A stretch of DNA of 64,000 nt from Sediminibacterium sp. C3 (lineage in GTDB: Bacteria; Bacteroidota; Bacteroidia; Chitinophagales; Chitinophagaceae), in NCBI RefSeq assembly GCF_000508085.1, contig NZ_KI669560.1, positions 2,788,254 to 2,852,253 on the forward strand, given 5' to 3'. Position 1 is the first letter of the stretch; every line of letters starts with the position of its first letter. Under the pieces are notes generated by a model. It was not told where the DNA came from. It made no database searches and worked only from the letters and a program-made list of their open reading frames with translations. The translations under genes and the position numbers were made by a program. Below are positions 1 through 64,000 of the stretch, in pieces.

Positions 1-133
1 TGGCAGCGGTAATATTTTCAATTATTGCAGAACCATCGGCTTTCACGCCCATGCCCATAATTAAACCTGCACCTGTTAAACCGGTGAGGCGTAGAAAATT
101 TCTGCGATCGATGGAAGATTTTTGCTGAGTCAT
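1..133 (-). CDS. Molybdopterin-binding subunit of a xanthine dehydrogenase/isoquinoline 1-oxidoreductase-type hydroxylase (5' end only)
   Basis: Only the first 44 codons are inside the window; the gene runs off the left edge. The start at 133 gives an N-terminus with a twin-arginine signal (DRRNFLRLTG at about residues 9-18) followed by a glycine-rich hydrophobic stretch, so the folded cofactor enzyme is probably exported by Tat. The function is inferred from position: the gene 18 nt upstream encodes the 2Fe-2S subunit that pairs with a large molybdopterin subunit of the IorB/aldehyde dehydrogenase type. The catalytic domain is not visible, so substrate and exact family cannot be stated. Confidence 0.7.
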   Translation of the reverse strand, partial: MTQQKSSIDRRNFLRLTGLTGAGLIMGMGVKADGSAIIENITAA

Positions 134-151
134 TTTTTAATTTTTTTGGAA

Positions 152-607
152 TTACTTAATCATTTCAGCAGCGCGATGAATGGCACTGCGAATCCTTTGA
201 TAAGTTCCACACCGGCATAAATTACCTTGCATGGCAGCATCAATATCTGCATCGGTTGGATTCGGCTTGGTTTTCAACAATGCGGTTGCACTCATGATTT
301 GACCAGATTGACAATAACCACATTGCGGCACTTGCAACTCTACCCATGCATGCTGAACAGCTTCAGCAATTTTATCTTTCATCCCTTCAATAGTTGTTAT
401 TTTTTTTCCAACTGCAGCAGCAACTGGAAAACTACAGGATCGGACCGGCTTACCATCTACATGTACGGTGCAGGCACCACACTGTGCAATACCACATCCA
501 AACTTGGTTCCAGTTAAACCGACCATATCTCGGATAGCCCATAGTAAGGGCATATCTGCACTTGCATCCACCTGATAATTGGTGTTGTTAATATTCAATG
601 TTATCAT
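152..607 (-). CDS. (2Fe-2S)-binding small subunit of a molybdenum hydroxylase
   Basis: A 151-residue electron-transfer subunit with two iron-sulfur clusters that passes electrons from the molybdopterin subunit encoded just downstream. The plant-ferredoxin-type cluster ligands are Cys38, Cys43, Cys46 and Cys58 ([15 protein letters not shown]). The second, four-helix domain has Cys96, Cys99, Cys131 and Cys133 (CGYCQSGQ and [12 protein letters not shown]). Length and motif order match the IorA/XdhC-like family. There is no signal peptide of its own, so it is probably exported by piggy-back on the Tat signal of its partner. The two genes are 18 nt apart and must be one transcription unit. The substrate (aldehyde, purine or N-heterocycle) cannot be read from this subunit. 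Confidence 0.93.
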
Positions 608-667
608 GGCAAATAATTTCAGCTTAAAGTTAATAAAATAAATCAGGGTGAAATTTCATTTCACCGA

Positions 668-2071
668 TTAATCCAGCAAATGGGTCTCATGCATATCCGG
701 AATCACCACTTCCTTGAAATGTTTTCTGCGTAATCGGGCTGCAAAATCAATCTGAACATCATATTCCCCATGCACCAGAAACAGTTTCCTTACCAACTCA
801 GGATTCTGACAGGCAAGAAACTGGCATAAATCTTCATAGTCACCATGGGCACTCATACTTCTCATCACCCCTACCTCAGCCTTAACCGGATATATTTCGC
901 CAAATATTTTTACCTCTTTTTTTCCGGCAGTCAATTGTCCACCCAAACTATAGGGATCACAATACCCGACTATTAAAATGGTATTTCTCTCTTTTTCAAT
1001 GGTATTCATGATATGATGCTTAACCCTGCCGGCATCCGCCATGCCGCTTGCAGATATGATCACACAGGGTCGACCATCTTCATTTAATGCTTTACTCTCA
1101 TCCACCGTTTTAATAAACTTCAGTTGATTAAAATCAAAAGGATCATTATCCTGCTCCATTATCTTCCTCACTCTTTTGTTGAAGTTTTCGGGATACTGTT
1201 TCAGCAACTGAGTCGCTTCTCTGCTTAGCGGGCTATCTACATAAACAGGTATTGGCGGTAGTCTTTTTTCCAGATCCAGCTGGTTCAATGCATACAGTAA
1301 TTCCTGGGTTCTGCCCACACTGAAAGCCGGAATAATCAGTTTTCCTTTTTTTTCAAGGCATGTGCTTACAATCCATTTTAATAAAGTATCGGTAATACCA
1401 AAGACTTCATCGTGTAACTTGTTTCCGTAAGTACTTTCCAGAATAATATAATCAGCCTGATCATAAGTTTCTGGAGATTTAAGAATGGCGTCATTATATC
1501 TGCCAACATCTCCGCTAAATGTTATCTTATTGGTTTTTCCATCTTCAATGATTCTTAAGTGGACAGCGGCAGACCCAATGATATGCCCGGCATCTGTAAA
1601 ACAAACAGCTATATCTTCATCAATTTTTACCCATTCTCTGTAAGGAACAAATTTAAAAAGCTCAACCGCTTTTGCCGCATCCTCCAGATCGTACAAAGGC
1701 TCATAAGGTGGAAGACCTTTCTTGGCTCTGCGCTTATTGATGAACTTGGTATCATCCCTTTGTATTTCAGCAGAATCTTCCAGTAAAATTTCAGCCAGTG
1801 CTTCTGTTGCTTCAGTTGAATAGATAGTTCCTTTAAAGCCCTCTTTAACCAGTTTGGGAATCAATCCTGAGTGATCAATATGGGCATGAGATAAAATCAG
1901 ATAATCAATTGATGCCGGATCAAAACCAAAATGCGCGTTTAGCTCTTCCGTATGCTTTCCCATTCCCTGAAACAATCCACAGTCGAGTAAAATTTTCTTC
2001 CCGTTTTTCAGGGTAATCAAATGCTTGGAGCCTGTTACCGTTCGGGCAGCTCCATGAAAGGAAATCTTCAT
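668..2071 (-). CDS. Beta-CASP metallo-beta-lactamase-fold hydrolase (RNA-processing exonuclease family)
   Basis: 467 residues. The N-terminal metallo-beta-lactamase fold carries the zinc motif SHAHIDHSG (His62, His64, Asp66, His67), followed by GHIIGSAAVHL and FSGDVGRY. A beta-CASP insertion then starts near ILESTYGN. The C-terminal part has MSAHGDYEDL and the final LVHGEYD, as in the CPSF-73/Ysh1-like bacterial family. Known members act on RNA as endo- or 5' exonucleases; the substrate here is unknown. No KH domain or signal peptide is present, so it is cytoplasmic. It begins 2 nt after the DUF4442 gene stop and is presumably cotranscribed with it. Confidence 0.9.
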   Translation of the reverse strand: MKISFHGAARTVTGSKHLITLKNGKKILLDCGLFQGMGKHTEELNAHFGFDPASIDYLILSHAHIDHSGLIPKLVKEGFKGTIYSTEATEALAEILLEDSAEIQRDDTKFINKRRAKKGLPPYEPLYDLEDAAKAVELFKFVPYREWVKIDEDIAVCFTDAGHIIGSAAVHLRIIEDGKTNKITFSGDVGRYNDAILKSPETYDQADYIILESTYGNKLHDEVFGITDTLLKWIVSTCLEKKGKLIIPAFSVGRTQELLYALNQLDLEKRLPPIPVYVDSPLSREATQLLKQYPENFNKRVRKIMEQDNDPFDFNQLKFIKTVDESKALNEDGRPCVIISASGMADAGRVKHHIMNTIEKERNTILIVGYCDPYSLGGQLTAGKKEVKIFGEIYPVKAEVGVMRSMSAHGDYEDLCQFLACQNPELVRKLFLVHGEYDVQIDFAARLRRKHFKEVVIPDMHETHLLD

Positions 2072-2073
2072 AC

Positions 2074-2556
2074 TTATTTTGATTTAAAACTCCAGGTAAT
2101 ATGAAACTCGGCTACTACTTCGCCATTTTCATTGGTGCCAATAGACTGGCAAACAATGGTTCTGCTCTCTTTTGTTGCAATGGCTTCATCAATCAACTGC
2201 GCTACTTTCAATCCATCGTTACAAGTAAAGGAAATAAGTCCTGTTGCTTTTTTTACAAACCTGGCTTCCAGCCCTACTACCAGCATACTGACAGGTGGAT
2301 TTCTTTTATAGGTTTGCCCTACAGGAAATAAACCAGTACTCATTTCAGCTGCCATTGCCTGTACGGCAAAATACATTGACTTAAATGGATTCTGATTAAG
2401 CCATCCATGCTTAACCAATATAACCGTTTTTTGCTCGTCAATATAGCCAACTTTCAATCCTGCTATAAATGCAGCAGGCAATTTAATCAGCTTAAAAAAA
2501 GCAAACCGAACCGGATGCGTAATGATTTTTCTGAAAGCAGGAAACTGAGGATTCAT
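2074..2556 (-). CDS. DUF4442 hotdog-fold (thioesterase-like) protein
   Basis: 160 residues resembling the DUF4442/YiiD C-terminal hotdog family: an N-terminal helix, a stretch around KSMYFAVQAMAAEMSTG that matches the central hotdog helix, then beta strands ending in VVAEFHITWSFKSK. Related proteins are acyl-CoA or acyl-ACP thioesterases, but no catalytic assignment can be made from sequence alone. No signal peptide. It sits between the MlaE permease (24 nt upstream) and the beta-CASP hydrolase (2 nt downstream) on the same strand, which suggests cotranscription but not a shared pathway. Confidence 0.75.
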   Translation of the reverse strand: MNPQFPAFRKIITHPVRFAFFKLIKLPAAFIAGLKVGYIDEQKTVILVKHGWLNQNPFKSMYFAVQAMAAEMSTGLFPVGQTYKRNPPVSMLVVGLEARFVKKATGLISFTCNDGLKVAQLIDEAIATKESRTIVCQSIGTNENGEVVAEFHITWSFKSK

Positions 2557-2580
2557 CTCTCAATTTAGCCATAATTTGTG

Positions 2581-3318
2581 TTATAACAAGAGAGCGGCCA
2601 GTAAATAATCCGCCAATAAAATCAGTATACAACTTACCACCACTGCGCTAGTACTTGCCCTACCAATTTCCAGAGAACCTCCTTTTACATAATAGCCATA
2701 ATAGGCCGGGATACTACTAATAATGAAAGCAAAAGTATATGCTTTATACAAAGCAAAATTGATATTATAGAAATTCAGATTTTGTCTTAAGCCTATATCA
2801 AATGTATCAGGCGCTAAAATACCAGCCAGCGAACCGGCCATTCTCCCCCCCCAGATTCCCAAAACGGCAGATATAACAATCAAACAAGGAACCACAATTA
2901 ATGCACCCAAAATTTTGGGCAATACCAAGTATGCTTTGGTGTTGATTCCCATAATCTCCAGGGCATCAATTTGTTCTGTAACCCGCATATTACCCAGCTC
3001 ACTGGCAATCTTACTGCCAATTACGCCAGCCAATACGATACTCAATACAGTAGGAGACAATTCCAATATCATACTGTCCCGCACAATCTGTGCAATGGTA
3101 CTTTGCGGAACCAACGGACTCACCAGCTGATAAGCAGTCTGAATAGTGGTAACAGCACCCAGAAAAAGGGAAATAATAATTACAATGGGCAATGCGCCCA
3201 TCCCTATCTCTACACATTGGTGCATGAATTCTTTCCAATACATTCTGAAGTTTTCCGGTTTAGAAAACATGCCCTTAAGCATTAACAGAAATCTCCCTAA
3301 ATGAGTGAAAAAATTCAT
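2581..3318 (-). CDS. mlaE: MlaE-family phospholipid ABC transporter permease
   Basis: 245-residue integral inner-membrane protein of the MlaE/YrbE family, the permease of ABC systems that move phospholipids between inner and outer membranes. An N-terminal amphipathic segment leads to about five hydrophobic segments (GMGALPIVIIISLFLGAV, VLAGVIGSKIASELG, LVLPKILGALIVVPCLIVI and two C-terminal ones). The GSKIASELGNMRVTEQIDAL stretch is a family signature contacting the ATPase. Its likely ATPase partner (16136-16912) is 13 kb away on the other strand, and no MCE-domain MlaD gene is in the window. The ATG at 3318 lies 4 nt after a perfect TAnnTTTG promoter box. Confidence 0.93.
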   Translation of the reverse strand: MNFFTHLGRFLLMLKGMFSKPENFRMYWKEFMHQCVEIGMGALPIVIIISLFLGAVTTIQTAYQLVSPLVPQSTIAQIVRDSMILELSPTVLSIVLAGVIGSKIASELGNMRVTEQIDALEIMGINTKAYLVLPKILGALIVVPCLIVISAVLGIWGGRMAGSLAGILAPDTFDIGLRQNLNFYNINFALYKAYTFAFIISSIPAYYGYYVKGGSLEIGRASTSAVVVSCILILLADYLLAALLL

Positions 3319-3322
3319 ACAC

Positions 3323-3330
3323 CAAAAGTA
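3323..3330 (-). promoter_or_regulatory. Promoter -7 box (TACTTTTG) of mlaE
   Basis: TACTTTTG on the minus strand matches the Bacteroidota TAnnTTTG box exactly and ends 4 nt before the mlaE ATG. I see no TTG 17-23 nt upstream, so only the -7 half is supported. The spacing equals that at lysA and the E1 gene and would place transcription start at or next to the start codon. Confidence 0.55.
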
Positions 3331-3340
3331 TAATTAAACA

Positions 3341-5698
3341 TTAGTTATTTGTGCTCTTGTTTTTTCTTCTGCTCTTCCACCAGGAACTTCTTTTTACTTC
3401 CTCTGCAGTATCTACTCTCGATTTCATCTGTGCATCTACTACAGCCACCAGTGCCATGTTAATTATATTTCTCACACTGCTTCCCAGCTGCAAAACATGC
3501 ACGGGTTTTTTTAACCCTAACAAGATAGGACCGATTGCATCTGCTCCGCCCAATTCTTTTAACAGATTATACGCCACATTACCCGCAGTTAAATTAGGGA
3601 ACATCAATACATTTACTTCCTGATCAACCAGATCACTGAAAGGATAATTATCGCCTAAAATTTCCTGATTGAATGCAAGACTACCCTGCATTTCGCCATC
3701 CACAATCAAGTTGGGATCACGCTGTTTCAAAATACGGGTTGCTTCTGCCACCAATTTCGCTTCAGGGGAATCACTGCTTCCAAAGTTACTATAACTCAAC
3801 ATGGCAATGCGTGGTGTAAGATTAAAGCTTCTTACTTCCTTGGCCACCATTTGCGTAATATCAGCCAGCTCTTCTGCAGTAGGATGAAAATTCACTGTAG
3901 TATCCGCCAAAAACATAGGACCTTTTTTAGTCAGCAACAAATACATACCGGCAATTTTCTTGACACCTGGCTCGGTTCCAATAATTTGCAAGGCAGGCCT
4001 GATGGCTTCAGCATAATTTTTCGTTAATCCTGAAAGCATGGCATCTGCATCACCAGTCTCTACCATCATACAACCAAAGTGATTCCGGTCTTTCATCACT
4101 TTTAAACTTTCATGATGATTGTACCCTTTACGCTGACGCTTCTTAAAGAACAGTTCACCATAGAACTCTCTTTTCTGTTCCATTGCATCGCTTCTGGGAT
4201 CTACAATTGGAATATCAGACAAGTCAATGCTATTGGTTTCAGCAATTCGATTAATCTTTTCAGGATCGCCCAGTAAAATTGGATAAGCAATGCCTTCATC
4301 ATAAATAATGGTGGCTGCTTTCAATATTTTCAAGTTATCTGCTTCCGCAAATACCAGACGCTTAGGATCTCTGCGGGCCTTGTTACTTACCACTCTGAAC
4401 AACTGATTATCCAGGCCCAGTCTTTTATTTAACTCCAGCACATATCCATCCCAATTGGTAATATGCTTCTGCGCAACACCACTTTCAATGGCAGCCTTAG
4501 CCACTGCGGGAGCAATGGTACTTAACAATCGTGGATCCAACGGTTTGGGAATGATATACAAGGGACCAAAACTCATATTGTTCTGGTTGTATGCCAGGTT
4601 AACAATATCAGGAACTGGCGTTTTAGTCAGTTCTGCCAATGCACGCACAGCAGCCAGCTTCATGGCTTCATTAATTTGTGTAGCCCTTACATCCAGCGCT
4701 CCGCGGAAAATATAGGGGAAGCCCAATACATTGTTTACCTGATTGGGATAGTCCGATCTACCTGTTGCCATGATAATATCCTTTCTTACAGCAACAGCAT
4801 CTTCATAAGTAATTTCCGGATCGGGATTCGCCATGGCAAATACAATTGGATTTCTGGCCATTGATTTTACCATATCCTGTGTTACAACATTTCCTACACT
4901 TAGTCCCAGAAACACATCCGCATCCTTCATGGCTTTCGCTAAAGTCCAGTCGTCTCTTTTAACGGCAAATTTCATTCGGTCGGGTCCCAAATCTGTTCTT
5001 CCATTATGCAATACCCCATCCTTATCAAACACAATAAAGTTTTCGTAACGGGCTCCTAATGCAACATAGAGATTGATGCAGGCCATAGCAGCTGCGCCTG
5101 CCCCATTGATAACGAAACGTACTTTATCAATTCTTTTCTTTTGCAGTTCCAAGGCATTCAACATGGCAGCACTACTAATGATGGCAGTTCCGTGCTGATC
5201 ATCGTGCATCACCGGAATATTCATTTGCTCTTTCAACTGTTGCTCTATGTAAAAGCATTCAGGAGCTTTAATATCTTCCAGATTGATTCCACCAAAAGTG
5301 GGTTCCAGCGATTTTACAATCTGTACAAATTTTTCCGGATCCTTTTCATTGATTTCAATGTCAAATACATCTATATCTGCAAAAATTTTGAACAAGACTC
5401 CCTTTCCTTCCATTACCGGCTTACTGGCTTCTGCACCAATATCACCTAAACCCAGTACAGCAGTACCATTCGTGATAACACCCACCAGGTTACCCTTAGC
5501 CGTGTACTTATAAATATTTTCAGGATTCTCTTTAATTTCCTTACAAGGTTCAGCAACACCCGGACTATAAGCCAAAGAAAGATCCCGCTGTGTCTTTGCT
5601 TCCTTGGTTGGTACTACTTCAATCTTACCTGGCCTTCCACTTGCGTGGTATTCCAACGCTTGTTCTTTTCGTAAATTAGAATGCTTATCTGTAGACAT
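3341..5698 (-). CDS. maeB: NADP-dependent malic enzyme with C-terminal phosphotransacetylase-like domain
   Basis: 785 residues, the usual size of the MaeB hybrid enzyme. The malic part (about 1-430) decarboxylates malate to pyruvate with reduction of NADP; visible motifs are the Lys-containing [18 protein letters not shown], the metal site region HDDQHGT, and the nucleotide-binding [16 protein letters not shown]. Residues about 440-770 are phosphotransacetylase-like ([30 protein letters not shown]-like [15 protein letters not shown]) and are thought to give acetyl-CoA control rather than PTA activity in this family. Cytoplasmic. It starts 24 nt after the M20 amidohydrolase and has a possible promoter of its own at 5718-5725. 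Confidence 0.96.
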
Positions 5699-5717
5699 AA
5701 ATTCAATTAATATTATT

Positions 5718-5725
5718 CAAAACTA
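5718..5725 (-). promoter_or_regulatory. Possible -7 promoter box (TAGTTTTG) for maeB
   Basis: TAGTTTTG on the minus strand is an exact TAnnTTTG match 19 nt before the maeB ATG. It overlaps the stop codon of the upstream amidohydrolase gene. No TTG element is found at the right distance, so it could be chance in AT-rich sequence. Confidence 0.35.
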
Positions 5726-6901
5726 TTTGAGCGCTATTCCTAAATAAGCCATCATACCGGCTCCAATTTCAATAGCTGATTCGTCAATATCAAATTTGGG
5801 CGTATGCACCTGGTGAATAATTCCTTTGGACTCATTACGCACACCCAAACGGAAAAAACATCCAGGGATGACCTGAGTGTAATATCCAAAGTCTTCAGCC
5901 CCCATACGTAATTCTGTTTCTTCTACATTTTTTTGTCCCATGAACTCATTTGCCAATTCCCAGGCCGCAGAAGTAAAAGCGGGGTCATTGTCAACGGTCG
6001 GATATCCAACGTCAATATGCAAATCAATTTCTGCACCCATACTTTCCACCAGTCCTATTGCCTGTTTTCTGATTAATTCATGTGCTTTATAACGCCACTC
6101 CTCATCCATGGCTCTGAATGTACCCATTAGTTTCACTTCGCTTGGAATCACATTGGTTGTATTGCCTCCCTGTATTGAACAAATAGATAAAACAGAAGGA
6201 GAGATAGGACTATTGTTTCTTGATATAATCTGCTGAAGAGATACAATTAAGTTGGCTGCAATTAATACAGTATCGGCAGTTAAATGTGGCGCCGCTGCAT
6301 GTCCTCCCTTACTTCTGATGGTAATATAAATTTCATCTGCACTGGCCATTACCCTACCCTTACGAAAACTAAGTTTCCCAACATCAAGCCCCGGATGCAC
6401 ATGCAAAGCCACTATTCCACTGGGTCTGGGATTTTCCAATACACCCTCTTTAATCATATAACTTGCACCACCAGGATTCCTCTCTTCACCTGGTTGAAAA
6501 ATCAATTGAATGGTACCCTCCCATTCATCTTTTAAACCTTCTAAAATTCTGGCAGCACCCAGTAATACAGTGGTATGTACATCATGCCCGCAAGCATGCA
6601 TTACACCCTTATTAACCGACCGATAAGGAACATCATTTTCTTCCAGAATGGGGAGCGCGTCCATATCCGCCCGTAGGGCAATGACTTTTGCATTTGGGTT
6701 TTTGCCCTTTATGGTGGCCAGAATTCCGGTAGTGGCTTTTATTTCAAAAGGAATGCCCAATCCACGAAGTTGTTCCTGAACATATTCAGATGTAGCAAAT
6801 TCCTGATAACTCAATTCCGGATTGGCGTGCAAATGCCTACGTGTATCAATTAACGCAGGAGCAATTTCTTTGGCCAATATTTTTATTTTCTCTTTTAGCA
6901 T
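5723..6901 (-). CDS. M20-family amidohydrolase (N-acyl-amino-acid/hippurate hydrolase type)
   Basis: 392 residues of the M20D peptidase family, dinuclear metal enzymes that hydrolyse N-acyl amino acids or related amides. The metal-binding and catalytic motifs are present: ALRADMDALPI, MHACGHDVHTTVLLGAARIL, QPGEERNPGGASYMIKEG, and the C-terminal LRMGAEDFGYY. A dimerisation domain lies between about residues 185 and 300 (ITIRSKGGHAAAPHLTADTV). No signal peptide, so cytoplasmic. Members include hippuricase, IAA-amino acid hydrolase and N-acetyl-diaminopimelate deacetylase, and sequence alone does not decide between them. It follows the SPOR gene after 13 nt. Confidence 0.92.
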   Translation of the reverse strand: MLKEKIKILAKEIAPALIDTRRHLHANPELSYQEFATSEYVQEQLRGLGIPFEIKATTGILATIKGKNPNAKVIALRADMDALPILEENDVPYRSVNKGVMHACGHDVHTTVLLGAARILEGLKDEWEGTIQLIFQPGEERNPGGASYMIKEGVLENPRPSGIVALHVHPGLDVGKLSFRKGRVMASADEIYITIRSKGGHAAAPHLTADTVLIAANLIVSLQQIISRNNSPISPSVLSICSIQGGNTTNVIPSEVKLMGTFRAMDEEWRYKAHELIRKQAIGLVESMGAEIDLHIDVGYPTVDNDPAFTSAAWELANEFMGQKNVEETELRMGAEDFGYYTQVIPGCFFRLGVRNESKGIIHQVHTPKFDIDESAIEIGAGMMAYLGIALK

Positions 6902-6914
6902 GTATACTGCTTAA

Positions 6915-7346
6915 CTAAAACAATTCTTCTTCTACAGGTGTGTATTCAATTGTGTCTTCTACTATATAAATTCCCTTTGGAAAAAACTTACTGATTTGTG
7001 CCCTGAACTTTTCCGCATCTTCTCTTTTCAGAAAATTACCCAATCTTACTTTAAAATTGGGTGACTGAAAAAGGGTATAGGTTTTCTGATCCGGAAACCT
7101 GCTTAGCAAATCAGCTTTCATCTGAGTTGCATCGTCTCTTCTGGGTGTGCTAATCATTTGTAAGCGAAACCCCTTATAGAGTCCGGTGCTCGTCATCATG
7201 GCAGAACGCTTATTTGCCTGCGCCTGCTTCTGTACCAGCATGTCCAGACGGGAATCTTTCTGAAAAATCACCGTGTCAACCGGATTTGCCAGACCTTTTA
7301 CAAGGAAACCAATACAGGTAAGTATGATGAGTAAAATGGGTTTCAT
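6915..7346 (-). CDS. Exported SPOR-domain protein
   Basis: 143 residues. A signal peptide (MKPILLIILTCIGFLVKGLA) is followed by a short linker and a C-terminal SPOR-like repeat domain: GFRLQMISTPRRDDATQMKA, then YTLFQSPNFKVRLGNFLKRE and DAEKFRAQISKFFPKGIYIV. SPOR domains bind denuded peptidoglycan glycans, usually at division sites; periplasmic location is inferred from the signal peptide. There is no other domain. It lies in a close minus-strand run between deoC (15 nt) and the M20 gene (13 nt). Confidence 0.85.
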   Translation of the reverse strand: MKPILLIILTCIGFLVKGLANPVDTVIFQKDSRLDMLVQKQAQANKRSAMMTSTGLYKGFRLQMISTPRRDDATQMKADLLSRFPDQKTYTLFQSPNFKVRLGNFLKREDAEKFRAQISKFFPKGIYIVEDTIEYTPVEEELF

Positions 7347-7361
7347 GTAATAAATATACGG

Positions 7362-8036
7362 TTAATATCCAGCGGGTTGCTGATTAGGCTCTCCATTTAC
7401 AATAGCCACACTGGCACTGCATCCCAATCTGGTAGCCCCTGCCGCAACCAGTTCCGCAGCAAATGCATAATCCCGGATACCTCCGGATGCTTTAATCTGA
7501 ACTGCTTCCGGCAAATGTAAACGGAATAATTTAACGGCTTCAACCGTTGCCCCTTTTTCGGCATATCCGGTAGAAGTTTTCAGGTAATCAATCCCAGCAA
7601 CTCCATATAATTCACAACATTTGATGATTTCATCATCGGATAGTATGCCACTTTCAATAATAATTTTTATGGTTTTATTTTTTGATTTTACCACCGGCAT
7701 TATATGATTGAGTTCATTGGCCAGATAAACCCAGTCGCCGTTTTTTATGGCACTGATATTGGCCACTACATCCAGCTCGTCTACCCCATCCACCATTGCC
7801 AATACAATTTCTGCAAGTTTGGCCTCCACTGCAGAATAACCAAAAGGAAATCCAATCACAGTTGCCACTTTTACAGCAGAGCCTTCGAGAAATGATTTTG
7901 CTGTTTTTACAAAATTCGGAGGAACACAAACGGCAGCAAATCCATACTGCTTCGCTTCAGCACAAAGTTTTTCTACATCGGCAATTAAAGTGGTAGGCTT
8001 TAAGATAGTATGATCTATATAGGGGGCTAAATGCAT
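7362..8036 (-). CDS. deoC: Deoxyribose-phosphate aldolase
   Basis: 224-residue class I aldolase that cleaves 2-deoxyribose-5-phosphate to glyceraldehyde-3-phosphate and acetaldehyde in deoxynucleoside catabolism. The Schiff-base lysine is in DYLKTSTGYAEKGAT and the second active-site lysine in IKASGGIRDY; the N-terminal IDHTILKP is also typical. I chose the ATG at 8036 (MHLAPYIDHTILK) over an upstream in-frame codon at 8063, because the longer form adds nine residues foreign to the family and would run through the promoter box at 8052-8059. The divergent gene at 8127 shares the intergenic region, which holds an inverted repeat. Confidence 0.95.
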   Translation of the reverse strand: MHLAPYIDHTILKPTTLIADVEKLCAEAKQYGFAAVCVPPNFVKTAKSFLEGSAVKVATVIGFPFGYSAVEAKLAEIVLAMVDGVDELDVVANISAIKNGDWVYLANELNHIMPVVKSKNKTIKIIIESGILSDDEIIKCCELYGVAGIDYLKTSTGYAEKGATVEAVKLFRLHLPEAVQIKASGGIRDYAFAAELVAAGATRLGCSASVAIVNGEPNQQPAGY

Positions 8037-8051
8037 TAAAATTGATTTTGA

Positions 8052-8059
8052 CAAAGATA
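8052..8059 (-). promoter_or_regulatory. Promoter -7 box (TATCTTTG) of deoC
   Basis: TATCTTTG on the minus strand is an exact TAnnTTTG match, 15 nt before the chosen deoC start. No TTG element at 17-23 nt upstream; the inverted repeat at 8065-8080 occupies the spacer region instead, so the promoter may need or be blocked by a regulator. Confidence 0.5.
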
Positions 8060-8064
8060 ACAAA

Positions 8065-8080
8065 TACCGTCACTACGGTA
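8065..8080. promoter_or_regulatory. Inverted repeat TACCGT-N4-ACGGTA (operator candidate)
   Basis: A perfect 6-bp inverted repeat with a 4-bp spacer lies between deoC (minus) and the outer-membrane protein gene at 8127 (plus), 5 bp upstream of the deoC -7 box. The position fits an operator or activator site, but no regulator is encoded next to it and the arms are short. Confidence 0.4.
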
Positions 8081-8126
8081 TAGGAGTGCCTGTTAAAAAT
8101 ACATTCATTCGCATAAAATATTTATC

Positions 8127-8801
8127 ATGAAGAAGTGCTTATTAACCCTCTGTTTCATTACTACATTATTTTCTGCCAAAGCGCAGGATGGCATGAAACC
8201 CAGATTGGGGATACATTTAGGAATCGCCAGCCCCAAGGCCACTGAAGTATTCGGACAATTTTATAAGTCTAAAGGCTTACAACCCAGATTAACAGCAGAA
8301 TACAACTTTTTGAACCTTGGATATACCAATAAAATGTTTGTAAAAGTAGCTGCCATTGCGGGATTGGAGCCTCAAAATTTCAGGAACCAAACTACTTATT
8401 TAACCAATGTTACAATGACGCAAAAACCGCTTGGTGCAAGGATTTATCCATTTGCCTTTAAAGACGGCTTTGATCCAGATAAGCAAAAAGAAGTTTTCAA
8501 AAACGCTGGATTCACCAATTTATTCATCATTGCCGGAACTTGGGCAATCAGCGGATTATATGTTGAAGGTGGAATTTCTCCTGGCGTAAAAATGAAGGAA
8601 GAAGGCTATGCAGATGTAACCCGTTCACCACAGTTTTTTGGATGGGGTGTTTCTTTTACTGATTTTGAAGACGAAGACAATAAAGTGAAATTCAAGTTCA
8701 ATATTGGTACCAGAAAATATACCTGGACCAATGCCAGTAATACCACTTCTCAAATCAAATCCTTCTGCATGGATTTTGGTATTGCAATAGCATTAAATTA
8801 A
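8127..8801 (+). CDS. Predicted outer-membrane beta-barrel protein, unassigned
   Basis: 224 residues with a clear signal peptide (MKKCLLTLCFITTLFSAKAQ). The mature part alternates short hydrophobic strands with glycine and aromatic residues and ends in a strand (MDFGIAIALN), as in small eight-to-ten-stranded barrels of Bacteroidota. A local motif GTWAISGLYVEGGISPGVKM is seen but I cannot tie it to a named family. It is monocistronic, read away from deoC, and followed after 49 nt by a strong bidirectional terminator shared with secA. Function unknown. Confidence 0.7.
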   Translation: MKKCLLTLCFITTLFSAKAQDGMKPRLGIHLGIASPKATEVFGQFYKSKGLQPRLTAEYNFLNLGYTNKMFVKVAAIAGLEPQNFRNQTTYLTNVTMTQKPLGARIYPFAFKDGFDPDKQKEVFKNAGFTNLFIIAGTWAISGLYVEGGISPGVKMKEEGYADVTRSPQFFGWGVSFTDFEDEDNKVKFKFNIGTRKYTWTNASNTTSQIKSFCMDFGIAIALN

Positions 8802-8850
8802 TTTTTTCAAAATCCTCGTTTAATAAATTAGCTTAATCACAATCAAAAAG

Positions 8851-8884
8851 AAAAGCCCCAGAGAAAATTTTCTTTGGGGCTTTT
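8851..8884. terminator. Bidirectional intrinsic terminator between the 8127 gene and secA
   Basis: A 10-bp arm AAAAGCCCCA (8851-8860) pairs with TGGGGCTTTT (8875-8884), and the interior AGAAAA/TTTTCT can extend the stem. U-rich tails follow on both strands, so it can end transcription of both convergent genes. Confidence 0.9.
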
Positions 8885-8906
8885 ATATTATAACTCTTCT
8901 GTTGTA

Positions 8907-11900
8907 TTACGCATCCTTACCATGACAAGACTTAAACTTCTTGCCACTACCACAAGGACAAGGATCATTTCTTCCAATCTTCGGTCCTACTTTAACCGGC
9001 TCCTGTTTTACCGGAATAGGATCGTAATAATCATTTTCATTGGCACCGTATTCCTGACCCGCAGCATCTACCTGGTCTTTATTGGCACTCAATTTACTCA
9101 TATCGGTTTTTTCCTGACGACCTTCCTGCAGTGCATCACCACTTGCTAAAGGAATAGAGGAATGACAAAGGAACTGAACAATTTCTCTGTTCACTTCATT
9201 GTCCATTTTGCGGAACAATTCAAAAGCTTCCATCTTATAAATAACCAATGGATCTTTTTGTTCGTAAGTAGCTGTTTGTACGCTCTGCTTTAAATCATCC
9301 ATAGCACGCAAATGCTCTTTCCATGCATTGTCAATAAAGGCAAGTGTTACAGTTCTTTCCAATGCACTCAAGAGTTCAGCACCATTGGTCTTCAAGGTCT
9401 TTTCCATATTGGCCAATGCCTGAATCTGACGTTTGCCATCTGTAAAAGGAACAATTACATTATCAATATGAGCACCTTGTTCCAACTGAATATTCTTGAA
9501 TACAGGAACTGCCTGCACCATCATATCCTGCTTACGTTTTTCGTACTGCGTAACTGCTTCTGTATATAATTTTTCAGCTACCTGTTGTTGATTACTCTTG
9601 TTGAATTCTTCTTCTGTAATAGTAGTATCAACACCAAAATGCAGAATAGCAGCTAATTTAAATTGTTCAAAATCATTCTGGTCTCTGAAGTTCACAACCA
9701 ATGATTCTGCTACCGCGTACATGGCATTATCTAAATCCAATGCCAGTCTTTCTCCAAACAAAGCGTGGTTACGCTTGGTATAAATAACGGTACGCTGCTT
9801 ATTCATTACATCATCATACTCCAGCAAACGTTTACGAATACCAAAGTTGTTTTCTTCTACTTTTCTTTGCGCTCTCTCAATAGATTTGGTAATCATGCTG
9901 GCCTGGATTACTTCGCCTTCCTTGTATCCGGCAAAGTCCATCACTTTGGCAATTCTTTCACTGCCAAACATTCGCATCAAATCATCTTCTAAAGAAACAA
10001 AGAACAAGGAAGAACCCGGATCACCCTGACGACCCGCACGACCTCTTAACTGACGGTCTACTCTTCGCGACTCGTGTCTTTCTGTACCCAATATAGCCAA
10101 ACCGCCAGCTTCCTTCACCCCTGGTCCTAGTTTAATATCAGTACCTCTACCAGCCATATTCGTTGCAATAGTTACCGCTCCGGCCAAACCAGCTTCTGCA
10201 ACAATCTGAGCTTCACGGGAGTGTTGCTTAGCGTTCAACACGTTGTGTGGAATTTGTTTCTGACGCAACATTCTGCTCAGCAATTCACTCACTTCCACAG
10301 ATGTAGTACCTACCAGAACCGGACGACCCGCTTCACGTAAGGTTACAATCTCATCAATCACTGCACCAAACTTCTCACGCTTGGTCTTATAAATTTTATC
10401 TTCTTCGTCTTTTCTAATCGCAGGCACATTGGTTGGAATGCTCACCACATCCAGCTTATAGATATCCCATAATTCAGCTGCTTCTGTTTCAGCCGTACCG
10501 GTCATACCCGCCAGCTTATGGTACATTCTGAAATAGTTCTGTAAAGTAACAGTAGCATAGGTTTGCGTAGCCGCTTCAATCTTTACATTTTCCTTCGCTT
10601 CAATCGCCTGGTGCAATCCATCAGAATATCTTCTGCCATCCAGAATACGACCCGTTTGTTCGTCTACAATTTTCACCGCACCATCCAGCACAACGTATTC
10701 AACATCCTTGTCAAATAAGGTATAGGCTTTTAGTAATTGCTGCACTGTATGAATACGATCTGCTTTTACAGAGTATTCATTAATCAACTGCTCTTTTCTT
10801 GCCAGCTTCTGGTCTGCAGGTAAGGAAGCGTCGTTATCAATGGCAGCCAATCCTAAACTGATATCAGGCAAAACAAAGAAATGTGGATCTTCACCCTGAC
10901 CGGTAATCAATTGAATACCCTTATCGGTTAATTCAACAGAGTTGTTCTTTTCATCTATGTAGAAGTATAGCTCTTCATCGGCCTTGGGCATTTCGCGTTG
11001 CTGATCGGCCAGATAATAATTCTCTGCTTTCTGCAATTTCACACGATTACCGGGCTCACTTAAAAACTTAATCAAAGCACTGTTCTTAGGCAAACCACGA
11101 TGCGCTCTGAACAAAGCCAGGCCACCATCTTTAGGATCATCGTTGCCTTCTGCAAATTTCTTTTTCGCTTCGGTTAAAAACTGAAGGGTTGCTTTCTTCT
11201 GCGCTTCTACCAGTTTTTCAATTCTTGGTTTCAAAGCAAAGAACTGCTGCTCTCCGGTTTGGTATCCGATAGGACCAGAAATAATCAACGGCGTTCTGGC
11301 ATCGTCAATTAAAACGGAATCGACTTCATCCACCATCGCAAAATGGTGTTTGCGCTGTACCATTTCTTCCGGACTATGCACCATATTATCACGCAGGTAG
11401 TCAAAACCAAATTCGTTATTGGTACCATATGTAATGTCCGCCAGGTAAGCTTTTCGTCTAGATTCGCTGTTGGGTTCGTGCTTATCAATACAATCAACGG
11501 TTAATCCCAACCATTCAAACAAAGTACCATTCCACTCGCTGTCGCGCTTGGCCAGGTAATCGTTCACTGTTACTACGTGAACACCTTCCCCTGCCAATGC
11601 ATTCAGATATGCCGGTAAAGTAGACACCAATGTTTTACCCTCACCCGTTGCCATTTCAGCAATTTTTCCTGAGTGCAACACAGATCCCCCGATTAGCTGC
11701 ACATCATAATGCACCATGTTCCAGGTAACTTTTGCACCAGCTGCTGTCCAGGAGTTTTTGAAAACCGATTCATTTCCACGAATGGTTACGTATTCTTTTT
11801 TAACACTTAGATCTCTGTCGAGCGGAGTAGCCGTAGAAACCAACTCTTCGTTTTCCTTGAATCTTCTGGCTGCTTCTTTAATCACTGCGAAAGCCTCCGG

Positions 11901-12227
11901 CTGAATCATTGCAAGGGCTTCTTCAATTTTTTTATCGCGGTCTTTTTTTAATTTATCAATCTGCTTGTACAAAGCATCTCTGCCATGGATATCCGATTCC
12001 GGCAATGCTTCTGCATTGGCTTTTTCTGCAGCAATGGCTGCATCCACTTCTTTCAGGTGATCCTGAATACGGGCTTTGAACTCAACCGTTTTATTCCTTA
12101 GTTCATCATTGGTTAATGACTGATATTGCTGAAAAAACTGATTGGTTTTATGAATGATGGGCATAATCTGCTGCACATCTTTTTCACTCTTACTACCCCC
12201 GAATAACTTAGAAATAAACTTCAACAT
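8907..12227 (-). CDS. secA: Preprotein translocase ATPase SecA
   Basis: 1106-residue motor that drives unfolded preproteins through SecYEG at the inner membrane. Motifs in order: Walker A in MATGEGKTLVSTLPAYL, the DEVDSVLIDDARTPLI Walker B region, GTDIKLGPGV, RRVDRQLRGRAGRQGDPG, and a C-terminal SEC-C zinc finger (DPCPCGSGKKFKSCHG) that binds SecB or ribosomes. An extra block of roughly 150 residues in the first nucleotide-binding domain (around PRIEKLVEAQKKA to KADEELYFYIDEK) makes it longer than the E. coli protein, as is usual in Bacteroidota. I chose the ATG at 12227 (MLKFISKLFGGSKSEKDV); a codon 13 positions upstream is in frame but adds no family sequence. Confidence 0.98.
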   Translation of the reverse strand: MLKFISKLFGGSKSEKDVQQIMPIIHKTNQFFQQYQSLTNDELRNKTVEFKARIQDHLKEVDAAIAAEKANAEALPESDIHGRDALYKQIDKLKKDRDKKIEEALAMIQPEAFAVIKEAARRFKENEELVSTATPLDRDLSVKKEYVTIRGNESVFKNSWTAAGAKVTWNMVHYDVQLIGGSVLHSGKIAEMATGEGKTLVSTLPAYLNALAGEGVHVVTVNDYLAKRDSEWNGTLFEWLGLTVDCIDKHEPNSESRRKAYLADITYGTNNEFGFDYLRDNMVHSPEEMVQRKHHFAMVDEVDSVLIDDARTPLIISGPIGYQTGEQQFFALKPRIEKLVEAQKKATLQFLTEAKKKFAEGNDDPKDGGLALFRAHRGLPKNSALIKFLSEPGNRVKLQKAENYYLADQQREMPKADEELYFYIDEKNNSVELTDKGIQLITGQGEDPHFFVLPDISLGLAAIDNDASLPADQKLARKEQLINEYSVKADRIHTVQQLLKAYTLFDKDVEYVVLDGAVKIVDEQTGRILDGRRYSDGLHQAIEAKENVKIEAATQTYATVTLQNYFRMYHKLAGMTGTAETEAAELWDIYKLDVVSIPTNVPAIRKDEEDKIYKTKREKFGAVIDEIVTLREAGRPVLVGTTSVEVSELLSRMLRQKQIPHNVLNAKQHSREAQIVAEAGLAGAVTIATNMAGRGTDIKLGPGVKEAGGLAILGTERHESRRVDRQLRGRAGRQGDPGSSLFFVSLEDDLMRMFGSERIAKVMDFAGYKEGEVIQASMITKSIERAQRKVEENNFGIRKRLLEYDDVMNKQRTVIYTKRNHALFGERLALDLDNAMYAVAESLVVNFRDQNDFEQFKLAAILHFGVDTTITEEEFNKSNQQQVAEKLYTEAVTQYEKRKQDMMVQAVPVFKNIQLEQGAHIDNVIVPFTDGKRQIQALANMEKTLKTNGAELLSALERTVTLAFIDNAWKEHLRAMDDLKQSVQTATYEQKDPLVIYKMEAFELFRKMDNEVNREIVQFLCHSSIPLASGDALQEGRQEKTDMSKLSANKDQVDAAGQEYGANENDYYDPIPVKQEPVKVGPKIGRNDPCPCGSGKKFKSCHGKDA

Positions 12228-12319
12228 ATTTTTTAAAATGCTCTGGTACAAAATTTTAACAGTCAAACAGTGTGCGAGAATTAATTTTTAGTCAATTTGG
12301 CACCCTGATTTAGAGCCGC

Positions 12320-12349
12320 CAAAGGTAAGGTTTTGAATTAAGAAGCAAA
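12320..12349 (-). promoter_or_regulatory. secA promoter (TTTG-N18-TACCTTTG)
   Basis: On the minus strand TTTG (12349-12346) is followed after 18 bp by TACCTTTG (12327-12320), both matching the Bacteroidota consensus. It predicts a leader of about 90 nt before the secA ATG. The upstream element covers the first base of the divergent gene at 12349. Confidence 0.7.
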
Positions 12350-13011
12350 TGAAGCAGATAACTATTCTATCAACGGTCATAATATTGGGGTTAATGGTAC
12401 CCTTTACAGGGGGAGCACAAACGGCTGAAAACCAGGACCCGCCTAGAGACAGCAGCATGGTTCTGAACAAGCAACTGCTGCAACAATGGAGCGACTCCAT
12501 TGCTGCCGACAGATACAATCAAAATAAAACAAATATGACCATTCTGGCAGCCTGGGCCGGGGTCAATATTATTCAGGGGGCTATTTCGGCTACCAATGCA
12601 ACTGGCTCGGGACCCTATTTTTTCAGAATGAATGCTTACTGGAATGTGGTGAACCTGGGGATTGCCAGTTTGGGCTTGTTCCAGCTGCGTAAGGAACTGA
12701 ACAAGCAATATTCTTTAACACAAAACCACCTTGCCCAGCAAAAACTGGAAAAAATACTGCTGCTCAATACCGGACTTAATCTTGCTTATATAACCACAGG
12801 GCTGCTGTTGAAGGAAAACGGCAAAAGAATGAGCAATCTCCGAAATACCGGATTTGGCAATAGTTTGCTTCTGCAGGGGGCTTTTTTACTGGTTTTTGAC
12901 CTGGTTCAGTACGGGAACCACCGCAGGAATGGTAAATTATTGGAAACACAGCTCTCCAAACTCCAAATTCAGGCCGGCCCCAATGGCATCGGACTAAGTT
13001 TACCGATGTAA
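12349..13011 (+). CDS. Conserved hypothetical membrane protein with signal peptide
   Basis: 220 residues. An N-terminal signal or anchor segment (TILSTVIILGLMVPFTGGAQ) is followed by a polar helix and then four hydrophobic segments (ILAAWAGVNIIQGAISA, YWNVVNLGIASLGLFQL, LLLNTGLNLAYITTGLLL, SLLLQGAFLLVFDLVQYG), with a basic linker between them. The layout resembles small four-helix proteins seen in Chitinophagaceae, but I cannot name a characterised family. It is divergent from secA with a very short intergenic space, and reads toward atpG, which has its own promoter 17 nt after this stop. Confidence 0.7.
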   Translation: MKQITILSTVIILGLMVPFTGGAQTAENQDPPRDSSMVLNKQLLQQWSDSIAADRYNQNKTNMTILAAWAGVNIIQGAISATNATGSGPYFFRMNAYWNVVNLGIASLGLFQLRKELNKQYSLTQNHLAQQKLEKILLLNTGLNLAYITTGLLLKENGKRMSNLRNTGFGNSLLLQGAFLLVFDLVQYGNHRRNGKLLETQLSKLQIQAGPNGIGLSLPM

Positions 13012-13027
13012 ATTATCGGGAAAGTTA

Positions 13028-13058
13028 TTGGAATATATGGCCATTTCAGCTACTTTTG
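13028..13058 (+). promoter_or_regulatory. atpG promoter (TTG-N20-TACTTTTG)
   Basis: TTG (13028-13030), a 20-bp spacer and TACTTTTG (13051-13058) match the Bacteroidota consensus fully. It predicts a leader of about 30 nt before the atpG ATG and separates atpG from the upstream hypothetical gene. Confidence 0.7.
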
Positions 13059-13091
13059 CAACCCGTTAGACTTAACAATTAAAGCGATACG

Positions 13092-13973
13092 ATGGCAGGT
13101 CAATTAAAAGAGGTTAGAAACCGAATCAAGAGTGTACAAAGTACGCAGCAGATTACAAAAGCGATGAAAATGGTAAGTGCGGCCAAATTGCGCCGTGCAC
13201 AGGATGCTATTACCCAAATGCGTCCTTATGCCCAGAAATTGCAGGAAATGCTGAGCAATATTGTAAGCAATATTGAAGGTGGTGCTACGCTTGCGTTGGC
13301 GGAAGAAAGACCTGTTGAAAAAGTATTGTTGATTGTAATTACTTCCGACAGAGGATTATGTGGTGGTTACAATGCCAACCTGGTTAAATTGGCCAAGAAC
13401 ACCGTGGCAGAAAAATACGCCAGTCAGTTCAGCAAAGGCAATGTAACTGTTTGGAACATTGGAAAGAAAGGCTGGGAAAGTTTAACCAAAGCCGGATACA
13501 ATACCAACGACCAATTCAAAGATATTTACCTAAACCTGAATTTTGAAGCTGTTCAGGCTGCTGCACAGGCTGCCATGAAAGGATTTGAGCAGAAAGAATT
13601 TGATGCAGTTGAAATCATTTATAGCGAATTTAAAAATGCGGCTACACAGGTTTTCGTAGCAGAACAATTCCTGCCTATTCCTAAGATGGCGCCAAAGGCC
13701 GGAAGCAAAAAAGCAGACTTTATTTTTGAGCCAGCAAAGGATATCCTGATTGCTGAATTAATGCCAAAGATTTTAAATACCCAATTATTCAAAGCAGTAT
13801 TAGACGGCAGTGCCAGTGAACATGGTGCACGTATGACTGCAATGGATAAGGCAAGTGAGAACGCAAACGAATTACTGAAGTCTTTAAAAATCAGTTACAA
13901 CCGTGCGCGTCAGGCTGCCATTACAACAGAGTTGACAGAAATCGTGAGCGGAGCCGCTGCATTACAAGGATAA
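13092..13973 (+). CDS. atpG: F1Fo ATP synthase gamma subunit
   Basis: 293-residue central-stalk subunit that couples rotation in Fo to catalysis in F1. The N-terminal helix (RNRIKSVQSTQQITKAMKMV, then SAAKLRRAQ), the TSDRGLCGGYNANL segment and the C-terminal helix (ASENANELLKSLKISYNRAR and following TTELTEIVSGAAAL) are the three diagnostic regions. The usual neighbours atpA, atpH or atpD are absent on both sides: secA lies upstream and scpB 15 nt downstream. So gamma is encoded apart from at least part of the ATP synthase operon, under its own promoter. Confidence 0.97.
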   Translation: MAGQLKEVRNRIKSVQSTQQITKAMKMVSAAKLRRAQDAITQMRPYAQKLQEMLSNIVSNIEGGATLALAEERPVEKVLLIVITSDRGLCGGYNANLVKLAKNTVAEKYASQFSKGNVTVWNIGKKGWESLTKAGYNTNDQFKDIYLNLNFEAVQAAAQAAMKGFEQKEFDAVEIIYSEFKNAATQVFVAEQFLPIPKMAPKAGSKKADFIFEPAKDILIAELMPKILNTQLFKAVLDGSASEHGARMTAMDKASENANELLKSLKISYNRARQAAITTELTEIVSGAAALQG

Positions 13974-13988
13974 TTCTACACAATCATT

Positions 13989-14855
13989 ATGGAATTAAGC
14001 GAGATCATACCGCATATTGAAGTGCTTATTTTTGCCAGTGAAAAACCATTGACTTCACTGGATATTGTGGAACTCATCAACAATAGTTTTGGGTTTCTGG
14101 AAGAGCGAATTTCATTGGACCAGGTAGAGACCGCTGTAGAAGGCATCCGTGAAAAATATGCCGCTGAATTTTACCCTTTTGAAGTAAGGGAAAGTGGTGG
14201 TGGATGGCAATTCCTAACCAAGAAAGATTACCATAAAACCATCGCACAATTAAATGGTGACAAATTTTTGAAGCGACTGTCTAATGCGGCTTTGGAAACA
14301 CTTGCCATTATTGCCTATAAACAACCGATTACTAAAGGGGAAATTGAAGCCATCCGTGGTGTAAACAGCGATTACTCTATTCAGAAATTGCTGGAAAAAG
14401 AATTAATCCTGATTAGTGGCAGAAACGAACAATTGCCCGGCAAGCCTCTGGTATACGCTACTTCCAAGACCTTTATGGACTATTTTGGTATCAATAGTGC
14501 TGCTGATCTTCCCAAGATCAAGGAAGTATTGGCCGACCAGATTGTGGAAGGCACTATTGTAAAACCTGAAGACTTTACAGATGCCAATGTAAGCGCATCC
14601 CTTTCGGAAGAATATCCTACTGATGAATCAATCATTGATGGAGATGTTTCTTCTTTAACTGTAAACGAAGACGGCACACTAATGGTCGCCAGCGAAGAAA
14701 CCACATACGAATCAACAGAATTCTCTGAAGAATCAGATTTGAATCAGGAGGAAGCCGAAGATGCTGACGCAGATTCCGATAACGATTTTGAAGAAAGCGA
14801 TTCTAACGAAAATCCTGAGGACGAAAATTCGACTGACGAAAATCCAACTGAGTAA
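13989..14855 (+). CDS. scpB: Segregation and condensation protein ScpB, with long acidic tail
   Basis: 288 residues. The first ~190 form the two winged-helix domains of ScpB (IPHIEVLIFASEKPLTSLDI, LKRLSNAALETLAIIAYKQP, then ITKGEIEAIRGVNSDYSIQKLL and GKPLVYATSKTFMDYFG), the kleisin-associated subunit of the SMC-ScpAB condensin. The remaining ~100 residues are low-complexity and strongly acidic (Glu, Asp, Ser, Asn, Thr rich), probably disordered, and longer than in the short ScpB proteins of Firmicutes. It starts 15 nt after atpG and is probably cotranscribed with it; scpA is not in the window. Confidence 0.94.
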   Translation: MELSEIIPHIEVLIFASEKPLTSLDIVELINNSFGFLEERISLDQVETAVEGIREKYAAEFYPFEVRESGGGWQFLTKKDYHKTIAQLNGDKFLKRLSNAALETLAIIAYKQPITKGEIEAIRGVNSDYSIQKLLEKELILISGRNEQLPGKPLVYATSKTFMDYFGINSAADLPKIKEVLADQIVEGTIVKPEDFTDANVSASLSEEYPTDESIIDGDVSSLTVNEDGTLMVASEETTYESTEFSEESDLNQEEAEDADADSDNDFEESDSNENPEDENSTDENPTE

Positions 14856-14857
14856 GA

Positions 14858-14886
14858 TTGATGAAAGACTTCTTGGATTATCTTTG
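14858..14886 (+). promoter_or_regulatory. lysA promoter (TTG-N18-TATCTTTG), 4 bp from the ATG
   Basis: TTG (14858-14860) and TATCTTTG (14879-14886) are separated by 18 bp and match the Bacteroidota consensus exactly. The box ends 4 nt before the lysA ATG, so the mRNA would start at or within a base or two of the start codon. Confidence 0.65.
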
Positions 14887-14890
14887 ATGC

Positions 14891-16099
14891 ATGTCTTTAC
14901 GTATTTCGAACGAACAGCTCCTGGCAGCTGTCAAGGAGTTTGGCACTCCACTGTATGTGTACCATGCAGAAAAAATAACCGAACAATACCAAACGCTTCA
15001 AAATGCATTTAAGGGTGTGTATGCCCGATTCTTTTATGCATGTAAGGCATTAACCAATATTGCTGTCTTAAAACATATTCACAGTATTGGATGCAATATT
15101 GACTGCAGTTCCATCAACGAAGTATACATCGCATTAAAAGCTGGCTTTGCTCCGGAACAAATATTATATACCAGCAATGGTATTGCCTTTGATGAAATTG
15201 CCGCTGCAGTGGAAGCAGGCGTTTCTGTGAATATTGACAGCTTAAGTAATCTGGAAAAATTCGGAAAAGCCTATGGCAACCGTTATCCGGTAGGGATCAG
15301 AATCAGGCCCAATATTATGGCCGGAGGAAATTTAAAAATTTCTACCGGACACGATAATAGTAAATTCGGCATTCCGCTGGAACAACTTTCTGAAATCCTT
15401 GCATTGAAAGACCAATACAAAATGCGCATCAACTGCCTGCACGTGCATACGGGCAGTGAAATTAAAGACGTTGATGTATTTATAAAGGTTGCTGATTTGT
15501 TTTTTGAACTGGTCCCATCATTTCCTGATTTACAGGTACTCGACATGGGAGGCGGCTTCAAAGTGCCTTATCAGGAGGGAGAAAAAGGCACCGATATTTC
15601 TTTATTGGCACAAAAAGTAGGTGAAGCGCTGGAGCGATTTGAAAAGGTTTACCAGAAAAAATTTCAGGTATGGTTCGAGCCGGGAAAATATATCGTTAGT
15701 GAGTGTGGTTATTTTTTAACTACAGTGAATGTATTGAAAGAAACGGGTACGGTTTGTTTTGCCGGCGTTAACAGTGGATTCAATCATTTGATTCGCCCCA
15801 TGTTCTACGAAGCCTATCACCATATACGCAATCTTAGCAATCCTGAAGGCACACCTAAGAAATATGCTGTTACCGGAAATATCTGCGAAACAGACAATTT
15901 TGCCTGGGACAGACCCATCGCCGAAATCAGGGAGAATGATGTGCTGGTAATGGAGAATGCCGGAGCCTATGGCTTTGAAATGGGCAGCAATTACAACGCC
16001 AGATTTTTACCGGCACAGGTTTTGTTTAGAAACAACCAGATGCAATTGATTCGCAGAAGAGATACGCTGGATGATGTAATAAAAAATCAAATCTTCTAA
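14891..16099 (+). CDS. lysA: Diaminopimelate decarboxylase
   Basis: 402-residue PLP enzyme of fold type III that converts meso-diaminopimelate to lysine. The PLP lysine is in FFYACKALTN; other family motifs are HVHTGSEI, DMGGGFKVPYQEG, WFEPGKYIVSECGYFLTTV, the substrate-binding ICETDNFAWDRP and MENAGAYGFEMGSNYNARF near the C-terminus. An alternative ATG 4 nt upstream (14887) is out of frame. Starting at 14891 leaves almost no room for a leader after the promoter box. It is 35 nt after scpB and 36 nt before the ABC ATPase gene; no other lysine gene is nearby. Confidence 0.96.
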   Translation: MSLRISNEQLLAAVKEFGTPLYVYHAEKITEQYQTLQNAFKGVYARFFYACKALTNIAVLKHIHSIGCNIDCSSINEVYIALKAGFAPEQILYTSNGIAFDEIAAAVEAGVSVNIDSLSNLEKFGKAYGNRYPVGIRIRPNIMAGGNLKISTGHDNSKFGIPLEQLSEILALKDQYKMRINCLHVHTGSEIKDVDVFIKVADLFFELVPSFPDLQVLDMGGGFKVPYQEGEKGTDISLLAQKVGEALERFEKVYQKKFQVWFEPGKYIVSECGYFLTTVNVLKETGTVCFAGVNSGFNHLIRPMFYEAYHHIRNLSNPEGTPKKYAVTGNICETDNFAWDRPIAEIRENDVLVMENAGAYGFEMGSNYNARFLPAQVLFRNNQMQLIRRRDTLDDVIKNQIF

Positions 16100-16135
16100 G
16101 AATTTAGTAGCTTACCAAAACATCGTTGCAGCAAC

Positions 16136-16912
16136 ATGATTGTATTAAAAAATATCAGTAAAAGTTTTGATGAAAGGGTGATTATCCAGGGCATTGATGC
16201 TGTTATGGAAAGTGGCAAGTGCAACCTGATCATTGGAAGCAGCGGAAGTGGTAAAACGGTACTCACCAAATGCATTGTGGGTCTTATTCAACCCGACGAA
16301 GGAGGCATAATAGAATATAACGGTCAGGATATTGTACAAATGGATGATAAAGCCCTGAAAGTTGTGCGCCAGCAGATTGGCATGTTGTTTCAGGGGAACG
16401 CATTATTTGATTCCATGACCGTTCAGGAGAATATTAAGTTTCCACTGGATATGTTCACCAAACTAACCCATGGTGAAAAACTGAAAAAGGTTGACGAAGT
16501 ACTCGAAAGAGTGAATTTAAGCAACGCACATAAAAGATTTCCTGCTGAAATCAGCGGTGGAATGAAAAAGAGAGTAGGCATTGCCCGCTCTATCGTTTTA
16601 AATCCTAAATATCTATTCTGTGATGAGCCCAACTCCGGGTTGGATCCTTTAACATCGCTGGTGATTGACAAATTAATCCGGGAAATCACCATAGAGTATC
16701 AAATGACTACTGTAGTGGTAACGCATGATATGAATAGCGTAATGGAAATCGGAGACCATATTTTATACCTGTACAACGGAAAAAAACAATGGGAAGGATC
16801 CAACAAAGACATCATTTTCAGTAAGGACCAACTACTCAACGATTTCATTTTCGCTTCCGAATTCCTTCAGGACGCAAAACAAATGCGCATGCAGGAAGCC
16901 GGGAATCAATAG
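16136..16912 (+). CDS. mlaF: ABC transporter ATP-binding protein, MlaF-like
   Basis: 258-residue nucleotide-binding subunit most like MlaF, the ATPase of phospholipid-transport ABC complexes. Walker A is GSSGSGKT (about residues 35-42), the Q-loop is GMLFQGNALFDSMTVQENI, the signature is EISGGMKKRVGIAR, Walker B is YLFCDEPNSGLDP and the switch histidine is in VVVTHDMNSV. FQGNALFDSMTV and SGGMKKR are typical of the MlaF/Ttg2A group. The probable permease partner, mlaE at 2581-3318, lies on the opposite strand. A small GTTGC-A-GCAAC repeat touches its start codon. The gene symbol rests on similarity only. Confidence 0.88.
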   Translation: MIVLKNISKSFDERVIIQGIDAVMESGKCNLIIGSSGSGKTVLTKCIVGLIQPDEGGIIEYNGQDIVQMDDKALKVVRQQIGMLFQGNALFDSMTVQENIKFPLDMFTKLTHGEKLKKVDEVLERVNLSNAHKRFPAEISGGMKKRVGIARSIVLNPKYLFCDEPNSGLDPLTSLVIDKLIREITIEYQMTTVVVTHDMNSVMEIGDHILYLYNGKKQWEGSNKDIIFSKDQLLNDFIFASEFLQDAKQMRMQEAGNQ

Positions 16913-16939
16913 CATTTTAAACATCAATTTATTACAGGC

Positions 16940-17449
16940 ATGAACTGGAAAAGAGGCTTACTGATTTGCACTTTGTTAATGACCATTGGCTTAGTAAATG
17001 CACAAACCCCTGTTGACAATCGCCCCAATTATGTAAAGAGTCCTGGTATACCCGCTTTTAAACTGGTGCTAACAGACAGCAGTTTGTTTACACATACCAT
17101 GATTCCTGCAGCAGAATATACCTGTATCGTTTATTTCAGTCCCGATTGCGGTCATTGCCAGTACGAGGCAGATCAAATGATCCGAAACATGGATAGCCTG
17201 AAAAATATTCAGTTTGTCTGGATCAGTTACAGAGACTTTCCCGACATTAAAGCCTTTGCCAGAAAGTATCAGTTTGACTTATATCCTAATATAATTACCG
17301 GAAGGGATCCGGAATACGCAGTTCCCAGCTTTTATCAGGTAAAATTCACGCCATTTGTAGCGCTGTACAATAAGGAGAAGCAATTTCTGAAAGTATGGGA
17401 ACAGGGTGTAGAAATACCTGAATTATTGCAATTTATTCACAAAAAATAA
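16940..17449 (+). CDS. Exported thioredoxin-fold (TlpA/AhpC-like) protein
   Basis: 169 residues with a signal peptide (MNWKRGLLICTLLMTIGLVNAQ) and a thioredoxin-like domain whose redox motif is CGHC in FSPDCGHCQYEADQM. The cis-proline region may be YQVKFTPFVALYNKEKQFLK. A periplasmic thiol-disulfide role is likely, but the partner is unknown. It starts 27 nt after the MlaF-like gene and is followed by the mdh promoter, so it closes that transcription unit. Confidence 0.85.
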   Translation: MNWKRGLLICTLLMTIGLVNAQTPVDNRPNYVKSPGIPAFKLVLTDSSLFTHTMIPAAEYTCIVYFSPDCGHCQYEADQMIRNMDSLKNIQFVWISYRDFPDIKAFARKYQFDLYPNIITGRDPEYAVPSFYQVKFTPFVALYNKEKQFLKVWEQGVEIPELLQFIHKK

Positions 17450-17461
17450 GCGGTACCCACG

Positions 17462-17469
17462 TACCTTTG
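17462..17469 (+). promoter_or_regulatory. Promoter -7 box (TACCTTTG) of mdh
   Basis: Exact TAnnTTTG match 36 nt before the mdh ATG, predicting a leader of about 32 nt. No TTG element is found at 17-23 nt upstream. Confidence 0.55.
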
Positions 17470-17505
17470 CACCACTCATTTTAACCACTTTAAATCATAC
17501 CGATT

Positions 17506-18435
17506 ATGAAAGTTACTGTAGTAGGTGCTGGTGCCGTTGGAGCAACCTGTGCCGACAATATTGCCCGTAAAGAATTATGTACTGAACTGGTATTATTAGA
17601 CATCAAGGAAGGTTTTGCGGAAGGTAAAGCTCAAGACATGATGCAAACCGCAGCATTGCTGGGTTTTGATACCAAAATTACCGGAAGCACCAACGACTAC
17701 AGTAAAACTGCTGGTAGTGATGTAGTGGTAATCACTTCAGGTTTACCTCGCAAACCAGGAATGACCCGTGAAGAATTGATTGGCACCAACGCTGGTATTG
17801 TAAAAGGTGTTTGCGAAAATATTTTAAAGTATTCTCCTAATGCTATCATCATCGTGATCAGCAATCCAATGGATACCATGACTTACCTGGCATTAACTGC
17901 AACTGGTTTGCCTAAGAACAGAATCATTGGTATGGGCGGTACATTAGACAGCAGCCGTTTCAAATATCAGTTGAGCCAGCATTTAGGCTGCAGCCCATCC
18001 GATTTAAATGCATTGGTAGTGGGGGGGCATGGTGATACAACTATGATTCCTTTGATTCGCTATGCAACCTGGAACAGTGCCCCTGTAACTGATTTCCTAA
18101 GTGCAGAACAACAACAGCAAATCATTAATGACACCATGGTTGGTGGCGCTACTTTAACCAAACTAATTGGTACTTCTGCATGGTATGCACCAGGTGCTGC
18201 AGGTGCTGCGTTGGTAGAAAGCATTGTACGCGACGAGAAGAAATTATTTACCTGCTGCGTTAGCCTTGAAGGCGAGTATGGTCAGAAAGATATTTGCTTA
18301 GGTGTTCCTGTAACCATTGGCAGAAACGGCTGGGAAAAAATCATTGACCTGAAGTTGAATGCAGAAGAGCAGGCAGCTTTCAATAAGAGCGCTGATGCCG
18401 TAAGAAGCATGAACGACGTATTGAAAACATTATAA
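17506..18435 (+). CDS. mdh: Malate dehydrogenase
   Basis: 309-residue NAD-dependent malate dehydrogenase of the TCA cycle, in the LDH-like MDH group. Motifs: the Rossmann start VVGAGAVGATCADNIARKEL, substrate arginines in GLPRKPGMTREELIGTNAGI, VISNPMDTMTYLA, the R in GGTLDSSRFKYQL, and the catalytic histidine in VGGHGDTTMIPLIRY. Length is normal. Its stop codon overlaps head-on with the stop of the convergent glycosyltransferase gene, and its intrinsic terminator lies inside that gene at 18499-18523. Confidence 0.97.
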   Translation: MKVTVVGAGAVGATCADNIARKELCTELVLLDIKEGFAEGKAQDMMQTAALLGFDTKITGSTNDYSKTAGSDVVVITSGLPRKPGMTREELIGTNAGIVKGVCENILKYSPNAIIIVISNPMDTMTYLALTATGLPKNRIIGMGGTLDSSRFKYQLSQHLGCSPSDLNALVVGGHGDTTMIPLIRYATWNSAPVTDFLSAEQQQQIINDTMVGGATLTKLIGTSAWYAPGAAGAALVESIVRDEKKLFTCCVSLEGEYGQKDICLGVPVTIGRNGWEKIIDLKLNAEEQAAFNKSADAVRSMNDVLKTL

Positions 18436-19458
18436 AGACCGAACCCATTGCATGGCCATAGCCGCTATGCGATGGGTATCTTGTAATAACATACATTTAA
18501 AATGCCCTTTGGGGCATTTTTTTGTGCCATAATTGCTGCAAGGCTGACAAGATAAATTGGGAACAACAAAATTGTGATAGGCAATGCCTTCGGTATGCAG
18601 GCGCAACTGATTGGCTCCGTAATAAGGCTCTACAGCCAGTTTAGGAGAAGTGCCTCCCCAGATGGCCAATACTTTTTTATTAAAAGCACAGGCAATGTAT
18701 TGCAGGCCCGTATCATGCGAAATAACCAGCTTTGACTGTCTTACTATATCAGCAGATTCATGCAAACTAAATTTTCCGCAGGCATTGTATACTTTAATTG
18801 GATCTGCAGTTGCAATGGCATCTCCCTCCTGCTGATCTTCTTTTCCTCCAACCAATACAATTGGATAATCAATTAATCTACACAGCTCCTGCAGTTTGGC
18901 AACAGGCATTTTTTTTGTTGCATAAGAAGCCCCAATAACCATTGCTATGTATCCGAAGCGATGAGAAACCGGCAAATCTTCAAGGCGTATTCCTTTACCA
19001 TCGGGAATAAAATAATCCAGCCCCTGCTCGTCATTCACCGCACCCAAAGGGGCAACTGCTTCTAAACTGCGAAGGGTAATATGTTTGTCCGGCATTCGGT
19101 TAATGCCGGTTTTAGTGAGCATCCATTTTTGCCAGCTCAGTTTCTGAAAAGCGTATACCGGCACTTTCAACTGGTACTGTACCAACCAGGATCTGAAATT
19201 TTTGTGCAGGTCTACTATGCAATCAAACTGTTGACTCATGAGTTTGGGAATCAGCTCCTGCAAACTATTATCGAAATAATGAAACTGATCAATATAAGGG
19301 CTGGCTTCTGTTACCGCCTTCATAGACCGTTTGGTCAACAAATGAATTTCTGCATCAGGTAACTGCTGCTTCAGGCACCTGAACACGGGTGAGGCCAGAA
19401 CAATATCACCTATCGAGGAAAAACGGATGACTAATATTTTCTTTACCCTTTTGTCCAT
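18430..19458 (-). CDS. Glycosyltransferase family 9 (ADP-heptose:LPS heptosyltransferase-like)
   Basis: 342-residue GT9/GT-B fold protein. It begins with VKKILVIRFSSIGDIVLASP, the family's N-terminal signature, and has the donor-binding region SADIVRQSKLVISHDTGLQ followed by VLAIWGGTSP. GT9 enzymes add heptose or related sugars to LPS core; the acceptor here is unknown. A cysteine cluster near the C-terminus (LSCQPCSNYGTKKCPKGHFK) is common in Bacteroidota GT9 proteins. The final 6 nt overlap mdh, and the DNA coding for CPKGHFKC doubles as the mdh terminator. It follows the MFS gene by 18 nt in a minus-strand operon. Confidence 0.9.
   Translation of the reverse strand: MDKRVKKILVIRFSSIGDIVLASPVFRCLKQQLPDAEIHLLTKRSMKAVTEASPYIDQFHYFDNSLQELIPKLMSQQFDCIVDLHKNFRSWLVQYQLKVPVYAFQKLSWQKWMLTKTGINRMPDKHITLRSLEAVAPLGAVNDEQGLDYFIPDGKGIRLEDLPVSHRFGYIAMVIGASYATKKMPVAKLQELCRLIDYPIVLVGGKEDQQEGDAIATADPIKVYNACGKFSLHESADIVRQSKLVISHDTGLQYIACAFNKKVLAIWGGTSPKLAVEPYYGANQLRLHTEGIAYHNFVVPNLSCQPCSNYGTKKCPKGHFKCMLLQDTHRIAAMAMQWVRSL
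18499..18523 (+). terminator. mdh intrinsic terminator inside the convergent glycosyltransferase gene
   Basis: AAAATGCCC (18499-18507) pairs perfectly with GGGCATTTT (18512-18520) around a TTTG loop, and seven T residues run to 18523. On plus it is a strong terminator 64 nt after mdh. On minus the tail is only four T residues, so glycosyltransferase transcripts should pass. Confidence 0.85.
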
Positions 19459-19476
19459 GCAGCAATTCGGAATCGG

Positions 19477-20727
19477 TTAGGAATGTCTTTCAACGAAGTC
19501 CAGGTCTTTATGAAAAGTTTCTTCAGTAAAGTAAAAAGCAATGAAAGTAATTACCATGATGACAATACCGGTGATGATTCCACTTTGAATGAGTGACCAA
19601 CCCCAGGATTTCTGGAATAAATTCAGAAACATCAGATTAATCAGCGGCAATGCTCCCCTTACCATATTGGGGATGGTAGTAGCTGCGGTAGCTCTCAGGT
19701 TTGTGCCAAATTGTTCTGCGCCCATGGTAATGAAAATGGCCCAGAATCCGGTACTGAATCCCAGCATGCCACATATGAAATACATGGTTGAATCGTTGTT
19801 ATTGATGCTGCTGAAAAACAAAACCAAAAACAACATACACAAAAGATAAAAACTCAGCAGCGCTTTCTTACGGCTTTTAAAATACTGGCTCACCAATCCA
19901 ATTAAAATATCTCCGATGGCAATGCCAACATATGCATACATAATGGCTCTTCCGCTTTCAATGGTATTCTCTCCGTACAAGGCGCCAGCAAAGCGATTGC
20001 TGAGATTCACCAGTATGCCAATTACATACCAGGTAGGCAATCCAATTAAAATGGCCAGTAAATATTTTTTAAACCGCTTGCCATTATTAAAGAACATGAA
20101 AAAGTTTCCTTTTTGAATTCCTACCTTCTCTTTCAAACTATGGAACATGCCACTCTCCGAAACCGAAATCCGAAGCAATAACAATCCAATACCTAACCCA
20201 CCCCCAATCATATAACACAATCTCCAGTCGTTGGTAAACTTGTAAACAAAATAGGCAAACACAGCACCGAATAATCCTACCCCTGCCACGAGTGAAGTCC
20301 CCACCCCTCTTTTATCCTTTGGCAACAACTCACTTACCAAGGTAATGCCAGCACCCAGTTCACCAGCCAGACCAATACCGGCAATAAAACGGGCCCATGC
20401 ATATTGATCAACCGTTTGAACAAATCCGGTTGCAAAGTTGGCAACAGAATACAAAGCGATGGAACCAAACAAAACGCTTAGCCTTCCTTTTTTATCACCG
20501 ATGGTGCCCCAGAGTACACCTCCAATGAGCAGTCCCACCATTTGCCAGTTAATAATTTTAGTGCTGGCAGCAATTACTTGTGGTGTGTCTGATAATACTA
20601 CCCCAATACCTGCCAGACTGGGTTCTCTCACAATCGTGAACAACAATAAATCGTAGATATCTACAAAATATCCAAGTGCGGCAACAATAACTGGTACAGA
20701 GAATATGCCATATTTTTTAGCCGTCAT
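19477..20727 (-). CDS. Major facilitator superfamily transporter
   Basis: 416 residues with about twelve hydrophobic segments. The first half holds GTIGDKKGRLSVLFG, the loop 2-3 MFS signature, and GIGLAGELGAGITLVSELLP in the segment matching TM4-5, both typical of the metabolite:H+ symporter (sugar, aromatic acid or alpha-ketoglutarate) subfamilies. Inner membrane. The substrate cannot be inferred. The gene lies 5 nt after dedA and 18 nt before the GT9 gene on the same strand. Confidence 0.88.
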   Translation of the reverse strand: MTAKKYGIFSVPVIVAALGYFVDIYDLLLFTIVREPSLAGIGVVLSDTPQVIAASTKIINWQMVGLLIGGVLWGTIGDKKGRLSVLFGSIALYSVANFATGFVQTVDQYAWARFIAGIGLAGELGAGITLVSELLPKDKRGVGTSLVAGVGLFGAVFAYFVYKFTNDWRLCYMIGGGLGIGLLLLRISVSESGMFHSLKEKVGIQKGNFFMFFNNGKRFKKYLLAILIGLPTWYVIGILVNLSNRFAGALYGENTIESGRAIMYAYVGIAIGDILIGLVSQYFKSRKKALLSFYLLCMLFLVLFFSSINNNDSTMYFICGMLGFSTGFWAIFITMGAEQFGTNLRATAATTIPNMVRGALPLINLMFLNLFQKSWGWSLIQSGIITGIVIMVITFIAFYFTEETFHKDLDFVERHS

Positions 20728-20732
20728 ACGAA

Positions 20733-21404
20733 TTACTTCTTTTTATTGAAAACCAATTTCATAATTACCGGTGCAGTGGTAACCGCCACGATGCCCAGTA
20801 CAATCACTTCCAGGTGATCTTTTAAATCGAATCCGAACTGAGCCAATATCCATTTTTGTAAAAAATGTCCAGCAAATAACATGCTGCCTACCCAGGCAAA
20901 ACAACCCACAATATTGAAGAATCCGAATTTCTTTTTATCCATTTGCACAATGCCCGCAACAATAGGAGCAAATGTTCTCACAATAGGAATGAAACGTGCA
21001 ACAATGATTGCGCCGCCACCATGCTTCTCATAAAATTCATGCGCCTGTTGCAGATAACGTTGTTTAAAAAACATATTTTCTTTCCAGGAATACATAGCAG
21101 GACCCACTTTCTTACCAAACCAGTATCCAGCGGTATTACCAAGAATACCTGCCATAGAAATCAACAACATGATTAAAAGCAAATCGAATACTTCATTACC
21201 GGTTGGAATAAATTCGTTGGCCAGGTTGGTACTGTAAATACCAGCCACAAACAACAGGCTATCCCCTGGTAAAAAGAAACCCGCAAACAATCCGGTTTCT
21301 GCAAAAACGACAAATAAGATCAACCATAGTCCCCCATGCTCAATATAAAATTGAGGCTGCAACAAATTTGTCCAATGAAACTCCAGTAAAATTTGCATTA
21401 ACAT
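20733..21404 (-). CDS. DedA-family membrane protein
   Basis: 223-residue DedA/SNARE-associated family protein, whose members act as flippases or scramblases for polyprenyl-phosphate and phospholipid carriers. Hallmarks: ENGGLWLILFVVFAETGLFAG-like start, FLPGDSLLFVAG, GNTAGYWFGKKVG, YEKHGGGAIIVARFIPIVRT with the conserved arginine, and a C-terminal cluster of transmembrane helices. Two close start codons (21404 and 21398) are possible. In the operon it lies between the dicarboxylate symporter and the MFS gene. Confidence 0.93.
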   Translation of the reverse strand: MLMQILLEFHWTNLLQPQFYIEHGGLWLILFVVFAETGLFAGFFLPGDSLLFVAGIYSTNLANEFIPTGNEVFDLLLIMLLISMAGILGNTAGYWFGKKVGPAMYSWKENMFFKQRYLQQAHEFYEKHGGGAIIVARFIPIVRTFAPIVAGIVQMDKKKFGFFNIVGCFAWVGSMLFAGHFLQKWILAQFGFDLKDHLEVIVLGIVAVTTAPVIMKLVFNKKK

Positions 21405-21422
21405 GATTCAAAATTATTTTGA

Positions 21423-22676
21423 TTAAGACTCCATTACAACGGCACCTTCTTCTGACAACTCTCCCTCCCATTTGCTTACCACAGTAGTAGCGAGTGCATT
21501 CCCCAACACATTAGTTCCGGTTCTGAACATATCGCAGAAATGGTCAATAGGCAAAATCAGGGCAACTCCTTCTGGTGGTATTTTAAACATGGCACAGGTA
21601 GCCAGCACAATTATCAGGGAAGCTCTTGGCACACCTGCAATGCCCTTACTCGTCAACATTAAAACCAGCAACATGGTAATCTGCTCTCCAATGGGCATAT
21701 GAATTCCGTAAGCCTGTGCAATGGCGAGGCTGGCAAAAGTCATATACATCATACTTCCATCTAAATTGAAAGAATAACCCAATGGAAGAATAAAAGAAAC
21801 AATACTTTTTTTGCATCCGAATTTCTCCAGCTCTTCGGTTAATTTAGGGAATACGGCTTCACTGCTGGTAGTACTGAATGCAACCAGCAAAGGACTGGCG
21901 ATAGTCTTTAACAATCCATTCATGCGCTTACCTAAAATAATATAACCAACCGTACAAAGCAATACCCAAAGCACGGCAATTCCCAAAACGAAATAGCCGA
22001 AATATATAAAGTAAAAACTAAATATACCTAAGCCCTTATCTGCTACTACTGCAGCCAGGGTGCCAAACACACCAAAGGGTGCAAAATTCATTACGTATCC
22101 AACAATTTTTAAAATGATATGGGCAACAATATCCAATGCATTGATCACTGGTTTTGAGTATGGCCCCAGATTGGCAGCAGCCACCCCAAAGAAAATGGAG
22201 AATACCACAATTTGCAGAATTTCATTGGTAGCCATGGCTTCGAAAACACTGGCAGGCACCACGTGCTCAATGAATTTCTGAAGGGAGAATTCAGAAGTTT
22301 TTCCCATCAGATCTTTCAATCCGGCATTGTCTGCCTGGGATAAATCGATATAAGAACCCGGCTGAAAATAATTAACCAGTACCATACCAACCAATAAACT
22401 TACCAGAGAAGCAGAAATAAACCACAGCATGGCTTTTCCACCTACTCGGCCCACTGTTTTCAAATCTCCCAGTTTGGCAATACCCACAACCAGTGTAGAA
22501 AAAACAAGGGGCGCAATAATGGTCTTCACCAAACGAATAAAAATTGTCCCTAATAACTTGATATTTTTGGAGAAACTGGTAATGGTTTCAGGCGCAGCAG
22601 TTTCATGTACAAAATACCCTGTAATAATACCCAGAACCATCGCTATCAGGATATAAATCGTTAGTTTATTCTTCAT
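21423..22676 (-). CDS. Dicarboxylate/amino acid:cation symporter (DAACS family)
   Basis: 417-residue GltP/DctA-type secondary transporter moving C4-dicarboxylates or glutamate/aspartate with Na+ or H+. Family landmarks are IFIRLVKTIIAPLVFSTLVVG, the serine-rich re-entrant loop AFSTTSSEAVFPKL, LPLGYSFNLDGSMMYM, ASKGIAGVPRASL-like segment and LPIDHFCDMFRTGTNVLGNA. I placed the start at 22676 (MKNKLTIYILIAMVLGIITG). An open frame 27 codons longer exists, but its extra residues are not hydrophobic-helix or family sequence and would extend toward the divergent permease gene. Confidence 0.94.
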   Translation of the reverse strand: MKNKLTIYILIAMVLGIITGYFVHETAAPETITSFSKNIKLLGTIFIRLVKTIIAPLVFSTLVVGIAKLGDLKTVGRVGGKAMLWFISASLVSLLVGMVLVNYFQPGSYIDLSQADNAGLKDLMGKTSEFSLQKFIEHVVPASVFEAMATNEILQIVVFSIFFGVAAANLGPYSKPVINALDIVAHIILKIVGYVMNFAPFGVFGTLAAVVADKGLGIFSFYFIYFGYFVLGIAVLWVLLCTVGYIILGKRMNGLLKTIASPLLVAFSTTSSEAVFPKLTEELEKFGCKKSIVSFILPLGYSFNLDGSMMYMTFASLAIAQAYGIHMPIGEQITMLLVLMLTSKGIAGVPRASLIIVLATCAMFKIPPEGVALILPIDHFCDMFRTGTNVLGNALATTVVSKWEGELSEEGAVVMES

Positions 22677-22768
22677 CCGGCAAAATTTGAGTTGGCAATA
22701 TACCCGTAAATTGAATATAATGCCTATTTTGCCAGATAATTTAAAACCAGAACCCAATTAATAAAACT

Positions 22769-24262
22769 ATGAGTTTATTTAGAAAGAAATCGCTTTCAGC
22801 GATGCTTGCCAATGCGGAGGATTCTACCAACGGTTTGCAAAGAACCTTAGGAGCCGGTAATCTGATTGCATTAGGTATCGGGGCCATTATTGGTGCCGGT
22901 TTGTTTGTGAGAACTGCTGCTGCTGCCGGACAGTCTGCCGGACCAGCTGTTACTATTTCTTTCGTGATTGCAGCCATTGGTTGTGCATTCGCAGGATTGT
23001 GTTATGCAGAGTTTGCTGCTATGATTCCCATTGCAGGTAGTGCTTATGCTTACTCTTATGTTACTTTAGGAGAATTGGTTGCCTGGATTATCGGATGGGC
23101 ATTAATTATGGAATATGCATTGGGAGCTGCAACGGTTTCTATTGCCTGGAGCGAATATTTAAACAAGCTGCTGGGAGGAAGCATACCCTATGAATGGTGC
23201 CACTCGCCGTTTGAAAGTTTTACAGATTCAGCCGGCGTATTACATCAGGGAATGATTAATGCACCTGCATTATTGGTATTGTTCTTAATTACATTATTAT
23301 TAATCAAGGGAACACAGGAATCTGCTATTGTGAATGCCATTATCGTATTCATTAAAGTGGGTATTGTATTGTTATTCATTGCCATTGGCTGGCAGTTTAT
23401 CAAGCCTGAAAACCATACGCCTTACATGATTCCGGAAGGAACTGCTGCAGTGGTAGACAGTGCAGGAAAAGTAATTGCCGACTACTCTCCATTCAACAAG
23501 CACGGATGGGGTGGTGTGTTAGGCGGTGCTGCTGTCGTATTCTTTGCCTTCATTGGATTCGACGCTGTATCAACCGCAGCACAGGAAGCCAAGAATCCAA
23601 AGAGAGATATGCCTATCGGTATCTTAGGTTCATTGGTAATTTGTACCATCCTTTATATTCTATTCGGTCACGTGTTAACAGGTGTGGCCAACTGGAAAGA
23701 GTTCGTAGATCCTGAAAAAGGTCGTGAAGCTTCTGTAGCATACGCTATCTCTGCTTACATGACAGGTTATGGCTGGTTAGCACAGGCTGTAACCATTGCC
23801 ATCCTGGCTGGTTTCTCTTCTGTAATCCTGGTAATGTTAATGGGTCAAAGCCGTATTTTCTACTCTATGAGTAACGACGGATTGATACCAAAAGCATTTG
23901 GTGATTTACATCCAAAATATCGCACTCCCTACAAAGCCAATATCATTTTATTTGTTTTCGTGGGATTATTCGCGGCTTTTGTTCCCGGACACGTTGCTGG
24001 TGACTTAACCTCTTTTGGTACCTTATTTGCCTTTGTATTGGTAAGTATAGGTGTATGGGTGTTACGTGTTAAATCACCTGAACTGGATCGTCCATTCAAA
24101 ACCCCGATGGTACCATTTGTATCTTCTATGGGTGTATTGGTTTGTACTTCAATGATCTTTGTACTGGATTCCACCACGCTTAAAGTAGCATTTGGCTGGA
24201 TGGCATTGGGATTGATTGTATACTTTGTTTACAGTAAGAAAAGAAGCAAACTGAACGGGTAA
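22769..24262 (+). CDS. APC-family amino acid permease
   Basis: 497 residues with about twelve hydrophobic segments, related to cationic amino acid transporter-like permeases (YfnA/CAT group). Visible features are LGAGNLIALGIGAIIGAGLF, the family start motif, CYAEFAAMIPIAGSAYAYSY, FFAFIGFDAVSTAAQEAKNP and a GQSRIFYSMSNDGLIPKAFG loop. It is an inner-membrane uptake system for amino acids of unknown specificity. A strong terminator follows 38 nt after the stop, so the gene is monocistronic. Confidence 0.94.
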   Translation: MSLFRKKSLSAMLANAEDSTNGLQRTLGAGNLIALGIGAIIGAGLFVRTAAAAGQSAGPAVTISFVIAAIGCAFAGLCYAEFAAMIPIAGSAYAYSYVTLGELVAWIIGWALIMEYALGAATVSIAWSEYLNKLLGGSIPYEWCHSPFESFTDSAGVLHQGMINAPALLVLFLITLLLIKGTQESAIVNAIIVFIKVGIVLLFIAIGWQFIKPENHTPYMIPEGTAAVVDSAGKVIADYSPFNKHGWGGVLGGAAVVFFAFIGFDAVSTAAQEAKNPKRDMPIGILGSLVICTILYILFGHVLTGVANWKEFVDPEKGREASVAYAISAYMTGYGWLAQAVTIAILAGFSSVILVMLMGQSRIFYSMSNDGLIPKAFGDLHPKYRTPYKANIILFVFVGLFAAFVPGHVAGDLTSFGTLFAFVLVSIGVWVLRVKSPELDRPFKTPMVPFVSSMGVLVCTSMIFVLDSTTLKVAFGWMALGLIVYFVYSKKRSKLNG

Positions 24263-24300
24263 TTAAACCCCAACCGTTTCAATCCTATTATAACCCCAAG

Positions 24301-24332
24301 AGCCCGGCTTACAGAAATAGCCGGGCTTTTTT
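24301..24332 (+). terminator. Intrinsic terminator after the amino acid permease
   Basis: AGCCCGGCT (24301-24309) pairs perfectly with AGCCGGGCT (24319-24327) around a 9-nt loop and is followed by a T run. Confidence 0.92.
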
Positions 24333-24340
24333 GTTGCTTC

Positions 24341-24372
24341 TTTGGCAACTCAGCAGGTAAACGTTAAATTTG
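24341..24372 (+). promoter_or_regulatory. yebC promoter (TTTG-N20-TAAATTTG)
   Basis: TTTG (24341-24344) and TAAATTTG (24365-24372) with a 20-bp spacer match the Bacteroidota consensus in full. It begins right after the permease terminator and predicts a leader of about 16 nt. Confidence 0.75.
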
Positions 24373-24391
24373 CCATCCGAAATCAAACACT

Positions 24392-25114
24392 ATGGGACGG
24401 ATTTTTGAAGTACGTAAAGCAACCATGTTTGCCCGCTGGGACAGAATGGCCAAGCAGTTTACCAGAATTGGTAAGGAAATTATTATTGCTGTAAAAGCTG
24501 GCGGACCCGACCCGGCAACCAACCCGGCATTGCGCAGATGCTTTCAGAATGCCAGAAGTGTGGGCATGCCAAAGGATCGTGTAGAAGCAGCCATCAAGAG
24601 AGCACAGGGTAAAGACACCACCAACTATGAAGAAATATTATACGAAGGATACGGTCCTCATGGAGTTGCATTGCTGGTAGAAACCGCAACTGACAACCAT
24701 GTAAGAACCGTTGCCAATGTAAAAAGTCATTTCAACAAAGGAAATGGCGCCATGGGAACAAACGGAAGCGTAAGTTTCCAGTTCAAGAAAATGGGCGTAT
24801 TCAAATTAAAAGCAGAGGGACAGGACCTGGAAGAAATGGAACTGGATCTGATAGATCATGGTCTGGAAGAACTGGGAGAGAGCAATGACGACAACGGCAA
24901 TCCGATTATTGTATTACGTTGCGCATTCACCGATTTCGGCAAATTGCAAAAAGCCCTGGAAGACAAAAACATTACACCCATCAGTGCCGAATTGGAATGG
25001 ATTCCAACCAATACCGTACCGGTAACCGACGAACAGGCAGAAGATGTTTCTAAGCTAATTGAAAGATTAGAGCAAGACGAAGACGTAAACAAGGTTTTCC
25101 ATAATATGGGATAA
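24392..25114 (+). CDS. YebC/PmpR-family protein
   Basis: 240-residue YebC family protein. Characteristic segments are [58 protein letters not shown] and [20 protein letters not shown]. The family was annotated as DNA-binding regulators (PmpR), while later work links YebC-type proteins to translation of proline-rich stretches, so the role here is open. The usual N-terminal GHSKWHNI is replaced by a start at [20 protein letters not shown], a variant known in Bacteroidota. The DCC gene follows after 6 nt. Confidence 0.95.
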
Positions 25115-25120
25115 TAAAAC

Positions 25121-25534
25121 ATGGATACCAACTTATATACAAACCCCGTTATTTTATTTGACGGGGTTTGTAATTTATGCAATGGCAGTGTGCAGAAAAT
25201 TATTGCAGCAGACCCTAAAAGACAGTTTAGGTTTGCTTCGCTGCAGGGAGAATTTGGACAGCAGGTGTTAAAGCAATTTCATTTAGCACCCGGCGAACTC
25301 AGCTCCTTTATTTTACTGGAGAACAATCAGATTTTCATTAAATCTACTGGTGCATTAAAAGTAGCCAGAAAATTATCCGGTGCCTGGCCTTTGCTGTATG
25401 CATTGATCCTTGTGCCCCGATTTATCAGGGATGGGGTGTACAATATTATTGCCCGGAACCGATACAAATGGTTCGGGAAAAAAGAAAGCTGCATGGTACC
25501 CCACGCAGCTCTGCAAAATTTATTCTATCCTTAA
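25121..25534 (+). CDS. DCC-family thiol-disulfide oxidoreductase-like protein
   Basis: 137 residues of the DUF393/DCC family (YuxK-like). The name-giving motif is present as FDGVCNLCNGSVQKIIA at about residues 14-30, and the second half has SGAWPLLYALILVPRFIRDG and the closing basic region RNRYKWFGK. Members have a thioredoxin-like fold with a CxxC pair, but no biochemical function is firmly established. It is cotranscribed with yebC and converges on the SIMPL gene with only 12 nt between stops. Confidence 0.9.
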   Translation: MDTNLYTNPVILFDGVCNLCNGSVQKIIAADPKRQFRFASLQGEFGQQVLKQFHLAPGELSSFILLENNQIFIKSTGALKVARKLSGAWPLLYALILVPRFIRDGVYNIIARNRYKWFGKKESCMVPHAALQNLFYP

Positions 25535-25546
25535 AGCGAAAAGATT

Positions 25547-26275
25547 TTATTTGGCCAGGTATTCTACTTTTAAGGTAATGGATGCCGTTTTTTCTTTGGA
25601 ACTGGTATTGAAGGAACCTCCATAACTGTAATCCTCATTGTCATTTTTTCCGGTAATCTGGAAAACACCCATATTGGCTTTCTTCAATGAGCCCAACCCT
25701 ACATCAGAACTCTTAGCAATGGTCTCTGCTCTTAATTTAGCATCTTCTGCCGCTTTGGCCAGTAAATCAATTTTTAGTTCATTCAATTTGCTGTAATAAT
25801 AACTGGGCTTGTTAGAACTAAATTCAATTCCTTTCTGCAATAGTTCTGTTACTTCTCTGGACACTTTTTCTACCAACTGAATCTGACGGGAATCTACTTT
25901 AACGCCACCGGTTAAAGTATATCCGCTGAAAACAGATTTTGAAACACCATTGGGGGCATTTTCATAATTGAAATTCTTAACTACATCTACGGCTAAAAAA
26001 ACCATATTAGAATCGGGGATTCCCTTTTCCTTTAAATACGCTTTAATGACTACCTCATCCGATTTTATCTGCGTATAGGCTTCTTTCAGGTCAAAGCCAG
26101 TTCTGCTATACTGACCTTTCCAAACAATCTGATCACTGGTAAAGTCCTTCTCGGCCAACCCTGTAACCACAATGGTTTCGGAGCTAATAAATTTATACTT
26201 GTAGGCACTTCCGATTACAAATGCACCAATGATAATAGCTAGAGCTATTACAATGGCATTACTATATGATTTCAT
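25547..26275 (-). CDS. SIMPL-domain (DUF541) protein
   Basis: 242 residues. An N-terminal transmembrane or signal segment (AIVIALAIIIGAFVIGSAYKY) precedes a SIMPL/DUF541 domain seen in ETIVVTGLAEKDFTSDQIVW, GYTLTGGVKVDSRQIQLVEK, LLAKAAEDAKLRAETIAKSS and the terminal SITLKVEYLAK. Related proteins (BP26, YggE) are periplasmic oligomers with envelope or oxidative-stress roles. It lies 9 nt after the E1 gene and is probably cotranscribed. Confidence 0.9.
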   Translation of the reverse strand: MKSYSNAIVIALAIIIGAFVIGSAYKYKFISSETIVVTGLAEKDFTSDQIVWKGQYSRTGFDLKEAYTQIKSDEVVIKAYLKEKGIPDSNMVFLAVDVVKNFNYENAPNGVSKSVFSGYTLTGGVKVDSRQIQLVEKVSREVTELLQKGIEFSSNKPSYYYSKLNELKIDLLAKAAEDAKLRAETIAKSSDVGLGSLKKANMGVFQITGKNDNEDYSYGGSFNTSSKEKTASITLKVEYLAK

Positions 26276-26284
26276 ACAAAAAAA

Positions 26285-28675
26285 TTACTCGCTGATCATT
26301 TCCCTTACCACCCTTATCACATCTTCTGCATTGGGCTTACTGAAATAATCTCCGTCACTTCCGTAACTGGGTCGGTGCGCCTGAGCCGTTAAAGTTCTCG
26401 GACTCACATCCAGCCACTGGAATGCTTTCTGTTCTTCAATAACCTGATTATACATATAAGCGGCTGCGCCACCTGGTACGTCTTCGTCTACAAACAAAAT
26501 ACGATTCGTCTTTTTTAATGATTCCAGAATCATATGGTTGATATCGAATGGAAGTAAAGTCTGAACGTCAATTACTTCACAACTGATTCCCTCAGCAGCA
26601 AGACGCTCAGTAGCGTCCTGAATAATCCGCAAGGTTGAACCATAAGAAACAATGGTAATGTCTTCCCCGGTTCTGATCACTTCAGGGATACCCAATGGCA
26701 CCGTATACTCCAGCAAGTTCGCAGGCAATTTTTCTTTCAGACGATAACCATTCAAACACTCAATCACCAATGCAGGGTCGTTGGATGACAATAAAGTATT
26801 GTACATACCCACTGCCTGTACCATATTTCTTGGCACACAAACATACATGCCTCTCAACGAATTAATGATCATTCCCATGGGAGAACCACTGTGCCAAATA
26901 CCTTCCAGACGATGTCCCCTGGTTCTTACTATAACCGGACAACATTGCTGACCCTTGGTTCTGTAATGAGTAGTAGCTACATCATCACTCAAAATTTGCA
27001 AGCCGTACAACAGATAGTCTAAATATTGAATTTCAGCAATGGGCCTTAATCCGCGCAAAGCCATACCCACAGCCTGTCCCATAATGGTAAGCTCGCGAAT
27101 ACCGGTGTCAAAAATGCGGTCTCTTCCGTGCCTTTCCTGTAAACCCGCAAAGCCCTGGTTAACATCTCCAATATACCCTACGTCTTCACCAAATGCATAT
27201 ACTTTGTGATTCTGTGTAAATAAGGCATCAAAGTATTTATTCAATACTTCAAACCCATTTACAGTAGGTGCATCAAAAGAAATCAACGGTTTAATTTCGG
27301 GAACTTTTAATGCACTCTTGATGGTTTGATTGTATAAGTGAGAATTGTATAACCCTTTATTCAGGTTTAATAATTCCTGATAGTATAACTGTACATCCTG
27401 AATAGATGGAGACTCCGGAGCCATTTCTATTGCCAATGATAAAGATCTCAACACATCTCTGCGCAAAGGTTCCTTGCTTTGCAATAATTCATTGGCCATT
27501 TGTTGTAAACGATTGTACTTATCCATATCGCTTACCATCATTTCCTTTAATAAAGTACCTGCATTGGCTGCCTGTTCTTTAATAGGGTTGATGTATTTAT
27601 CCCAGGCACGCTGACGACTTTCCCTTACATGATCCTTGGCCTGTGCTTCTATATCTGATAATTCAGATTCATTGCTAAGGTTATTGGCCAGCATCCACTC
27701 TTTCATTTTCTTAATGCAATCCCATTCCTTCTCCCAGGCCAATCTTTCCGGTGTCTTGTACCTTTCATGGCTTCCGCTGGTAGAATGTCCCTGTGGTTGT
27801 GTTACTTCTTCAACATGAAACAAAACAGGTACATGGGTATCCCTGATTCTTTGAATACCTTCCTCAAAAGCCTGACAAAGGCCTGCATAATCCCATGCCT
27901 TTAATTTATAAATCCGGATACCATTGGTATCTTCCATTTTCTCCAGTCCTCTAAGAGCTTCCGATATGGAGCCCTTGGTGGTTTGAAAATTCTTGGGAAC
28001 AGAAATTCCATACCCATCATCCCAGACAAATACAGCCAACGGAACCTGTAATACGGCAGCTGCATTCATGGTTTCCCAGAAATGTCCTTCACTAGTACTG
28101 GCATCTCCAATGGTAGTAAAGCAAACTTCATTTCCATTATGACTCAGGTGATCCATTTCTCTTAAATGGGCATTCTGCCTGAAGCATTTGGAAGCAAAAG
28201 CCAATCCTAATCCACGAGGCATCTGAGAAGCGGTAGGCGCCATATCTGCCGACACGTTTTTGCGGTTGGCCAGGTCTAGCCAGTTCCCGTTTTCATCTAC
28301 CAGTTTAGTAGCAAAATGGGCATTCATCTGACGACCAGCACTAAATGGATCATTCTTTATATCCGGATCGGCATACAATTGTGCAAAATATTGTTCAACA
28401 CTTGCCAAACCGGCAGCAAACATAAAAGTCTGATCACGGTAATAACCGCTTCTGAAATCACCCGGCTGAAAAAACTTGGCCATGGCCAGCTGAGGGACTT
28501 CTTTACCATCTCCGAAAATTCCGAATTTGGCTTTGCCGGTTAATACTTCTCTTCGGCCCAGGAGGCTTACTTCTCTACTGATTACGGCGGTTCTATAATC
28601 TTCCAGAACGGTTTGTCTAAAACCTTCGAAAGACAACATATCGTCTTTGTATTGTAATGAAGCGGTTGATTCCAT
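26285..28675 (-). CDS. Fused alpha/beta E1 component of a 2-oxoacid dehydrogenase
   Basis: 796 residues joining both E1 subunits, a common arrangement in Bacteroidota. The alpha-like part (about 1-380) carries the thiamine diphosphate motif beginning GDASTSEGHFW (190-200) and ending near DDGYGIS. The beta-like part (from about 460) has YAFGEDVGYIGDVNQGF, FDTGIRELTIMGQAVGMAL and VIECLNGYRLKEKLP. It decarboxylates a 2-oxoacid and passes the acyl group to the E2 lipoyl domain; sequence resembles branched-chain (2-oxoisovalerate) E1 most, but pyruvate cannot be excluded. No E2 or E3 gene is near. The ATG follows a perfect promoter box by 4 nt. Confidence 0.93.
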   Translation of the reverse strand: MESTASLQYKDDMLSFEGFRQTVLEDYRTAVISREVSLLGRREVLTGKAKFGIFGDGKEVPQLAMAKFFQPGDFRSGYYRDQTFMFAAGLASVEQYFAQLYADPDIKNDPFSAGRQMNAHFATKLVDENGNWLDLANRKNVSADMAPTASQMPRGLGLAFASKCFRQNAHLREMDHLSHNGNEVCFTTIGDASTSEGHFWETMNAAAVLQVPLAVFVWDDGYGISVPKNFQTTKGSISEALRGLEKMEDTNGIRIYKLKAWDYAGLCQAFEEGIQRIRDTHVPVLFHVEEVTQPQGHSTSGSHERYKTPERLAWEKEWDCIKKMKEWMLANNLSNESELSDIEAQAKDHVRESRQRAWDKYINPIKEQAANAGTLLKEMMVSDMDKYNRLQQMANELLQSKEPLRRDVLRSLSLAIEMAPESPSIQDVQLYYQELLNLNKGLYNSHLYNQTIKSALKVPEIKPLISFDAPTVNGFEVLNKYFDALFTQNHKVYAFGEDVGYIGDVNQGFAGLQERHGRDRIFDTGIRELTIMGQAVGMALRGLRPIAEIQYLDYLLYGLQILSDDVATTHYRTKGQQCCPVIVRTRGHRLEGIWHSGSPMGMIINSLRGMYVCVPRNMVQAVGMYNTLLSSNDPALVIECLNGYRLKEKLPANLLEYTVPLGIPEVIRTGEDITIVSYGSTLRIIQDATERLAAEGISCEVIDVQTLLPFDINHMILESLKKTNRILFVDEDVPGGAAAYMYNQVIEEQKAFQWLDVSPRTLTAQAHRPSYGSDGDYFSKPNAEDVIRVVREMISE

Positions 28676-28679
28676 ACAA

Positions 28680-28713
28680 CAAAAATAGGATTAGGAACGG
28701 AATAGACTAACAA
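28680..28713 (-). promoter_or_regulatory. E1 gene promoter (TTG-N23-TATTTTTG), 4 bp from the ATG
   Basis: On the minus strand TTG (28713-28711), a 23-bp spacer and TATTTTTG (28687-28680) match the Bacteroidota pattern at the long end of its spacing. The box ends 4 nt before the ATG, so the transcript may be leaderless. Confidence 0.55.
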
Positions 28714-28806
28714 TAATTAGTTTAATTGGAAATTAACGGGTTAATAACGCAAACCTTCATCATCAAGCGGTCAATTTTTGTACTTTTACCACTTAATTGC
28801 ACAAGT

Positions 28807-29181
28807 ATGAAAATTTGGATTGTATTATTAGGATTTCTGGGTTTTTCATTGGGCACCATGGCCCAGTCTTCCGACGCTAAAGTGTCTATTAAAAACGAAA
28901 CCTACGAAATGGGTAAAGTGAAATTTGGTCAACCTGTATCTTATTGGGTAGAAGTAACCAATACCAGTAAGGACGACCTGAAACTGGAAGGCGTAAGAGC
29001 CGGTTGCGGCTGCACCACTCCGGACTTCACTCCCAACCAGGTATTCAAACCAGGAGAAACCATTAAAATTAAAATTGAATTCAACGGTTCTGTAATGGGT
29101 AAATTTACCCGGTTTACGGATATTATTATTTCTGGAGGCATCGTAAAACAAACCAAGTTCAGCGGAGAAGGCATTCAATAA
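28807..29181 (+). CDS. DUF1573 secreted protein (first of a tandem pair)
   Basis: 124 residues from the chosen ATG at 28807, which gives a proper signal peptide (MKIWIVLLGFLGFSLGTMAQ); an in-frame start 27 codons upstream would bury it. The DUF1573 Ig-like domain shows EMGKVKFGQPVSYWVEVTN, GVRAGCGCTTPDFTPNQVFK and IIISGGIVKQTKFSGEG. DUF1573 proteins are abundant in Bacteroidota envelopes but uncharacterised; the conserved CGCT is a family trait. A TACTTTTA box, one base off consensus, lies about 20 nt upstream. The second DUF1573 gene follows after 20 nt. Confidence 0.9.
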   Translation: MKIWIVLLGFLGFSLGTMAQSSDAKVSIKNETYEMGKVKFGQPVSYWVEVTNTSKDDLKLEGVRAGCGCTTPDFTPNQVFKPGETIKIKIEFNGSVMGKFTRFTDIIISGGIVKQTKFSGEGIQ

Positions 29182-29201
29182 TTTAAAAAACTAACCATCA
29201 T

Positions 29202-29573
29202 ATGAAGTCATTATTTTTATCTGTATTTTTATTTTGTTCTGTTGCCGTTTTTGCACAAAACGATATCAAATTCAGCAAAACCCTTCACCAGTTCGGAAAA
29301 ATTAAAAGAGGGGTTCCTGCCACTATTGTGTTTACTTATACCAATAATGCAGCCAAGCCTGTTGTAATTGAATTTGCCAATGCAGAATGCGGTTGCACCA
29401 AACCTGTTTATAGCCAGGCACCAACCGTAAAAGGGAAATCAGGCACCATTAAAGTAACCTATAATGCAGAATCAATAGGTGTATTCAAAAAAAGAGTAGA
29501 TGTAAAATTCGCACACTCTAATCAGCCTTATATTTTAACCATCGAAGGAGAAGTAGTAGAAAACCTTAAATAG
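29202..29573 (+). CDS. DUF1573 secreted protein (second of a tandem pair)
   Basis: 123 residues with a signal peptide (MKSLFLSVFLFCSVAVFAQ) and one DUF1573 domain: LHQFGKIKRGVPATIVFTYT, IEFANAECGCTKPVYSQAP, GTIKVTYNAESIGVFKKRVD and NQPYILTIEGEV. It is clearly paralogous to the preceding gene, sharing the CGCT motif and strand order, so the pair probably arose by tandem duplication. The aminotransferase gene begins 4 nt after its stop, so all three are one unit. Confidence 0.92.
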   Translation: MKSLFLSVFLFCSVAVFAQNDIKFSKTLHQFGKIKRGVPATIVFTYTNNAAKPVVIEFANAECGCTKPVYSQAPTVKGKSGTIKVTYNAESIGVFKKRVDVKFAHSNQPYILTIEGEVVENLK

Positions 29574-29577
29574 GAAT

Positions 29578-30774
29578 ATGTTAAGCATCAGTAATCGTGG
29601 GAATGCCATGCCGGCATCACCCATCAGAAAATTAGTACCCTACGCAGAAGCAGCTAAAAAAAGAGGCACGAAAGTATATCATCTGAATATCGGGCAACCC
29701 GATATTGAAACACCTAAAATGGTGCTGGATGCAGTAAGGAACAGTGACTTCAAAGTTTTGGAATACAGCCATAGTGCAGGAAATGAAAGTTATAGAAGAA
29801 AACTGGTTGATTACTATGCATCTGTTGGCATTCAGGTAAATCACCAGCAAATCATTATTACCACAGGTGGAAGCGAAGCCATTCAGTTTGGATTCATGGC
29901 CTGTCTGGATGCGGGAGATGAAGTAATTATACCGGAGCCTTTCTATGCCAACTACAATGGTTTTGCCGTAGCAGCCGGTGTAAAAGTAGTACCTGTTACC
30001 TCCTCTATCAGAAACGGATTTGCCCTACCACCCATTGCTGATTTTGAAAGCAAGATTACAGCCCGCACCAAAGCCATTGTAATCTGCAATCCTAATAATC
30101 CAACCGGATATTTATACAGCAAGGCAGAGATGGAACAGTTGAAAGAACTGATTCTGAAACATAACCTTTATTTGTTTTCTGATGAAGCATACAGAGAGTT
30201 CTGCTATGAGGGAGAACAAACCAGCGCCATGCATTTAACCGGTGTTGACGACCATGTTATTATTATGGATACCATCAGTAAAAGATACAGTGCCTGCGGA
30301 GGAAGAATCGGAGCACTGGTAACCAAAAACCAACAGGTGCTGGATGCGGTAATGAAATTTGCACAGGCCAGGTTAAGCCCGCCCAGTTTTGCGCAGATTG
30401 CAGGTGAAGCGGCCATAGATTTACCAGCTAATTATTTTGACACAACTAAGGCAGAGTATAAAAAAAGAAGGGATTTAATTATAGAACGACTCAATAAAAT
30501 GGAAGGCGTTTTTTGCCCGAATCCAGGTGGGGCTTTCTATGCCATTGCCGAATTACCCATAGACGATGCCGACCAGTTTTGTCAATGGCTGCTTGAATCT
30601 TTCAGCCATGAACAGCAAACCGTGATGCTGGCCCCTGCTACCGGATTTTACGGCACTCCGGGATTAGGAAAAAAAGAAGTAAGACTGGCTTATGTGCTAA
30701 ATCTGGAAGACATCAATAAAGCCATGGATTGCCTGGAAGTGGCACTGAAAGTGTATCCTGGCAGAACAATTTAA
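29578..30774 (+). CDS. PLP-dependent aminotransferase (class I/II)
   Basis: 398-residue fold-type I aminotransferase of the aspartate aminotransferase subgroup. Landmarks are YHLNIGQPDIETPKMVLDAV, TTGGSEAIQFGFMACLDAGD, ICNPNNPTGYLYSKAEMEQL, the SDEAYREF segment, and the PLP lysine in DTISKRYSACGGRIGALV. The C-terminal substrate arginine is in KKEVRLAYVLN. The amino donor cannot be specified. It is coupled to the DUF1573 pair by a 4-nt gap and is followed by 247 nt of AT-rich non-coding DNA. Confidence 0.93.
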   Translation: MLSISNRGNAMPASPIRKLVPYAEAAKKRGTKVYHLNIGQPDIETPKMVLDAVRNSDFKVLEYSHSAGNESYRRKLVDYYASVGIQVNHQQIIITTGGSEAIQFGFMACLDAGDEVIIPEPFYANYNGFAVAAGVKVVPVTSSIRNGFALPPIADFESKITARTKAIVICNPNNPTGYLYSKAEMEQLKELILKHNLYLFSDEAYREFCYEGEQTSAMHLTGVDDHVIIMDTISKRYSACGGRIGALVTKNQQVLDAVMKFAQARLSPPSFAQIAGEAAIDLPANYFDTTKAEYKKRRDLIIERLNKMEGVFCPNPGGAFYAIAELPIDDADQFCQWLLESFSHEQQTVMLAPATGFYGTPGLGKKEVRLAYVLNLEDINKAMDCLEVALKVYPGRTI

Positions 30775-30868
30775 TTATTAAAATAATTTGCAATATTAAA
30801 TAATTGTAAATTATTACTATTTAAATAGCTTAAAAGGGCCAATATTAATTAAATATAATTTTTTACTA

Positions 30869-30899
30869 TTTGTTATTTAAACGAGTTTTTGTATCTTAG
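30869..30899 (+). promoter_or_regulatory. Promoter (TTTG-N19-TATCTTAG) upstream of the DUF5723 gene
   Basis: TTTG (30869-30872), a 19-bp spacer and TATCTTAG (30892-30899) fit the Bacteroidota pattern with one mismatch in the -7 box. The predicted start near 30903 would give a 5' leader of about 119 nt that contains a terminator-like hairpin. Confidence 0.55.
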
Positions 30900-30943
30900 C
30901 CGAAACATTAATACAAAGAGTCTCTATATTGGCAAGCAATCGA

Positions 30944-30976
30944 AAACCCTTCGTTTCTACGAGGGGTTTATTTTTG
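30944..30976 (+). terminator. Terminator-like hairpin in the leader of the DUF5723 gene
   Basis: AAACCCTTCGT (30944-30954) pairs with ACGAGGGGTTT (30959-30969) around a TTCT loop, an 11-bp stem with one G-T pair, followed by ATTTTTG. It lies about 45-75 nt after a promoter and 46 nt before the next ATG, so it may be an attenuator or the end of a small RNA. The rest of 30775-31021 shows no coding content. Confidence 0.65.
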
Positions 30977-31021
30977 TAGGCTGCTAAGGGAATAATTAAA
31001 CGCTCTATACGTTTATAACAC

Positions 31022-32470
31022 ATGCTACAAAGCAAGCTATTTCTTTCCGTTTTTGTTTTATCCATCACGGTTATCGGGGGGATTAAAAACGCCGCGACAG
31101 CACAGCAGTATCTGGCCATGCATGGGTCATCCTATGCAGGGGTTAGCAGCATTTTCAATAACCCGGCCTCAATTGGCAATAGTGTGCACAGATGGGATCT
31201 TCAACTCTTCTCTGCCCAGACCGCTTTTTATACAAATACCCTGTATGCAAGAACCCTGAATATTACCAATCTGGGGGCAGACAAACAATATATGACCAAT
31301 GGGTTTCAGGATAGAAGACTAGACCAGAACTCAGATCTGAGTTTACTATCCGCCATGTATCGCATCAACAAAAAACATGCAGTTGCTATTGCATTCAGAG
31401 GAAAATTTTATCAGCATATTCAAACCAATGCATTTCATTATCAAGACTCAGCATCCAGCTTACAAAGCTTTTTTAAGCTGAACAGGAATATCCCTTTTTT
31501 GCAGGGCAGAAGTGAACACAGCGGATGGGGTGAACTCAACCTGAGTTATGCAGGAGCCATTGCGGAAACAGAAAACAGCCGACTAACAGCTGGTGCCAGC
31601 CTACAGATTTCCAAAAGCCTGGGGGGAGCATACATGCGAATGAACGGAGCAAAGTTCAGAGAAGATATCAATGGCATCGACACCAGTTATACGGCTTATT
31701 CAGGAGTTGGAGAGTATGCTTATTCTGCCAATATTGATGTGTTGCAGCAATTCGGCATAACCAGCAACAGTGTCCGTGATTTTGTAAAACAATCCAAAAC
31801 GAGTATGGGCATTAGTGCAGGTTTGGAATACATAGTTTACAACGACGAATCCTATAAAGATAACCGGCTATCAGAAGGGAGACCCTATTCGTATAAAATA
31901 GGATTCAGCTTAATGGATATTGGAGCGCAGCGTTATACCAACAGTGAATATACAGGCAGATTTACCCGGGACAATGATGATGTTTCCGATAGCAGAATTG
32001 CCAATATCATGCGCAATGTAAATAACACAAGAGATTTTAAAGACTCAATGACGGCCTTGTTCGACTCAATACAAACCCTGCCTGCCAGTTTTAATATGGT
32101 TAATCCGGCAAGGGCTATTGTAAATGTAGACAAGTGGATGGGTGGTTCTTTTTTTATTAATGCACAGCTCATTATTCACCTGAACAGCAGAGCCAGTGCA
32201 ACAAAGCTGAACACAAATGAAATGGGTTTTTTAGCCGTAACACCCAGATGGGAGACCCTGAACTGGGGTGTGTTTCTTCCCATGCAACTTACCAGAGATG
32301 GACAATTCTGGACAGGTCTTGCATTTAAAGCAGGCCCGTTGATTGCCGGCATTCATAATATTGGCATCGTGAAGCAGTGGGCCCTGTTAAACGGAGGCGG
32401 CTATATCATGCTGAACTTACATCCTTTCAGAAAAAAGATCAGCAAAACCAGAATGGACTGTTTTGAATAA
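31022..32470 (+). CDS. DUF5723-type outer-membrane protein
   Basis: 482 residues. A signal peptide (SVFVLSITVIGGIKNAATAQ) precedes a start typical of the DUF5723 / PorV-like barrel group: YLAMHGSSYAGVSSIFNNPA followed by alternating aromatic strands. Internal segments GLEYIVYNDESY and KIGFSLMDIGAQRYTNSEY look like barrel strands, and the end (LLNGGGYIMLNLHPFRKK) is strand-like. The family is found across Bacteroidota and has no assigned function; an outer-membrane location is inferred. Expression probably depends on the leader hairpin at 30944-30976. Confidence 0.82.
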   Translation: MLQSKLFLSVFVLSITVIGGIKNAATAQQYLAMHGSSYAGVSSIFNNPASIGNSVHRWDLQLFSAQTAFYTNTLYARTLNITNLGADKQYMTNGFQDRRLDQNSDLSLLSAMYRINKKHAVAIAFRGKFYQHIQTNAFHYQDSASSLQSFFKLNRNIPFLQGRSEHSGWGELNLSYAGAIAETENSRLTAGASLQISKSLGGAYMRMNGAKFREDINGIDTSYTAYSGVGEYAYSANIDVLQQFGITSNSVRDFVKQSKTSMGISAGLEYIVYNDESYKDNRLSEGRPYSYKIGFSLMDIGAQRYTNSEYTGRFTRDNDDVSDSRIANIMRNVNNTRDFKDSMTALFDSIQTLPASFNMVNPARAIVNVDKWMGGSFFINAQLIIHLNSRASATKLNTNEMGFLAVTPRWETLNWGVFLPMQLTRDGQFWTGLAFKAGPLIAGIHNIGIVKQWALLNGGGYIMLNLHPFRKKISKTRMDCFE

Positions 32471-32491
32471 GGAACAAAACCCTTAAAAGTA

Positions 32492-33691
32492 TTACTGAGG
32501 CAAAGTCACCGTAAATCTGGTACCCTTCCCTTTTTCTGATTGAATATCCAGGGAACCATGTAATTCGTCTATCAATCTTTTTACCAGCGACAAACCAAAA
32601 CCATATCCTTTTTCTCCGGTAGTACCACTGGAAGAGGTTTTCATTCCTTTTAAAATGGCATCCATTTCTTCATTGGTTAACCCTACCCCACTGTCTGCTA
32701 CAAGAATTTCAAGTGTTTGACCCGATCCTGTAATGGAATGGATATTCAACTCAACTTTAATGGTTCCTTCCGGATCAGTAAACTTAATGGCATTGGTAAT
32801 TAAATTACCAGCAATTTGCAACAATTTATTTTTGGGAATTGCTTTTTGCTCCTGTCCAACTTTAATTTGAAAACTTAAATTGATCTGCTTGTTGGCAGCC
32901 TGAGGGGTGTACAATTTTTCCAGTTTTTCCTTAAAGGCTTTTAAGGTAAACCCATCTGTTTTTACAACTCCCTTGGCTTGCTGATCTTCCGCATTTAAAA
33001 TTTCGGTTGCCAGATCCAGCAGTGAATTTCCAGCACGCTGAATAAGCTTCATGATTTCCAGAATATCATCCAGTTTTTGTGATTGTCCATGCTCCGTAAC
33101 CATTTGAGCCAAGCCAATAATACCAGACAATGGACCTCTGATATCGTGAGCTACTTTCTTATTGTTCTCATTTACCTCAACCACTTTAGACTTCAGGTTC
33201 TGAATATACTTGATAGTAGTCAGGCGGTTCACTACTTCTTTGGCAACTATTTTCAGTAACTCAACTTTCTCAGGACTCAGCGTTTTTGCAGCAGAATCCA
33301 ACACACATAATGCTCCTAAATTCAGACCATCCTGGGTTGCCAATGGAATACCAAAATAATATTCCAGATTAGGATTATCTACCACATAAAATTTATCCTT
33401 GAACCTTTCGTCAGAAGAAAGACTTTTTACTTCAAACTGATCATCCTGCATAATTGCATACTGACAAACAGAATCCTCTCTTTTCATCTGATCTATGGGC
33501 AAACCAAAATTGGCAACTGTCCATTGTGTGTAGGTATCAATTAAATTAACAAGGGAAATTTGGGTGCCAGCAATTTTTGCAGCCAGTTCAACCAGGTCTT
33601 TTAACAAATCAGAAGTATCTGAATAATCAATATCGAATTCAGTTAAAGCCCAGACACGTTCGTCTTCATTATGTGGGATAGGAGCCTGCAT
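32492..33691 (-). CDS. GAF-domain sensor histidine kinase
   Basis: 399 residues from the ATG at 33691; a TTG two codons upstream is less likely. Order of domains: a GAF domain (about 25-165, with VCQYAIMQDDQFEVKSLSSD and YFGIPLATQDGLNLGALCVL), a HisKA-like helix with the phosphoacceptor His182 in KVAHDIRGPLSGIIG, and a HATPase domain (IAGNLITNAIKFTDPEGT, LVADSGVGLTNEEMD, GYGFGLSLVKRLIDELHG, GKGTRFTVTLPQ). No transmembrane segment, so a cytoplasmic sensor of a soluble or redox signal. No response regulator gene is adjacent; the partner is unknown. Confidence 0.93.
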   Translation of the reverse strand: MQAPIPHNEDERVWALTEFDIDYSDTSDLLKDLVELAAKIAGTQISLVNLIDTYTQWTVANFGLPIDQMKREDSVCQYAIMQDDQFEVKSLSSDERFKDKFYVVDNPNLEYYFGIPLATQDGLNLGALCVLDSAAKTLSPEKVELLKIVAKEVVNRLTTIKYIQNLKSKVVEVNENNKKVAHDIRGPLSGIIGLAQMVTEHGQSQKLDDILEIMKLIQRAGNSLLDLATEILNAEDQQAKGVVKTDGFTLKAFKEKLEKLYTPQAANKQINLSFQIKVGQEQKAIPKNKLLQIAGNLITNAIKFTDPEGTIKVELNIHSITGSGQTLEILVADSGVGLTNEEMDAILKGMKTSSSGTTGEKGYGFGLSLVKRLIDELHGSLDIQSEKGKGTRFTVTLPQ

Positions 33692-33712
33692 ATACAATAA
33701 AATAATTTATTG

Positions 33713-33720
33713 CAAAAATA
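33713..33720 (-). promoter_or_regulatory. Promoter -7 box (TATTTTTG) of the GAF kinase gene
   Basis: Exact TAnnTTTG match on the minus strand, 21 nt before the ATG. No TTG element at the expected distance. The remaining bases up to 33827 show no gene. Confidence 0.5.
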
Positions 33721-33827
33721 CGTCATGGCCACTAGGAATCTGTAGTGATAGTTCTATATTAACAGGCTTTAAGGTCTTATTAACCGATTTAACAGAAAAC
33801 TTACGGTTTTGTGACAATATTCGGCCA

Positions 33828-34946
33828 TTAGGACCGCTTACGATAACTGATTACCGCCCATGCATTAATGATAAAAGCATACAAAAGCATAATTCCAATT
33901 TGTGGTGCAATATCCCAAAGCGTACTCCCCTTTAAAACCACCATTCGCATTACTTCAATAAAATAGGAAATGGGATTGAATTTGGTAAACCAGATAGCCC
34001 ATTCCGGCATGCTATCAATACTGGTATACAGCCCCCCCATCAATACAAAGATCATCATGAGAAAAAAGGTAACTAACATTGCTTGCTGCTGGTTTTCAGA
34101 ATACGTTGAAATTAAAAGGCCAATTCCCAGAATCACCAACAGATAAACGGCTGCAAACAGGTACAAAGTAAAATAAGAACCAATCGGAATGATTCCATAC
34201 ACGAGCCAGGCAACTACAAATCCCACACTAATCACAACCAGACCAATCATCCAGAAAGGCAATAATTTGCCAAGAATAAAATGAGATTTTTTAACCGGAG
34301 TTACATTAATTTGTTCAATGGTACCCATTTCTTTTTCTCGTACAATATTAATGGAAGAGAGATTCATCCCCACTATTGTAATTAATAATACAAGAATACC
34401 CGGCACCATGAATCGCTTATAATTCATTTTAGGATTGTACCAGTTACTGGACTGAATTTGTATCTGCGGGAATTCATTGAATTTCCCGGGAACAAGTGTT
34501 TTGAGTCTGAAATTCTGATTGAACGACTGGACAATTGTATTTAAATAAGCCGATCCTAAATTACCTTTCACCCCGTTGATAGCATTCACAGACAGCGACA
34601 AATGTGCTTCTTTCTCCTCAACCAGACCTTTTTCAAAATTGTCTGGAATCTCTAAAATTAAATCGGCCTGATCAGTTTCAACCGCACGAATGGCTTCATT
34701 ACGATTATCGGGATACAAAACCAGTTTAAAATAATTGGAAGCAGTGATTTGTTGTACCAATTGGTTTGACAGGGTACTGCGGTCCCTGTTCAGAATGGCG
34801 ATATTAATGTTCTTGATTTCATAATCTGCTGCCATAGGCAACATAATCAGTTGAATTATCGGAAGAATAAAAATCGTTTTCAGAATAGCCGGATTTCTAA
34901 ATATCTGCCTGAACTCTTTTTCTAATATGAAACGCAATGGACTCAT
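33828..34946 (-). CDS. ABC-2 type transporter permease (YbhR-like)
   Basis: 372-residue inner-membrane permease of the ABC-2/YbhS-YbhR family. An N-terminal helix (FRNPAILKTIFILPIIQLIM) is followed by a large extracytoplasmic domain of about 150 residues (NIAILNRDRSTLSNQLVQQI onward) and five C-terminal helices; REKEMGTIEQINVTPVKKSH is the conserved coupling segment. It overlaps the preceding permease gene by 4 nt (ATGA), the sign of translational coupling. Together the two permeases and two ATPases form the ABC core of the efflux pump encoded by this operon. Confidence 0.92.
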   Translation of the reverse strand: MSPLRFILEKEFRQIFRNPAILKTIFILPIIQLIMLPMAADYEIKNINIAILNRDRSTLSNQLVQQITASNYFKLVLYPDNRNEAIRAVETDQADLILEIPDNFEKGLVEEKEAHLSLSVNAINGVKGNLGSAYLNTIVQSFNQNFRLKTLVPGKFNEFPQIQIQSSNWYNPKMNYKRFMVPGILVLLITIVGMNLSSINIVREKEMGTIEQINVTPVKKSHFILGKLLPFWMIGLVVISVGFVVAWLVYGIIPIGSYFTLYLFAAVYLLVILGIGLLISTYSENQQQAMLVTFFLMMIFVLMGGLYTSIDSMPEWAIWFTKFNPISYFIEVMRMVVLKGSTLWDIAPQIGIMLLYAFIINAWAVISYRKRS

Positions 34947-36048
34947 GCCAATCTGATTTTAAATTTTTTTATTGCAAGACCAAAAAAGAAAAGCATCATA
35001 CCTGTTAAAACAGCTGTCTCTCTCCAAATCAGCGACAGTCCAACTCCTTTAATCATTACCGATTTCACAATGATAAAAAACCATTTAGCAGGAATAATAT
35101 TTGAGACAATCCGGAGGGGCAGTGGCATATTTTCGATAGGGAAAATAAATCCACTGAACATAACGGTGGGCAAAAACATCACGATTAATGAAATAAACAT
35201 GGCGGATTGCTGAGAATCGGTTGCGGAAGAAATTAATAAACCCAATCCCAAGGAAACCAAAATAAACAGAATACTCTCTGCATACAAGAGTAATAAACTA
35301 CCATTGATAGGTACTTCCAGCACAAAATAACTCAACAATAAAATGGTTGTGATATTAATAATAGACAAAAGCAGATATGGTACAGCCTTGGCTATGATAA
35401 TTCTAATGGGATTCATGGGTGAGACCAAGAGAATTTCCATATTCCCCATTTCCTTTTCCTTCACAACCGTTAGTGCCGTCATCATGGTACAAACCAATAA
35501 CAATACCATCGCCATAACCCCTGGAACAAAATTATATGCTCCTTTTAACTGCGGATTATATAACATTCGGGTATCAAGCTGAATTGAATACGGGATGATG
35601 TGATTGGGATTCACTTCCTTTTGAAAGTCCTGAACAATTGCGGACAAATAATTCGTTAATGTTGTAGCCACATTGGGATCAGACGCATCAGCTATAATTT
35701 GCAAATCACCATTATTCTGCTGAAAAAAGCCAGTTTCAAAGTCAGGTGGAATAACGAGAGCGATTTTAATTTTCCTTTTTTAAATAAGGCATCTACCATT
35801 TGCGAATTAGCTGACTGGGCATACAATTCAAAATAACGACTGGCTTCTATCCTATCCGTAAGCCTATTAGCCAAAACACCGGAAGATTGATTAACAATTG
35901 CAATATGACTATTCTTGACCTCATTGGTTAGGGCAAATCCGAAAATAATGATCTGAACCATGGGCATGCCCAATAGAATCAACAATGTTTTTCTATCCCG
36001 AAAAATATGGTAAAACTCTTTTACTATAAACTGATAAAACTGTTTCAT
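34943..36048 (-). pseudogene. ABC-2 type transporter permease (YbhS-like), interrupted by a frameshift
   Basis: The gene is readable in two pieces: codons from 36048 (MKQFYQFIVKEFYHIFRD) to about 35776, and a second frame running on to 34943. The break is at a run of six A in the coding strand (35776-35781), where the reading must move by -1. Past it the correct frame gives RKIKIALVIPPDFETGF and continues to DASDPNVATTLTNY, exactly the expected family order. The span is 1106 nt; one more base would give 368 aa, matching its 372-aa partner. Start 36048 was chosen because the longer frame overlaps the ATPase gene. It may be a true null allele, a slippage-dependent gene or a sequencing error. 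Confidence 0.85.
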
Positions 36049-36049
36049 A

Positions 36050-36790
36050 TTATTCGCTTCGTTTTGCTTTTCTGGCCAATTGAATAAATACTTCATCCAT
36101 TGATTCAGCCAAAAATTTTTGTTTCAAGCGGGAAGGTGTATCCATCGCTTCAATTTTACCATCTACCATGATGGAAACCCTATTACAATATTCAGCTTCA
36201 TCCATATAGTGTGTGGTTACAAAGACGGTGATTCCTTTATCGGCTGCTTCATAAATTAAATTCCAGAACTCTCTTCTGGTAATTGGATCAACCCCACCAG
36301 TAGGCTCATCCAAAAAAACAATTTGCGGATCGTGAAAAATGGCAACTGAAAAAGCCAGCTTTTGTTTCCATCCCAGTGGCAACTGACCTACCAAAACATT
36401 GGCCTCTTTTTCCAGATTGAGCTGATGCAATAAATGTTGTGTTTTTTCAGCAATCTGTTTGGGTTGTATGCCATAAATACCTGCATAAAATCGAATATTC
36501 TCCTTTACCGTTAAATCCTCATACAGAGAAAACTTCTGACTCATATATCCGATACTGCGCTTAATGGATTCATTTTGCGTATAAACATCATAGCCTGCCA
36601 CTTTTGCAATCCCTGAAGTTGGCAACGATAACCCACAAAGCATTTTCATGGCGGTTGTTTTGCCAGCACCATTGGCTCCCAGAAAACCGAAAATTTCGCC
36701 TTGAGCAACGTCAAAACTAATTTGATCAACGGCTTTGAAATCACCAAATTGCTTAGATAGGTTTTCTACCAGAATGGCGGATTTAGTCAT
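36050..36790 (-). CDS. ABC transporter ATP-binding protein (YbhF C-terminal half-like)
   Basis: 246-residue nucleotide-binding subunit with Walker A GANGAGKTTAMKML, Walker B IVFLDEPTGGVDPITRREFW and switch HYMDEAEYCNRV. The signature motif is degenerate (GQLPLGWKQKLAF in place of LSGGxxQR), as in the second nucleotide-binding half of E. coli YbhF, so this is probably the homologue of that half. Its partner, with a canonical signature, is encoded just upstream with an 8-nt overlap. The split of YbhF into two genes is the main difference from the enterobacterial arrangement. Confidence 0.93.
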   Translation of the reverse strand: MTKSAILVENLSKQFGDFKAVDQISFDVAQGEIFGFLGANGAGKTTAMKMLCGLSLPTSGIAKVAGYDVYTQNESIKRSIGYMSQKFSLYEDLTVKENIRFYAGIYGIQPKQIAEKTQHLLHQLNLEKEANVLVGQLPLGWKQKLAFSVAIFHDPQIVFLDEPTGGVDPITRREFWNLIYEAADKGITVFVTTHYMDEAEYCNRVSIMVDGKIEAMDTPSRLKQKFLAESMDEVFIQLARKAKRSE

Positions 36791-37703
36791 GACTGCGCAT
36801 TAAATAAATAAACAAATCTTCAATATTGGGTTCTATTCTTTGCATATGAACACCATCAGGCAAACAAACTTTCTGATTCTTGTCTTTAAGTACCATATGG
36901 TGCACTTCACCGAATGGATAAATATCTGCCACAGCAGGATCTTCGCTCATAACTTTCAATAAAGACAACATCTGATCAGATTTAAGAGCGTACAAGGGTT
37001 TATCAAATCTATTTACAATATTGCCCGGAGTATCAATATGAAGAATTTTTCCCTGCTGAATTAATGCAACCTGATCACATAAGCTGGCTTCGTCCATATA
37101 GGGAGTTGAAACAAGAATCGTGATGCCTTCTTCTTTGAGTCGCTGTAACATTTCCCAAAACTCTTTGCGAGATACCGCGTCCACACCTGTTGTGGGTTCA
37201 TCTAAAAATAAAATAGAAGGTCTATGAATCAATGCACAGCATAATGCCAGTTTCTGTTTCATCCCACCAGAAAGTTGACCTGCCCTTCTATTTTTAAAAG
37301 GAGCAATTTGCTCATATATGTCTTTGATTAAATCGTAATTGGCTTCAATAGTTGTATCAAACAAGCTGGCAAAAAAGAGTAGGTTCTCTTCAACTGTTAA
37401 ATCAGTATAAAGCGAAAATTTACCTGGCATATAGCCCATTTGTTTTCTTAACACTTTAAAATCGTCCACTACATTCAAGCCATTAATATATAATATTCCG
37501 GCATCGGGTAAAAGCAAGGTAGTTAGTATTCGAAACAAAGTGGTTTTACCTGCACCGTCTGGGCCAATCAAACCAAAAAGTGTTCCTGAAGGAATTTCAA
37601 AATTGATATCATTCAATGCAAGTACGGGCTGCTTGTTTACCAGATATGATTTAGAGACGCCTTCAACTTTAACAGCAAGTGAATCAGAATTTAACTTCTC
37701 CAT
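36783..37703 (-). CDS. ABC transporter ATP-binding protein (YbhF N-terminal half-like)
   Basis: 306 residues. Walker A is GPDGAGKTTLFRIL, the signature is the canonical QLSGGMKQKLALCC, Walker B is ILFLDEPTTGVDAVSRKEFW and the switch region PYMDEASLCDQVALI has Pro-Tyr in place of the usual Thr-His. A C-terminal extension of about 70 residues ends in IEPNIEDLFIYLMRS. It should heterodimerise with the ATPase encoded downstream. It overlaps the adaptor gene by 20 nt, showing tight operon packing. Confidence 0.93.
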   Translation of the reverse strand: MEKLNSDSLAVKVEGVSKSYLVNKQPVLALNDINFEIPSGTLFGLIGPDGAGKTTLFRILTTLLLPDAGILYINGLNVVDDFKVLRKQMGYMPGKFSLYTDLTVEENLLFFASLFDTTIEANYDLIKDIYEQIAPFKNRRAGQLSGGMKQKLALCCALIHRPSILFLDEPTTGVDAVSRKEFWEMLQRLKEEGITILVSTPYMDEASLCDQVALIQQGKILHIDTPGNIVNRFDKPLYALKSDQMLSLLKVMSEDPAVADIYPFGEVHHMVLKDKNQKVCLPDGVHMQRIEPNIEDLFIYLMRSHD

Positions 37704-38613
37704 ACATCCCTATTTTAAGATACCCGTCATTTTTAACCTGCACTTTGATAGCATATACCAGATTGGCTCTTTCGTCTTTGGTCTGGATGGTTTTTGGTGT
37801 AAACTCTGCCTTATTGGCTATTGCAATAATTCTACCATCATAAGACTTATACGATTCTTTATCCTGATCCACATATACTTTTACCATTTGCCCAATCTTC
37901 AAAGCAGACAATTGATCACCAGTTACATAAACCCGTAAAATCATCGTGTTAATATCTGCAATTTTATAAAGTGGCTTTCCGGCCCCCACTACCTCTCCTG
38001 CTTCTGCATACGTATTCAAGACTACTCCATTAAGGGGATTGAGAACAGTTGATTTTTTAAGCTGGTCTTCTACACCATCAATACGCTTTTCCAATGGTTC
38101 CACCTCACTAAGAATAGAGCGATTTTGCGTTCCGATACTGGTTTGTTGAACCTTAATCAATTGTTGTGTAACAGACATCTGCTTTTCAAGCGATTCAATC
38201 TGAAAAACAAGATCATCCATTTGCTTACGCGTAGCTGCATCGCTTTTCAATAATTCCTGAATACGGTTCTTTTCAAATTGTAAATTCTTTAACTGAACCG
38301 ATTGTACTTCATATTGCTTTTTATATAATTCAATCTGTGGATTAACGTCTAAGGTTTTCTCATTGAGTGCTTTTACAGAGGCCTGTAACTGGGCTTTTTG
38401 TAATACCAGCGCCATAGAATCCAGTAAGGCAACTGGCTGATTCTGCTGTAAACTATCTCCCTCCTGAACAGAGAAGGATAATAATTTACCCGGTATTTCT
38501 GCAGACACCATCACTTCTTCTGTTTCAAATACCCCCTGAGCATCAAAGTCTCCATTTTTATTTGAACAAGCCGCTAAAAGAATTCCAAAGAATCCCACCA
38601 TGTATTTTTTCAT
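37684..38613 (-). CDS. HlyD-family efflux adaptor lipoprotein (YbhG-like)
   Basis: 309-residue membrane-fusion protein. The signal peptide ends in a lipobox (FFGILLAACSNKNGD), so it is probably lipid-anchored. A biotinyl-lipoyl half (ETEEVMVSAEIPGKLLSFSV) is followed by a long coiled-coil hairpin (about 80-190, KNRIQELLKSDAATRKQMDD), the second lipoyl half (STVLNPLNGVVLNTYAEAGE) and a beta-barrel with LYKIADINTMILRVYVTGDQ. It links the ABC core in the inner membrane to the TolC-like channel encoded 1 nt upstream. Confidence 0.93.
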   Translation of the reverse strand: MKKYMVGFFGILLAACSNKNGDFDAQGVFETEEVMVSAEIPGKLLSFSVQEGDSLQQNQPVALLDSMALVLQKAQLQASVKALNEKTLDVNPQIELYKKQYEVQSVQLKNLQFEKNRIQELLKSDAATRKQMDDLVFQIESLEKQMSVTQQLIKVQQTSIGTQNRSILSEVEPLEKRIDGVEDQLKKSTVLNPLNGVVLNTYAEAGEVVGAGKPLYKIADINTMILRVYVTGDQLSALKIGQMVKVYVDQDKESYKSYDGRIIAIANKAEFTPKTIQTKDERANLVYAIKVQVKNDGYLKIGMYGEVKF

Positions 38614-38614
38614 G

Positions 38615-39878
38615 CTAATTGCTTTTACCTTTTAATAATTGATATTGTAATTTGGATTGTACCACTTGTACTTGATGTTGCACAAGTAATTGACGTGCCT
38701 GGTCTAATTCATTCAACTCTTTTAAATAATCATTCGCCGTAATTACCCCATTATTGAGTTGTACCAGGCTGGTTTGTTTAATTTGCTCTCTCAGCTCAAT
38801 CAATTCCTGATCAGACTGAATTAATTTCGTTAGCTTTTCAATTTCATCCAGCTGTTGTTGTAATTGAATCTGGTTGTTTAATGCATAAACTTCCTTCTCA
38901 TTTTCAATCATCTGGGCTTGATTTTTTAGAATGGTTTTTCTTTTTTTGCTGTATAAAAGCTCCCGAGAGACCATTGCAGTCTTATACCGCCGATACCAAA
39001 TAAGGCAAAATCATTTTTAAGCATGTTCAAACCAGGTCTGCCATAGCCGGTTTGAAGAAAAGCTCCCAATTTAGGCTGCGTCTTTGCATCTATCATAGAT
39101 TGCTGCGCCAAAATATTGTTTTTCTGGGCATCATACCATTTAAACTCTGGTCTTTCCGTAACTTTAATCACTTTTGTTTGCACCAAGGTATCTGGTGTTT
39201 CGAATACCGCTCCAGTTTCAAAGTTTTTATTGATCAAAATAGCCAGACCATCCATAATATTTTTCTTAGCTGCCTGGGCTTCCGTTAGTTTTTGCTGATT
39301 CTTTAAAAGCTGGGCCTTTATCTGCAAAACATTGTTTTTGAATACCAGTCCATTTTTATGCAAAGCCTCTACTTTATTAAGTGCATTATTTAAATCCTGA
39401 TTGATATAAACAATCTGACCAATAACAGCATCGGTATACAAGATGCCGCAATACAATTGAGTCACTCTTTCCTTTACTTTATATAGATCAACTTCATTTT
39501 TAATCAATGCCATGGCATTTCCAGTTTGCACTACCTGATTCATTGACTTCTGTACACCACCGTCATAAATATTTTGTTGAATATCTACAGTTGCCCTGTA
39601 TTGGTCTTTAGAGAGCAGCGAAGGCGTAAATCCAGGAATTGGAACTGAAATACTGGTTACATCAGATTGATAAGTAGCCTGACCATTAAGCGTTATCTGT
39701 GGATACAAAGCTTTTCTAATGTTCTCAACAGAGAGTTGTGCTGTTTGATTAAGCAAGGCAGACTGCTTTATCAAAGGGTAATTTTGCATTGCCAAAGACT
39801 CAATCATGGGCAATGTATAAGTCTGCGCAGTAAGAGAAAATGATCCGCAGAGTCCAAGTAAAAAATAAAAAATCGCAT
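38615..39878 (-). pseudogene. TolC-family outer-membrane efflux channel, frameshifted
   Basis: Recognisable TolC-like protein. Part one runs to GGIRLQWSLGSFYTAKK and stops six codons later in frame; part two continues in the -1 frame as RKTILKNQAQMIENEKE through the second helical repeat to the end at 38615. The shift point is seven A in the coding strand (38941-38947), read GCA AAA AAA G, a perfect A AAA AAA slippery heptamer. At the other end, the ATG at 39878, 5 nt after tetR, reads MRFFIF and joins the signal peptide LLGLCGSFSLTAQ only if one T is added in the runs at 39860-39872; without it the start would be a TTG overlapping tetR. Two added bases give 421 aa, a normal length. Confidence 0.85.
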
Positions 39879-39883
39879 AGTAA

Positions 39884-40492
39884 TTATTTTTTGATAGAAT
39901 CAATAATAAATTTTGGAACAAACTGGACCCGCTCCTGCATCAACTGAGTGAATTCCCTTTTAGATGTTTTGGTACTCATTATAAAAATGGGCTTAAATAA
40001 TGCAGGAAAAACACACAAACTAATGATGTTCAATATTAATTGTCGGGGATCAACTGGCTTTATCATACCCGCCGCAACTTCCTTTTGTATTTGTTTTGCC
40101 AGTGCAGGAAAATCTGGCAACTCCCCATTAAACATTTTTTGAATCATTTGCTCGGGCTGCTTATTCACTTCACTCAGCACAAACACAGGAACATATGGAT
40201 GCTGAATAATCATTTGTATATATGCAGAACAAATTTTTTCAATTTTTTCAAAAAGTGAGTTTTGGTCTGCAATGATTGTTTTGAGCACCGGAGTAAATTG
40301 TTGTACCGCAGCCGTAAAAACCTGTTCAAAGAGCTTGTCTTTATTGCGGAAATAATAATGAAGTAAAGCCTTATTAATACCAGCTTCATCTGCTATTTCC
40401 TGCATGGTTGTACCATCTTTTCCTTTTATTGAAAAGAGTTTTTCTGCAGCATTTAAAATGATTGTTTCTGTATTTATTTCAGATATAACCAT
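39884..40492 (-). CDS. TetR/AcrR-family transcriptional repressor
   Basis: 202 residues from the ATG at 40492. The N-terminal helix-turn-helix is clear ([40 protein letters not shown], then [11 protein letters not shown]); the C-terminal ligand domain is divergent. A frame 8 codons longer exists, but it would read through the operator at 40498-40513. The gene heads the efflux operon (TolC, adaptor, two ATPases, two permeases), so it most likely represses that operon and itself and is released by a pump substrate. Confidence 0.93.
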
Positions 40493-40497
40493 ATAGT

Positions 40498-40521
40498 TTA
40501 ACCATTTGGTTAACAAAGTTA
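40498..40521 (-). promoter_or_regulatory. tetR efflux-operon promoter with overlapping palindromic operator
   Basis: A perfect palindrome TTAACCA-TT-TGGTTAA (40498-40513) directly adjoins a consensus -7 box, TAACTTTG on the minus strand (40521-40514). The predicted transcription start falls inside the palindrome, 5 nt before the tetR ATG, the arrangement expected for autorepression. Confidence 0.8.
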
Positions 40522-40560
40522 ATAGAAAATTTATCTAGCAGATACTTTTTTCAAAAAAAA

Positions 40561-41028
40561 CTATGATTTTACTTCAAATGCAAGCTGACGGCCAGCTAAT
40601 TTAGCCTTGTTATCCAAGCTGGAACCAACGCCAATTCCAACAGCAATGCCAATTGGCAGGCCAATTCCAAGCATACCCATATTACCCATAGATAAACCAA
40701 AAGCTACTCCGATAGGCAAACCAAAAGTAGACATACCCATTATCATCCAAAGTTTTCTGTAATGGTTTACAGGAACAATCTTTTCTTCTTTTTCAAGCAA
40801 TTTCAGAATCGCGGTTTGTGCTTTTTTGATAGACTGTAGCAAACTGTCGCTATTAGAATCAGAGATAGCATTTACTGCTGTTATTTCCTTAGAAATGTCA
40901 GCTGCAGTGTTATCTGCAATAGCATGTTGCTCAATGGCTCCTAAAAGGCTTTCCAGTTGTTGAAAGCTTTTTTGTAATTTAATGGAGCCGGAAATCGTAG
41001 GCCTGGGTTCTAATTTCACAAGGTTCAT
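40561..41028 (-). CDS. Hypothetical protein with glycine-zipper membrane hairpin
   Basis: 155 residues not matching a family I can name. The N-terminal half is polar and helical (KSFQQLESLLGAIEQHAIAD, IKKAQTAILKLLEKEEKIV). The C-terminal half is two hydrophobic stretches rich in Gly and Met (LWMIMGMSTFGLPIGVAFGL and GMLGIGLPIGIAVGIGVGSS), i.e. a glycine-zipper-like hairpin followed by a short basic tail. No signal peptide. Its start lies only 32 bp from the divergent gene at 41061. Function unknown. Confidence 0.6.
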   Translation of the reverse strand: MNLVKLEPRPTISGSIKLQKSFQQLESLLGAIEQHAIADNTAADISKEITAVNAISDSNSDSLLQSIKKAQTAILKLLEKEEKIVPVNHYRKLWMIMGMSTFGLPIGVAFGLSMGNMGMLGIGLPIGIAVGIGVGSSLDNKAKLAGRQLAFEVKS

Positions 41029-41060
41029 ATGATAAATATAAAATATTTCAACTTGTACTT

Positions 41061-42335
41061 ATGCATCTATTATTTGCAATAACACTATGGGCGGGCATGA
41101 TTGATACCGCGCCAAAACCGAAATTCAAACTCATACCCGCCCCCAAAGTAATATTCAATTCCTTTGTGGATTGCAATATGGCGGAAGTATGGGTAGGTGA
41201 TACTTTCCGGATATTTCCCGGCAAATACGGAGAAGACCCGCTTTGGGGCTATGCGAAAGATTTAAAATATTCAGATGGCCCGAATGCGAATGTGGTTTTC
41301 CAAAATCCTGCTGAGAAATTTATCAATCCCAAAATGCCACCCAATGTTCCGATTGGCAAAAAAGGATTGCATGGCGCTGTTTGGTTCGAGACGGTTTATC
41401 AAGACAAAAAAGATGCTACTGGAAAAACCTTGTATGCATTGTATCACAATGAAAACTATCCCATCACATTGCCCTATAATCCTAAGACCAAAGAAGGTTA
41501 TACAAACAGTAAACTTTGGCCGCAGGGATTAACAGGGCCGGAAAGTCCGGCAGCAGTCTGCAGAATCGGAATCATGAAATCGTTGGATGGTGGAAAATCA
41601 TGGGAAAACAAAGGCATTATTCTAGAGGATCTGGACTCAAGAATGATTTTAAAACCGCACAATACTTCCAACACATTTGCCGGAGGGGTAGGCGACCCTT
41701 CCGCTGTTGCCAGTGGCGAATACCTCTATGTGTTTTACGGAGAGTATGGATATCCCGGCGTGTATAATCCCTCCACATACAACCCTTCAGTGGAAGCAGC
41801 AGGACAATGCATCAGCATAGCAAGAATTGCTTTAAAAGATTTAGACAATCCGGTAGGCAAAGCCAAACGCTGGGATGGCAAAGGATTCACGATTGCACAT
41901 AATAGTTTTGGGAAGCCTGTACCATCTTTACAAATACCGTTGTCTGAAAAGGGGGGTCCAGCTTCCTCCCCAACAGGTGGATTTCACTGGGGACCTTCTG
42001 TTAGCTGGAACACTTATTTAAATTGCTGGGTTATGCTGATGGGAAGAGTGGAAGGCAAATCCTGGATTGGCGACAAAATTTACATTTCCTTCAATCCAAA
42101 TAAAGACCTGGGTATTGGCAACAATAGTCAGCAATGGACTAAGCCTGAATTGTTATTTCAGAAACCTGGATATATTCTATGGTATCCTTCTTTACAACCA
42201 CTCGATACAGAAGAAGACATCAGAGAAAAAAACACTTCTACTCGTCTGGGAAAACGCTCCAGATTTTTTGTAAAAAGAATTAAACCGGAAGACGACTCCT
42301 ATGCATCAGAGCATATTATTGAATTTGAAAAATAG
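41061..42335 (+). CDS. Putative secreted beta-propeller protein (glycosidase-like), unassigned
   Basis: 424 residues beginning with a short hydrophobic signal-like segment (MHLLFAITLWAGM). The rest has repeated strand motifs like those in sialidase or GH43-type five-bladed propellers: GIMKSLDGGKSWENKGIILE (an Asp-box-like SxDGGKSW), GGVGDPSAVASGEYLYVFYG, HWGPSVSWNTYLNCWVMLMG and SFNPNKDLG. These suggest a carbohydrate-active or carbohydrate-binding propeller, but catalytic residues cannot be assigned. It is flanked by an unrelated hypothetical gene and the convergent M1 peptidase gene (15 nt). Confidence 0.65.
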   Translation: MHLLFAITLWAGMIDTAPKPKFKLIPAPKVIFNSFVDCNMAEVWVGDTFRIFPGKYGEDPLWGYAKDLKYSDGPNANVVFQNPAEKFINPKMPPNVPIGKKGLHGAVWFETVYQDKKDATGKTLYALYHNENYPITLPYNPKTKEGYTNSKLWPQGLTGPESPAAVCRIGIMKSLDGGKSWENKGIILEDLDSRMILKPHNTSNTFAGGVGDPSAVASGEYLYVFYGEYGYPGVYNPSTYNPSVEAAGQCISIARIALKDLDNPVGKAKRWDGKGFTIAHNSFGKPVPSLQIPLSEKGGPASSPTGGFHWGPSVSWNTYLNCWVMLMGRVEGKSWIGDKIYISFNPNKDLGIGNNSQQWTKPELLFQKPGYILWYPSLQPLDTEEDIREKNTSTRLGKRSRFFVKRIKPEDDSYASEHIIEFEK

Positions 42336-42350
42336 AAGTTGACGGTAAGA

Positions 42351-43985
42351 CTATTGTTTATCATTTACGATACCCAATAAACGATTGTTAGGATCAACCA
42401 CCAACTTTTCAACCGGCGTCTTTATATCAAATTCGAAAGTCTGTTGTTGTTTGTTGAATGTTACTTTCAGTATGTTGGCTTTTGCATTATCTTTTGTGTA
42501 ATAAGCAATCTCTAAAGGAAGGTCAAAAATGATATCGCCCGATTGGGTTTGACTCAATACAACTTTCAATTTCTTTTGATTGGCATCATACTGCCAGCCA
42601 GCCTGAATAACAGGGTTTGTGGGCTGATACAACCATTGCTTAAAAAAGGGTTCCAGATTTTTACCAGATGCTTTTTCCATTTCAATTCTAAAAAGTTGGG
42701 TTGTTGCATTTGCGTTGTAATACTTTTTATAATAAGACTGAATTCCTTTTTGAAAAGCGGCGTCACCTATCAGCATCCTTAGCATATGCAAGATCCAGGC
42801 TCCTTTCTGATAGGTTAAATTATTGGTTACGGGTTCTTTTTCGGCAGTTCTGTCCGCCACAATACTATATTTAGGCCATTTGGGTGATATATCCAATACC
42901 GTCTTCTTTGCCTTCTGTAATCCTTTCTGAAATTCGTCCTTACCATAAGCATGTTCAATAAAAAGTAAAGTAAAATACGTTGCAAAACCTTCACTTAACC
43001 AGGCATCGTCCCAGGTGGTTTCAGTTACCGCATTACCAAACCACTGATGGGCAATTTCGTGTATTACCACATTTCTGGTTCGTTCATCCCGTTTCCCATT
43101 CACCAAATCCTCTCCGTAAAAAATGGCAGATGAGGTTTCCATTCCACCATTCACACTGGGAGTTTGAATATTAGCCAGCTTTTCATAGGCAAAAGGTCCC
43201 ACGTATTTTGTATAAAACTCAAGCACTTGTTTGGTAGGTTCGGCAAAATCATAAAAACCTGCTTCTCTGTTTTTTGAATAGACCCAGGTTTGAATAGACT
43301 TACCTTCGAACTGATCCACATATTGAACTGCAAATTCTGCCACTCCCAACACAAATAACCAGCTGGAAACTGGCACCGATTGTTTCCAGTGCGTTAATCT
43401 TTTATTGTTTCCTAAATCGGATTCTTCGAGCAACAAACCATTGGACACTACTTTATATTTAGCAGGTGCAGTAACAATAAATTCAGAAGTGGCTTTATCA
43501 TAAGGATGATCAATAGTGGGCAACCAGTGCCGGGTTCTGTTGGGCCAGTTTTCATTAAAGAAACTACGGTCACCAAATTTAGTGGCACCTATTCTGAATC
43601 CGTCGAAAGGAACTCCATGGTACTGAATAGTAAAAACCAATTCATCGCCTTTTGATGTTGGCTTGGCAAGCTGAATGTTAAGTTCATCATTAAGGTGATT
43701 GAACTGCAGTGCATTATTGCCAATATAGATAGCATCCACTTTCATTCCCTTGTCTTGTCGCTGAGCGGTTGCGTTAGCAAGGTCCAAACGGAATTGTGCA
43801 ATACCTTCTTTATCAAAACGAACTTTCACTTGCGTCTTACCCTTTATTTCATTGGTACTGTCCGATAAAATCAGCTCAAATGAATAATGAAGTACATCGA
43901 TATTTTTATTAATGGGATAATGATCGGCCCAAAGACAGAATGGAATAAACAATAGTAAAAGGGATGTGCAAATTGGCTTTCTCAT
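42351..43985 (-). CDS. M1-family metallopeptidase (aminopeptidase N-like)
   Basis: 544 residues with a signal peptide (KPICTSLLLLFIPFCLWA). The N-terminal beta domain precedes the catalytic domain with the exopeptidase motif NGGMETSSAIFYG (279-291) and the zinc site HEIAHQWFGN (309-318) with Glu332 in WLSEGFATYF. The C-terminal part is a short beta and helical region (LEPFFKQWLYQPTNPVIQAG), as in the compact M1 proteins of Bacteroidota that lack the long ERAP domain. It is periplasmic or secreted and probably releases N-terminal residues from peptides. It converges on the gene at 41061 and diverges from the esterase gene. Confidence 0.94.
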   Translation of the reverse strand: MRKPICTSLLLLFIPFCLWADHYPINKNIDVLHYSFELILSDSTNEIKGKTQVKVRFDKEGIAQFRLDLANATAQRQDKGMKVDAIYIGNNALQFNHLNDELNIQLAKPTSKGDELVFTIQYHGVPFDGFRIGATKFGDRSFFNENWPNRTRHWLPTIDHPYDKATSEFIVTAPAKYKVVSNGLLLEESDLGNNKRLTHWKQSVPVSSWLFVLGVAEFAVQYVDQFEGKSIQTWVYSKNREAGFYDFAEPTKQVLEFYTKYVGPFAYEKLANIQTPSVNGGMETSSAIFYGEDLVNGKRDERTRNVVIHEIAHQWFGNAVTETTWDDAWLSEGFATYFTLLFIEHAYGKDEFQKGLQKAKKTVLDISPKWPKYSIVADRTAEKEPVTNNLTYQKGAWILHMLRMLIGDAAFQKGIQSYYKKYYNANATTQLFRIEMEKASGKNLEPFFKQWLYQPTNPVIQAGWQYDANQKKLKVVLSQTQSGDIIFDLPLEIAYYTKDNAKANILKVTFNKQQQTFEFDIKTPVEKLVVDPNNRLLGIVNDKQ

Positions 43986-44047
43986 TTTGTGCGTTTGATA
44001 CCCAGTAATTTACTGATTATATTTAACTTCAGTTGAATATTAAACAG

Positions 44048-44956
44048 ATGAAACAAGCATTTACGATACTATTTTCATTCTTTATGACAAGTACCTGGGC
44101 ACAAAATGAAATACCATTATACAAAGGGAAAATACCCAAATCAAAAGAATGCAGTCTGGAAAATAAAACACAGATAAATCAATGGGGACAGGAAGTGTAC
44201 ACAAAAGTTAACAACCCTACCCTTACCATTTATAAAGCCCCTGAATTGAATACCAACCAAACTGCGGTTTTAATTTTACCGGGAGGTGGATATACTATTT
44301 TAGCAGCCAATCACGAAGGTCATGATGTGGCCAAAGCTTTCAATTCAATCGGGGTTACCGCTTTCGTGTTAAAATACAGATTGCCCAACGACACCTGCAT
44401 GTTTAATAAAGAGTGGGTGCCATTTATTGATGCACAAGCTGCCATGAAATGGATCCGAGACCATGCCACAGAATATGGAATCCATCCCGATAAAATTGGA
44501 ATTATTGGATTTTCTGCAGGCGGTCATCTGGCCAGTACTTTGGCCACCCAATATCAACTCAACCTGAATGACCAGGGATCACGCACCACCGCCAGACCTA
44601 ATTTCGCCATCCTGGGTTACCCCGTTATCAGCATGGAGGACGGCATTGGTCATGAGGGTTCCAGAATTAAACTACTAGGAAAAGAGGCTACTAAGGCAAG
44701 CAGGGATCAATTCTCTTCGCATCTGCAGGTAAGCAGGTTTAGCCCTCCTACTTTTCTTTTTCATGCCAAGGACGATACAACCGTTCCCGTAGAAAACAGT
44801 TTACAAATGAAAGCTGCATTGGATGCCCAGAAAATTCCTGCTGAATTATTACTGATGGATAAAGGCGGACATGGTTTTGGACTATATAACAAAGAAGAAG
44901 CTACCGACTGGTTTAAAGTGTTACAAGTATGGATGAAAGCACAGGGTGTTTTATAA
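44048..44956 (+). CDS. Secreted alpha/beta-hydrolase esterase (BD-FAE/acetyl-xylan esterase-like)
   Basis: 302 residues from the ATG at 44048, which begins a signal peptide (KQAFTILFSFFMTSTWAQ); a TTG five codons upstream is in frame but weaker. The esterase fold shows the oxyanion motif LILPGGGYTILAANHEG, the nucleophile in GIIGFSAGGHLAS, an aspartate in FLFHAKDDTTVPVENSL and a histidine in DKGGHGFGLYN, together a complete Ser-Asp-His triad. Similar enzymes remove acetyl or feruloyl groups from plant polysaccharides. Its TAA shares a TTATAA with the convergent DUF1801 gene. Confidence 0.9.
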   Translation: MKQAFTILFSFFMTSTWAQNEIPLYKGKIPKSKECSLENKTQINQWGQEVYTKVNNPTLTIYKAPELNTNQTAVLILPGGGYTILAANHEGHDVAKAFNSIGVTAFVLKYRLPNDTCMFNKEWVPFIDAQAAMKWIRDHATEYGIHPDKIGIIGFSAGGHLASTLATQYQLNLNDQGSRTTARPNFAILGYPVISMEDGIGHEGSRIKLLGKEATKASRDQFSSHLQVSRFSPPTFLFHAKDDTTVPVENSLQMKAALDAQKIPAELLLMDKGGHGFGLYNKEEATDWFKVLQVWMKAQGVL

Positions 44957-45307
44957 TATTTCATTTGCTCTGAACAGCACCATCTCTGTAATCAATGAAA
45001 GAGGAAGTGGCTGATCTAAGGGAAACTGAACGGCACCTTTTGACGTTTTATAGGAAGCCAGTTCTTTGGCAAAATGCAGAATGGGGTTGGGAGTTGGATA
45101 AAAGCCAATATGATTTTTATTCACCGCATAATAAGCCAGCGGCTTTTTTAATTTAAAGGCAGGCATACCATAACTGATTCCTTCAGTAGCCTGAGGAGCC
45201 GCTTTTTGAATTGCCATTCTGAGTTGCTGCAATTTTTTCTGAATGGCCGCATCAAAACATTGATGGTATTCATCAATGGTATGGTATTGTAATTGGCGTT
45301 TATTCAT
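44951..45307 (-). CDS. DUF1801 (YdhG/YjbR-like) protein
   Basis: 118 residues of the DUF1801 family: TIDEYHQCFDAAIQKKLQQL, APQATEGISYGMPAFKL and NKNHIGFYPTPNPILHFAKE, with a basic surface near the C-terminus. The family is small, cytoplasmic and without a proven function; some members resemble iron or nucleic-acid binding folds. It is 10 nt downstream of the metallo-beta-lactamase-Dabb gene and probably cotranscribed with it. Confidence 0.88.
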   Translation of the reverse strand: MNKRQLQYHTIDEYHQCFDAAIQKKLQQLRMAIQKAAPQATEGISYGMPAFKLKKPLAYYAVNKNHIGFYPTPNPILHFAKELASYKTSKGAVQFPLDQPLPLSLITEMVLFRANEIL

Positions 45308-45317
45308 TCTTGTAAAG

Positions 45318-46367
45318 TTATTTAACCCAATAGTCTACAACCGTTACTTTATCTAAAATATTCGGCAATAATTTTGTGAACGCCTGATGTATAGGATGAA
45401 TTAAATACGCATCTCTGTCTTTCTCACTGGAGAATGTCAACAAAAAGCAATGCGTTAAACCCTGATTCAGATTTTCCGGACTATTGTTTACCCCCCATTC
45501 AAACTTTTTAATCAAATTAATTTGCCCGGGTAAAGCCTCAAATGCCCTGATGGCCGCCGCAACGGAATCCTTATTGGAATTTGCTTTCCATCCAAATAAA
45601 ACCACATGACGCAATGCTTTTTCTACATTCAGTTCCTTCGCCATCCTGATAGAATTGCTTAAAGAATTAATATCCCGCCAGTCACTATGGGTAGTAATGA
45701 TAAAATTAGGATTGGGATATTTCTTTTGAACTTTAAGAAGTGTATTTGCATATTCCTGTGTATTCCCGTCCCCGAGAAATCCCAGGTTATCATCCTTCGC
45801 CCCTTTGATTAAACAGCCTCCCAGTAAAATCCTTTCTTTGGGAAACCAGATAACTATATTATCCTGTGTATGCCCTTCGCCGGGATAATAAAGTTCGAAT
45901 TTGTATTGATCAATGGTAAAACTGGTGTCTTTCTGCATTAGAAATTCTGCTCTTTTAGCATTGTTCTTTTTACTCAACAAATCAGTAAGTGCAGTTGTGT
46001 AGGTTGCAATACCAGCTTTGCGATAATATTCCAATCCAGCTGTTTTATCGCTATGCCAATGGGTAGCCAATGCCATCAATACTTTCTTTTGATGTCTTTT
46101 ATAAATACTATCGAGCAAGGGCTGAAACTGAGTAGTATCCCAGGGCGTATCAAATAGCACTACTCCTTTTTTGGTAACCAGGTAAACACCGTTTGCCCTT
46201 ACTTTACTATCCTGATAAGTATTGTAAGTTGTGTACACGTAAAAATCACCCTTCAGCTGTTCAATATGCAGCTTTTGATTAGACTGTGCGTTTGACGAAA
46301 AGGACTGACCCGCTAAAAAAAGAATCAAAGCAAAGCAGCTTATCAGCTTTTGGTTAATGAAAAACAT
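45318..46367 (-). CDS. Subclass B1-like metallo-beta-lactamase fused to a Dabb domain
   Basis: 349 residues with a signal peptide (LISCFALILFLAGQSFSSNA). Residues about 30-245 are a B1-type metallo-beta-lactamase fold with all six metal ligands: His103, His105 and Asp107 (THWHSDKTAG), His166 (GEGHTQDNIVIW), Cys185 (LLGGCLIKG) and His227 (THSDWRD), plus Lys188 at the position that binds the carboxylate in true B1 enzymes. Residues 251-349 form a stress-responsive Dabb domain (LRHVVLFGWK, EWGVNNSPENLNQG, FLLTFSSEKDRDAY). Periplasmic. Hydrolysis of beta-lactams is possible but unproven; the Dabb fusion suggests a different or extra ligand. Confidence 0.88.
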   Translation of the reverse strand: MFFINQKLISCFALILFLAGQSFSSNAQSNQKLHIEQLKGDFYVYTTYNTYQDSKVRANGVYLVTKKGVVLFDTPWDTTQFQPLLDSIYKRHQKKVLMALATHWHSDKTAGLEYYRKAGIATYTTALTDLLSKKNNAKRAEFLMQKDTSFTIDQYKFELYYPGEGHTQDNIVIWFPKERILLGGCLIKGAKDDNLGFLGDGNTQEYANTLLKVQKKYPNPNFIITTHSDWRDINSLSNSIRMAKELNVEKALRHVVLFGWKANSNKDSVAAAIRAFEALPGQINLIKKFEWGVNNSPENLNQGLTHCFLLTFSSEKDRDAYLIHPIHQAFTKLLPNILDKVTVVDYWVK

Positions 46368-46389
46368 GTATTTAATTTTAATAATCGTA

Positions 46390-46587
46390 CTATTTAGACT
46401 TCATTGCTTTAATCAATTTCTCATTACGTTTATCCGCTCTGGCATTCTGCAAAGAGATAACAGCCCAGATTGCCGCAGGTATCCATCCTATTAAAGTAAT
46501 CTGAAGAATAAAACAGATAAAGGCTGTAAATATCCTCCCTCTCAGAAAAAAGGAAAGCGCGGGAAAGAAAATAGCAATGAGTGTCAT
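46390..46587 (-). CDS. YqaE/Pmp3-family small membrane protein
   Basis: 65 residues with two hydrophobic segments (AIFFPALSFFLRGRIFTAFI and FILQITLIGWIPAAIWAVIS) and a lysine-rich end, as in the Pmp3/YqaE proteolipids. The fit is good around FFLRGRI and GWIPAAIWAV. Members are implicated in membrane potential and stress tolerance. It is 22 nt downstream of the B1-Dabb gene start region on the same strand, with no other clear partner. Confidence 0.85.
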   Translation of the reverse strand: MTLIAIFFPALSFFLRGRIFTAFICFILQITLIGWIPAAIWAVISLQNARADKRNEKLIKAMKSK

Positions 46588-46668
46588 AAACAGTATTCTT
46601 CCATTGTTAATGGATTGAATATACCGATAATTAACAAATCAACACACCCCTTTGCGAATCATTTAATA

Positions 46669-47238
46669 TTATTTTATATCTAATTCAAACACACCATCTG
46701 TTATTTTTCTTATGCTCGTTGCATTGAAGGTCCCATCTGACTTTTTCAGAACTGCATCAAAATAGAAACTCCCTTTAATTTTAGTGCCTGTATTAGACTC
46801 AATAATGATTTTACCATTCTTTACATGATCCCAACTGGTAAACCATTGATCATAACCATTGCCATTCCATTTATTGTATTCGGCACTTGCCAGGTATTCC
46901 TTATTGGAAACATGTACAGGATCAAAATCATAAGTACCCGGTTTCCAATCTGCCGCAGTAAGAACTTTACCACTAAAGGGCATTAATGTCAATACAATTG
47001 TCTCTTTCCTGTCGGCAGGCTGGCCAACAACCTGTAACATCTTGGTAGAACTAATATACTTTACCATTGTATATTCTAATGCCGCTTTTGGAAATGCCTG
47101 GTTATCAATTTTAGCTGAAAACGGACTGGTTTCTGCATTGATATTGTTGGACGTGCCACTGTTGCTTTTTGTACATGCACCTAAAAAAATAAAAAAGCCA
47201 AAAGAAATCAGGCAAGCTTTTAGATAATTGTATTTCAT
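46669..47238 (-). CDS. Predicted lipoprotein, unassigned; palindrome in its promoter
   Basis: 189 residues from the ATG at 47238, giving MKYNYLKACLISFGFFIFLG followed by the lipobox cysteine of LGACTKS; an upstream start 36 codons earlier would place the signal sequence internally. The mature part has beta-sandwich-like segments (FPKAALEYTMVKYISSTKML, QVVGQPADRKETIVLTLMPF, GKIIIESNTGTKIKGSFYFD) and ends in ITDGVFELDIK, similar to small secreted Bacteroidota lipoproteins. The 18-bp palindrome at 47291-47308 lies 53 nt upstream and recurs before another lipoprotein gene at 59094-60413. Confidence 0.7.
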   Translation of the reverse strand: MKYNYLKACLISFGFFIFLGACTKSNSGTSNNINAETSPFSAKIDNQAFPKAALEYTMVKYISSTKMLQVVGQPADRKETIVLTLMPFSGKVLTAADWKPGTYDFDPVHVSNKEYLASAEYNKWNGNGYDQWFTSWDHVKNGKIIIESNTGTKIKGSFYFDAVLKKSDGTFNATSIRKITDGVFELDIK

Positions 47239-47290
47239 TTGTAAACATTTAATATTCTGGCAAAATACCTTCATTAAAAAACGTCGGACA

Positions 47291-47308
47291 ATGGGCTGTT
47301 CAGCCCAT
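47291..47308. promoter_or_regulatory. 18-bp palindrome ATGGGCTGTTCAGCCCAT (operator candidate, site 1)
   Basis: Perfect dyad, ATGGGCTG-TT-CAGCCCAT, between the lipoprotein gene (minus, start 47238) and the DUF6498-like gene (plus). About 23 nt closer to the lipoprotein gene is a TATTTTG box. The same outer arms occur at 60485-60502. Confidence 0.7.
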
Positions 47309-47326
47309 TTTTCATAAGACTGAAAA

Positions 47327-47923
47327 TTGTATTTTGCAACTATCAAAAAGTCAACCTTTTCCCTTTATTCGGCAGTCAATTTTTTCTTTGCTGTCTTATT
47401 GCCCGGCTATAGTTTATTAATAGGCGACAGTACCATATTTTACCTGATTTACCTGTATTGGTGGCAAGAGCTATTAGCATCGGCCATTGAAGGGATTTAT
47501 TATGCAAAAAACCGGCAAGCCTATCCGGAAATTTCAACCAATCCGTTTTGGGCCAGACTTTTTTTGTTATTCGTGTACTTTGTATTCATCGTTATATTTT
47601 TTGGCTTGGTCAGTGATTGGGGGAGCAATCTGCGCATCAAAAAAAATCTTGAAATCTTTTTGTTCAAAGATGTTTTTTTCATGATAAACCTGGTAGGATT
47701 GGTAATGAATGACTGGTTACACAAAAAGTCTGCCACCCAAAAACTTATCATCAGCAACGATCCGTTCAAGGGGAGAATGATGGTGATGCATATCTCCATT
47801 ATATTAGGGGGTGCCACCTTATTTATTGGCAATACAGCCTGGGCTGGATTTCCATTCCTATTGATTAAAGCCTATATGGATTTCAAACAGCAAAACAGGG
47901 AAATTAAAGCCAATATCCTTTAA
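47327..47923 (+). CDS. DUF6498-like integral membrane protein
   Basis: About 198 residues with four or five hydrophobic segments (SLYSAVNFFFAVLLPGYSLL, IFYLIYLYWWQELLASAIEG, LFLLFVYFVFIVIFFGLVSD, ISIILGGATLFIGNTAWAGF). YWWQELLASAIEGIYYAKN matches the DUF6498 pattern of a Trp/Glu pair after the second helix. No ATG lies in frame near the beginning; TTG at 47327 is the first start codon, so the true start is uncertain. A TATTTTG box overlaps 47330-47336. It ends in a 4-nt reciprocal overlap with the response regulator gene. Confidence 0.65.
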   Translation: MYFATIKKSTFSLYSAVNFFFAVLLPGYSLLIGDSTIFYLIYLYWWQELLASAIEGIYYAKNRQAYPEISTNPFWARLFLLFVYFVFIVIFFGLVSDWGSNLRIKKNLEIFLFKDVFFMINLVGLVMNDWLHKKSATQKLIISNDPFKGRMMVMHISIILGGATLFIGNTAWAGFPFLLIKAYMDFKQQNREIKANIL

Positions 47924-48579
47924 ATCCATCCCTTGTTTTTGGCCTTCGACAATAACTCGGTCCGGTTTTGAGCCTGCAATTTTCTATAAATATTTTCAAT
48001 ATGTCTTTTAACCGTAAAAGAAGAGATATACAAAATTTCAGCAATCTGCTTGTTCGTAAGCCCGGTACTTAAATTCTCTAAAATTTCTTTTTCCCTCAAA
48101 GAAAGCACATCTTCTTGCGGTTTCAACTGATTTGCGGGCACCGCATTGTTGTATTCTTTAAGTACCCGCAAGGCTTTTGCTGCAATAGAAGGCGACATGA
48201 CTGCTCCCCCGTTCATGGTATCAATAATTGTTTCGTAAACCTTATCAGCCTTGGTCTCTTTTAGAATATAACTATCTGCTCCTGCTTTAATGGCATTGAA
48301 AATAGAATCATCATCATCGTAAATGGTAATCATCACAATCTTAATATGGGGATACTCTTTTTTTATCAGTCGTGTTGCTTCAATTCCATTCATGACTGGC
48401 ATTTGAATGTCCATCAATATCATATTAACAGAAGCATCTGACTGAAGCAGCTGAAGCATTTCTAAACCATTAGCAGCAACGAATTGAATACCAATATCAG
48501 GGAAATCATTCAGTTTCTCCTTTAAAGCTCTTTGAGCCGACATATTATCTTCTACAATAGCTAATTTAATTATTTCCAT
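47920..48579 (-). CDS. NarL/LuxR-family response regulator
   Basis: 219 residues. The receiver domain has the phosphoacceptor Asp57 in MILMDIQMPVMNG and the conserved lysine in DSYILKETKADKV. The C-terminal LuxR helix-turn-helix (about 155-219) shows SLREKEILENLSTGLTNKQI, AEILYISSFTVKRHIENIYR and KLQAQNRTELL. It overlaps the downstream-facing kinase gene by 10 nt, so the two form a coupled two-component pair. The nearby palindromes are the obvious candidate targets but this is inference. Confidence 0.96.
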   Translation of the reverse strand: MEIIKLAIVEDNMSAQRALKEKLNDFPDIGIQFVAANGLEMLQLLQSDASVNMILMDIQMPVMNGIEATRLIKKEYPHIKIVMITIYDDDDSIFNAIKAGADSYILKETKADKVYETIIDTMNGGAVMSPSIAAKALRVLKEYNNAVPANQLKPQEDVLSLREKEILENLSTGLTNKQIAEILYISSFTVKRHIENIYRKLQAQNRTELLSKAKNKGWI

Positions 48580-49949
48580 GCTACCTGTATTTGAAAGGAA
48601 GTCCCCTCCCCTTTATTAGAAATCATTGTATAAGTACCATTCAAATTTTGAATTCTCTGTTTTACACCTGCAATACCATAGGATTCATTCCCTTCGGAAC
48701 CATCATCAAAACCCTTTCCATTGTCTTTTACCAATAGGTCCATACATTTGTCATTGCACACAATATCAATCCAGATATCAGTAGCTTCTGCATATTTTAT
48801 TGCATTATTAGTTAGTTCCTGTATTACCCGGAAAACATTAACGGCAATATTAGAATCAATCACTTCGTTGTTGTTGTAACGGCAATCAAAATGAAAACGG
48901 ATCAAGTCTTTAGCTTCCCCGGCTGCGTTTATAAAATTCAATACCTTATTTCTGAAATCAGACAGTTGAATTTCATCCGTATGAAGCATCCACAGTGCGT
49001 TCCTGAGTTCCAATAATGCATTGTCTGTATACTCAGAAAGCGAATCTATCCTTATCTTTTTGTCCTCCTCCAAACCAGAAGCAGATGCTTTAAGCTGATC
49101 GGAAACAGAAGAAATTAAAGTGAGGTGTGCGCCAAGACTATCGTGCAGATCTCTGGCAATGGAAAGTCGCTGCTCTTGCATCGTTTTTTGAATCCCGATT
49201 CTAGACAACACAAACTGGTGTTCAAATTCCTTGTACATCATGGCACTCCTAACCGCTACCAATCCATAAACAAAAATCATGAACACAGGCATCACAATTA
49301 AATCCAAGGAAATTTGAGAAATATCAAAAAAGCTATGGGATATAATCAGGATCAATAAAAAAAGCAATACATTAATAAATATTAAAGCAACAAATTCTTT
49401 TGCCCAGGCTTTTTTAATCCGGGTTTGATGATAAAAAGGGTCGCCGGAATCTAACTGAAGTTTGCTGGCAAACAACCAGGCTTTTGTACAATAAATCAAT
49501 GTGTTGATTAAGGTAAAAAGGTTGATTATATTAAAAACCAGAAAATTCCCCTGATTAATCTGCTTAATCACAACAGCATTATCGTACGCACCTGAAAAAA
49601 CATAATAAATACCAAATAAAAAGGATAACAAGGAAGGAATCTGACTCAGGTATATCCCTTTTGTTACGTTATATCCCAATAAGTTTTTTACATAATAGTA
49701 TACAAGGGGAGCAAACAAATGAGGTATAAAAAAAGTAAAAAAGATAACTGGAACCAGTTTTTCATTTTCCGGATAAAAAATAAACAGATTAATAAAAAAA
49801 GTGGCAATAACTGAAAAGAATATCATGAAGTAAGCCAATCTTACTTTAAACACTTCTCTTTTATTCAACAGCGTAGGTAATGCCAGTAAAAACAAGATAA
49901 TGGCTGCTGAAATATTAAGATAATAAACAAAGGGATCCTGGTAATGCAT
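48570..49949 (-). CDS. HisKA_3-type sensor histidine kinase with multi-helix membrane domain
   Basis: 459 residues from the ATG at 49949; an upstream open stretch of 37 codons overlaps the pullulanase gene and was not used. The N-terminal part has about seven hydrophobic helices (YYLNISAAIILFLLALPTLL, FFSVIATFFINLFIFYP, VIFFTFFIPHLFAPLVYYYV and others). The phosphoacceptor His269 is in IARDLHDSLGAHL, the HisKA_3 signature, and the HATPase domain follows (VIQELTNNAIKYAEATD, LVKDNGKGFDDG, SYGIAGVKQRIQNLNG, NKGEGTSFQIQV). Its ligand is unknown. Confidence 0.95.
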   Translation of the reverse strand: MHYQDPFVYYLNISAAIILFLLALPTLLNKREVFKVRLAYFMIFFSVIATFFINLFIFYPENEKLVPVIFFTFFIPHLFAPLVYYYVKNLLGYNVTKGIYLSQIPSLLSFLFGIYYVFSGAYDNAVVIKQINQGNFLVFNIINLFTLINTLIYCTKAWLFASKLQLDSGDPFYHQTRIKKAWAKEFVALIFINVLLFLLILIISHSFFDISQISLDLIVMPVFMIFVYGLVAVRSAMMYKEFEHQFVLSRIGIQKTMQEQRLSIARDLHDSLGAHLTLISSVSDQLKASASGLEEDKKIRIDSLSEYTDNALLELRNALWMLHTDEIQLSDFRNKVLNFINAAGEAKDLIRFHFDCRYNNNEVIDSNIAVNVFRVIQELTNNAIKYAEATDIWIDIVCNDKCMDLLVKDNGKGFDDGSEGNESYGIAGVKQRIQNLNGTYTMISNKGEGTSFQIQVAWK

Positions 49950-49969
49950 CTTGTAAAATACAAATAGTT

Positions 49970-51931
49970 TTATTGAAAAAAGATTACGGCAGAACTGCCA
50001 TCCAGTAACAGTTGATTTCCTTTCAGGGAAGACATATTGCGCATTGAGGCAATTTTCCACTCACCTGCAGGCAGTTCAATTGTTTTGGCAGTTAAATTCC
50101 CATTGTAACCCACCCAGATTTTTTTCCAGCTATCCCCCACGGCTGCACCGTTCATTGTATAGCCAATAACCCCTTCAGGCAAATATTCCTGAAATACCAG
50201 GTGCTGTGCAATTTGCTGAGCAGAAGTCATTCTGAATGCAGGATGCGCTTTTCTCAATTGAATCAAAGACTGAATGTATTGATAGCTTGCGTAGTTCCTG
50301 GTCTTAAGATTCCAGTTAATGGCATTAATACTATCTCCGCTATTAAATGAATTCTCAACCCCATATTTGGTTCTTAAAAACTCGGAACCTGCCGTTAAAA
50401 AAGGAGTACCCTGTGCAGTCAATACTATCGCATAGGCCAATTCGTGCATTTTTACCCTTTGTTGTGCTGTTGCTTCTTTATAAGAAAGGGCTATTTTATC
50501 CCATAGAATATGATTGTCGTGGCAATCAGCATAATTTATTAATCCTGCAGGACCAGAAGTATAGGGTCCTTTGGAATAATTCACCAGACTGTAATTGATT
50601 TGCGGATGCTGACCAGCAGCTACTACCCCGAATTTTACAGATTCTGTATTGGTTAATTTTCCCGTTGCAAAACCCCGGTCGTCAATATTAAATACACTGC
50701 CTTTGATACCATCTCGCATATCGTCGCTAAAAACTGCTACGCCATTCAGCCTGGCTGCATTTTGCTTCAAGGCTTTTAAACTGTCGGGCAGTGGCGATCC
50801 CCCCGCTGTCCAACCTTCTCCATATAAAACAATAGAAGGTTTTAACTTTCTTAAGGTATCTGCAATCAGATTCATAGTTTCAATATCGTGAATACCCATA
50901 AGGTCAAATCGAAAACCATCCACATGGTATTCCTTTACCCAATACAATACACTTTCAAGCATAAATTTTCGAAACATGGCTCTATCACTGGCTGTTTCAT
51001 TGCCACAGGCACTGGCATCCGAAAAACTTCCGTCGGGTCGTTTGCGGTAATAATAGTCAGGAACAAAGACATTAAAATTGGATTGTTGGGTTAAAGCCGT
51101 ATGATTGTACACTACATCCATAATAACCCTTAGTCCATTCTGGTGAATCGTTTGAATGGTATGCTTTAATTCTTTAATACGTTGCTTACCATCCGAAGCA
51201 CTGGTACCATAAGAACCTTCCGGAATATTATAATTAACGGGATCATATCCCCAGTTGTATTGGTTGTTCTTTGTTTCGTCAACACTGTTGTAATCATAAA
51301 AGGGCAACAAATGAATATGGGTTACGCCCAATTCTTTAATATGTGAAAGTCCGGTTGATAAACCTGCAGCATTTTTTGTTCCGGTTTCTGCCAGCCCCAG
51401 AAACTTGCCTTTGTTTTTGATGCCACTATTCGGATGAATGCTGGCATCTCGCACATGTAATTCATAAATAATGGCATCGGTCTGTGCATTTTTAGCAGAG
51501 AACCGGGGGGATTGATCCTTTGCCCAACCTACCGGGTTGGTTTCTTTTAAATTAACCACCTGTGCACGCAATCCATTGGTACCACAGGCTTTGGCATAGG
51601 GATCAAGGACTTCTGCACTCCAGACTCCATTCATGTTTACCTGAAAAGTATAATAATGGTCTTTGATGTTTTCGGCGACGGTGATTTGCCAAACGCCGTT
51701 CAATTTTTTTTCCAGTGCTGCTGTGCGATAAGAGTTGCCGCCTGAATCCGATTTATAAAAATTGATTCGGACCGCTGAAGCAGTTGGAGCCCAAATCTTA
51801 AAAGTAGAAGCCTTAGGGGTATAAGTCAAGCCTAAGTCGTTACCGCCATAAACAGGATAATTGGCAGTTGGGTACTGTGCCACTATTCGCGTAGCTATAA
51901 TCAGTAGAAAGAAAAGCAAATGGTTTTTCAT
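49970..51931 (-). CDS. pulA: Type I pullulanase (GH13 alpha-1,6-glucosidase)
   Basis: 653 residues with a signal peptide (KNHLLFFLLIIATRIVAQ) from the ATG at 51931. A CBM48/N-terminal domain (LGLTYTPKASTFKIWAPTAS) precedes the GH13 barrel. The type I pullulanase motif YNWGYDPVNYNIPEGSY is present, with the catalytic residues in VDGFRFDLMG (nucleophile Asp), VLYGEGWTAG (acid Glu) and NYADCHDNHILWDK (transition-state Asp). It cleaves alpha-1,6 branches in pullulan or glycogen-type glucans outside the cytoplasm. It is 20 nt upstream of the two-component kinase gene on the same strand, but a regulatory link is unproven. Confidence 0.95.
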   Translation of the reverse strand: MKNHLLFFLLIIATRIVAQYPTANYPVYGGNDLGLTYTPKASTFKIWAPTASAVRINFYKSDSGGNSYRTAALEKKLNGVWQITVAENIKDHYYTFQVNMNGVWSAEVLDPYAKACGTNGLRAQVVNLKETNPVGWAKDQSPRFSAKNAQTDAIIYELHVRDASIHPNSGIKNKGKFLGLAETGTKNAAGLSTGLSHIKELGVTHIHLLPFYDYNSVDETKNNQYNWGYDPVNYNIPEGSYGTSASDGKQRIKELKHTIQTIHQNGLRVIMDVVYNHTALTQQSNFNVFVPDYYYRKRPDGSFSDASACGNETASDRAMFRKFMLESVLYWVKEYHVDGFRFDLMGIHDIETMNLIADTLRKLKPSIVLYGEGWTAGGSPLPDSLKALKQNAARLNGVAVFSDDMRDGIKGSVFNIDDRGFATGKLTNTESVKFGVVAAGQHPQINYSLVNYSKGPYTSGPAGLINYADCHDNHILWDKIALSYKEATAQQRVKMHELAYAIVLTAQGTPFLTAGSEFLRTKYGVENSFNSGDSINAINWNLKTRNYASYQYIQSLIQLRKAHPAFRMTSAQQIAQHLVFQEYLPEGVIGYTMNGAAVGDSWKKIWVGYNGNLTAKTIELPAGEWKIASMRNMSSLKGNQLLLDGSSAVIFFQ

Positions 51932-51948
51932 AAACGAAATTGAATAGA

Positions 51949-52161
51949 TCAACTTTGACCCGATTGTTTGGTTTTACGGTAATTAGAAAAATTACCGTAG
52001 GTATAAATGATTGAGAAAAGCAATAACCATCCACGCATTAAAATATTCTGGTTATCATTTTTTTGATATGCATACACAATGCCAACAACAAAAGTTATTA
52101 CTAAGATGCAGCCTAAGATAATTCCAATCAGAGGTTTGCGGGTATTGGTATTTGAGTTCAT
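51949..52161 (-). CDS. Small hypothetical two-helix membrane protein
   Basis: 70 residues with two hydrophobic segments (LIGIILGCILVITFVVGIVY and MRGWLLLFSIIYTYGNFS) flanked by a charged loop (QKNDNQNI) and a short basic tail. I do not recognise a family. It ends 17 nt before the pullulanase start on the same strand and may be cotranscribed with it. Confidence 0.6.
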   Translation of the reverse strand: MNSNTNTRKPLIGIILGCILVITFVVGIVYAYQKNDNQNILMRGWLLLFSIIYTYGNFSNYRKTKQSGQS

Positions 52162-52209
52162 ACTGAGTTATTTGGCTGTATTTGTACAAATGAAACTTTA
52201 AAATAGGCA

Positions 52210-52563
52210 TTATTCATAAAAAATATTCGATTTAGGTGCAGCTTTCACTCTTGGTTTAGCTTGAATGGTTTTAGTGGCAGTCTCAATAAAAGCCAGCAAA
52301 TCAGACGGATTGATTCCATTCACTTTATGGTAGGTTTTACAGTACTCGTCTATTTCAACCGTTATGGTTTTATGGCCGAATTGAAATTGCACGACTGTCA
52401 TTAATATGGGGATACCCGGACATTCATCTTTTATTACAAGATGATTCGGCAAACTGGTATCTGACAAGTAGCGGGTTAAATTAAGCATCTCCCACTTTTC
52501 ATTTATATTCTGAATTTCAGATTTAGTTAGTTCAAACTGAATCTGCTGTTTTGTATTGTTCAT
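52210..52563 (-). CDS. Hypothetical protein, unassigned
   Basis: 117 residues, mostly polar with no signal peptide or membrane segment. Features visible: an N-terminal helical region (TKSEIQNINEKWEMLNLTRY), a central beta-like part (GIPILMTVVQFQFGHKTITV then EIDEYCKTYHKVNGINPSD) and a basic end. I cannot name a family. It stands in an area that includes two truncated genes (52603-52953), so it may itself be a relict, but it is full-length in frame. Confidence 0.55.
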   Translation of the reverse strand: MNNTKQQIQFELTKSEIQNINEKWEMLNLTRYLSDTSLPNHLVIKDECPGIPILMTVVQFQFGHKTITVEIDEYCKTYHKVNGINPSDLLAFIETATKTIQAKPRVKAAPKSNIFYE

Positions 52564-52602
52564 AAAAAAAACCGTGTAGGTTTTATTACCAAGATCATAA
52601 TT

Positions 52603-52716
52603 TTAACTATCAGCATATTGAATGCTGATTAATGGGATTTTATTACTGGAATCCTGAGCATGAACATCAGGATAAAATAACAGACTAATCAGAATAACTA
52701 TACGAGTATATATCAT
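52603..52716 (-). pseudogene. Remnant encoding a signal peptide and a few mature residues
   Basis: A 37-codon frame starting at ATG 52716 with a convincing signal peptide (MIYTRIVILISLLFYPDVHA) followed by QDSSNKIPLISIQYADS and a stop. The mature part is too short for a folded protein, and ISIQYA resembles the first strand of a secreted outer-membrane protein. It is best read as the 5' stub of a deleted gene, although a tiny secreted peptide cannot be excluded. The rest of 52564-52734 shows nothing else. Confidence 0.5.
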
Positions 52717-52734
52717 GCTCTAAATGCTATTGTT

Positions 52735-52953
52735 TTAAATCTTATTCTTTTTCCTGGGAATTGACAAAGACTCCCAATTAGCATCACATAGCATATTGCC
52801 AACCACATGCCACACAATCGTGGCAATGGAATTGCTTTCTTCATTGTACTTCCAATTCAATTGTTCATCGGAGAGTCTATCAAAAATTTTCTCCGTTAAT
52901 TGTTTGTAATATTCAAACTGATGTTTGGCGCTATGAATAAAATCGTCATGCAT
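52735..52953 (-). pseudogene. Truncated DinB-like (DUF1572) gene
   Basis: 72 codons. The first ~55 match the N-terminus of DinB-like DUF1572 proteins (AKHQFEYYKQLTEKIFDRLS, DEQLNWKYNEESNSIATIVW, HVVGNML) and then the sequence turns into an unrelated stretch ending KKNKI before the stop. Family members are about 150-170 aa, so roughly the last half, including later helices and metal ligands, is missing. A deletion joining this gene to other DNA is the likely cause. Confidence 0.7.
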
Positions 52954-52976
52954 GATAAATGACTTTTGAATTGAAA

Positions 52977-53780
52977 TTATACTGCATCGGGCTTGGGTCC
53001 TTTAGCCAGTATTTTCCTTGTTAAACCAGGGAACCAGCGTTGCAAACCAACAATAATTCTGCCATGGGTTGTGAAAACATAATTGCGCTTTCGCTTCAGA
53101 ATAGCCCATACCATTACTTTGGCGGCTTTATTGGTTGGCCACATTAAATTAGAGGGACGCGGATCGGGCCGATCCGGATGCCAGACGCCTTCATTGTCAA
53201 CACGTGCAATTTCAGATACTACGAACCCCGGATGTAAAACAGTACAACTCACCCCTGTTCCCATTAATTCCAATTGCAGAGTAAGACCAATAGAATTTAC
53301 CGCTGCTTTAGACGCACCGTAAGCACCTATATGAGGATTGGGAAGAAACGCTCCTACGCTACCCACCAATCCGATTCTACCTTGTGTTTTCTTTAAATGA
53401 GGTAGTGCATATTTAACTGTTAAAGCCAATCCCGTAACATTCCCTTGTAATTGCCTGCTCCAATCGGCTGCAGTTAATTGTTCAATACTTCCAAATACAC
53501 CAAAGCCCGCATTAGCAACTGCAATATCCATTCTGCCCCATTGTTCTATAATAGATGCAACAGCTTCTTCAATTGATTTTTCATCCATAATATCTACCGG
53601 AACTACGAGGGCTTCTCCGCCCTTTTGACGAATTTCCTGAGCAACGGCTTCCAGCAATTCTTTGCGTCTTGCAGATAAAACCACTTTAAATCCTTGTGCT
53701 ACCCATTCAAATGCCATTGCTTTACCTATACCAGAAGATGCTCCGGTAATCCAGACTACTTTGTTTTGGGAATTAGTCAT
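52977..53780 (-). CDS. Short-chain dehydrogenase/reductase
   Basis: 267 residues of classical SDR type. The cofactor-binding motif is TGASSGIGKAMAFEW, the NAG motif is VANAGFGVFG, the catalytic residues are Ser in LVGSVGAFL and Tyr/Lys in YGASKAAVNSIGL, and ARRKEL suggests NADP preference. The C-terminal part (ILKRKRNYVFTTHGRIIVGL) is basic and hydrophobic, as in membrane-associated SDRs. Substrate unknown. It begins a run of minus-strand genes with pirin (14 nt upstream) and VOC. Confidence 0.93.
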   Translation of the reverse strand: MTNSQNKVVWITGASSGIGKAMAFEWVAQGFKVVLSARRKELLEAVAQEIRQKGGEALVVPVDIMDEKSIEEAVASIIEQWGRMDIAVANAGFGVFGSIEQLTAADWSRQLQGNVTGLALTVKYALPHLKKTQGRIGLVGSVGAFLPNPHIGAYGASKAAVNSIGLTLQLELMGTGVSCTVLHPGFVVSEIARVDNEGVWHPDRPDPRPSNLMWPTNKAAKVMVWAILKRKRNYVFTTHGRIIVGLQRWFPGLTRKILAKGPKPDAV

Positions 53781-53794
53781 AATGATGACAATTT

Positions 53795-54679
53795 TTACTT
53801 TTTAGGTAAGGTTGGATAGGGTACAAATTCGGTTTCATCACCCTTTACTTTTTCAAATAACTGATCTTTCCATTTTTGTTTTGCTTCAGCTATCAGTTCC
53901 CGGCTGGTTGCAACAAAGTTCCAGTCGATGAATCTTTCTTCAGGAAAAGGCTCTCCTCCAAAAATATAAATAGTGCTATTGGCTTCTATTGTAAAAGTGC
54001 ATAATTGACTGTCCTTCGTAACTAGCATTTGCCTGGGCCCATAGATATTGCCATCACTTTCAATAGCCCCTTCCAGTATATACAAACCAGACTCTCCATA
54101 TAAATGTTTGCCAATGATCAGCTCCTGTTTTTGTGAGCTTTTAATTTCGATCATATACATTGGACTGTATACAGGCACCCCCGATTTTCTATTAAAAGCT
54201 TCACCAGCTATTAGCTTATACTGAATACCATCCGTTTCCCAACAGGGAATTCCGCTTTCAGGAATATGATAAAACGATGGTTCCATTTGCTCCAGCTCTT
54301 TAGGAAGCGCTACCCAGATTTGCAAGCCATGCATATTCTTTTCAGAATGCCTTATATAGGCTGGGGTTCGCTCACTGTGCACGATTCCTCTACCTGCTGT
54401 CATCCAGTTAACCGCACCAGGCTTTATTTCAACCTCCGTGCCAATTGAATCACGGTGCATGATGCTGCCTTCAAATAAGAATGTAAGCGTAGAAAGTCCA
54501 ATATGTGGATGAGGTAATACATCAAAATTATTACGCTCATTTAATTTTACAGGGCCCATATGGTCAATGTAAATAAAGGGGCCAACCATTCGCTTCTGAC
54601 GAAAGGGAAGCAATCTGCCTACCAGGAATTTACCTATATCAGCTGCTCGTTCTTCTATGATTAAATTGATGTTGGACAT
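53795..54679 (-). CDS. Pirin-family protein
   Basis: 294-residue double cupin. The metal-binding cupin is seen in DVLPHPHIGLSTLTFLFEGS, then HRDSIGTEVEIKPGAVNWMT, AGRGIVHSERT and MHGLQIWVALPKELE; the pirin metal ligands are these His and Glu residues. The second cupin region is GKHLYGESGLYILEG onward. Bacterial pirins are implicated in quercetin-like or regulatory functions, without a general role. It is 2 nt downstream of the VOC gene and 14 nt upstream of the SDR gene. Confidence 0.94.
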   Translation of the reverse strand: MSNINLIIEERAADIGKFLVGRLLPFRQKRMVGPFIYIDHMGPVKLNERNNFDVLPHPHIGLSTLTFLFEGSIMHRDSIGTEVEIKPGAVNWMTAGRGIVHSERTPAYIRHSEKNMHGLQIWVALPKELEQMEPSFYHIPESGIPCWETDGIQYKLIAGEAFNRKSGVPVYSPMYMIEIKSSQKQELIIGKHLYGESGLYILEGAIESDGNIYGPRQMLVTKDSQLCTFTIEANSTIYIFGGEPFPEERFIDWNFVATSRELIAEAKQKWKDQLFEKVKGDETEFVPYPTLPKK

Positions 54680-54681
54680 AG

Positions 54682-55125
54682 TTATAAAGAATTGCCTTTG
54701 TAACGGGGATCAAAATCCACCATCCACTCAATTCCAAATTTATCCCTGAACATACCAAAGTAAGAACCCCAGGGGCTATCCCCAATGGGCATTTCAATTT
54801 GTCCACCAGTGGAAAGGCTATTAAACAAGTGATCTGCTTCTTCCTTTGATTCGGCCCCAATAGAAATTTTACTTCTGGTTTCGTTTAAATTGTGAACGCC
54901 CAATGCTTCCGGGGTATCACTTCCCATTAAAATATTGTTCTTACCAACAGGTAGTGCAATATGCATAATTTTGTTAGCTTCAGTTTCTTTGGCTATGCTT
55001 CCTTCAAATTCCATATCCTTGAAGCGCATAACCATTGCAAACTCACCTCCAAAAGCGGAACGGTAAAACTCAAAAGCTTCTTCTGCATTTCCATTAAAAT
55101 GGATGTAAGGGTTTATTTGTGCCAT
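54682..55125 (-). CDS. VOC-family protein (PhnB/glyoxalase-like)
   Basis: 147 residues with a single VOC beta-alpha-beta-beta-beta unit plus C-terminal half, similar to PhnB: INPYIHFNGNAEEAFEFYRS at the start, IMHIALPVGKNNILMGSDTP in the centre and MPIGDSPWGSYFGMFRDKFG near the end, the last ending in IEWMVDFDP. Members include glyoxalases and demethylubiquinone-like methyltransferase relatives; activity is unknown. It is 28 nt downstream of the damaged SRPBCC gene and 2 nt before the pirin gene. Confidence 0.92.
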   Translation of the reverse strand: MAQINPYIHFNGNAEEAFEFYRSAFGGEFAMVMRFKDMEFEGSIAKETEANKIMHIALPVGKNNILMGSDTPEALGVHNLNETRSKISIGAESKEEADHLFNSLSTGGQIEMPIGDSPWGSYFGMFRDKFGIEWMVDFDPRYKGNSL

Positions 55126-55153
55126 GATATTGTTGTTTGTTCATGAGGGAGGG

Positions 55154-55609
55154 TTATTCAATTATTTCTTTCAACTTCGCTAATGCCTTTGGATAATGAT
55201 TGTTGAAATAATCCAGGTATTCATCAATAACGTCAATATCAACCGTTACTGTGGTAACACTTTCTATTTCATGAAAGGAATAATTTTCATGGCCGCCAGC
55301 CCACTTTTCAACCAGCTCGCCAGATGTCACTTCTTTATCACCGTCTATAAATCCATAGTGTCGTATAGAAACAAATTCCGCCGGAAGGTGTTCCCTGATT
55401 TCCGAAACCATCCCACCTCGCTTTCCGTTTTCATCAACCCCTACAAAATAAATCTTACTTCCCTTTTCCCAGTTACCTTCAAAAGTAGAAGTTGGATTAA
55501 AAACAGAGGTCCATCCCTGATAGGTGGAAATATCTTTCAAGCCCAGCATCGTTTCGTACACTTTTTGTGCAGGTGCATGGATTTGTTATTTGAATTGTAG
55601 TTTTTGCAT
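55154..55609 (-). pseudogene. SRPBCC (AHSA1-like) gene with a stop at codon 8
   Basis: From the ATG at 55609 the sequence reads MQKLQFK, then TAA (55588-55586), then QIHAPAQKVYETMLGLKD and the rest of an intact AHSA1/SRPBCC domain (YQGWTSVFNPTSTFEGNWEK, GSKIYFVGVDENGKRGGM) to 55154. The residues before and after the stop are in one frame and form the expected N-terminal strand (LQFK-x-QIHAPAQKVYETM), so a single base change created the stop. Translation could restart at GTG 55561 but would lose the first strand. Without the stop it would be 151 aa. Confidence 0.82.
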
Positions 55610-55682
55610 GGCAAAGTGGGGTATTGAACTTAAATGTACAATTCAAATGGGAGAATGTCAATACATAATACAGGAGCGGCTT

Positions 55683-56927
55683 CTATTTATTGGGTTTCAG
55701 AATAAGCCTGAGTGAACTGTTTTTGGTCAGGTATGACCAGGCCCAGTTAATAAAGATAATTAGTTTGTTCCTAACCGTTAGAATTAACATCAAATGCAGA
55801 AACATCCAAACCAGCCATGCCATATATCCTTTGAATTGAATGAATGGCAAATCTACCACTGCTTTGTTTCGGCCAATGGTAGCCATGGCACCTAAATCTT
55901 TGTATTCATATTCAATTAAAGGCCTATTCTGGTATTCGTTTCTAAGATTCCGGCTCAACAATTTTGCCTGATTGATGGCAACATTTGCTACCTGAGGGTG
56001 CCCCTTGGGATAATTGGGAGTAGTCATTAAGGATATATCACCAATTGCATAAATATTAGTGTATCCGAGTATTTTATTTTGTCTGTTTACCTGTATTCTG
56101 GAATTGGCAATCCATACTTTTTCATCTAGCCCTTCAATATAATTTCCTTTGATGCCCGCCGCCCAGATTAATGTTGATGCGGGAATAATCTTCCCATTAG
56201 ACAGCGTTACCATTGTTCCATCATATGATTTTACAAAAGTTTCTGTTATCAATTGAACACCCAATTGAGTTAAATATTCACCAGATGCCTCACTGGCTTT
56301 GGTGCTCATAGCGCCCAAAGTTCTGTTACTTCCTTCAATTAAATAAATACTGAATTTAGAAAAGTCAATACCCGGATAGTCTTTCGGCAAGACGAATTTT
56401 TTTATTTCAGCGAAAGCGCCGGCCAACTCTACACCAGTTGGCCCTGCACCTACGATGACCAGATTGAGCAAGGCTTTCCTACTCTCTGCATCTGCGCTAA
56501 GAATGCTTTCAAATACTGTTATGATATGATTTCTAATAGCAATGGCATCATAAGTAGACTTGAGCGTAAACGCATTTTGTTCAATAGAAGTATTGTTGAA
56601 AAAATTGGTAGTGCACCCTGTAGCAATCACCAGATAATCATAATGAAAGTCGCCAATTGTTGTAGCAATTTTATTATCTTCAGGATACAGCTTAGTTACT
56701 TCCGCCAACCTTATCTGAATGTTTGAATTACCCTTGAATACGAAGCGCAAGGGAAAGGAAATGCTGGAGGGTTCAATTTGCGAAGTAGCTACCTGATAAA
56801 ATAAGGGCTGAAACTGGTGATGATTCAGCTTGTCAATTAAGGTAATATCAAAATACTTTTTATCTACCTTTTTGGCAAGTTCTAGTCCGGCAAAACCAGC
56901 ACCTAATATGATGAGTTTCTTTTTCAA
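55683..56927 (-). CDS. ndh: Type II NADH:quinone oxidoreductase
   Basis: 414 residues. FAD-binding motif IILGAGFAGLELAKK, NADH-binding motif NLVIVGAGPTGVELAGAF, and the linking ATGCTTNFF are in place; the second FAD-contact GYTNIYAIGDISLM is near residue 300. A hydrophobic C-terminal segment (FKGYMAWLVWMFLHLMLILT) gives membrane attachment. It feeds electrons from NADH into the quinone pool without pumping protons. No obvious partner genes adjoin; the neighbouring SRPBCC remnant is unrelated. Confidence 0.94.
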   Translation of the reverse strand: MKKKLIILGAGFAGLELAKKVDKKYFDITLIDKLNHHQFQPLFYQVATSQIEPSSISFPLRFVFKGNSNIQIRLAEVTKLYPEDNKIATTIGDFHYDYLVIATGCTTNFFNNTSIEQNAFTLKSTYDAIAIRNHIITVFESILSADAESRKALLNLVIVGAGPTGVELAGAFAEIKKFVLPKDYPGIDFSKFSIYLIEGSNRTLGAMSTKASEASGEYLTQLGVQLITETFVKSYDGTMVTLSNGKIIPASTLIWAAGIKGNYIEGLDEKVWIANSRIQVNRQNKILGYTNIYAIGDISLMTTPNYPKGHPQVANVAINQAKLLSRNLRNEYQNRPLIEYEYKDLGAMATIGRNKAVVDLPFIQFKGYMAWLVWMFLHLMLILTVRNKLIIFINWAWSYLTKNSSLRLILKPNK

Positions 56928-56999
56928 GCAAGGAAAAGATAATCATTTATTTTATAAACGTTAACCACAACCTGTTTTTATTATCAAATCCATTTACCC

Positions 57000-57377
57000 A
57001 TGAGAAATCAATTCCGTTTTTTAGCTGTAACTATTGGGTTTACTCTATTGACTATTTCTCTTCAGGCACAGAACAAAGAACCCAACTTGAAATTTGGCAA
57101 GTATGGATGTACAGCCACCAAATACATTAATGGATTTTACCAGTACTCACCCAAGGGGTCTTTTATTATAAATAAAAATGGCAGTTACACGTATTTAGGA
57201 TTTGAAAAACCTAGTACCGGCAAATTCACTGTTGATGAAAAAGGGAATCTTCAATTTAAGGGTGGTTATTTTGATGGCGGCAAAGCAGAAAAAATTGACA
57301 CATCTAACCGATTCTTTTTAGTTTTCCCTTCAAATCCTGACAATCGTTGGACTTGTTCCTATACGGATAAGCCTTAA
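57000..57377 (+). CDS. Small secreted hypothetical protein
   Basis: 125 residues with a signal peptide (FRFLAVTIGFTLLTISLQAQ). The mature part is beta-rich (KFGKYGCTATKYINGFYQYS, SYTYLGFEKPSTGKFTVDEK, NLQFKGGYFDGGKAEKIDTS). Two cysteines occur, in YGCTATK and WTCSYTDKP. I recognise no family. It is alone on plus between two minus-strand genes, ending 24 nt before the convergent gene at 57402. Confidence 0.6.
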   Translation: MRNQFRFLAVTIGFTLLTISLQAQNKEPNLKFGKYGCTATKYINGFYQYSPKGSFIINKNGSYTYLGFEKPSTGKFTVDEKGNLQFKGGYFDGGKAEKIDTSNRFFLVFPSNPDNRWTCSYTDKP

Positions 57378-57401
57378 AAAAGATATTCCTATTAAATAAA
57401 G

Positions 57402-57647
57402 CTATTTTTTGATTTTCCGGTATTGAGTAATACTATAATAAATACTCCCACCCGTTGCCAGAATTGCTATGGCAATACTCCCTTTAAAACCAAAAGCCTT
57501 TGCAAAAAGTATTAGCAGGTCTTGTTTTCCAGGCTGTGTGCTGGATGGACCAATAGCTATTCCCTGCTCAATATCATGAGCATAAACAACCAATAAGGCA
57601 GAAAAAATAATAATTGCCAGAATGTATAAAATAGGCTTCCACATCAA
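57402..57647 (-). CDS. Small hypothetical membrane protein
   Basis: 81 residues with an N-terminal hydrophobic helix (ILYILAIIIFSALLVVYA), a polar middle (DIEQGIAIGPSSTQPGKQD) and a second helix (GSIAIAILATGGSIYYSI) ending in a basic tail. The first helix could be a signal anchor. No family recognised. It follows the amidohydrolase gene by 21 nt on the same strand and may be cotranscribed. Confidence 0.55.
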   Translation of the reverse strand: MMWKPILYILAIIIFSALLVVYAHDIEQGIAIGPSSTQPGKQDLLILFAKAFGFKGSIAIAILATGGSIYYSITQYRKIKK

Positions 57648-57668
57648 GCTAAACTGTAAGTGATATTA

Positions 57669-59006
57669 CTAATTCAAAATATTTTTATACACCACCCCGT
57701 CTTTCATGATCAGCATAAAATTTGCATCCGGGTTCTCGACCAACTTAATATTTTCTAATGGGCTGCCATTCACTAAAATTAAATCAGCATAAGCTCCCAC
57801 TGAAATTTCACCCAACTTGCCTTTTTGATACGGGTCTCTTTTACCACTCATTCTTAACAATTCTGCATTGGAAGAGGTTGCCATTTTCAAAATTTCATAC
57901 GGTGTGTACCAACGAGTTAATGCAGAAAGTTTCGAACCTTGCTTTGTTGCCTCTTTGGCATCAAATAAAATATCCGTCCCCCATGCGGTTTTAATATTAT
58001 ACTTTTTAGCAAATGTATAAGCAATCTCCGTTCCCTGACGCATTTCATCTTGTTTCAAGCGATTAGGGCTCCCTTCAGGAAATCTGGATTCTCCGTTATC
58101 GATAAAAGGCTGTAAGCTCCACCAGATTCCTTTTTCTGCCATTAATTTTGCCGTTTCTTCATCAGCCAATTGACCGTGATCAATGCACTTTACTCCCGCT
58201 TTTATTGCAGTCTTAATAGCATCAGGTGTATAAGCGTGAACTGTTACATAAGTTCCCCAATTTTCAGCGGCAGATACCGCTGCTTTAAATTCAGCTTCTG
58301 TATACTGTGTAACATCCAAAGGATCATAATTGGAAGACACTCCTCCGCCTGCCATCAATTTAATTTGTGTTGCACCCTGACGTAATTGCTCTCTTGTACG
58401 CATCAAAACATTATCGGCCCCATCTGCAACTGCCACCATCCCATTTCTTTCCGGATAGGAAAGCTCTCCTATTTTACGTGGCACATCGGTTGGCAAACCA
58501 AAATCTCCGTGGCCACCTGTCTGTGAAATAAATGCACCACTTGAATAAACTCTTGGACCAGAAGCTAACCCCATATCAATCGCTTTGGCCAAGGTCAAAG
58601 ATCCACCTCCTAAATCTCTTACGGTAGTGAATCCTCTTAATAACTGCTTCTCTGCGGCTTTAGCCGCTATTAAATTAAGCATTGCAAAATCGCTCATCAT
58701 CGCCTGCATTTGCGGAATGCTTTCAAATAATAAATGGACATGTGCATCAATCATGCCAGGCATAAGAAATTTACCCTTTCCGTCAATTATCTGGGTGAAC
58801 CCACTTCGGTCAGTTACAATCCCTTCGGTAGAAATCTTTGTAATAATATTATTCTCAATCAATACATTTCCTTTGATGGTCTTGGCATCCTTTCCGTTGA
58901 AAATTTCAACATTATTAATAAGAATTTTGGTTGGTTTGGAACTTTGCGCAACTATTATGTTGCTGAATAAAAGTAATAATGCTAAAACGGATTGGAATAA
59001 TCTCAT
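57669..59006 (-). CDS. Secreted amidohydrolase-superfamily metal-dependent hydrolase
   Basis: 445 residues with a signal peptide (LFQSVLALLLLFSNIIVAQ). The amidohydrolase domain shows the first metal motif PGMIDAHVHLLFES, TVRDLGGG, IKLMAGGGVSSNYDPLD, CIDHGQLADEETA and the catalytic Asp in KTAWGTDILFDAKEA. This resembles the imidazolonepropionase-like or Xaa-Pro dipeptidase-type exported amidohydrolases. Substrate unknown. Periplasmic or outer-membrane exposed. A signal peptide cleavage near VAQSSK is inferred. Confidence 0.92.
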   Translation of the reverse strand: MRLFQSVLALLLLFSNIIVAQSSKPTKILINNVEIFNGKDAKTIKGNVLIENNIITKISTEGIVTDRSGFTQIIDGKGKFLMPGMIDAHVHLLFESIPQMQAMMSDFAMLNLIAAKAAEKQLLRGFTTVRDLGGGSLTLAKAIDMGLASGPRVYSSGAFISQTGGHGDFGLPTDVPRKIGELSYPERNGMVAVADGADNVLMRTREQLRQGATQIKLMAGGGVSSNYDPLDVTQYTEAEFKAAVSAAENWGTYVTVHAYTPDAIKTAIKAGVKCIDHGQLADEETAKLMAEKGIWWSLQPFIDNGESRFPEGSPNRLKQDEMRQGTEIAYTFAKKYNIKTAWGTDILFDAKEATKQGSKLSALTRWYTPYEILKMATSSNAELLRMSGKRDPYQKGKLGEISVGAYADLILVNGSPLENIKLVENPDANFMLIMKDGVVYKNILN

Positions 59007-59093
59007 ATCTCAAAAAAATTGATTTGGAATGGCTAGTAAAATAATAAAAAATATTAATTTATTAACTTTTTGTTGAACCCGCTTAACGCAAAT

Positions 59094-60413
59094 TTACTTT
59101 TGCTTTAAAATGGAAAGTTGTTGCACTTGAGTACCTGCTTTCCTTCCTTGTACGGCTAGATATATAATACCTGACAGGTATTTGATTTTAATCACTTCTC
59201 CGAACTTTAGAAAATTATCACTCCCCACCAGGGTTTGACTACCATTAGAAATTTTATAAATAGAAATGCCTTGTTTATTAGCCCCATTGTTGGCATATCC
59301 TGTATAATACATGTTTCCATGCTCATCAAAGGCAATATCACTATCCGTTTCACTACCATACAAAAGACTGGCTCCATCCAATACTTTCCGGAGTTCTTTA
59401 GTCTGGAAATTGTATACAAACGAAAAGTATTTTTTTGTGTCTGGATGATACACAAAAAGTCCCATTTGCTTACCGTCTTTGCTGTAATGACGATATGTTT
59501 TCGCAGTACCGGTAAAACTGGGATAATATGGAATATAGGGAACGGAAGCGACCACTGTAGCAGGGGTTTCTTTAAAGACAGGTACGGGCAAATCGGTAGG
59601 AACATATTCTGCAACAATCAAATTATTGTCTCTGGTAGTAGCAAACAAAGTACTCTTTCCTCGTTCTGCTTCCGTAAACAAGGGACGAATATTATTGCCA
59701 TTGTTAAACATATATGAACCAATAGTATTAAAGCCCCCCCAGAGCAAGTTTAACCCCGATAAGAGATAAGGATTAGGATTGGGGTTTAAACCAACAAATG
59801 AATAAACCATATTGGGATAAAGATAAATACTCAGATTGCGATACCCCATCTCCATAAAATACCCTTCAAACTCTCCCAGATGACCTTGACCAACTACACC
59901 TCCAAGTCCGTTATATCCGGCATCTCCAGACACATGCAGATAGGTACTCCCTCTAGGGCCAGCATAGGTCATCAGTGCCATTATATATTGGTTGGTATAG
60001 GGCCGAAAAGCGTGTACCTGTAATTGCTGACGCATATCACCACTTCCAGACACAAAATTTTTAAAATCAGGAAATTGTTTGGCACCTTTTGGCAAGGGAA
60101 TCACTTTTTTACTATTAAGATCAACAGTATTTCGATAAAAACTCTCATAGCCATTTACACCCCCAATGGCATTTTGAATGTATACAAAATGAAACAGGTG
60201 ATCGTTTTCTATAGTCATATCACTCATCCCATATTTTCCGAATGTCTGCATTAACATAGTGGTGTCCCATATATGTTCGAAAGCAGCATTGGCCTGTAAA
60301 ACATTAATTGGTTCATAAGGATTTGAGGGATTACCGGTGTTATTGGTTTCTTTTTTGCAAGAGGTTGTTGCAAGCAGCGTAAACAATAAAATGGCCGCAA
60401 TTATTTGTTTCAT
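59094..60413 (-). CDS. Large predicted lipoprotein, unassigned; shares the palindrome of 46669
   Basis: 439 residues with a lipoprotein signal (IIAAILLFTLLATTSCKKE, lipobox ATTSC). The mature part is rich in strand-like segments and short Gly-Asn repeats, e.g. YLHVSGDAGYNGLGGVVGQG and YPNMVYSFVGLNPNPNPYLL, then TRDNNLIVAEYVPTD and GNMYYTGYANNGANKQGISI, which suggest a propeller-like beta fold. I do not recognise a family. Its start is 72 nt downstream of the palindrome at 60485-60502, the same arms as at 47291-47308, so it may belong to the same regulon. Confidence 0.68.
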   Translation of the reverse strand: MKQIIAAILLFTLLATTSCKKETNNTGNPSNPYEPINVLQANAAFEHIWDTTMLMQTFGKYGMSDMTIENDHLFHFVYIQNAIGGVNGYESFYRNTVDLNSKKVIPLPKGAKQFPDFKNFVSGSGDMRQQLQVHAFRPYTNQYIMALMTYAGPRGSTYLHVSGDAGYNGLGGVVGQGHLGEFEGYFMEMGYRNLSIYLYPNMVYSFVGLNPNPNPYLLSGLNLLWGGFNTIGSYMFNNGNNIRPLFTEAERGKSTLFATTRDNNLIVAEYVPTDLPVPVFKETPATVVASVPYIPYYPSFTGTAKTYRHYSKDGKQMGLFVYHPDTKKYFSFVYNFQTKELRKVLDGASLLYGSETDSDIAFDEHGNMYYTGYANNGANKQGISIYKISNGSQTLVGSDNFLKFGEVIKIKYLSGIIYLAVQGRKAGTQVQQLSILKQK

Positions 60414-60484
60414 TTACTAATCTTAACGTGAAGAAAAAACGATTTGATTCTTCGCCGAAAGTATTTAATAAAAGATTTCTGCCT

Positions 60485-60502
60485 ATGGGCCGCACAGCCC
60501 AT
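60485..60502. promoter_or_regulatory. 18-bp palindrome ATGGGCCGCACAGCCCAT (operator candidate, site 2)
   Basis: Same ATGGGC/GCCCAT arms and the same 18-bp length as at 47291-47308, with centre CCGCACAG-like rather than CTGTTCAG. On the minus strand, a TACTTTCG box follows 21 nt later, comparable to the 23 nt at site 1, upstream of the lipoprotein gene that starts at 60413. Confidence 0.68.
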
Positions 60503-60516
60503 TCTTATATTCCCAA

Positions 60517-61290
60517 TTAAATAAAACCCGCCCCCAAAGCAAGGGAAATTAAAATCAACATAATAGCCACTGTTACCTGTAAAAACTTAAGAGTTACTTT
60601 CTTTAAAAGTTTGTTGCCAATATAAGCACCGATAATAGCTGAAAAAGTAGCAAAGACCACCAGATTCAGGTTATCCGTAAGACCCGCACTGTTAAACCTG
60701 GTAGCGTAAACACTTAATCTGGTAAAGTCCACAAAAGTAGAAACCACTACTGCTGTTGCTACAAATGCTTCTTTAGAGAGACCTGCTTTAATTAGAAAGG
60801 CACTTCGCAACGCTCCCTGGTTGCCGGAAAGCCCCCCGAAAAATCCACTTAATGCACCACCGACCGGAAGTTTATCCTTGCCGAATTGCAGATTGCTGAA
60901 ATAAGGAATTAAATCGATGCTTGCAAAGAGAATGAGCAAAACAGAAATGATAAACTTTACCGGGAACACCTGAAAAGTTTTTCCAAATAGTTGATATGTA
61001 AAAAGCGGTTGCCAATTAGTGATGTTCAGCAACAACCAGGACCCTAGTAAAGCAGCCAACACTGCAGGAATTCCAAAACGCAATACCACTTGCCTGTCTG
61101 CTGCTCGTCCAACCAACACTAATTTGAAGATATTATTAAAAAAATGGACAACCCCTGTAAGAGCAATGGCTAAGTCTACAGGGAAGAAAATCATAAATAC
61201 GGGTGTAAGAATCGTCCCTAAACCAAATCCTGAAAAGAATGTCAGGATGGCCACAAGAAATGCCGTCAACGATATAATTACGATTTCCAT
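60517..61290 (-). CDS. TauE/SafE-family (TSUP) membrane permease
   Basis: 257 residues from the ATG at 61290 (MEIVIISLTAFLVAILTF); a 64-codon upstream extension overlaps the neighbouring membrane gene and lacks family sequence. Eight or so hydrophobic segments: FFSGFGLGTILTPVFMIFF, LTGVVHFFNNIFKLVLVGRA, VGGALSGFFGGLSGNQGALR (the TSUP motif), KEAFVATAVVVSTFVDFTR and others. The family exports sulfite, taurine-derived or other organosulfur anions; the substrate is not known. It is 16 nt downstream of the four-helix membrane gene. Confidence 0.9.
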   Translation of the reverse strand: MEIVIISLTAFLVAILTFFSGFGLGTILTPVFMIFFPVDLAIALTGVVHFFNNIFKLVLVGRAADRQVVLRFGIPAVLAALLGSWLLLNITNWQPLFTYQLFGKTFQVFPVKFIISVLLILFASIDLIPYFSNLQFGKDKLPVGGALSGFFGGLSGNQGALRSAFLIKAGLSKEAFVATAVVVSTFVDFTRLSVYATRFNSAGLTDNLNLVVFATFSAIIGAYIGNKLLKKVTLKFLQVTVAIMLILISLALGAGFI

Positions 61291-61306
61291 TTTTGCTTTA
61301 TGATAG

Positions 61307-61888
61307 TTACTGAAGTGTCTCTCCCCGCTGCAATTTAGCAAGAACAGACAACTCTTTGCGATTGGCCTTGTAAATGAACCAGGCAAGTACCCCAAGGCTA
61401 CCGAAACCTGAGAAGACAAAATAAAGATAAACCCCGTTGGAAAATTCCTGTTTAAATACAGGAAGCAATAGTACAAAACCAATTATATAAGTAGCATAAA
61501 GCAAGGGAGTGATTACCAGGTGCAATATTCTCCGTTTGCTATAAAAAGCGGTGGACTGTTGCAGAAAAGTGCTAAAATCTACCAATCGATCTAATTGCTG
61601 AAACTGAAGTGTATTGATCCACTCCAGAACAATACGGATGGCAAGCGAGCCAATCATTAGCAATAAGCCAATAGAAAAGGTTGTAAAGCTAAAGCCAGTG
61701 TATGTTGCAAAGTAAGCGATAAGGATAAATACGGTTAGTGACAGCAGGCCAATCGTCCAGCGAAATTTAGCTTTCACCTGTTTTGCTTGTTCTTCGGACA
61801 ACTGCATCAGTTGTTCCGGCATTGGACGTTGAGCCCCTATACCAGACTGTTGTTGCCAGGCTTGTTCTAAGTTGGTAAATGGTTTCAT
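61307..61888 (-). CDS. Four-helix membrane protein coupled to an ECF sigma factor (anti-sigma candidate)
   Basis: 193 residues: a cytoplasmic N-terminal helical region of about 60 residues (QAWQQQSGIGAQRPMPEQLM, EEQAKQVKAKFRWTI) and four hydrophobic segments (IGLLSLTVFILIAYFATYTG, FSIGLLLMIGSLAIRIVLEW, HLVITPLLYATYIIGFVLLL, GVYLYFVFSGFGSLGVLAWF). It overlaps the sigma factor gene by 4 nt, so the pair is translationally coupled. By position it is a likely membrane anti-sigma factor, but no RskA/ZAS-type domain is recognised. Confidence 0.65.
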   Translation of the reverse strand: MKPFTNLEQAWQQQSGIGAQRPMPEQLMQLSEEQAKQVKAKFRWTIGLLSLTVFILIAYFATYTGFSFTTFSIGLLLMIGSLAIRIVLEWINTLQFQQLDRLVDFSTFLQQSTAFYSKRRILHLVITPLLYATYIIGFVLLLPVFKQEFSNGVYLYFVFSGFGSLGVLAWFIYKANRKELSVLAKLQRGETLQ

Positions 61889-62421
61889 ATCTGTACACAG
61901 TTTGATAGTTGTTGTTTAATACGGTGAATGCGAACACGGAGGGTTTCTTCTCTCAAGCCTACTACTTCTGCAATGGCGCTGTATTCCAATCCCTCTAAAA
62001 CCATCAGTATAATGACCTTACCCGTTTCATCCAGCTGCTGAATGCAGCCATACATTTTCTTAAGGCGTTCTTCCATCACAGGATTGTAAGCTTCGGCCGC
62101 CATTTCGGGTAACTGATCGGTTTTAATTTCTTTTTTCACAGAAGCTTTACGCAAATATGTAAGACAGGTATTCACGGCAATTCGATAGAGCCAGGTACTG
62201 ATTTTTGCTTCGGCACGGAATTTAGACAGGTGTTGCCAAACTTTCATGAACACTTCCTGAGTGGCATCCGCAGCCAGGCTTTCTTCTCCACTGAAATACC
62301 CTATACACAGACGGAAAATAGCGGCATAATGCTCTTCATAAATGCGTGTAAACAATTGCTGATCGGCCACTTTACTGAATATTTTCTTTGATTTTATTGA
62401 TATACCATTCTGGCTGATCAT
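61885..62421 (-). CDS. ECF-type RNA polymerase sigma factor
   Basis: 178 residues if started at ATG 62421; a GTG at 62370 (VADQQLFTRIYEEHY), 1 nt after the upstream stop, is the more homologous start and drops 17 residues encoded over the end of the hydrolase gene. Region 2 is FTRIYEEHYAAIFRLCIGYF, then SLAADATQEVFMKVWQHLSK, and region 4 shows LEGLEYSAIAEVVGLREETL and RVRIHRIKQQL. It is coupled by 4 nt overlap to a four-helix membrane protein that may anchor it. The regulated signal is unknown. Confidence 0.93.
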   Translation of the reverse strand: MISQNGISIKSKKIFSKVADQQLFTRIYEEHYAAIFRLCIGYFSGEESLAADATQEVFMKVWQHLSKFRAEAKISTWLYRIAVNTCLTYLRKASVKKEIKTDQLPEMAAEAYNPVMEERLKKMYGCIQQLDETGKVIILMVLEGLEYSAIAEVVGLREETLRVRIHRIKQQLSNCVQI

Positions 62422-63208
62422 ACATTACAAAATGAGCTGCTTTATCTGCATAATGAATGACTTTATTGCCCAATTTTGCATATTGTTCGTTATATGTTTT
62501 TTCAACCATGGCTTTATTGGGATGAGTGGCGGCCAATACCACAACTGGTAGCTGAATGCCGGCAATATCGTTTCTTAAATCCAATTTAAGCAAATCAACA
62601 TAACCATATACATAGGTTTTACGATCTGCCTGCAACATCATGTCTACCACTTTGGCCTGTTTTTCCTTGTTCAACATCATAAATCCAACCTGTTGCAGCG
62701 CCTGTTTACGAAAACTTGCCGTATCCTGCTGCAACATTTGCTTGCTGTATGGACTTTCATACACAATGGTGGATGCATCATAATTTGGCATCATCACTGC
62801 ACCATTACAGGGCAATGCATCCACAGCAATTACTTTTTTAAACAAGGATTGATCGGTAGCCGCCAACCATAAACCTAAGGTTCCACCCAAGCTATGACCA
62901 ATGATTACAGGCTTATTTAATTTTTTACTTTTAACATAGGTCACAACCTGATCCTTAATATTTGGTAACCAGGGCATTTCAATAGCAGGAACACCTCCAA
63001 AACCAGCAAATGTGAATACATGGCATTCATTATTGGTCGACAAAGCTTTTACGGTTTCTTCAAAGATTTCACCAGTGCAGCCAAAACCTGGGAAAAGCAG
63101 TACAGGATTTCCTTTACCAATTACTTTTACCTGAAAAGCTCCCTGAGCCTGAGCAGAAAACCAAATACTAACCATACTGAATACGAAAACCAATAGCTTC
63201 TTTTTCAT
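62372..63208 (-). CDS. Exported alpha/beta-hydrolase
   Basis: 278 residues with a signal peptide (KLLVFVFSMVSIWFSAQA). The alpha/beta fold shows the oxyanion HG-type VLLFPGFGCTGEIFE, the nucleophile in VIIGHSLGGTLGLWLAATDQ, an aspartate-containing region near LDLRNDIAGIQLPVVVLAA and a His in DKAAHFVMYDQPEWY. Likely a periplasmic esterase or lipase. It heads the operon that continues with the sigma factor, membrane protein and TSUP permease, overlapping the first possible sigma start by 50 nt. Confidence 0.9.
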   Translation of the reverse strand: MKKKLLVFVFSMVSIWFSAQAQGAFQVKVIGKGNPVLLFPGFGCTGEIFEETVKALSTNNECHVFTFAGFGGVPAIEMPWLPNIKDQVVTYVKSKKLNKPVIIGHSLGGTLGLWLAATDQSLFKKVIAVDALPCNGAVMMPNYDASTIVYESPYSKQMLQQDTASFRKQALQQVGFMMLNKEKQAKVVDMMLQADRKTYVYGYVDLLKLDLRNDIAGIQLPVVVLAATHPNKAMVEKTYNEQYAKLGNKVIHYADKAAHFVMYDQPEWYINKIKENIQ

Positions 63209-63299
63209 TGTTATTGTTTTTTAATTTCAGTTTGGATGCATAGGCAAATGATTTGTTACAGGATATGGAATATTTTTTTAAAAAAAGGGGAAGGCTGTG

Positions 63300-64000
63300 T
63301 TAATGAAAAGAATTAAGGCTATTAAAGTTCAACAAAATCGCCTCCTCGTTCATTTTTAATTCAACCAATTTTTCTAAGTGGTAGGCCTCTTCCGCCTTAT
63401 CAACAAGTGTTGCCAAATCAATTAAATTATCACTCTCATCATTGTTTTTCCACTTGAACAAGAATGTATGTAAATCTGTGAAGCTTTCTAATTGATCAGT
63501 ATCTATATCATCAATTCTCCTAGTTAAGAGCCCAATAAAAACGCCAAAGTTGTATTGTAAGTTTTCCTTCATTTCCGGCGCCTTTATTTCATGATAAAGT
63601 TCTTTAAAAGTGATACCAAGTTTTTTGAGTCCCTTGTATGCGAAGTGGATGGTTCCTGTTCCGGTAGAATCCGTTTCCCAACCCGGATCAAAAAGCACTT
63701 TCCTGAAATATGCTCTCCCTGCATTTCCGCAAAGTGAAAATCCATAAACAATCCCAGCATTACAATCGGTAGAAGCAAACTCACAACCTAAATCATATAG
63801 ATTTTGGAGCAATGTACTATTGTTTTCTACTTTAGAAACCAATGCAGGGATAAATTCCGGAAATAAGTTTTTTCCATAACAGTTCTCAATGGCTGTTTTA
63901 ATTTTTTCCTGGTATTCTGTACAGTCAAAATGGAGGAGGCCTAAGATGGCATACTTTGAGATATAATAATCTGCTTCTTCCGGGGATTCAAATATATAAT
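63300..64000 (-). CDS. Unassigned protein, 5' end beyond the window
   Basis: The frame is open from 63300 to the right edge (64000), so at least 233 codons exist and the true start lies outside. A shorter reading from a TTG at 63842 would cut it in mid-protein: upstream codons give sensible sequence (YYISKYAILGLLHFDCTEYQ, EKIKTAIENCYGKNLFPEFI). Later segments include GCEFASTDCNAGIVYGFSLC, GNAGRAYFRKVLFDPGWETD and NLIDLATLVDKAEEAYHLEK. No family recognised, no membrane segment visible in the part seen. Confidence 0.7.
   Translation of the reverse strand, partial: YIFESPEEADYYISKYAILGLLHFDCTEYQEKIKTAIENCYGKNLFPEFIPALVSKVENNSTLLQNLYDLGCEFASTDCNAGIVYGFSLCGNAGRAYFRKVLFDPGWETDSTGTGTIHFAYKGLKKLGITFKELYHEIKAPEMKENLQYNFGVFIGLLTRRIDDIDTDQLESFTDLHTFLFKWKNNDESDNLIDLATLVDKAEEAYHLEKLVELKMNEEAILLNFNSLNSFH

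Follow-up and report, generated by a model that had tools for sequence, protein, structure and literature searches.

A candidate operator linked to a LuxR-type two-component system precedes four exported-protein operons in Sediminibacterium sp. C3

Introduction

The half-sites of the response regulator NarL have the consensus TACYYMT. NarL binds two inverted 7-bp elements that are 2 bp apart, and one such site, located just upstream of the -35 element or at -44.5, can activate transcription (PMC7419079). The tra box of TraR is 18 bp long, class II tra boxes are located about 45 nt upstream, and one box can serve divergent operons (PMC3907764). For the LuxR-type response regulators of Bacteroidota, operators and targets are little known. 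A limited literature search yielded neither a described case of operator and targets for these regulators nor a paper on DUF6252 lipoproteins.

We analysed a stretch of 64,000 nucleotides from Sediminibacterium sp. C3 (hereafter the window; C4:2788254-2852253 of the 3.22-Mb genome), which encodes a NarL/LuxR-type response regulator, P0006, near an 18-bp palindrome. P0006 belongs to the same family as NarL (receiver plus GerE domain), and the palindrome has the same half-site geometry as the 7-2-7 operators of NarL at the yeaR and ogt promoters of Escherichia coli, with a predicted position near -43 versus -44.5 for NarL (PMC7419079). However, the half-site is TGGGCYG, and the signal, the promoter type (TAnTTT boxes) and the targets also differ. 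The locus resembles the TraR system in its GerE-type DNA-binding domain, its 18-bp dyad, a predicted class II position near -45 and a possible divergent-operon layout (PMC3907764), whereas TraR senses quorum signals and lacks a receiver domain, and the letters of the tra box are different.

The closest solved full-length structures to P0006 are those of VraR/LiaR (5hev, 7ve6), which are paired with the VraS/LiaS kinases. The LiaS model matches the proposed partner kinase P0007 through the kinase core, and VraR/LiaR also have a small envelope regulon. In contrast, their phylum, operator and targets are different, P0007 scored 80.9 bits against the LiaS model, far below the 450-bit cut-off of the LiaSR/VraSR equivalog level, and we claim no orthology. 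The kind of regulation proposed here is already known, and the small regulon is new. Sequence alone is enough to propose its regulator, its operator and a short list of targets; it offers a first way into the function of DUF6252 lipoproteins and a compact, testable case of a recognition helix and an operator changing together.

Palindromes in the window and in the genome

Both operator-type palindromes on which the sequence-only reading was based were recovered by a sequence search of the window, and they are its only exact matches to ATGGGCN6GCCCAT. Site 1, ATGGGCTGTTCAGCCCAT (47291..47308), lies between the DUF6252 lipoprotein gene on the minus strand and the DUF6498 gene on the plus strand, and is conserved in a sister species and a distant relative. 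Site 2, ATGGGCCGCACAGCCCAT (60485..60502), lies between a TauE/SafE gene and the gene of a 439-aa lipoprotein. Site 1 had been called a perfect dyad; it is only near-perfect, with 8 of 9 pairs complementary and the TT at the centre unpaired, while site 2 has 7 of 9 complementary pairs.

The pattern occurred at exactly four places in the whole genome, and its reversed control at none. Two sites had been reported, which holds for the window (site 1 at C4:2835544 and site 2 at C4:2848738), but the chromosome carries two more (site 3 at C4:1564645 and site 4 at C4:2926836). All four are intergenic promoter sites, 37-71 nt upstream of exported-protein genes, and none is in coding sequence; an equal frequency in coding sequence had been named as an observation that would speak against an operator. 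Within the six-base spacer left free in the search, the four sites also agree, with a conserved YG..CR and the consensus ATGGGCYGNNCRGCCCAT. The resulting layout, TGGGCYG-NN-CRGCCCA with A/T flanks, consists of two inverted 7-bp half-sites 2 bp apart, and is found at all four sites as well as at the sites of the metagenome-assembled genome (MAG) SJ364 and Flavisolibacter longurius described below.

Searched across the genome with this fuller pattern, there were no matches at one mismatch, one at two mismatches and 11 at three. Altogether the fuller pattern matched 16 times and its reversed control 21 times, and the matches with two or three mismatches are at control level. By this measure the regulon is no larger, and the candidate fifth site, with two mismatches, was rejected as lying inside coding sequence. 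Hence, the set of four sites is closed and sharp. No exact match was found in 397 other Chitinophagales genomes, together very roughly 1.5-2 Gb, in which the reversed control matched five times; about 0.01 copies are therefore expected in a genome of 3.22 Mb. Among 61 sampled Sediminibacterium genomes, two carry the motif and the others have no exact copy.

Promoter boxes

On the minus strand, a -7-like box follows each palindrome of the window at the previously reported distance of 21-23 nt: TATTTTGC at 23 nt from site 1 (47260..47267), toward the DUF6252 lipoprotein gene, and TACTTTCG at 21 nt from site 2 (60456..60463). A second TATTTTGC box, absent from the earlier reading, lies on the plus strand 21 nt from site 1 (47330..47337), facing DUF6498, and might be a divergent promoter. 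All three boxes are consensus matches only. The DUF6498 frame (P0005; 47327..47923, plus strand; PF20108, 33.2 bits) encodes a membrane protein that is a possible second target of site 1, and its start codon is uncertain. In the region 47327-47345 it has no ATG near the N-terminus, and its only early start, TTG at 47327, overlaps the plus-strand box, so that either DUF6498 has an unusual start codon or this box is not its promoter.

A TAnTTT box was present 21-23 nt from the palindrome in three of the four gene-side promoters, while site 4 had no clear -7 box. TAnTTT occurs at 20-24 nt from 2.7% of the AT-rich positions in the window, which gives a probability of about 8e-5 for three out of four. 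From these three promoters, and taking -12 to -5 as the extent of the 8-base box (PMC9723704), the palindrome is predicted to be centred at about -42.5 to -44.5; class II activator sites have their centre near -41 to -45. The -33 region beside it has no good box.

The SM5 box of Flavobacterium psychrophilum, TAnnTTGY, fits TATTTTGC exactly at sites 1 and 3, and SM5 genes in that species include envelope functions and lipoproteins (PMC9723704). In contrast, TACTTTCG at site 2 and TAGTTTTG in F. longurius do not match TAnnTTGY. A shared alternative sigma factor is therefore not supported, as the SM5-type box is found at the promoters of sites 1 and 3 only.

Regulator and kinase

The sequence-only reading had placed a LuxR-type two-component pair beside site 1, and domain matches bear this out. 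The regulator P0006 (47920..48579, minus strand), the proposed binder of the palindrome, has a receiver followed by a GerE domain (PF00072, 80.5 bits; PF00196, 68.7 bits; both above cut-off). P0006 and its aligned orthologs have the Asp that accepts the phosphoryl group, within LMDIQMP, and also, within MITIYD and ILKET, the Thr and Lys that are conserved in receivers. The membrane histidine kinase P0007 (48570..49949, minus strand), its proposed partner, has HisKA_3 and HATPase_c domains (PF07730, 36.3 bits; PF02518, 44.9 bits) and the H box ARDLHDSLG.

Kinase, regulator, site and DUF6252 gene follow one another on one strand, with the P0006 gene 612 bp from site 1 and the convergent DUF6498 gene in between. 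The kinase and the motif were found in the same two of the 61 sampled genomes of the genus. Taken alone this co-occurrence is weak, since the sister species have much else in common.

Conservation in Sediminibacterium salmoneum and in distant genomes

All four orthologous sites in S. salmoneum NBRC 103935 are identical letter for letter, and in SJ364 a site precedes an ortholog of the site-1 lipoprotein. The motif was thus retained in relatives, the second test proposed on the basis of the window. Flanks in S. salmoneum are nearly unchanged at three of the four sites, which therefore provide little evidence of conservation. At site 4, however, 50 of 244 aligned bases (20%) were changed in the 300-nt upstream flank, with 112 additional gap columns, whereas the 68 nt downstream had seven changes and the palindrome none. 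An unchanged palindrome amid a diverged and gapped upstream flank points to purifying selection on the site-4 palindrome and its promoter. In the same genome, P0002, the 439-aa lipoprotein, has an ortholog in two overlapping pieces in different frames, 96-97% identical (C1:49944-51261), which reflects either a frameshift or an error in sequencing.

A scan of about 85,000 species genomes for palindromes with a TAnTTT box 20-24 nt behind them yielded ten stretches, three of them from S. salmoneum. SJ364 has its only exact site in 3.1 Mb located 5 nt past the stop codon of a P0006 ortholog (65% identity) and upstream of a DUF6252 lipoprotein gene whose product is 57% identical to P0001, the lipoprotein behind site 1. 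F. longurius likewise has a single exact site in 5.7 Mb, 16 nt past the stop codon of a P0006 ortholog (66% identity) and upstream of an exported RCC1 protein; the regulator gene is preceded by that of a 48%-identical full-length kinase. Sediminibacterium sp. C3 itself shows the same gene order, except that DUF6498 separates the regulator from the site. Because these genomes were found through the motif and were not picked for the regulator, the adjacency is independent sequence evidence. In UBA6661 (Bacteroidota MAG; L052/L107:7235-7252), a small lipoprotein gene is preceded by an exact palindrome, 23 nt from which lies TAATTTGC. This MAG has no close P0006 ortholog (best 41%), perhaps because the regulator is missing from the bin. 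The matches in Lachnospiraceae, Desulfobacteraceae and bin65 were dismissed as chance, being in coding sequence or without an exported-protein context.

The regulators of the motif-bearing genomes form one clade with that of G328 (100/100 support). This clade has the common recognition helix FTVKRHIENIY, while the eight other regulators in the tree have TVRKH or TVRRH. With the single exception of UBA6661, the site is restricted to genomes with a regulator of the P0006-type clade. The G328 member is 57% identical, and the nearest motif match in its genome has one mismatch and lies before an exported protein, away from the regulator. Among regulators of at most 51% identity, no matching palindrome was found beside those whose flanks were read.

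Proposed mechanism and alternative explanations

The palindrome is probably the operator of P0006, which, phosphorylated by P0007, would activate four exported-protein promoters. The membrane kinase P0007 would respond to a presumably envelope-related signal and phosphorylate P0006. A P0006 dimer would then bind TGGGCYG-NN-CRGCCCA at about -43, beside a -33 region that lacks a good box, and recruit RNA polymerase to the four promoters. The expected outputs are the DUF6252 lipoprotein (perhaps with the divergent DUF6498), the 439-aa lipoprotein, a TPR-MORN-DUF6252 operon and an operon of a secreted protein and a lipoprotein. The DNA itself shows that there are four sites, that they stand in promoters and are conserved, and that they are linked to the regulator in independent genomes. 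The proposed assignment to P0006 is well supported, because the sites of SJ364 and F. longurius directly follow P0006 orthologs, which likewise favours the original suggestion that one regulator, perhaps the neighbouring one, controls a small envelope regulon. Somewhat short of an even chance is a further reading, in which Bacteroidota have a previously undescribed, sparsely scattered signalling cassette of a membrane kinase, a regulator with the FTVKRHIE helix and an operator that precedes the gene of an exported protein, be it a DUF6252 lipoprotein or not. In two species of Sediminibacterium this cassette would have become a four-operon envelope regulon.

Among the alternatives, repression and a different regulator are live rivals, and the terminator and chance readings are disfavoured. 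P0006 might bind and repress, occupying about -51 to -34 and blocking RNA polymerase until the signal changes. The sign of regulation is not readable from sequence, and the site borders on the -33 region, from which repressors are also able to act. However, class II activation by NarL and TraR usually has just this layout, with one dyad at a constant distance, its centre near -43, and no recognisable -33 box (PMC7419079, PMC3907764), so repression appears unlikely, and activation by phosphorylated P0006 is the most likely reading because both geometry and predicted position match NarL and the class II tra boxes. Slightly less probable still is a genuine operator of another dimeric regulator encoded elsewhere, with the neighbouring two-component pair as a bystander. 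Such a regulator would explain why UBA6661 has a site without a close P0006 ortholog, and why only one of the four sites of Sediminibacterium sp. C3 itself is near the P0006 gene, but not why SJ364 and F. longurius each have their one exact site less than 20 nt from a P0006 ortholog, when the chance of a site within even a kilobase of the ortholog is about 1e-3 or less in each genome. It is also at odds with the recognition helix and the motif going together.

The palindromes could also form RNA hairpins, as part of a terminator or a 5' leader, or be what is left of a small repeat. Those of SJ364, F. longurius and site 2 do come after a same-strand stop codon, and site 2 was listed as terminator-like on the plus strand. 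Yet the tails on the strand of the upstream gene, AGGCAGAAATC, TGTCAGAAACT and AGGCCAACAAA, have no T run, site 1 lies between divergent genes, and promoter boxes are located downstream of the palindromes; we rejected a terminator or hairpin on these grounds. Repeat remnants agree poorly with only four copies and the lack of a longer repeat around them, and this whole group of explanations is very improbable. A chance resemblance of two palindromes can be practically dismissed: matches in the window are at chance level when two mismatches are allowed, but four exact sites stand against an expectation of about 0.01, and their context is conserved in other genomes.

Predicted target genes

The genes behind sites 1 and 2 had both been read as lipoprotein genes, and both products have lipobox-type signal peptides (GAC and TSC, respectively). 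Across the regulon this description proved too narrow, as the predicted targets are exported proteins generally and not lipoproteins only. P0001 (46669..47238, minus strand) is the DUF6252 protein (PF19765, 30.8 bits, cut-off 27.2) whose ortholog lies behind the palindrome in SJ364. P0002 (59094..60413, minus strand), of 439 aa, has no family match.

Site 3 precedes a likely operon for a TPR protein, a MORN protein whose tail is of the DnaJ-like CxxCxGxG type, a DUF6252 protein and an exported protein of 265 aa. This DUF6252 protein is a paralog of the site-1 lipoprotein (30% identity, E 1.4e-13), so that two of the four transcription units behind the sites contain a DUF6252 protein. Site 4 is located ahead of the genes of a secreted protein with a CxxCxGxG tail and a 418-aa lipoprotein. 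The CxxCxGxG tails of the site-3 and site-4 operons align weakly (E 0.006). By eye P0002 resembles the site-4 lipoprotein, but the two were rejected as paralogs because their alignment is not significant (E 0.06).

An Rfam search near the sites matched a tRNA near site 3 only, and an IS3-type transposase pair lies directly 3' of the site-3 operon (L034:5022-6241). Upstream of site 4, about 390 nt have no long ORF and no Rfam match (L004:1519-1906); this stretch is partly diverged in S. salmoneum, with indels. The surroundings of site 2 include, upstream of TauE/SafE, a gene for a probable ECF-type sigma factor (61885-62421), followed by a membrane protein gene (61307-61888).
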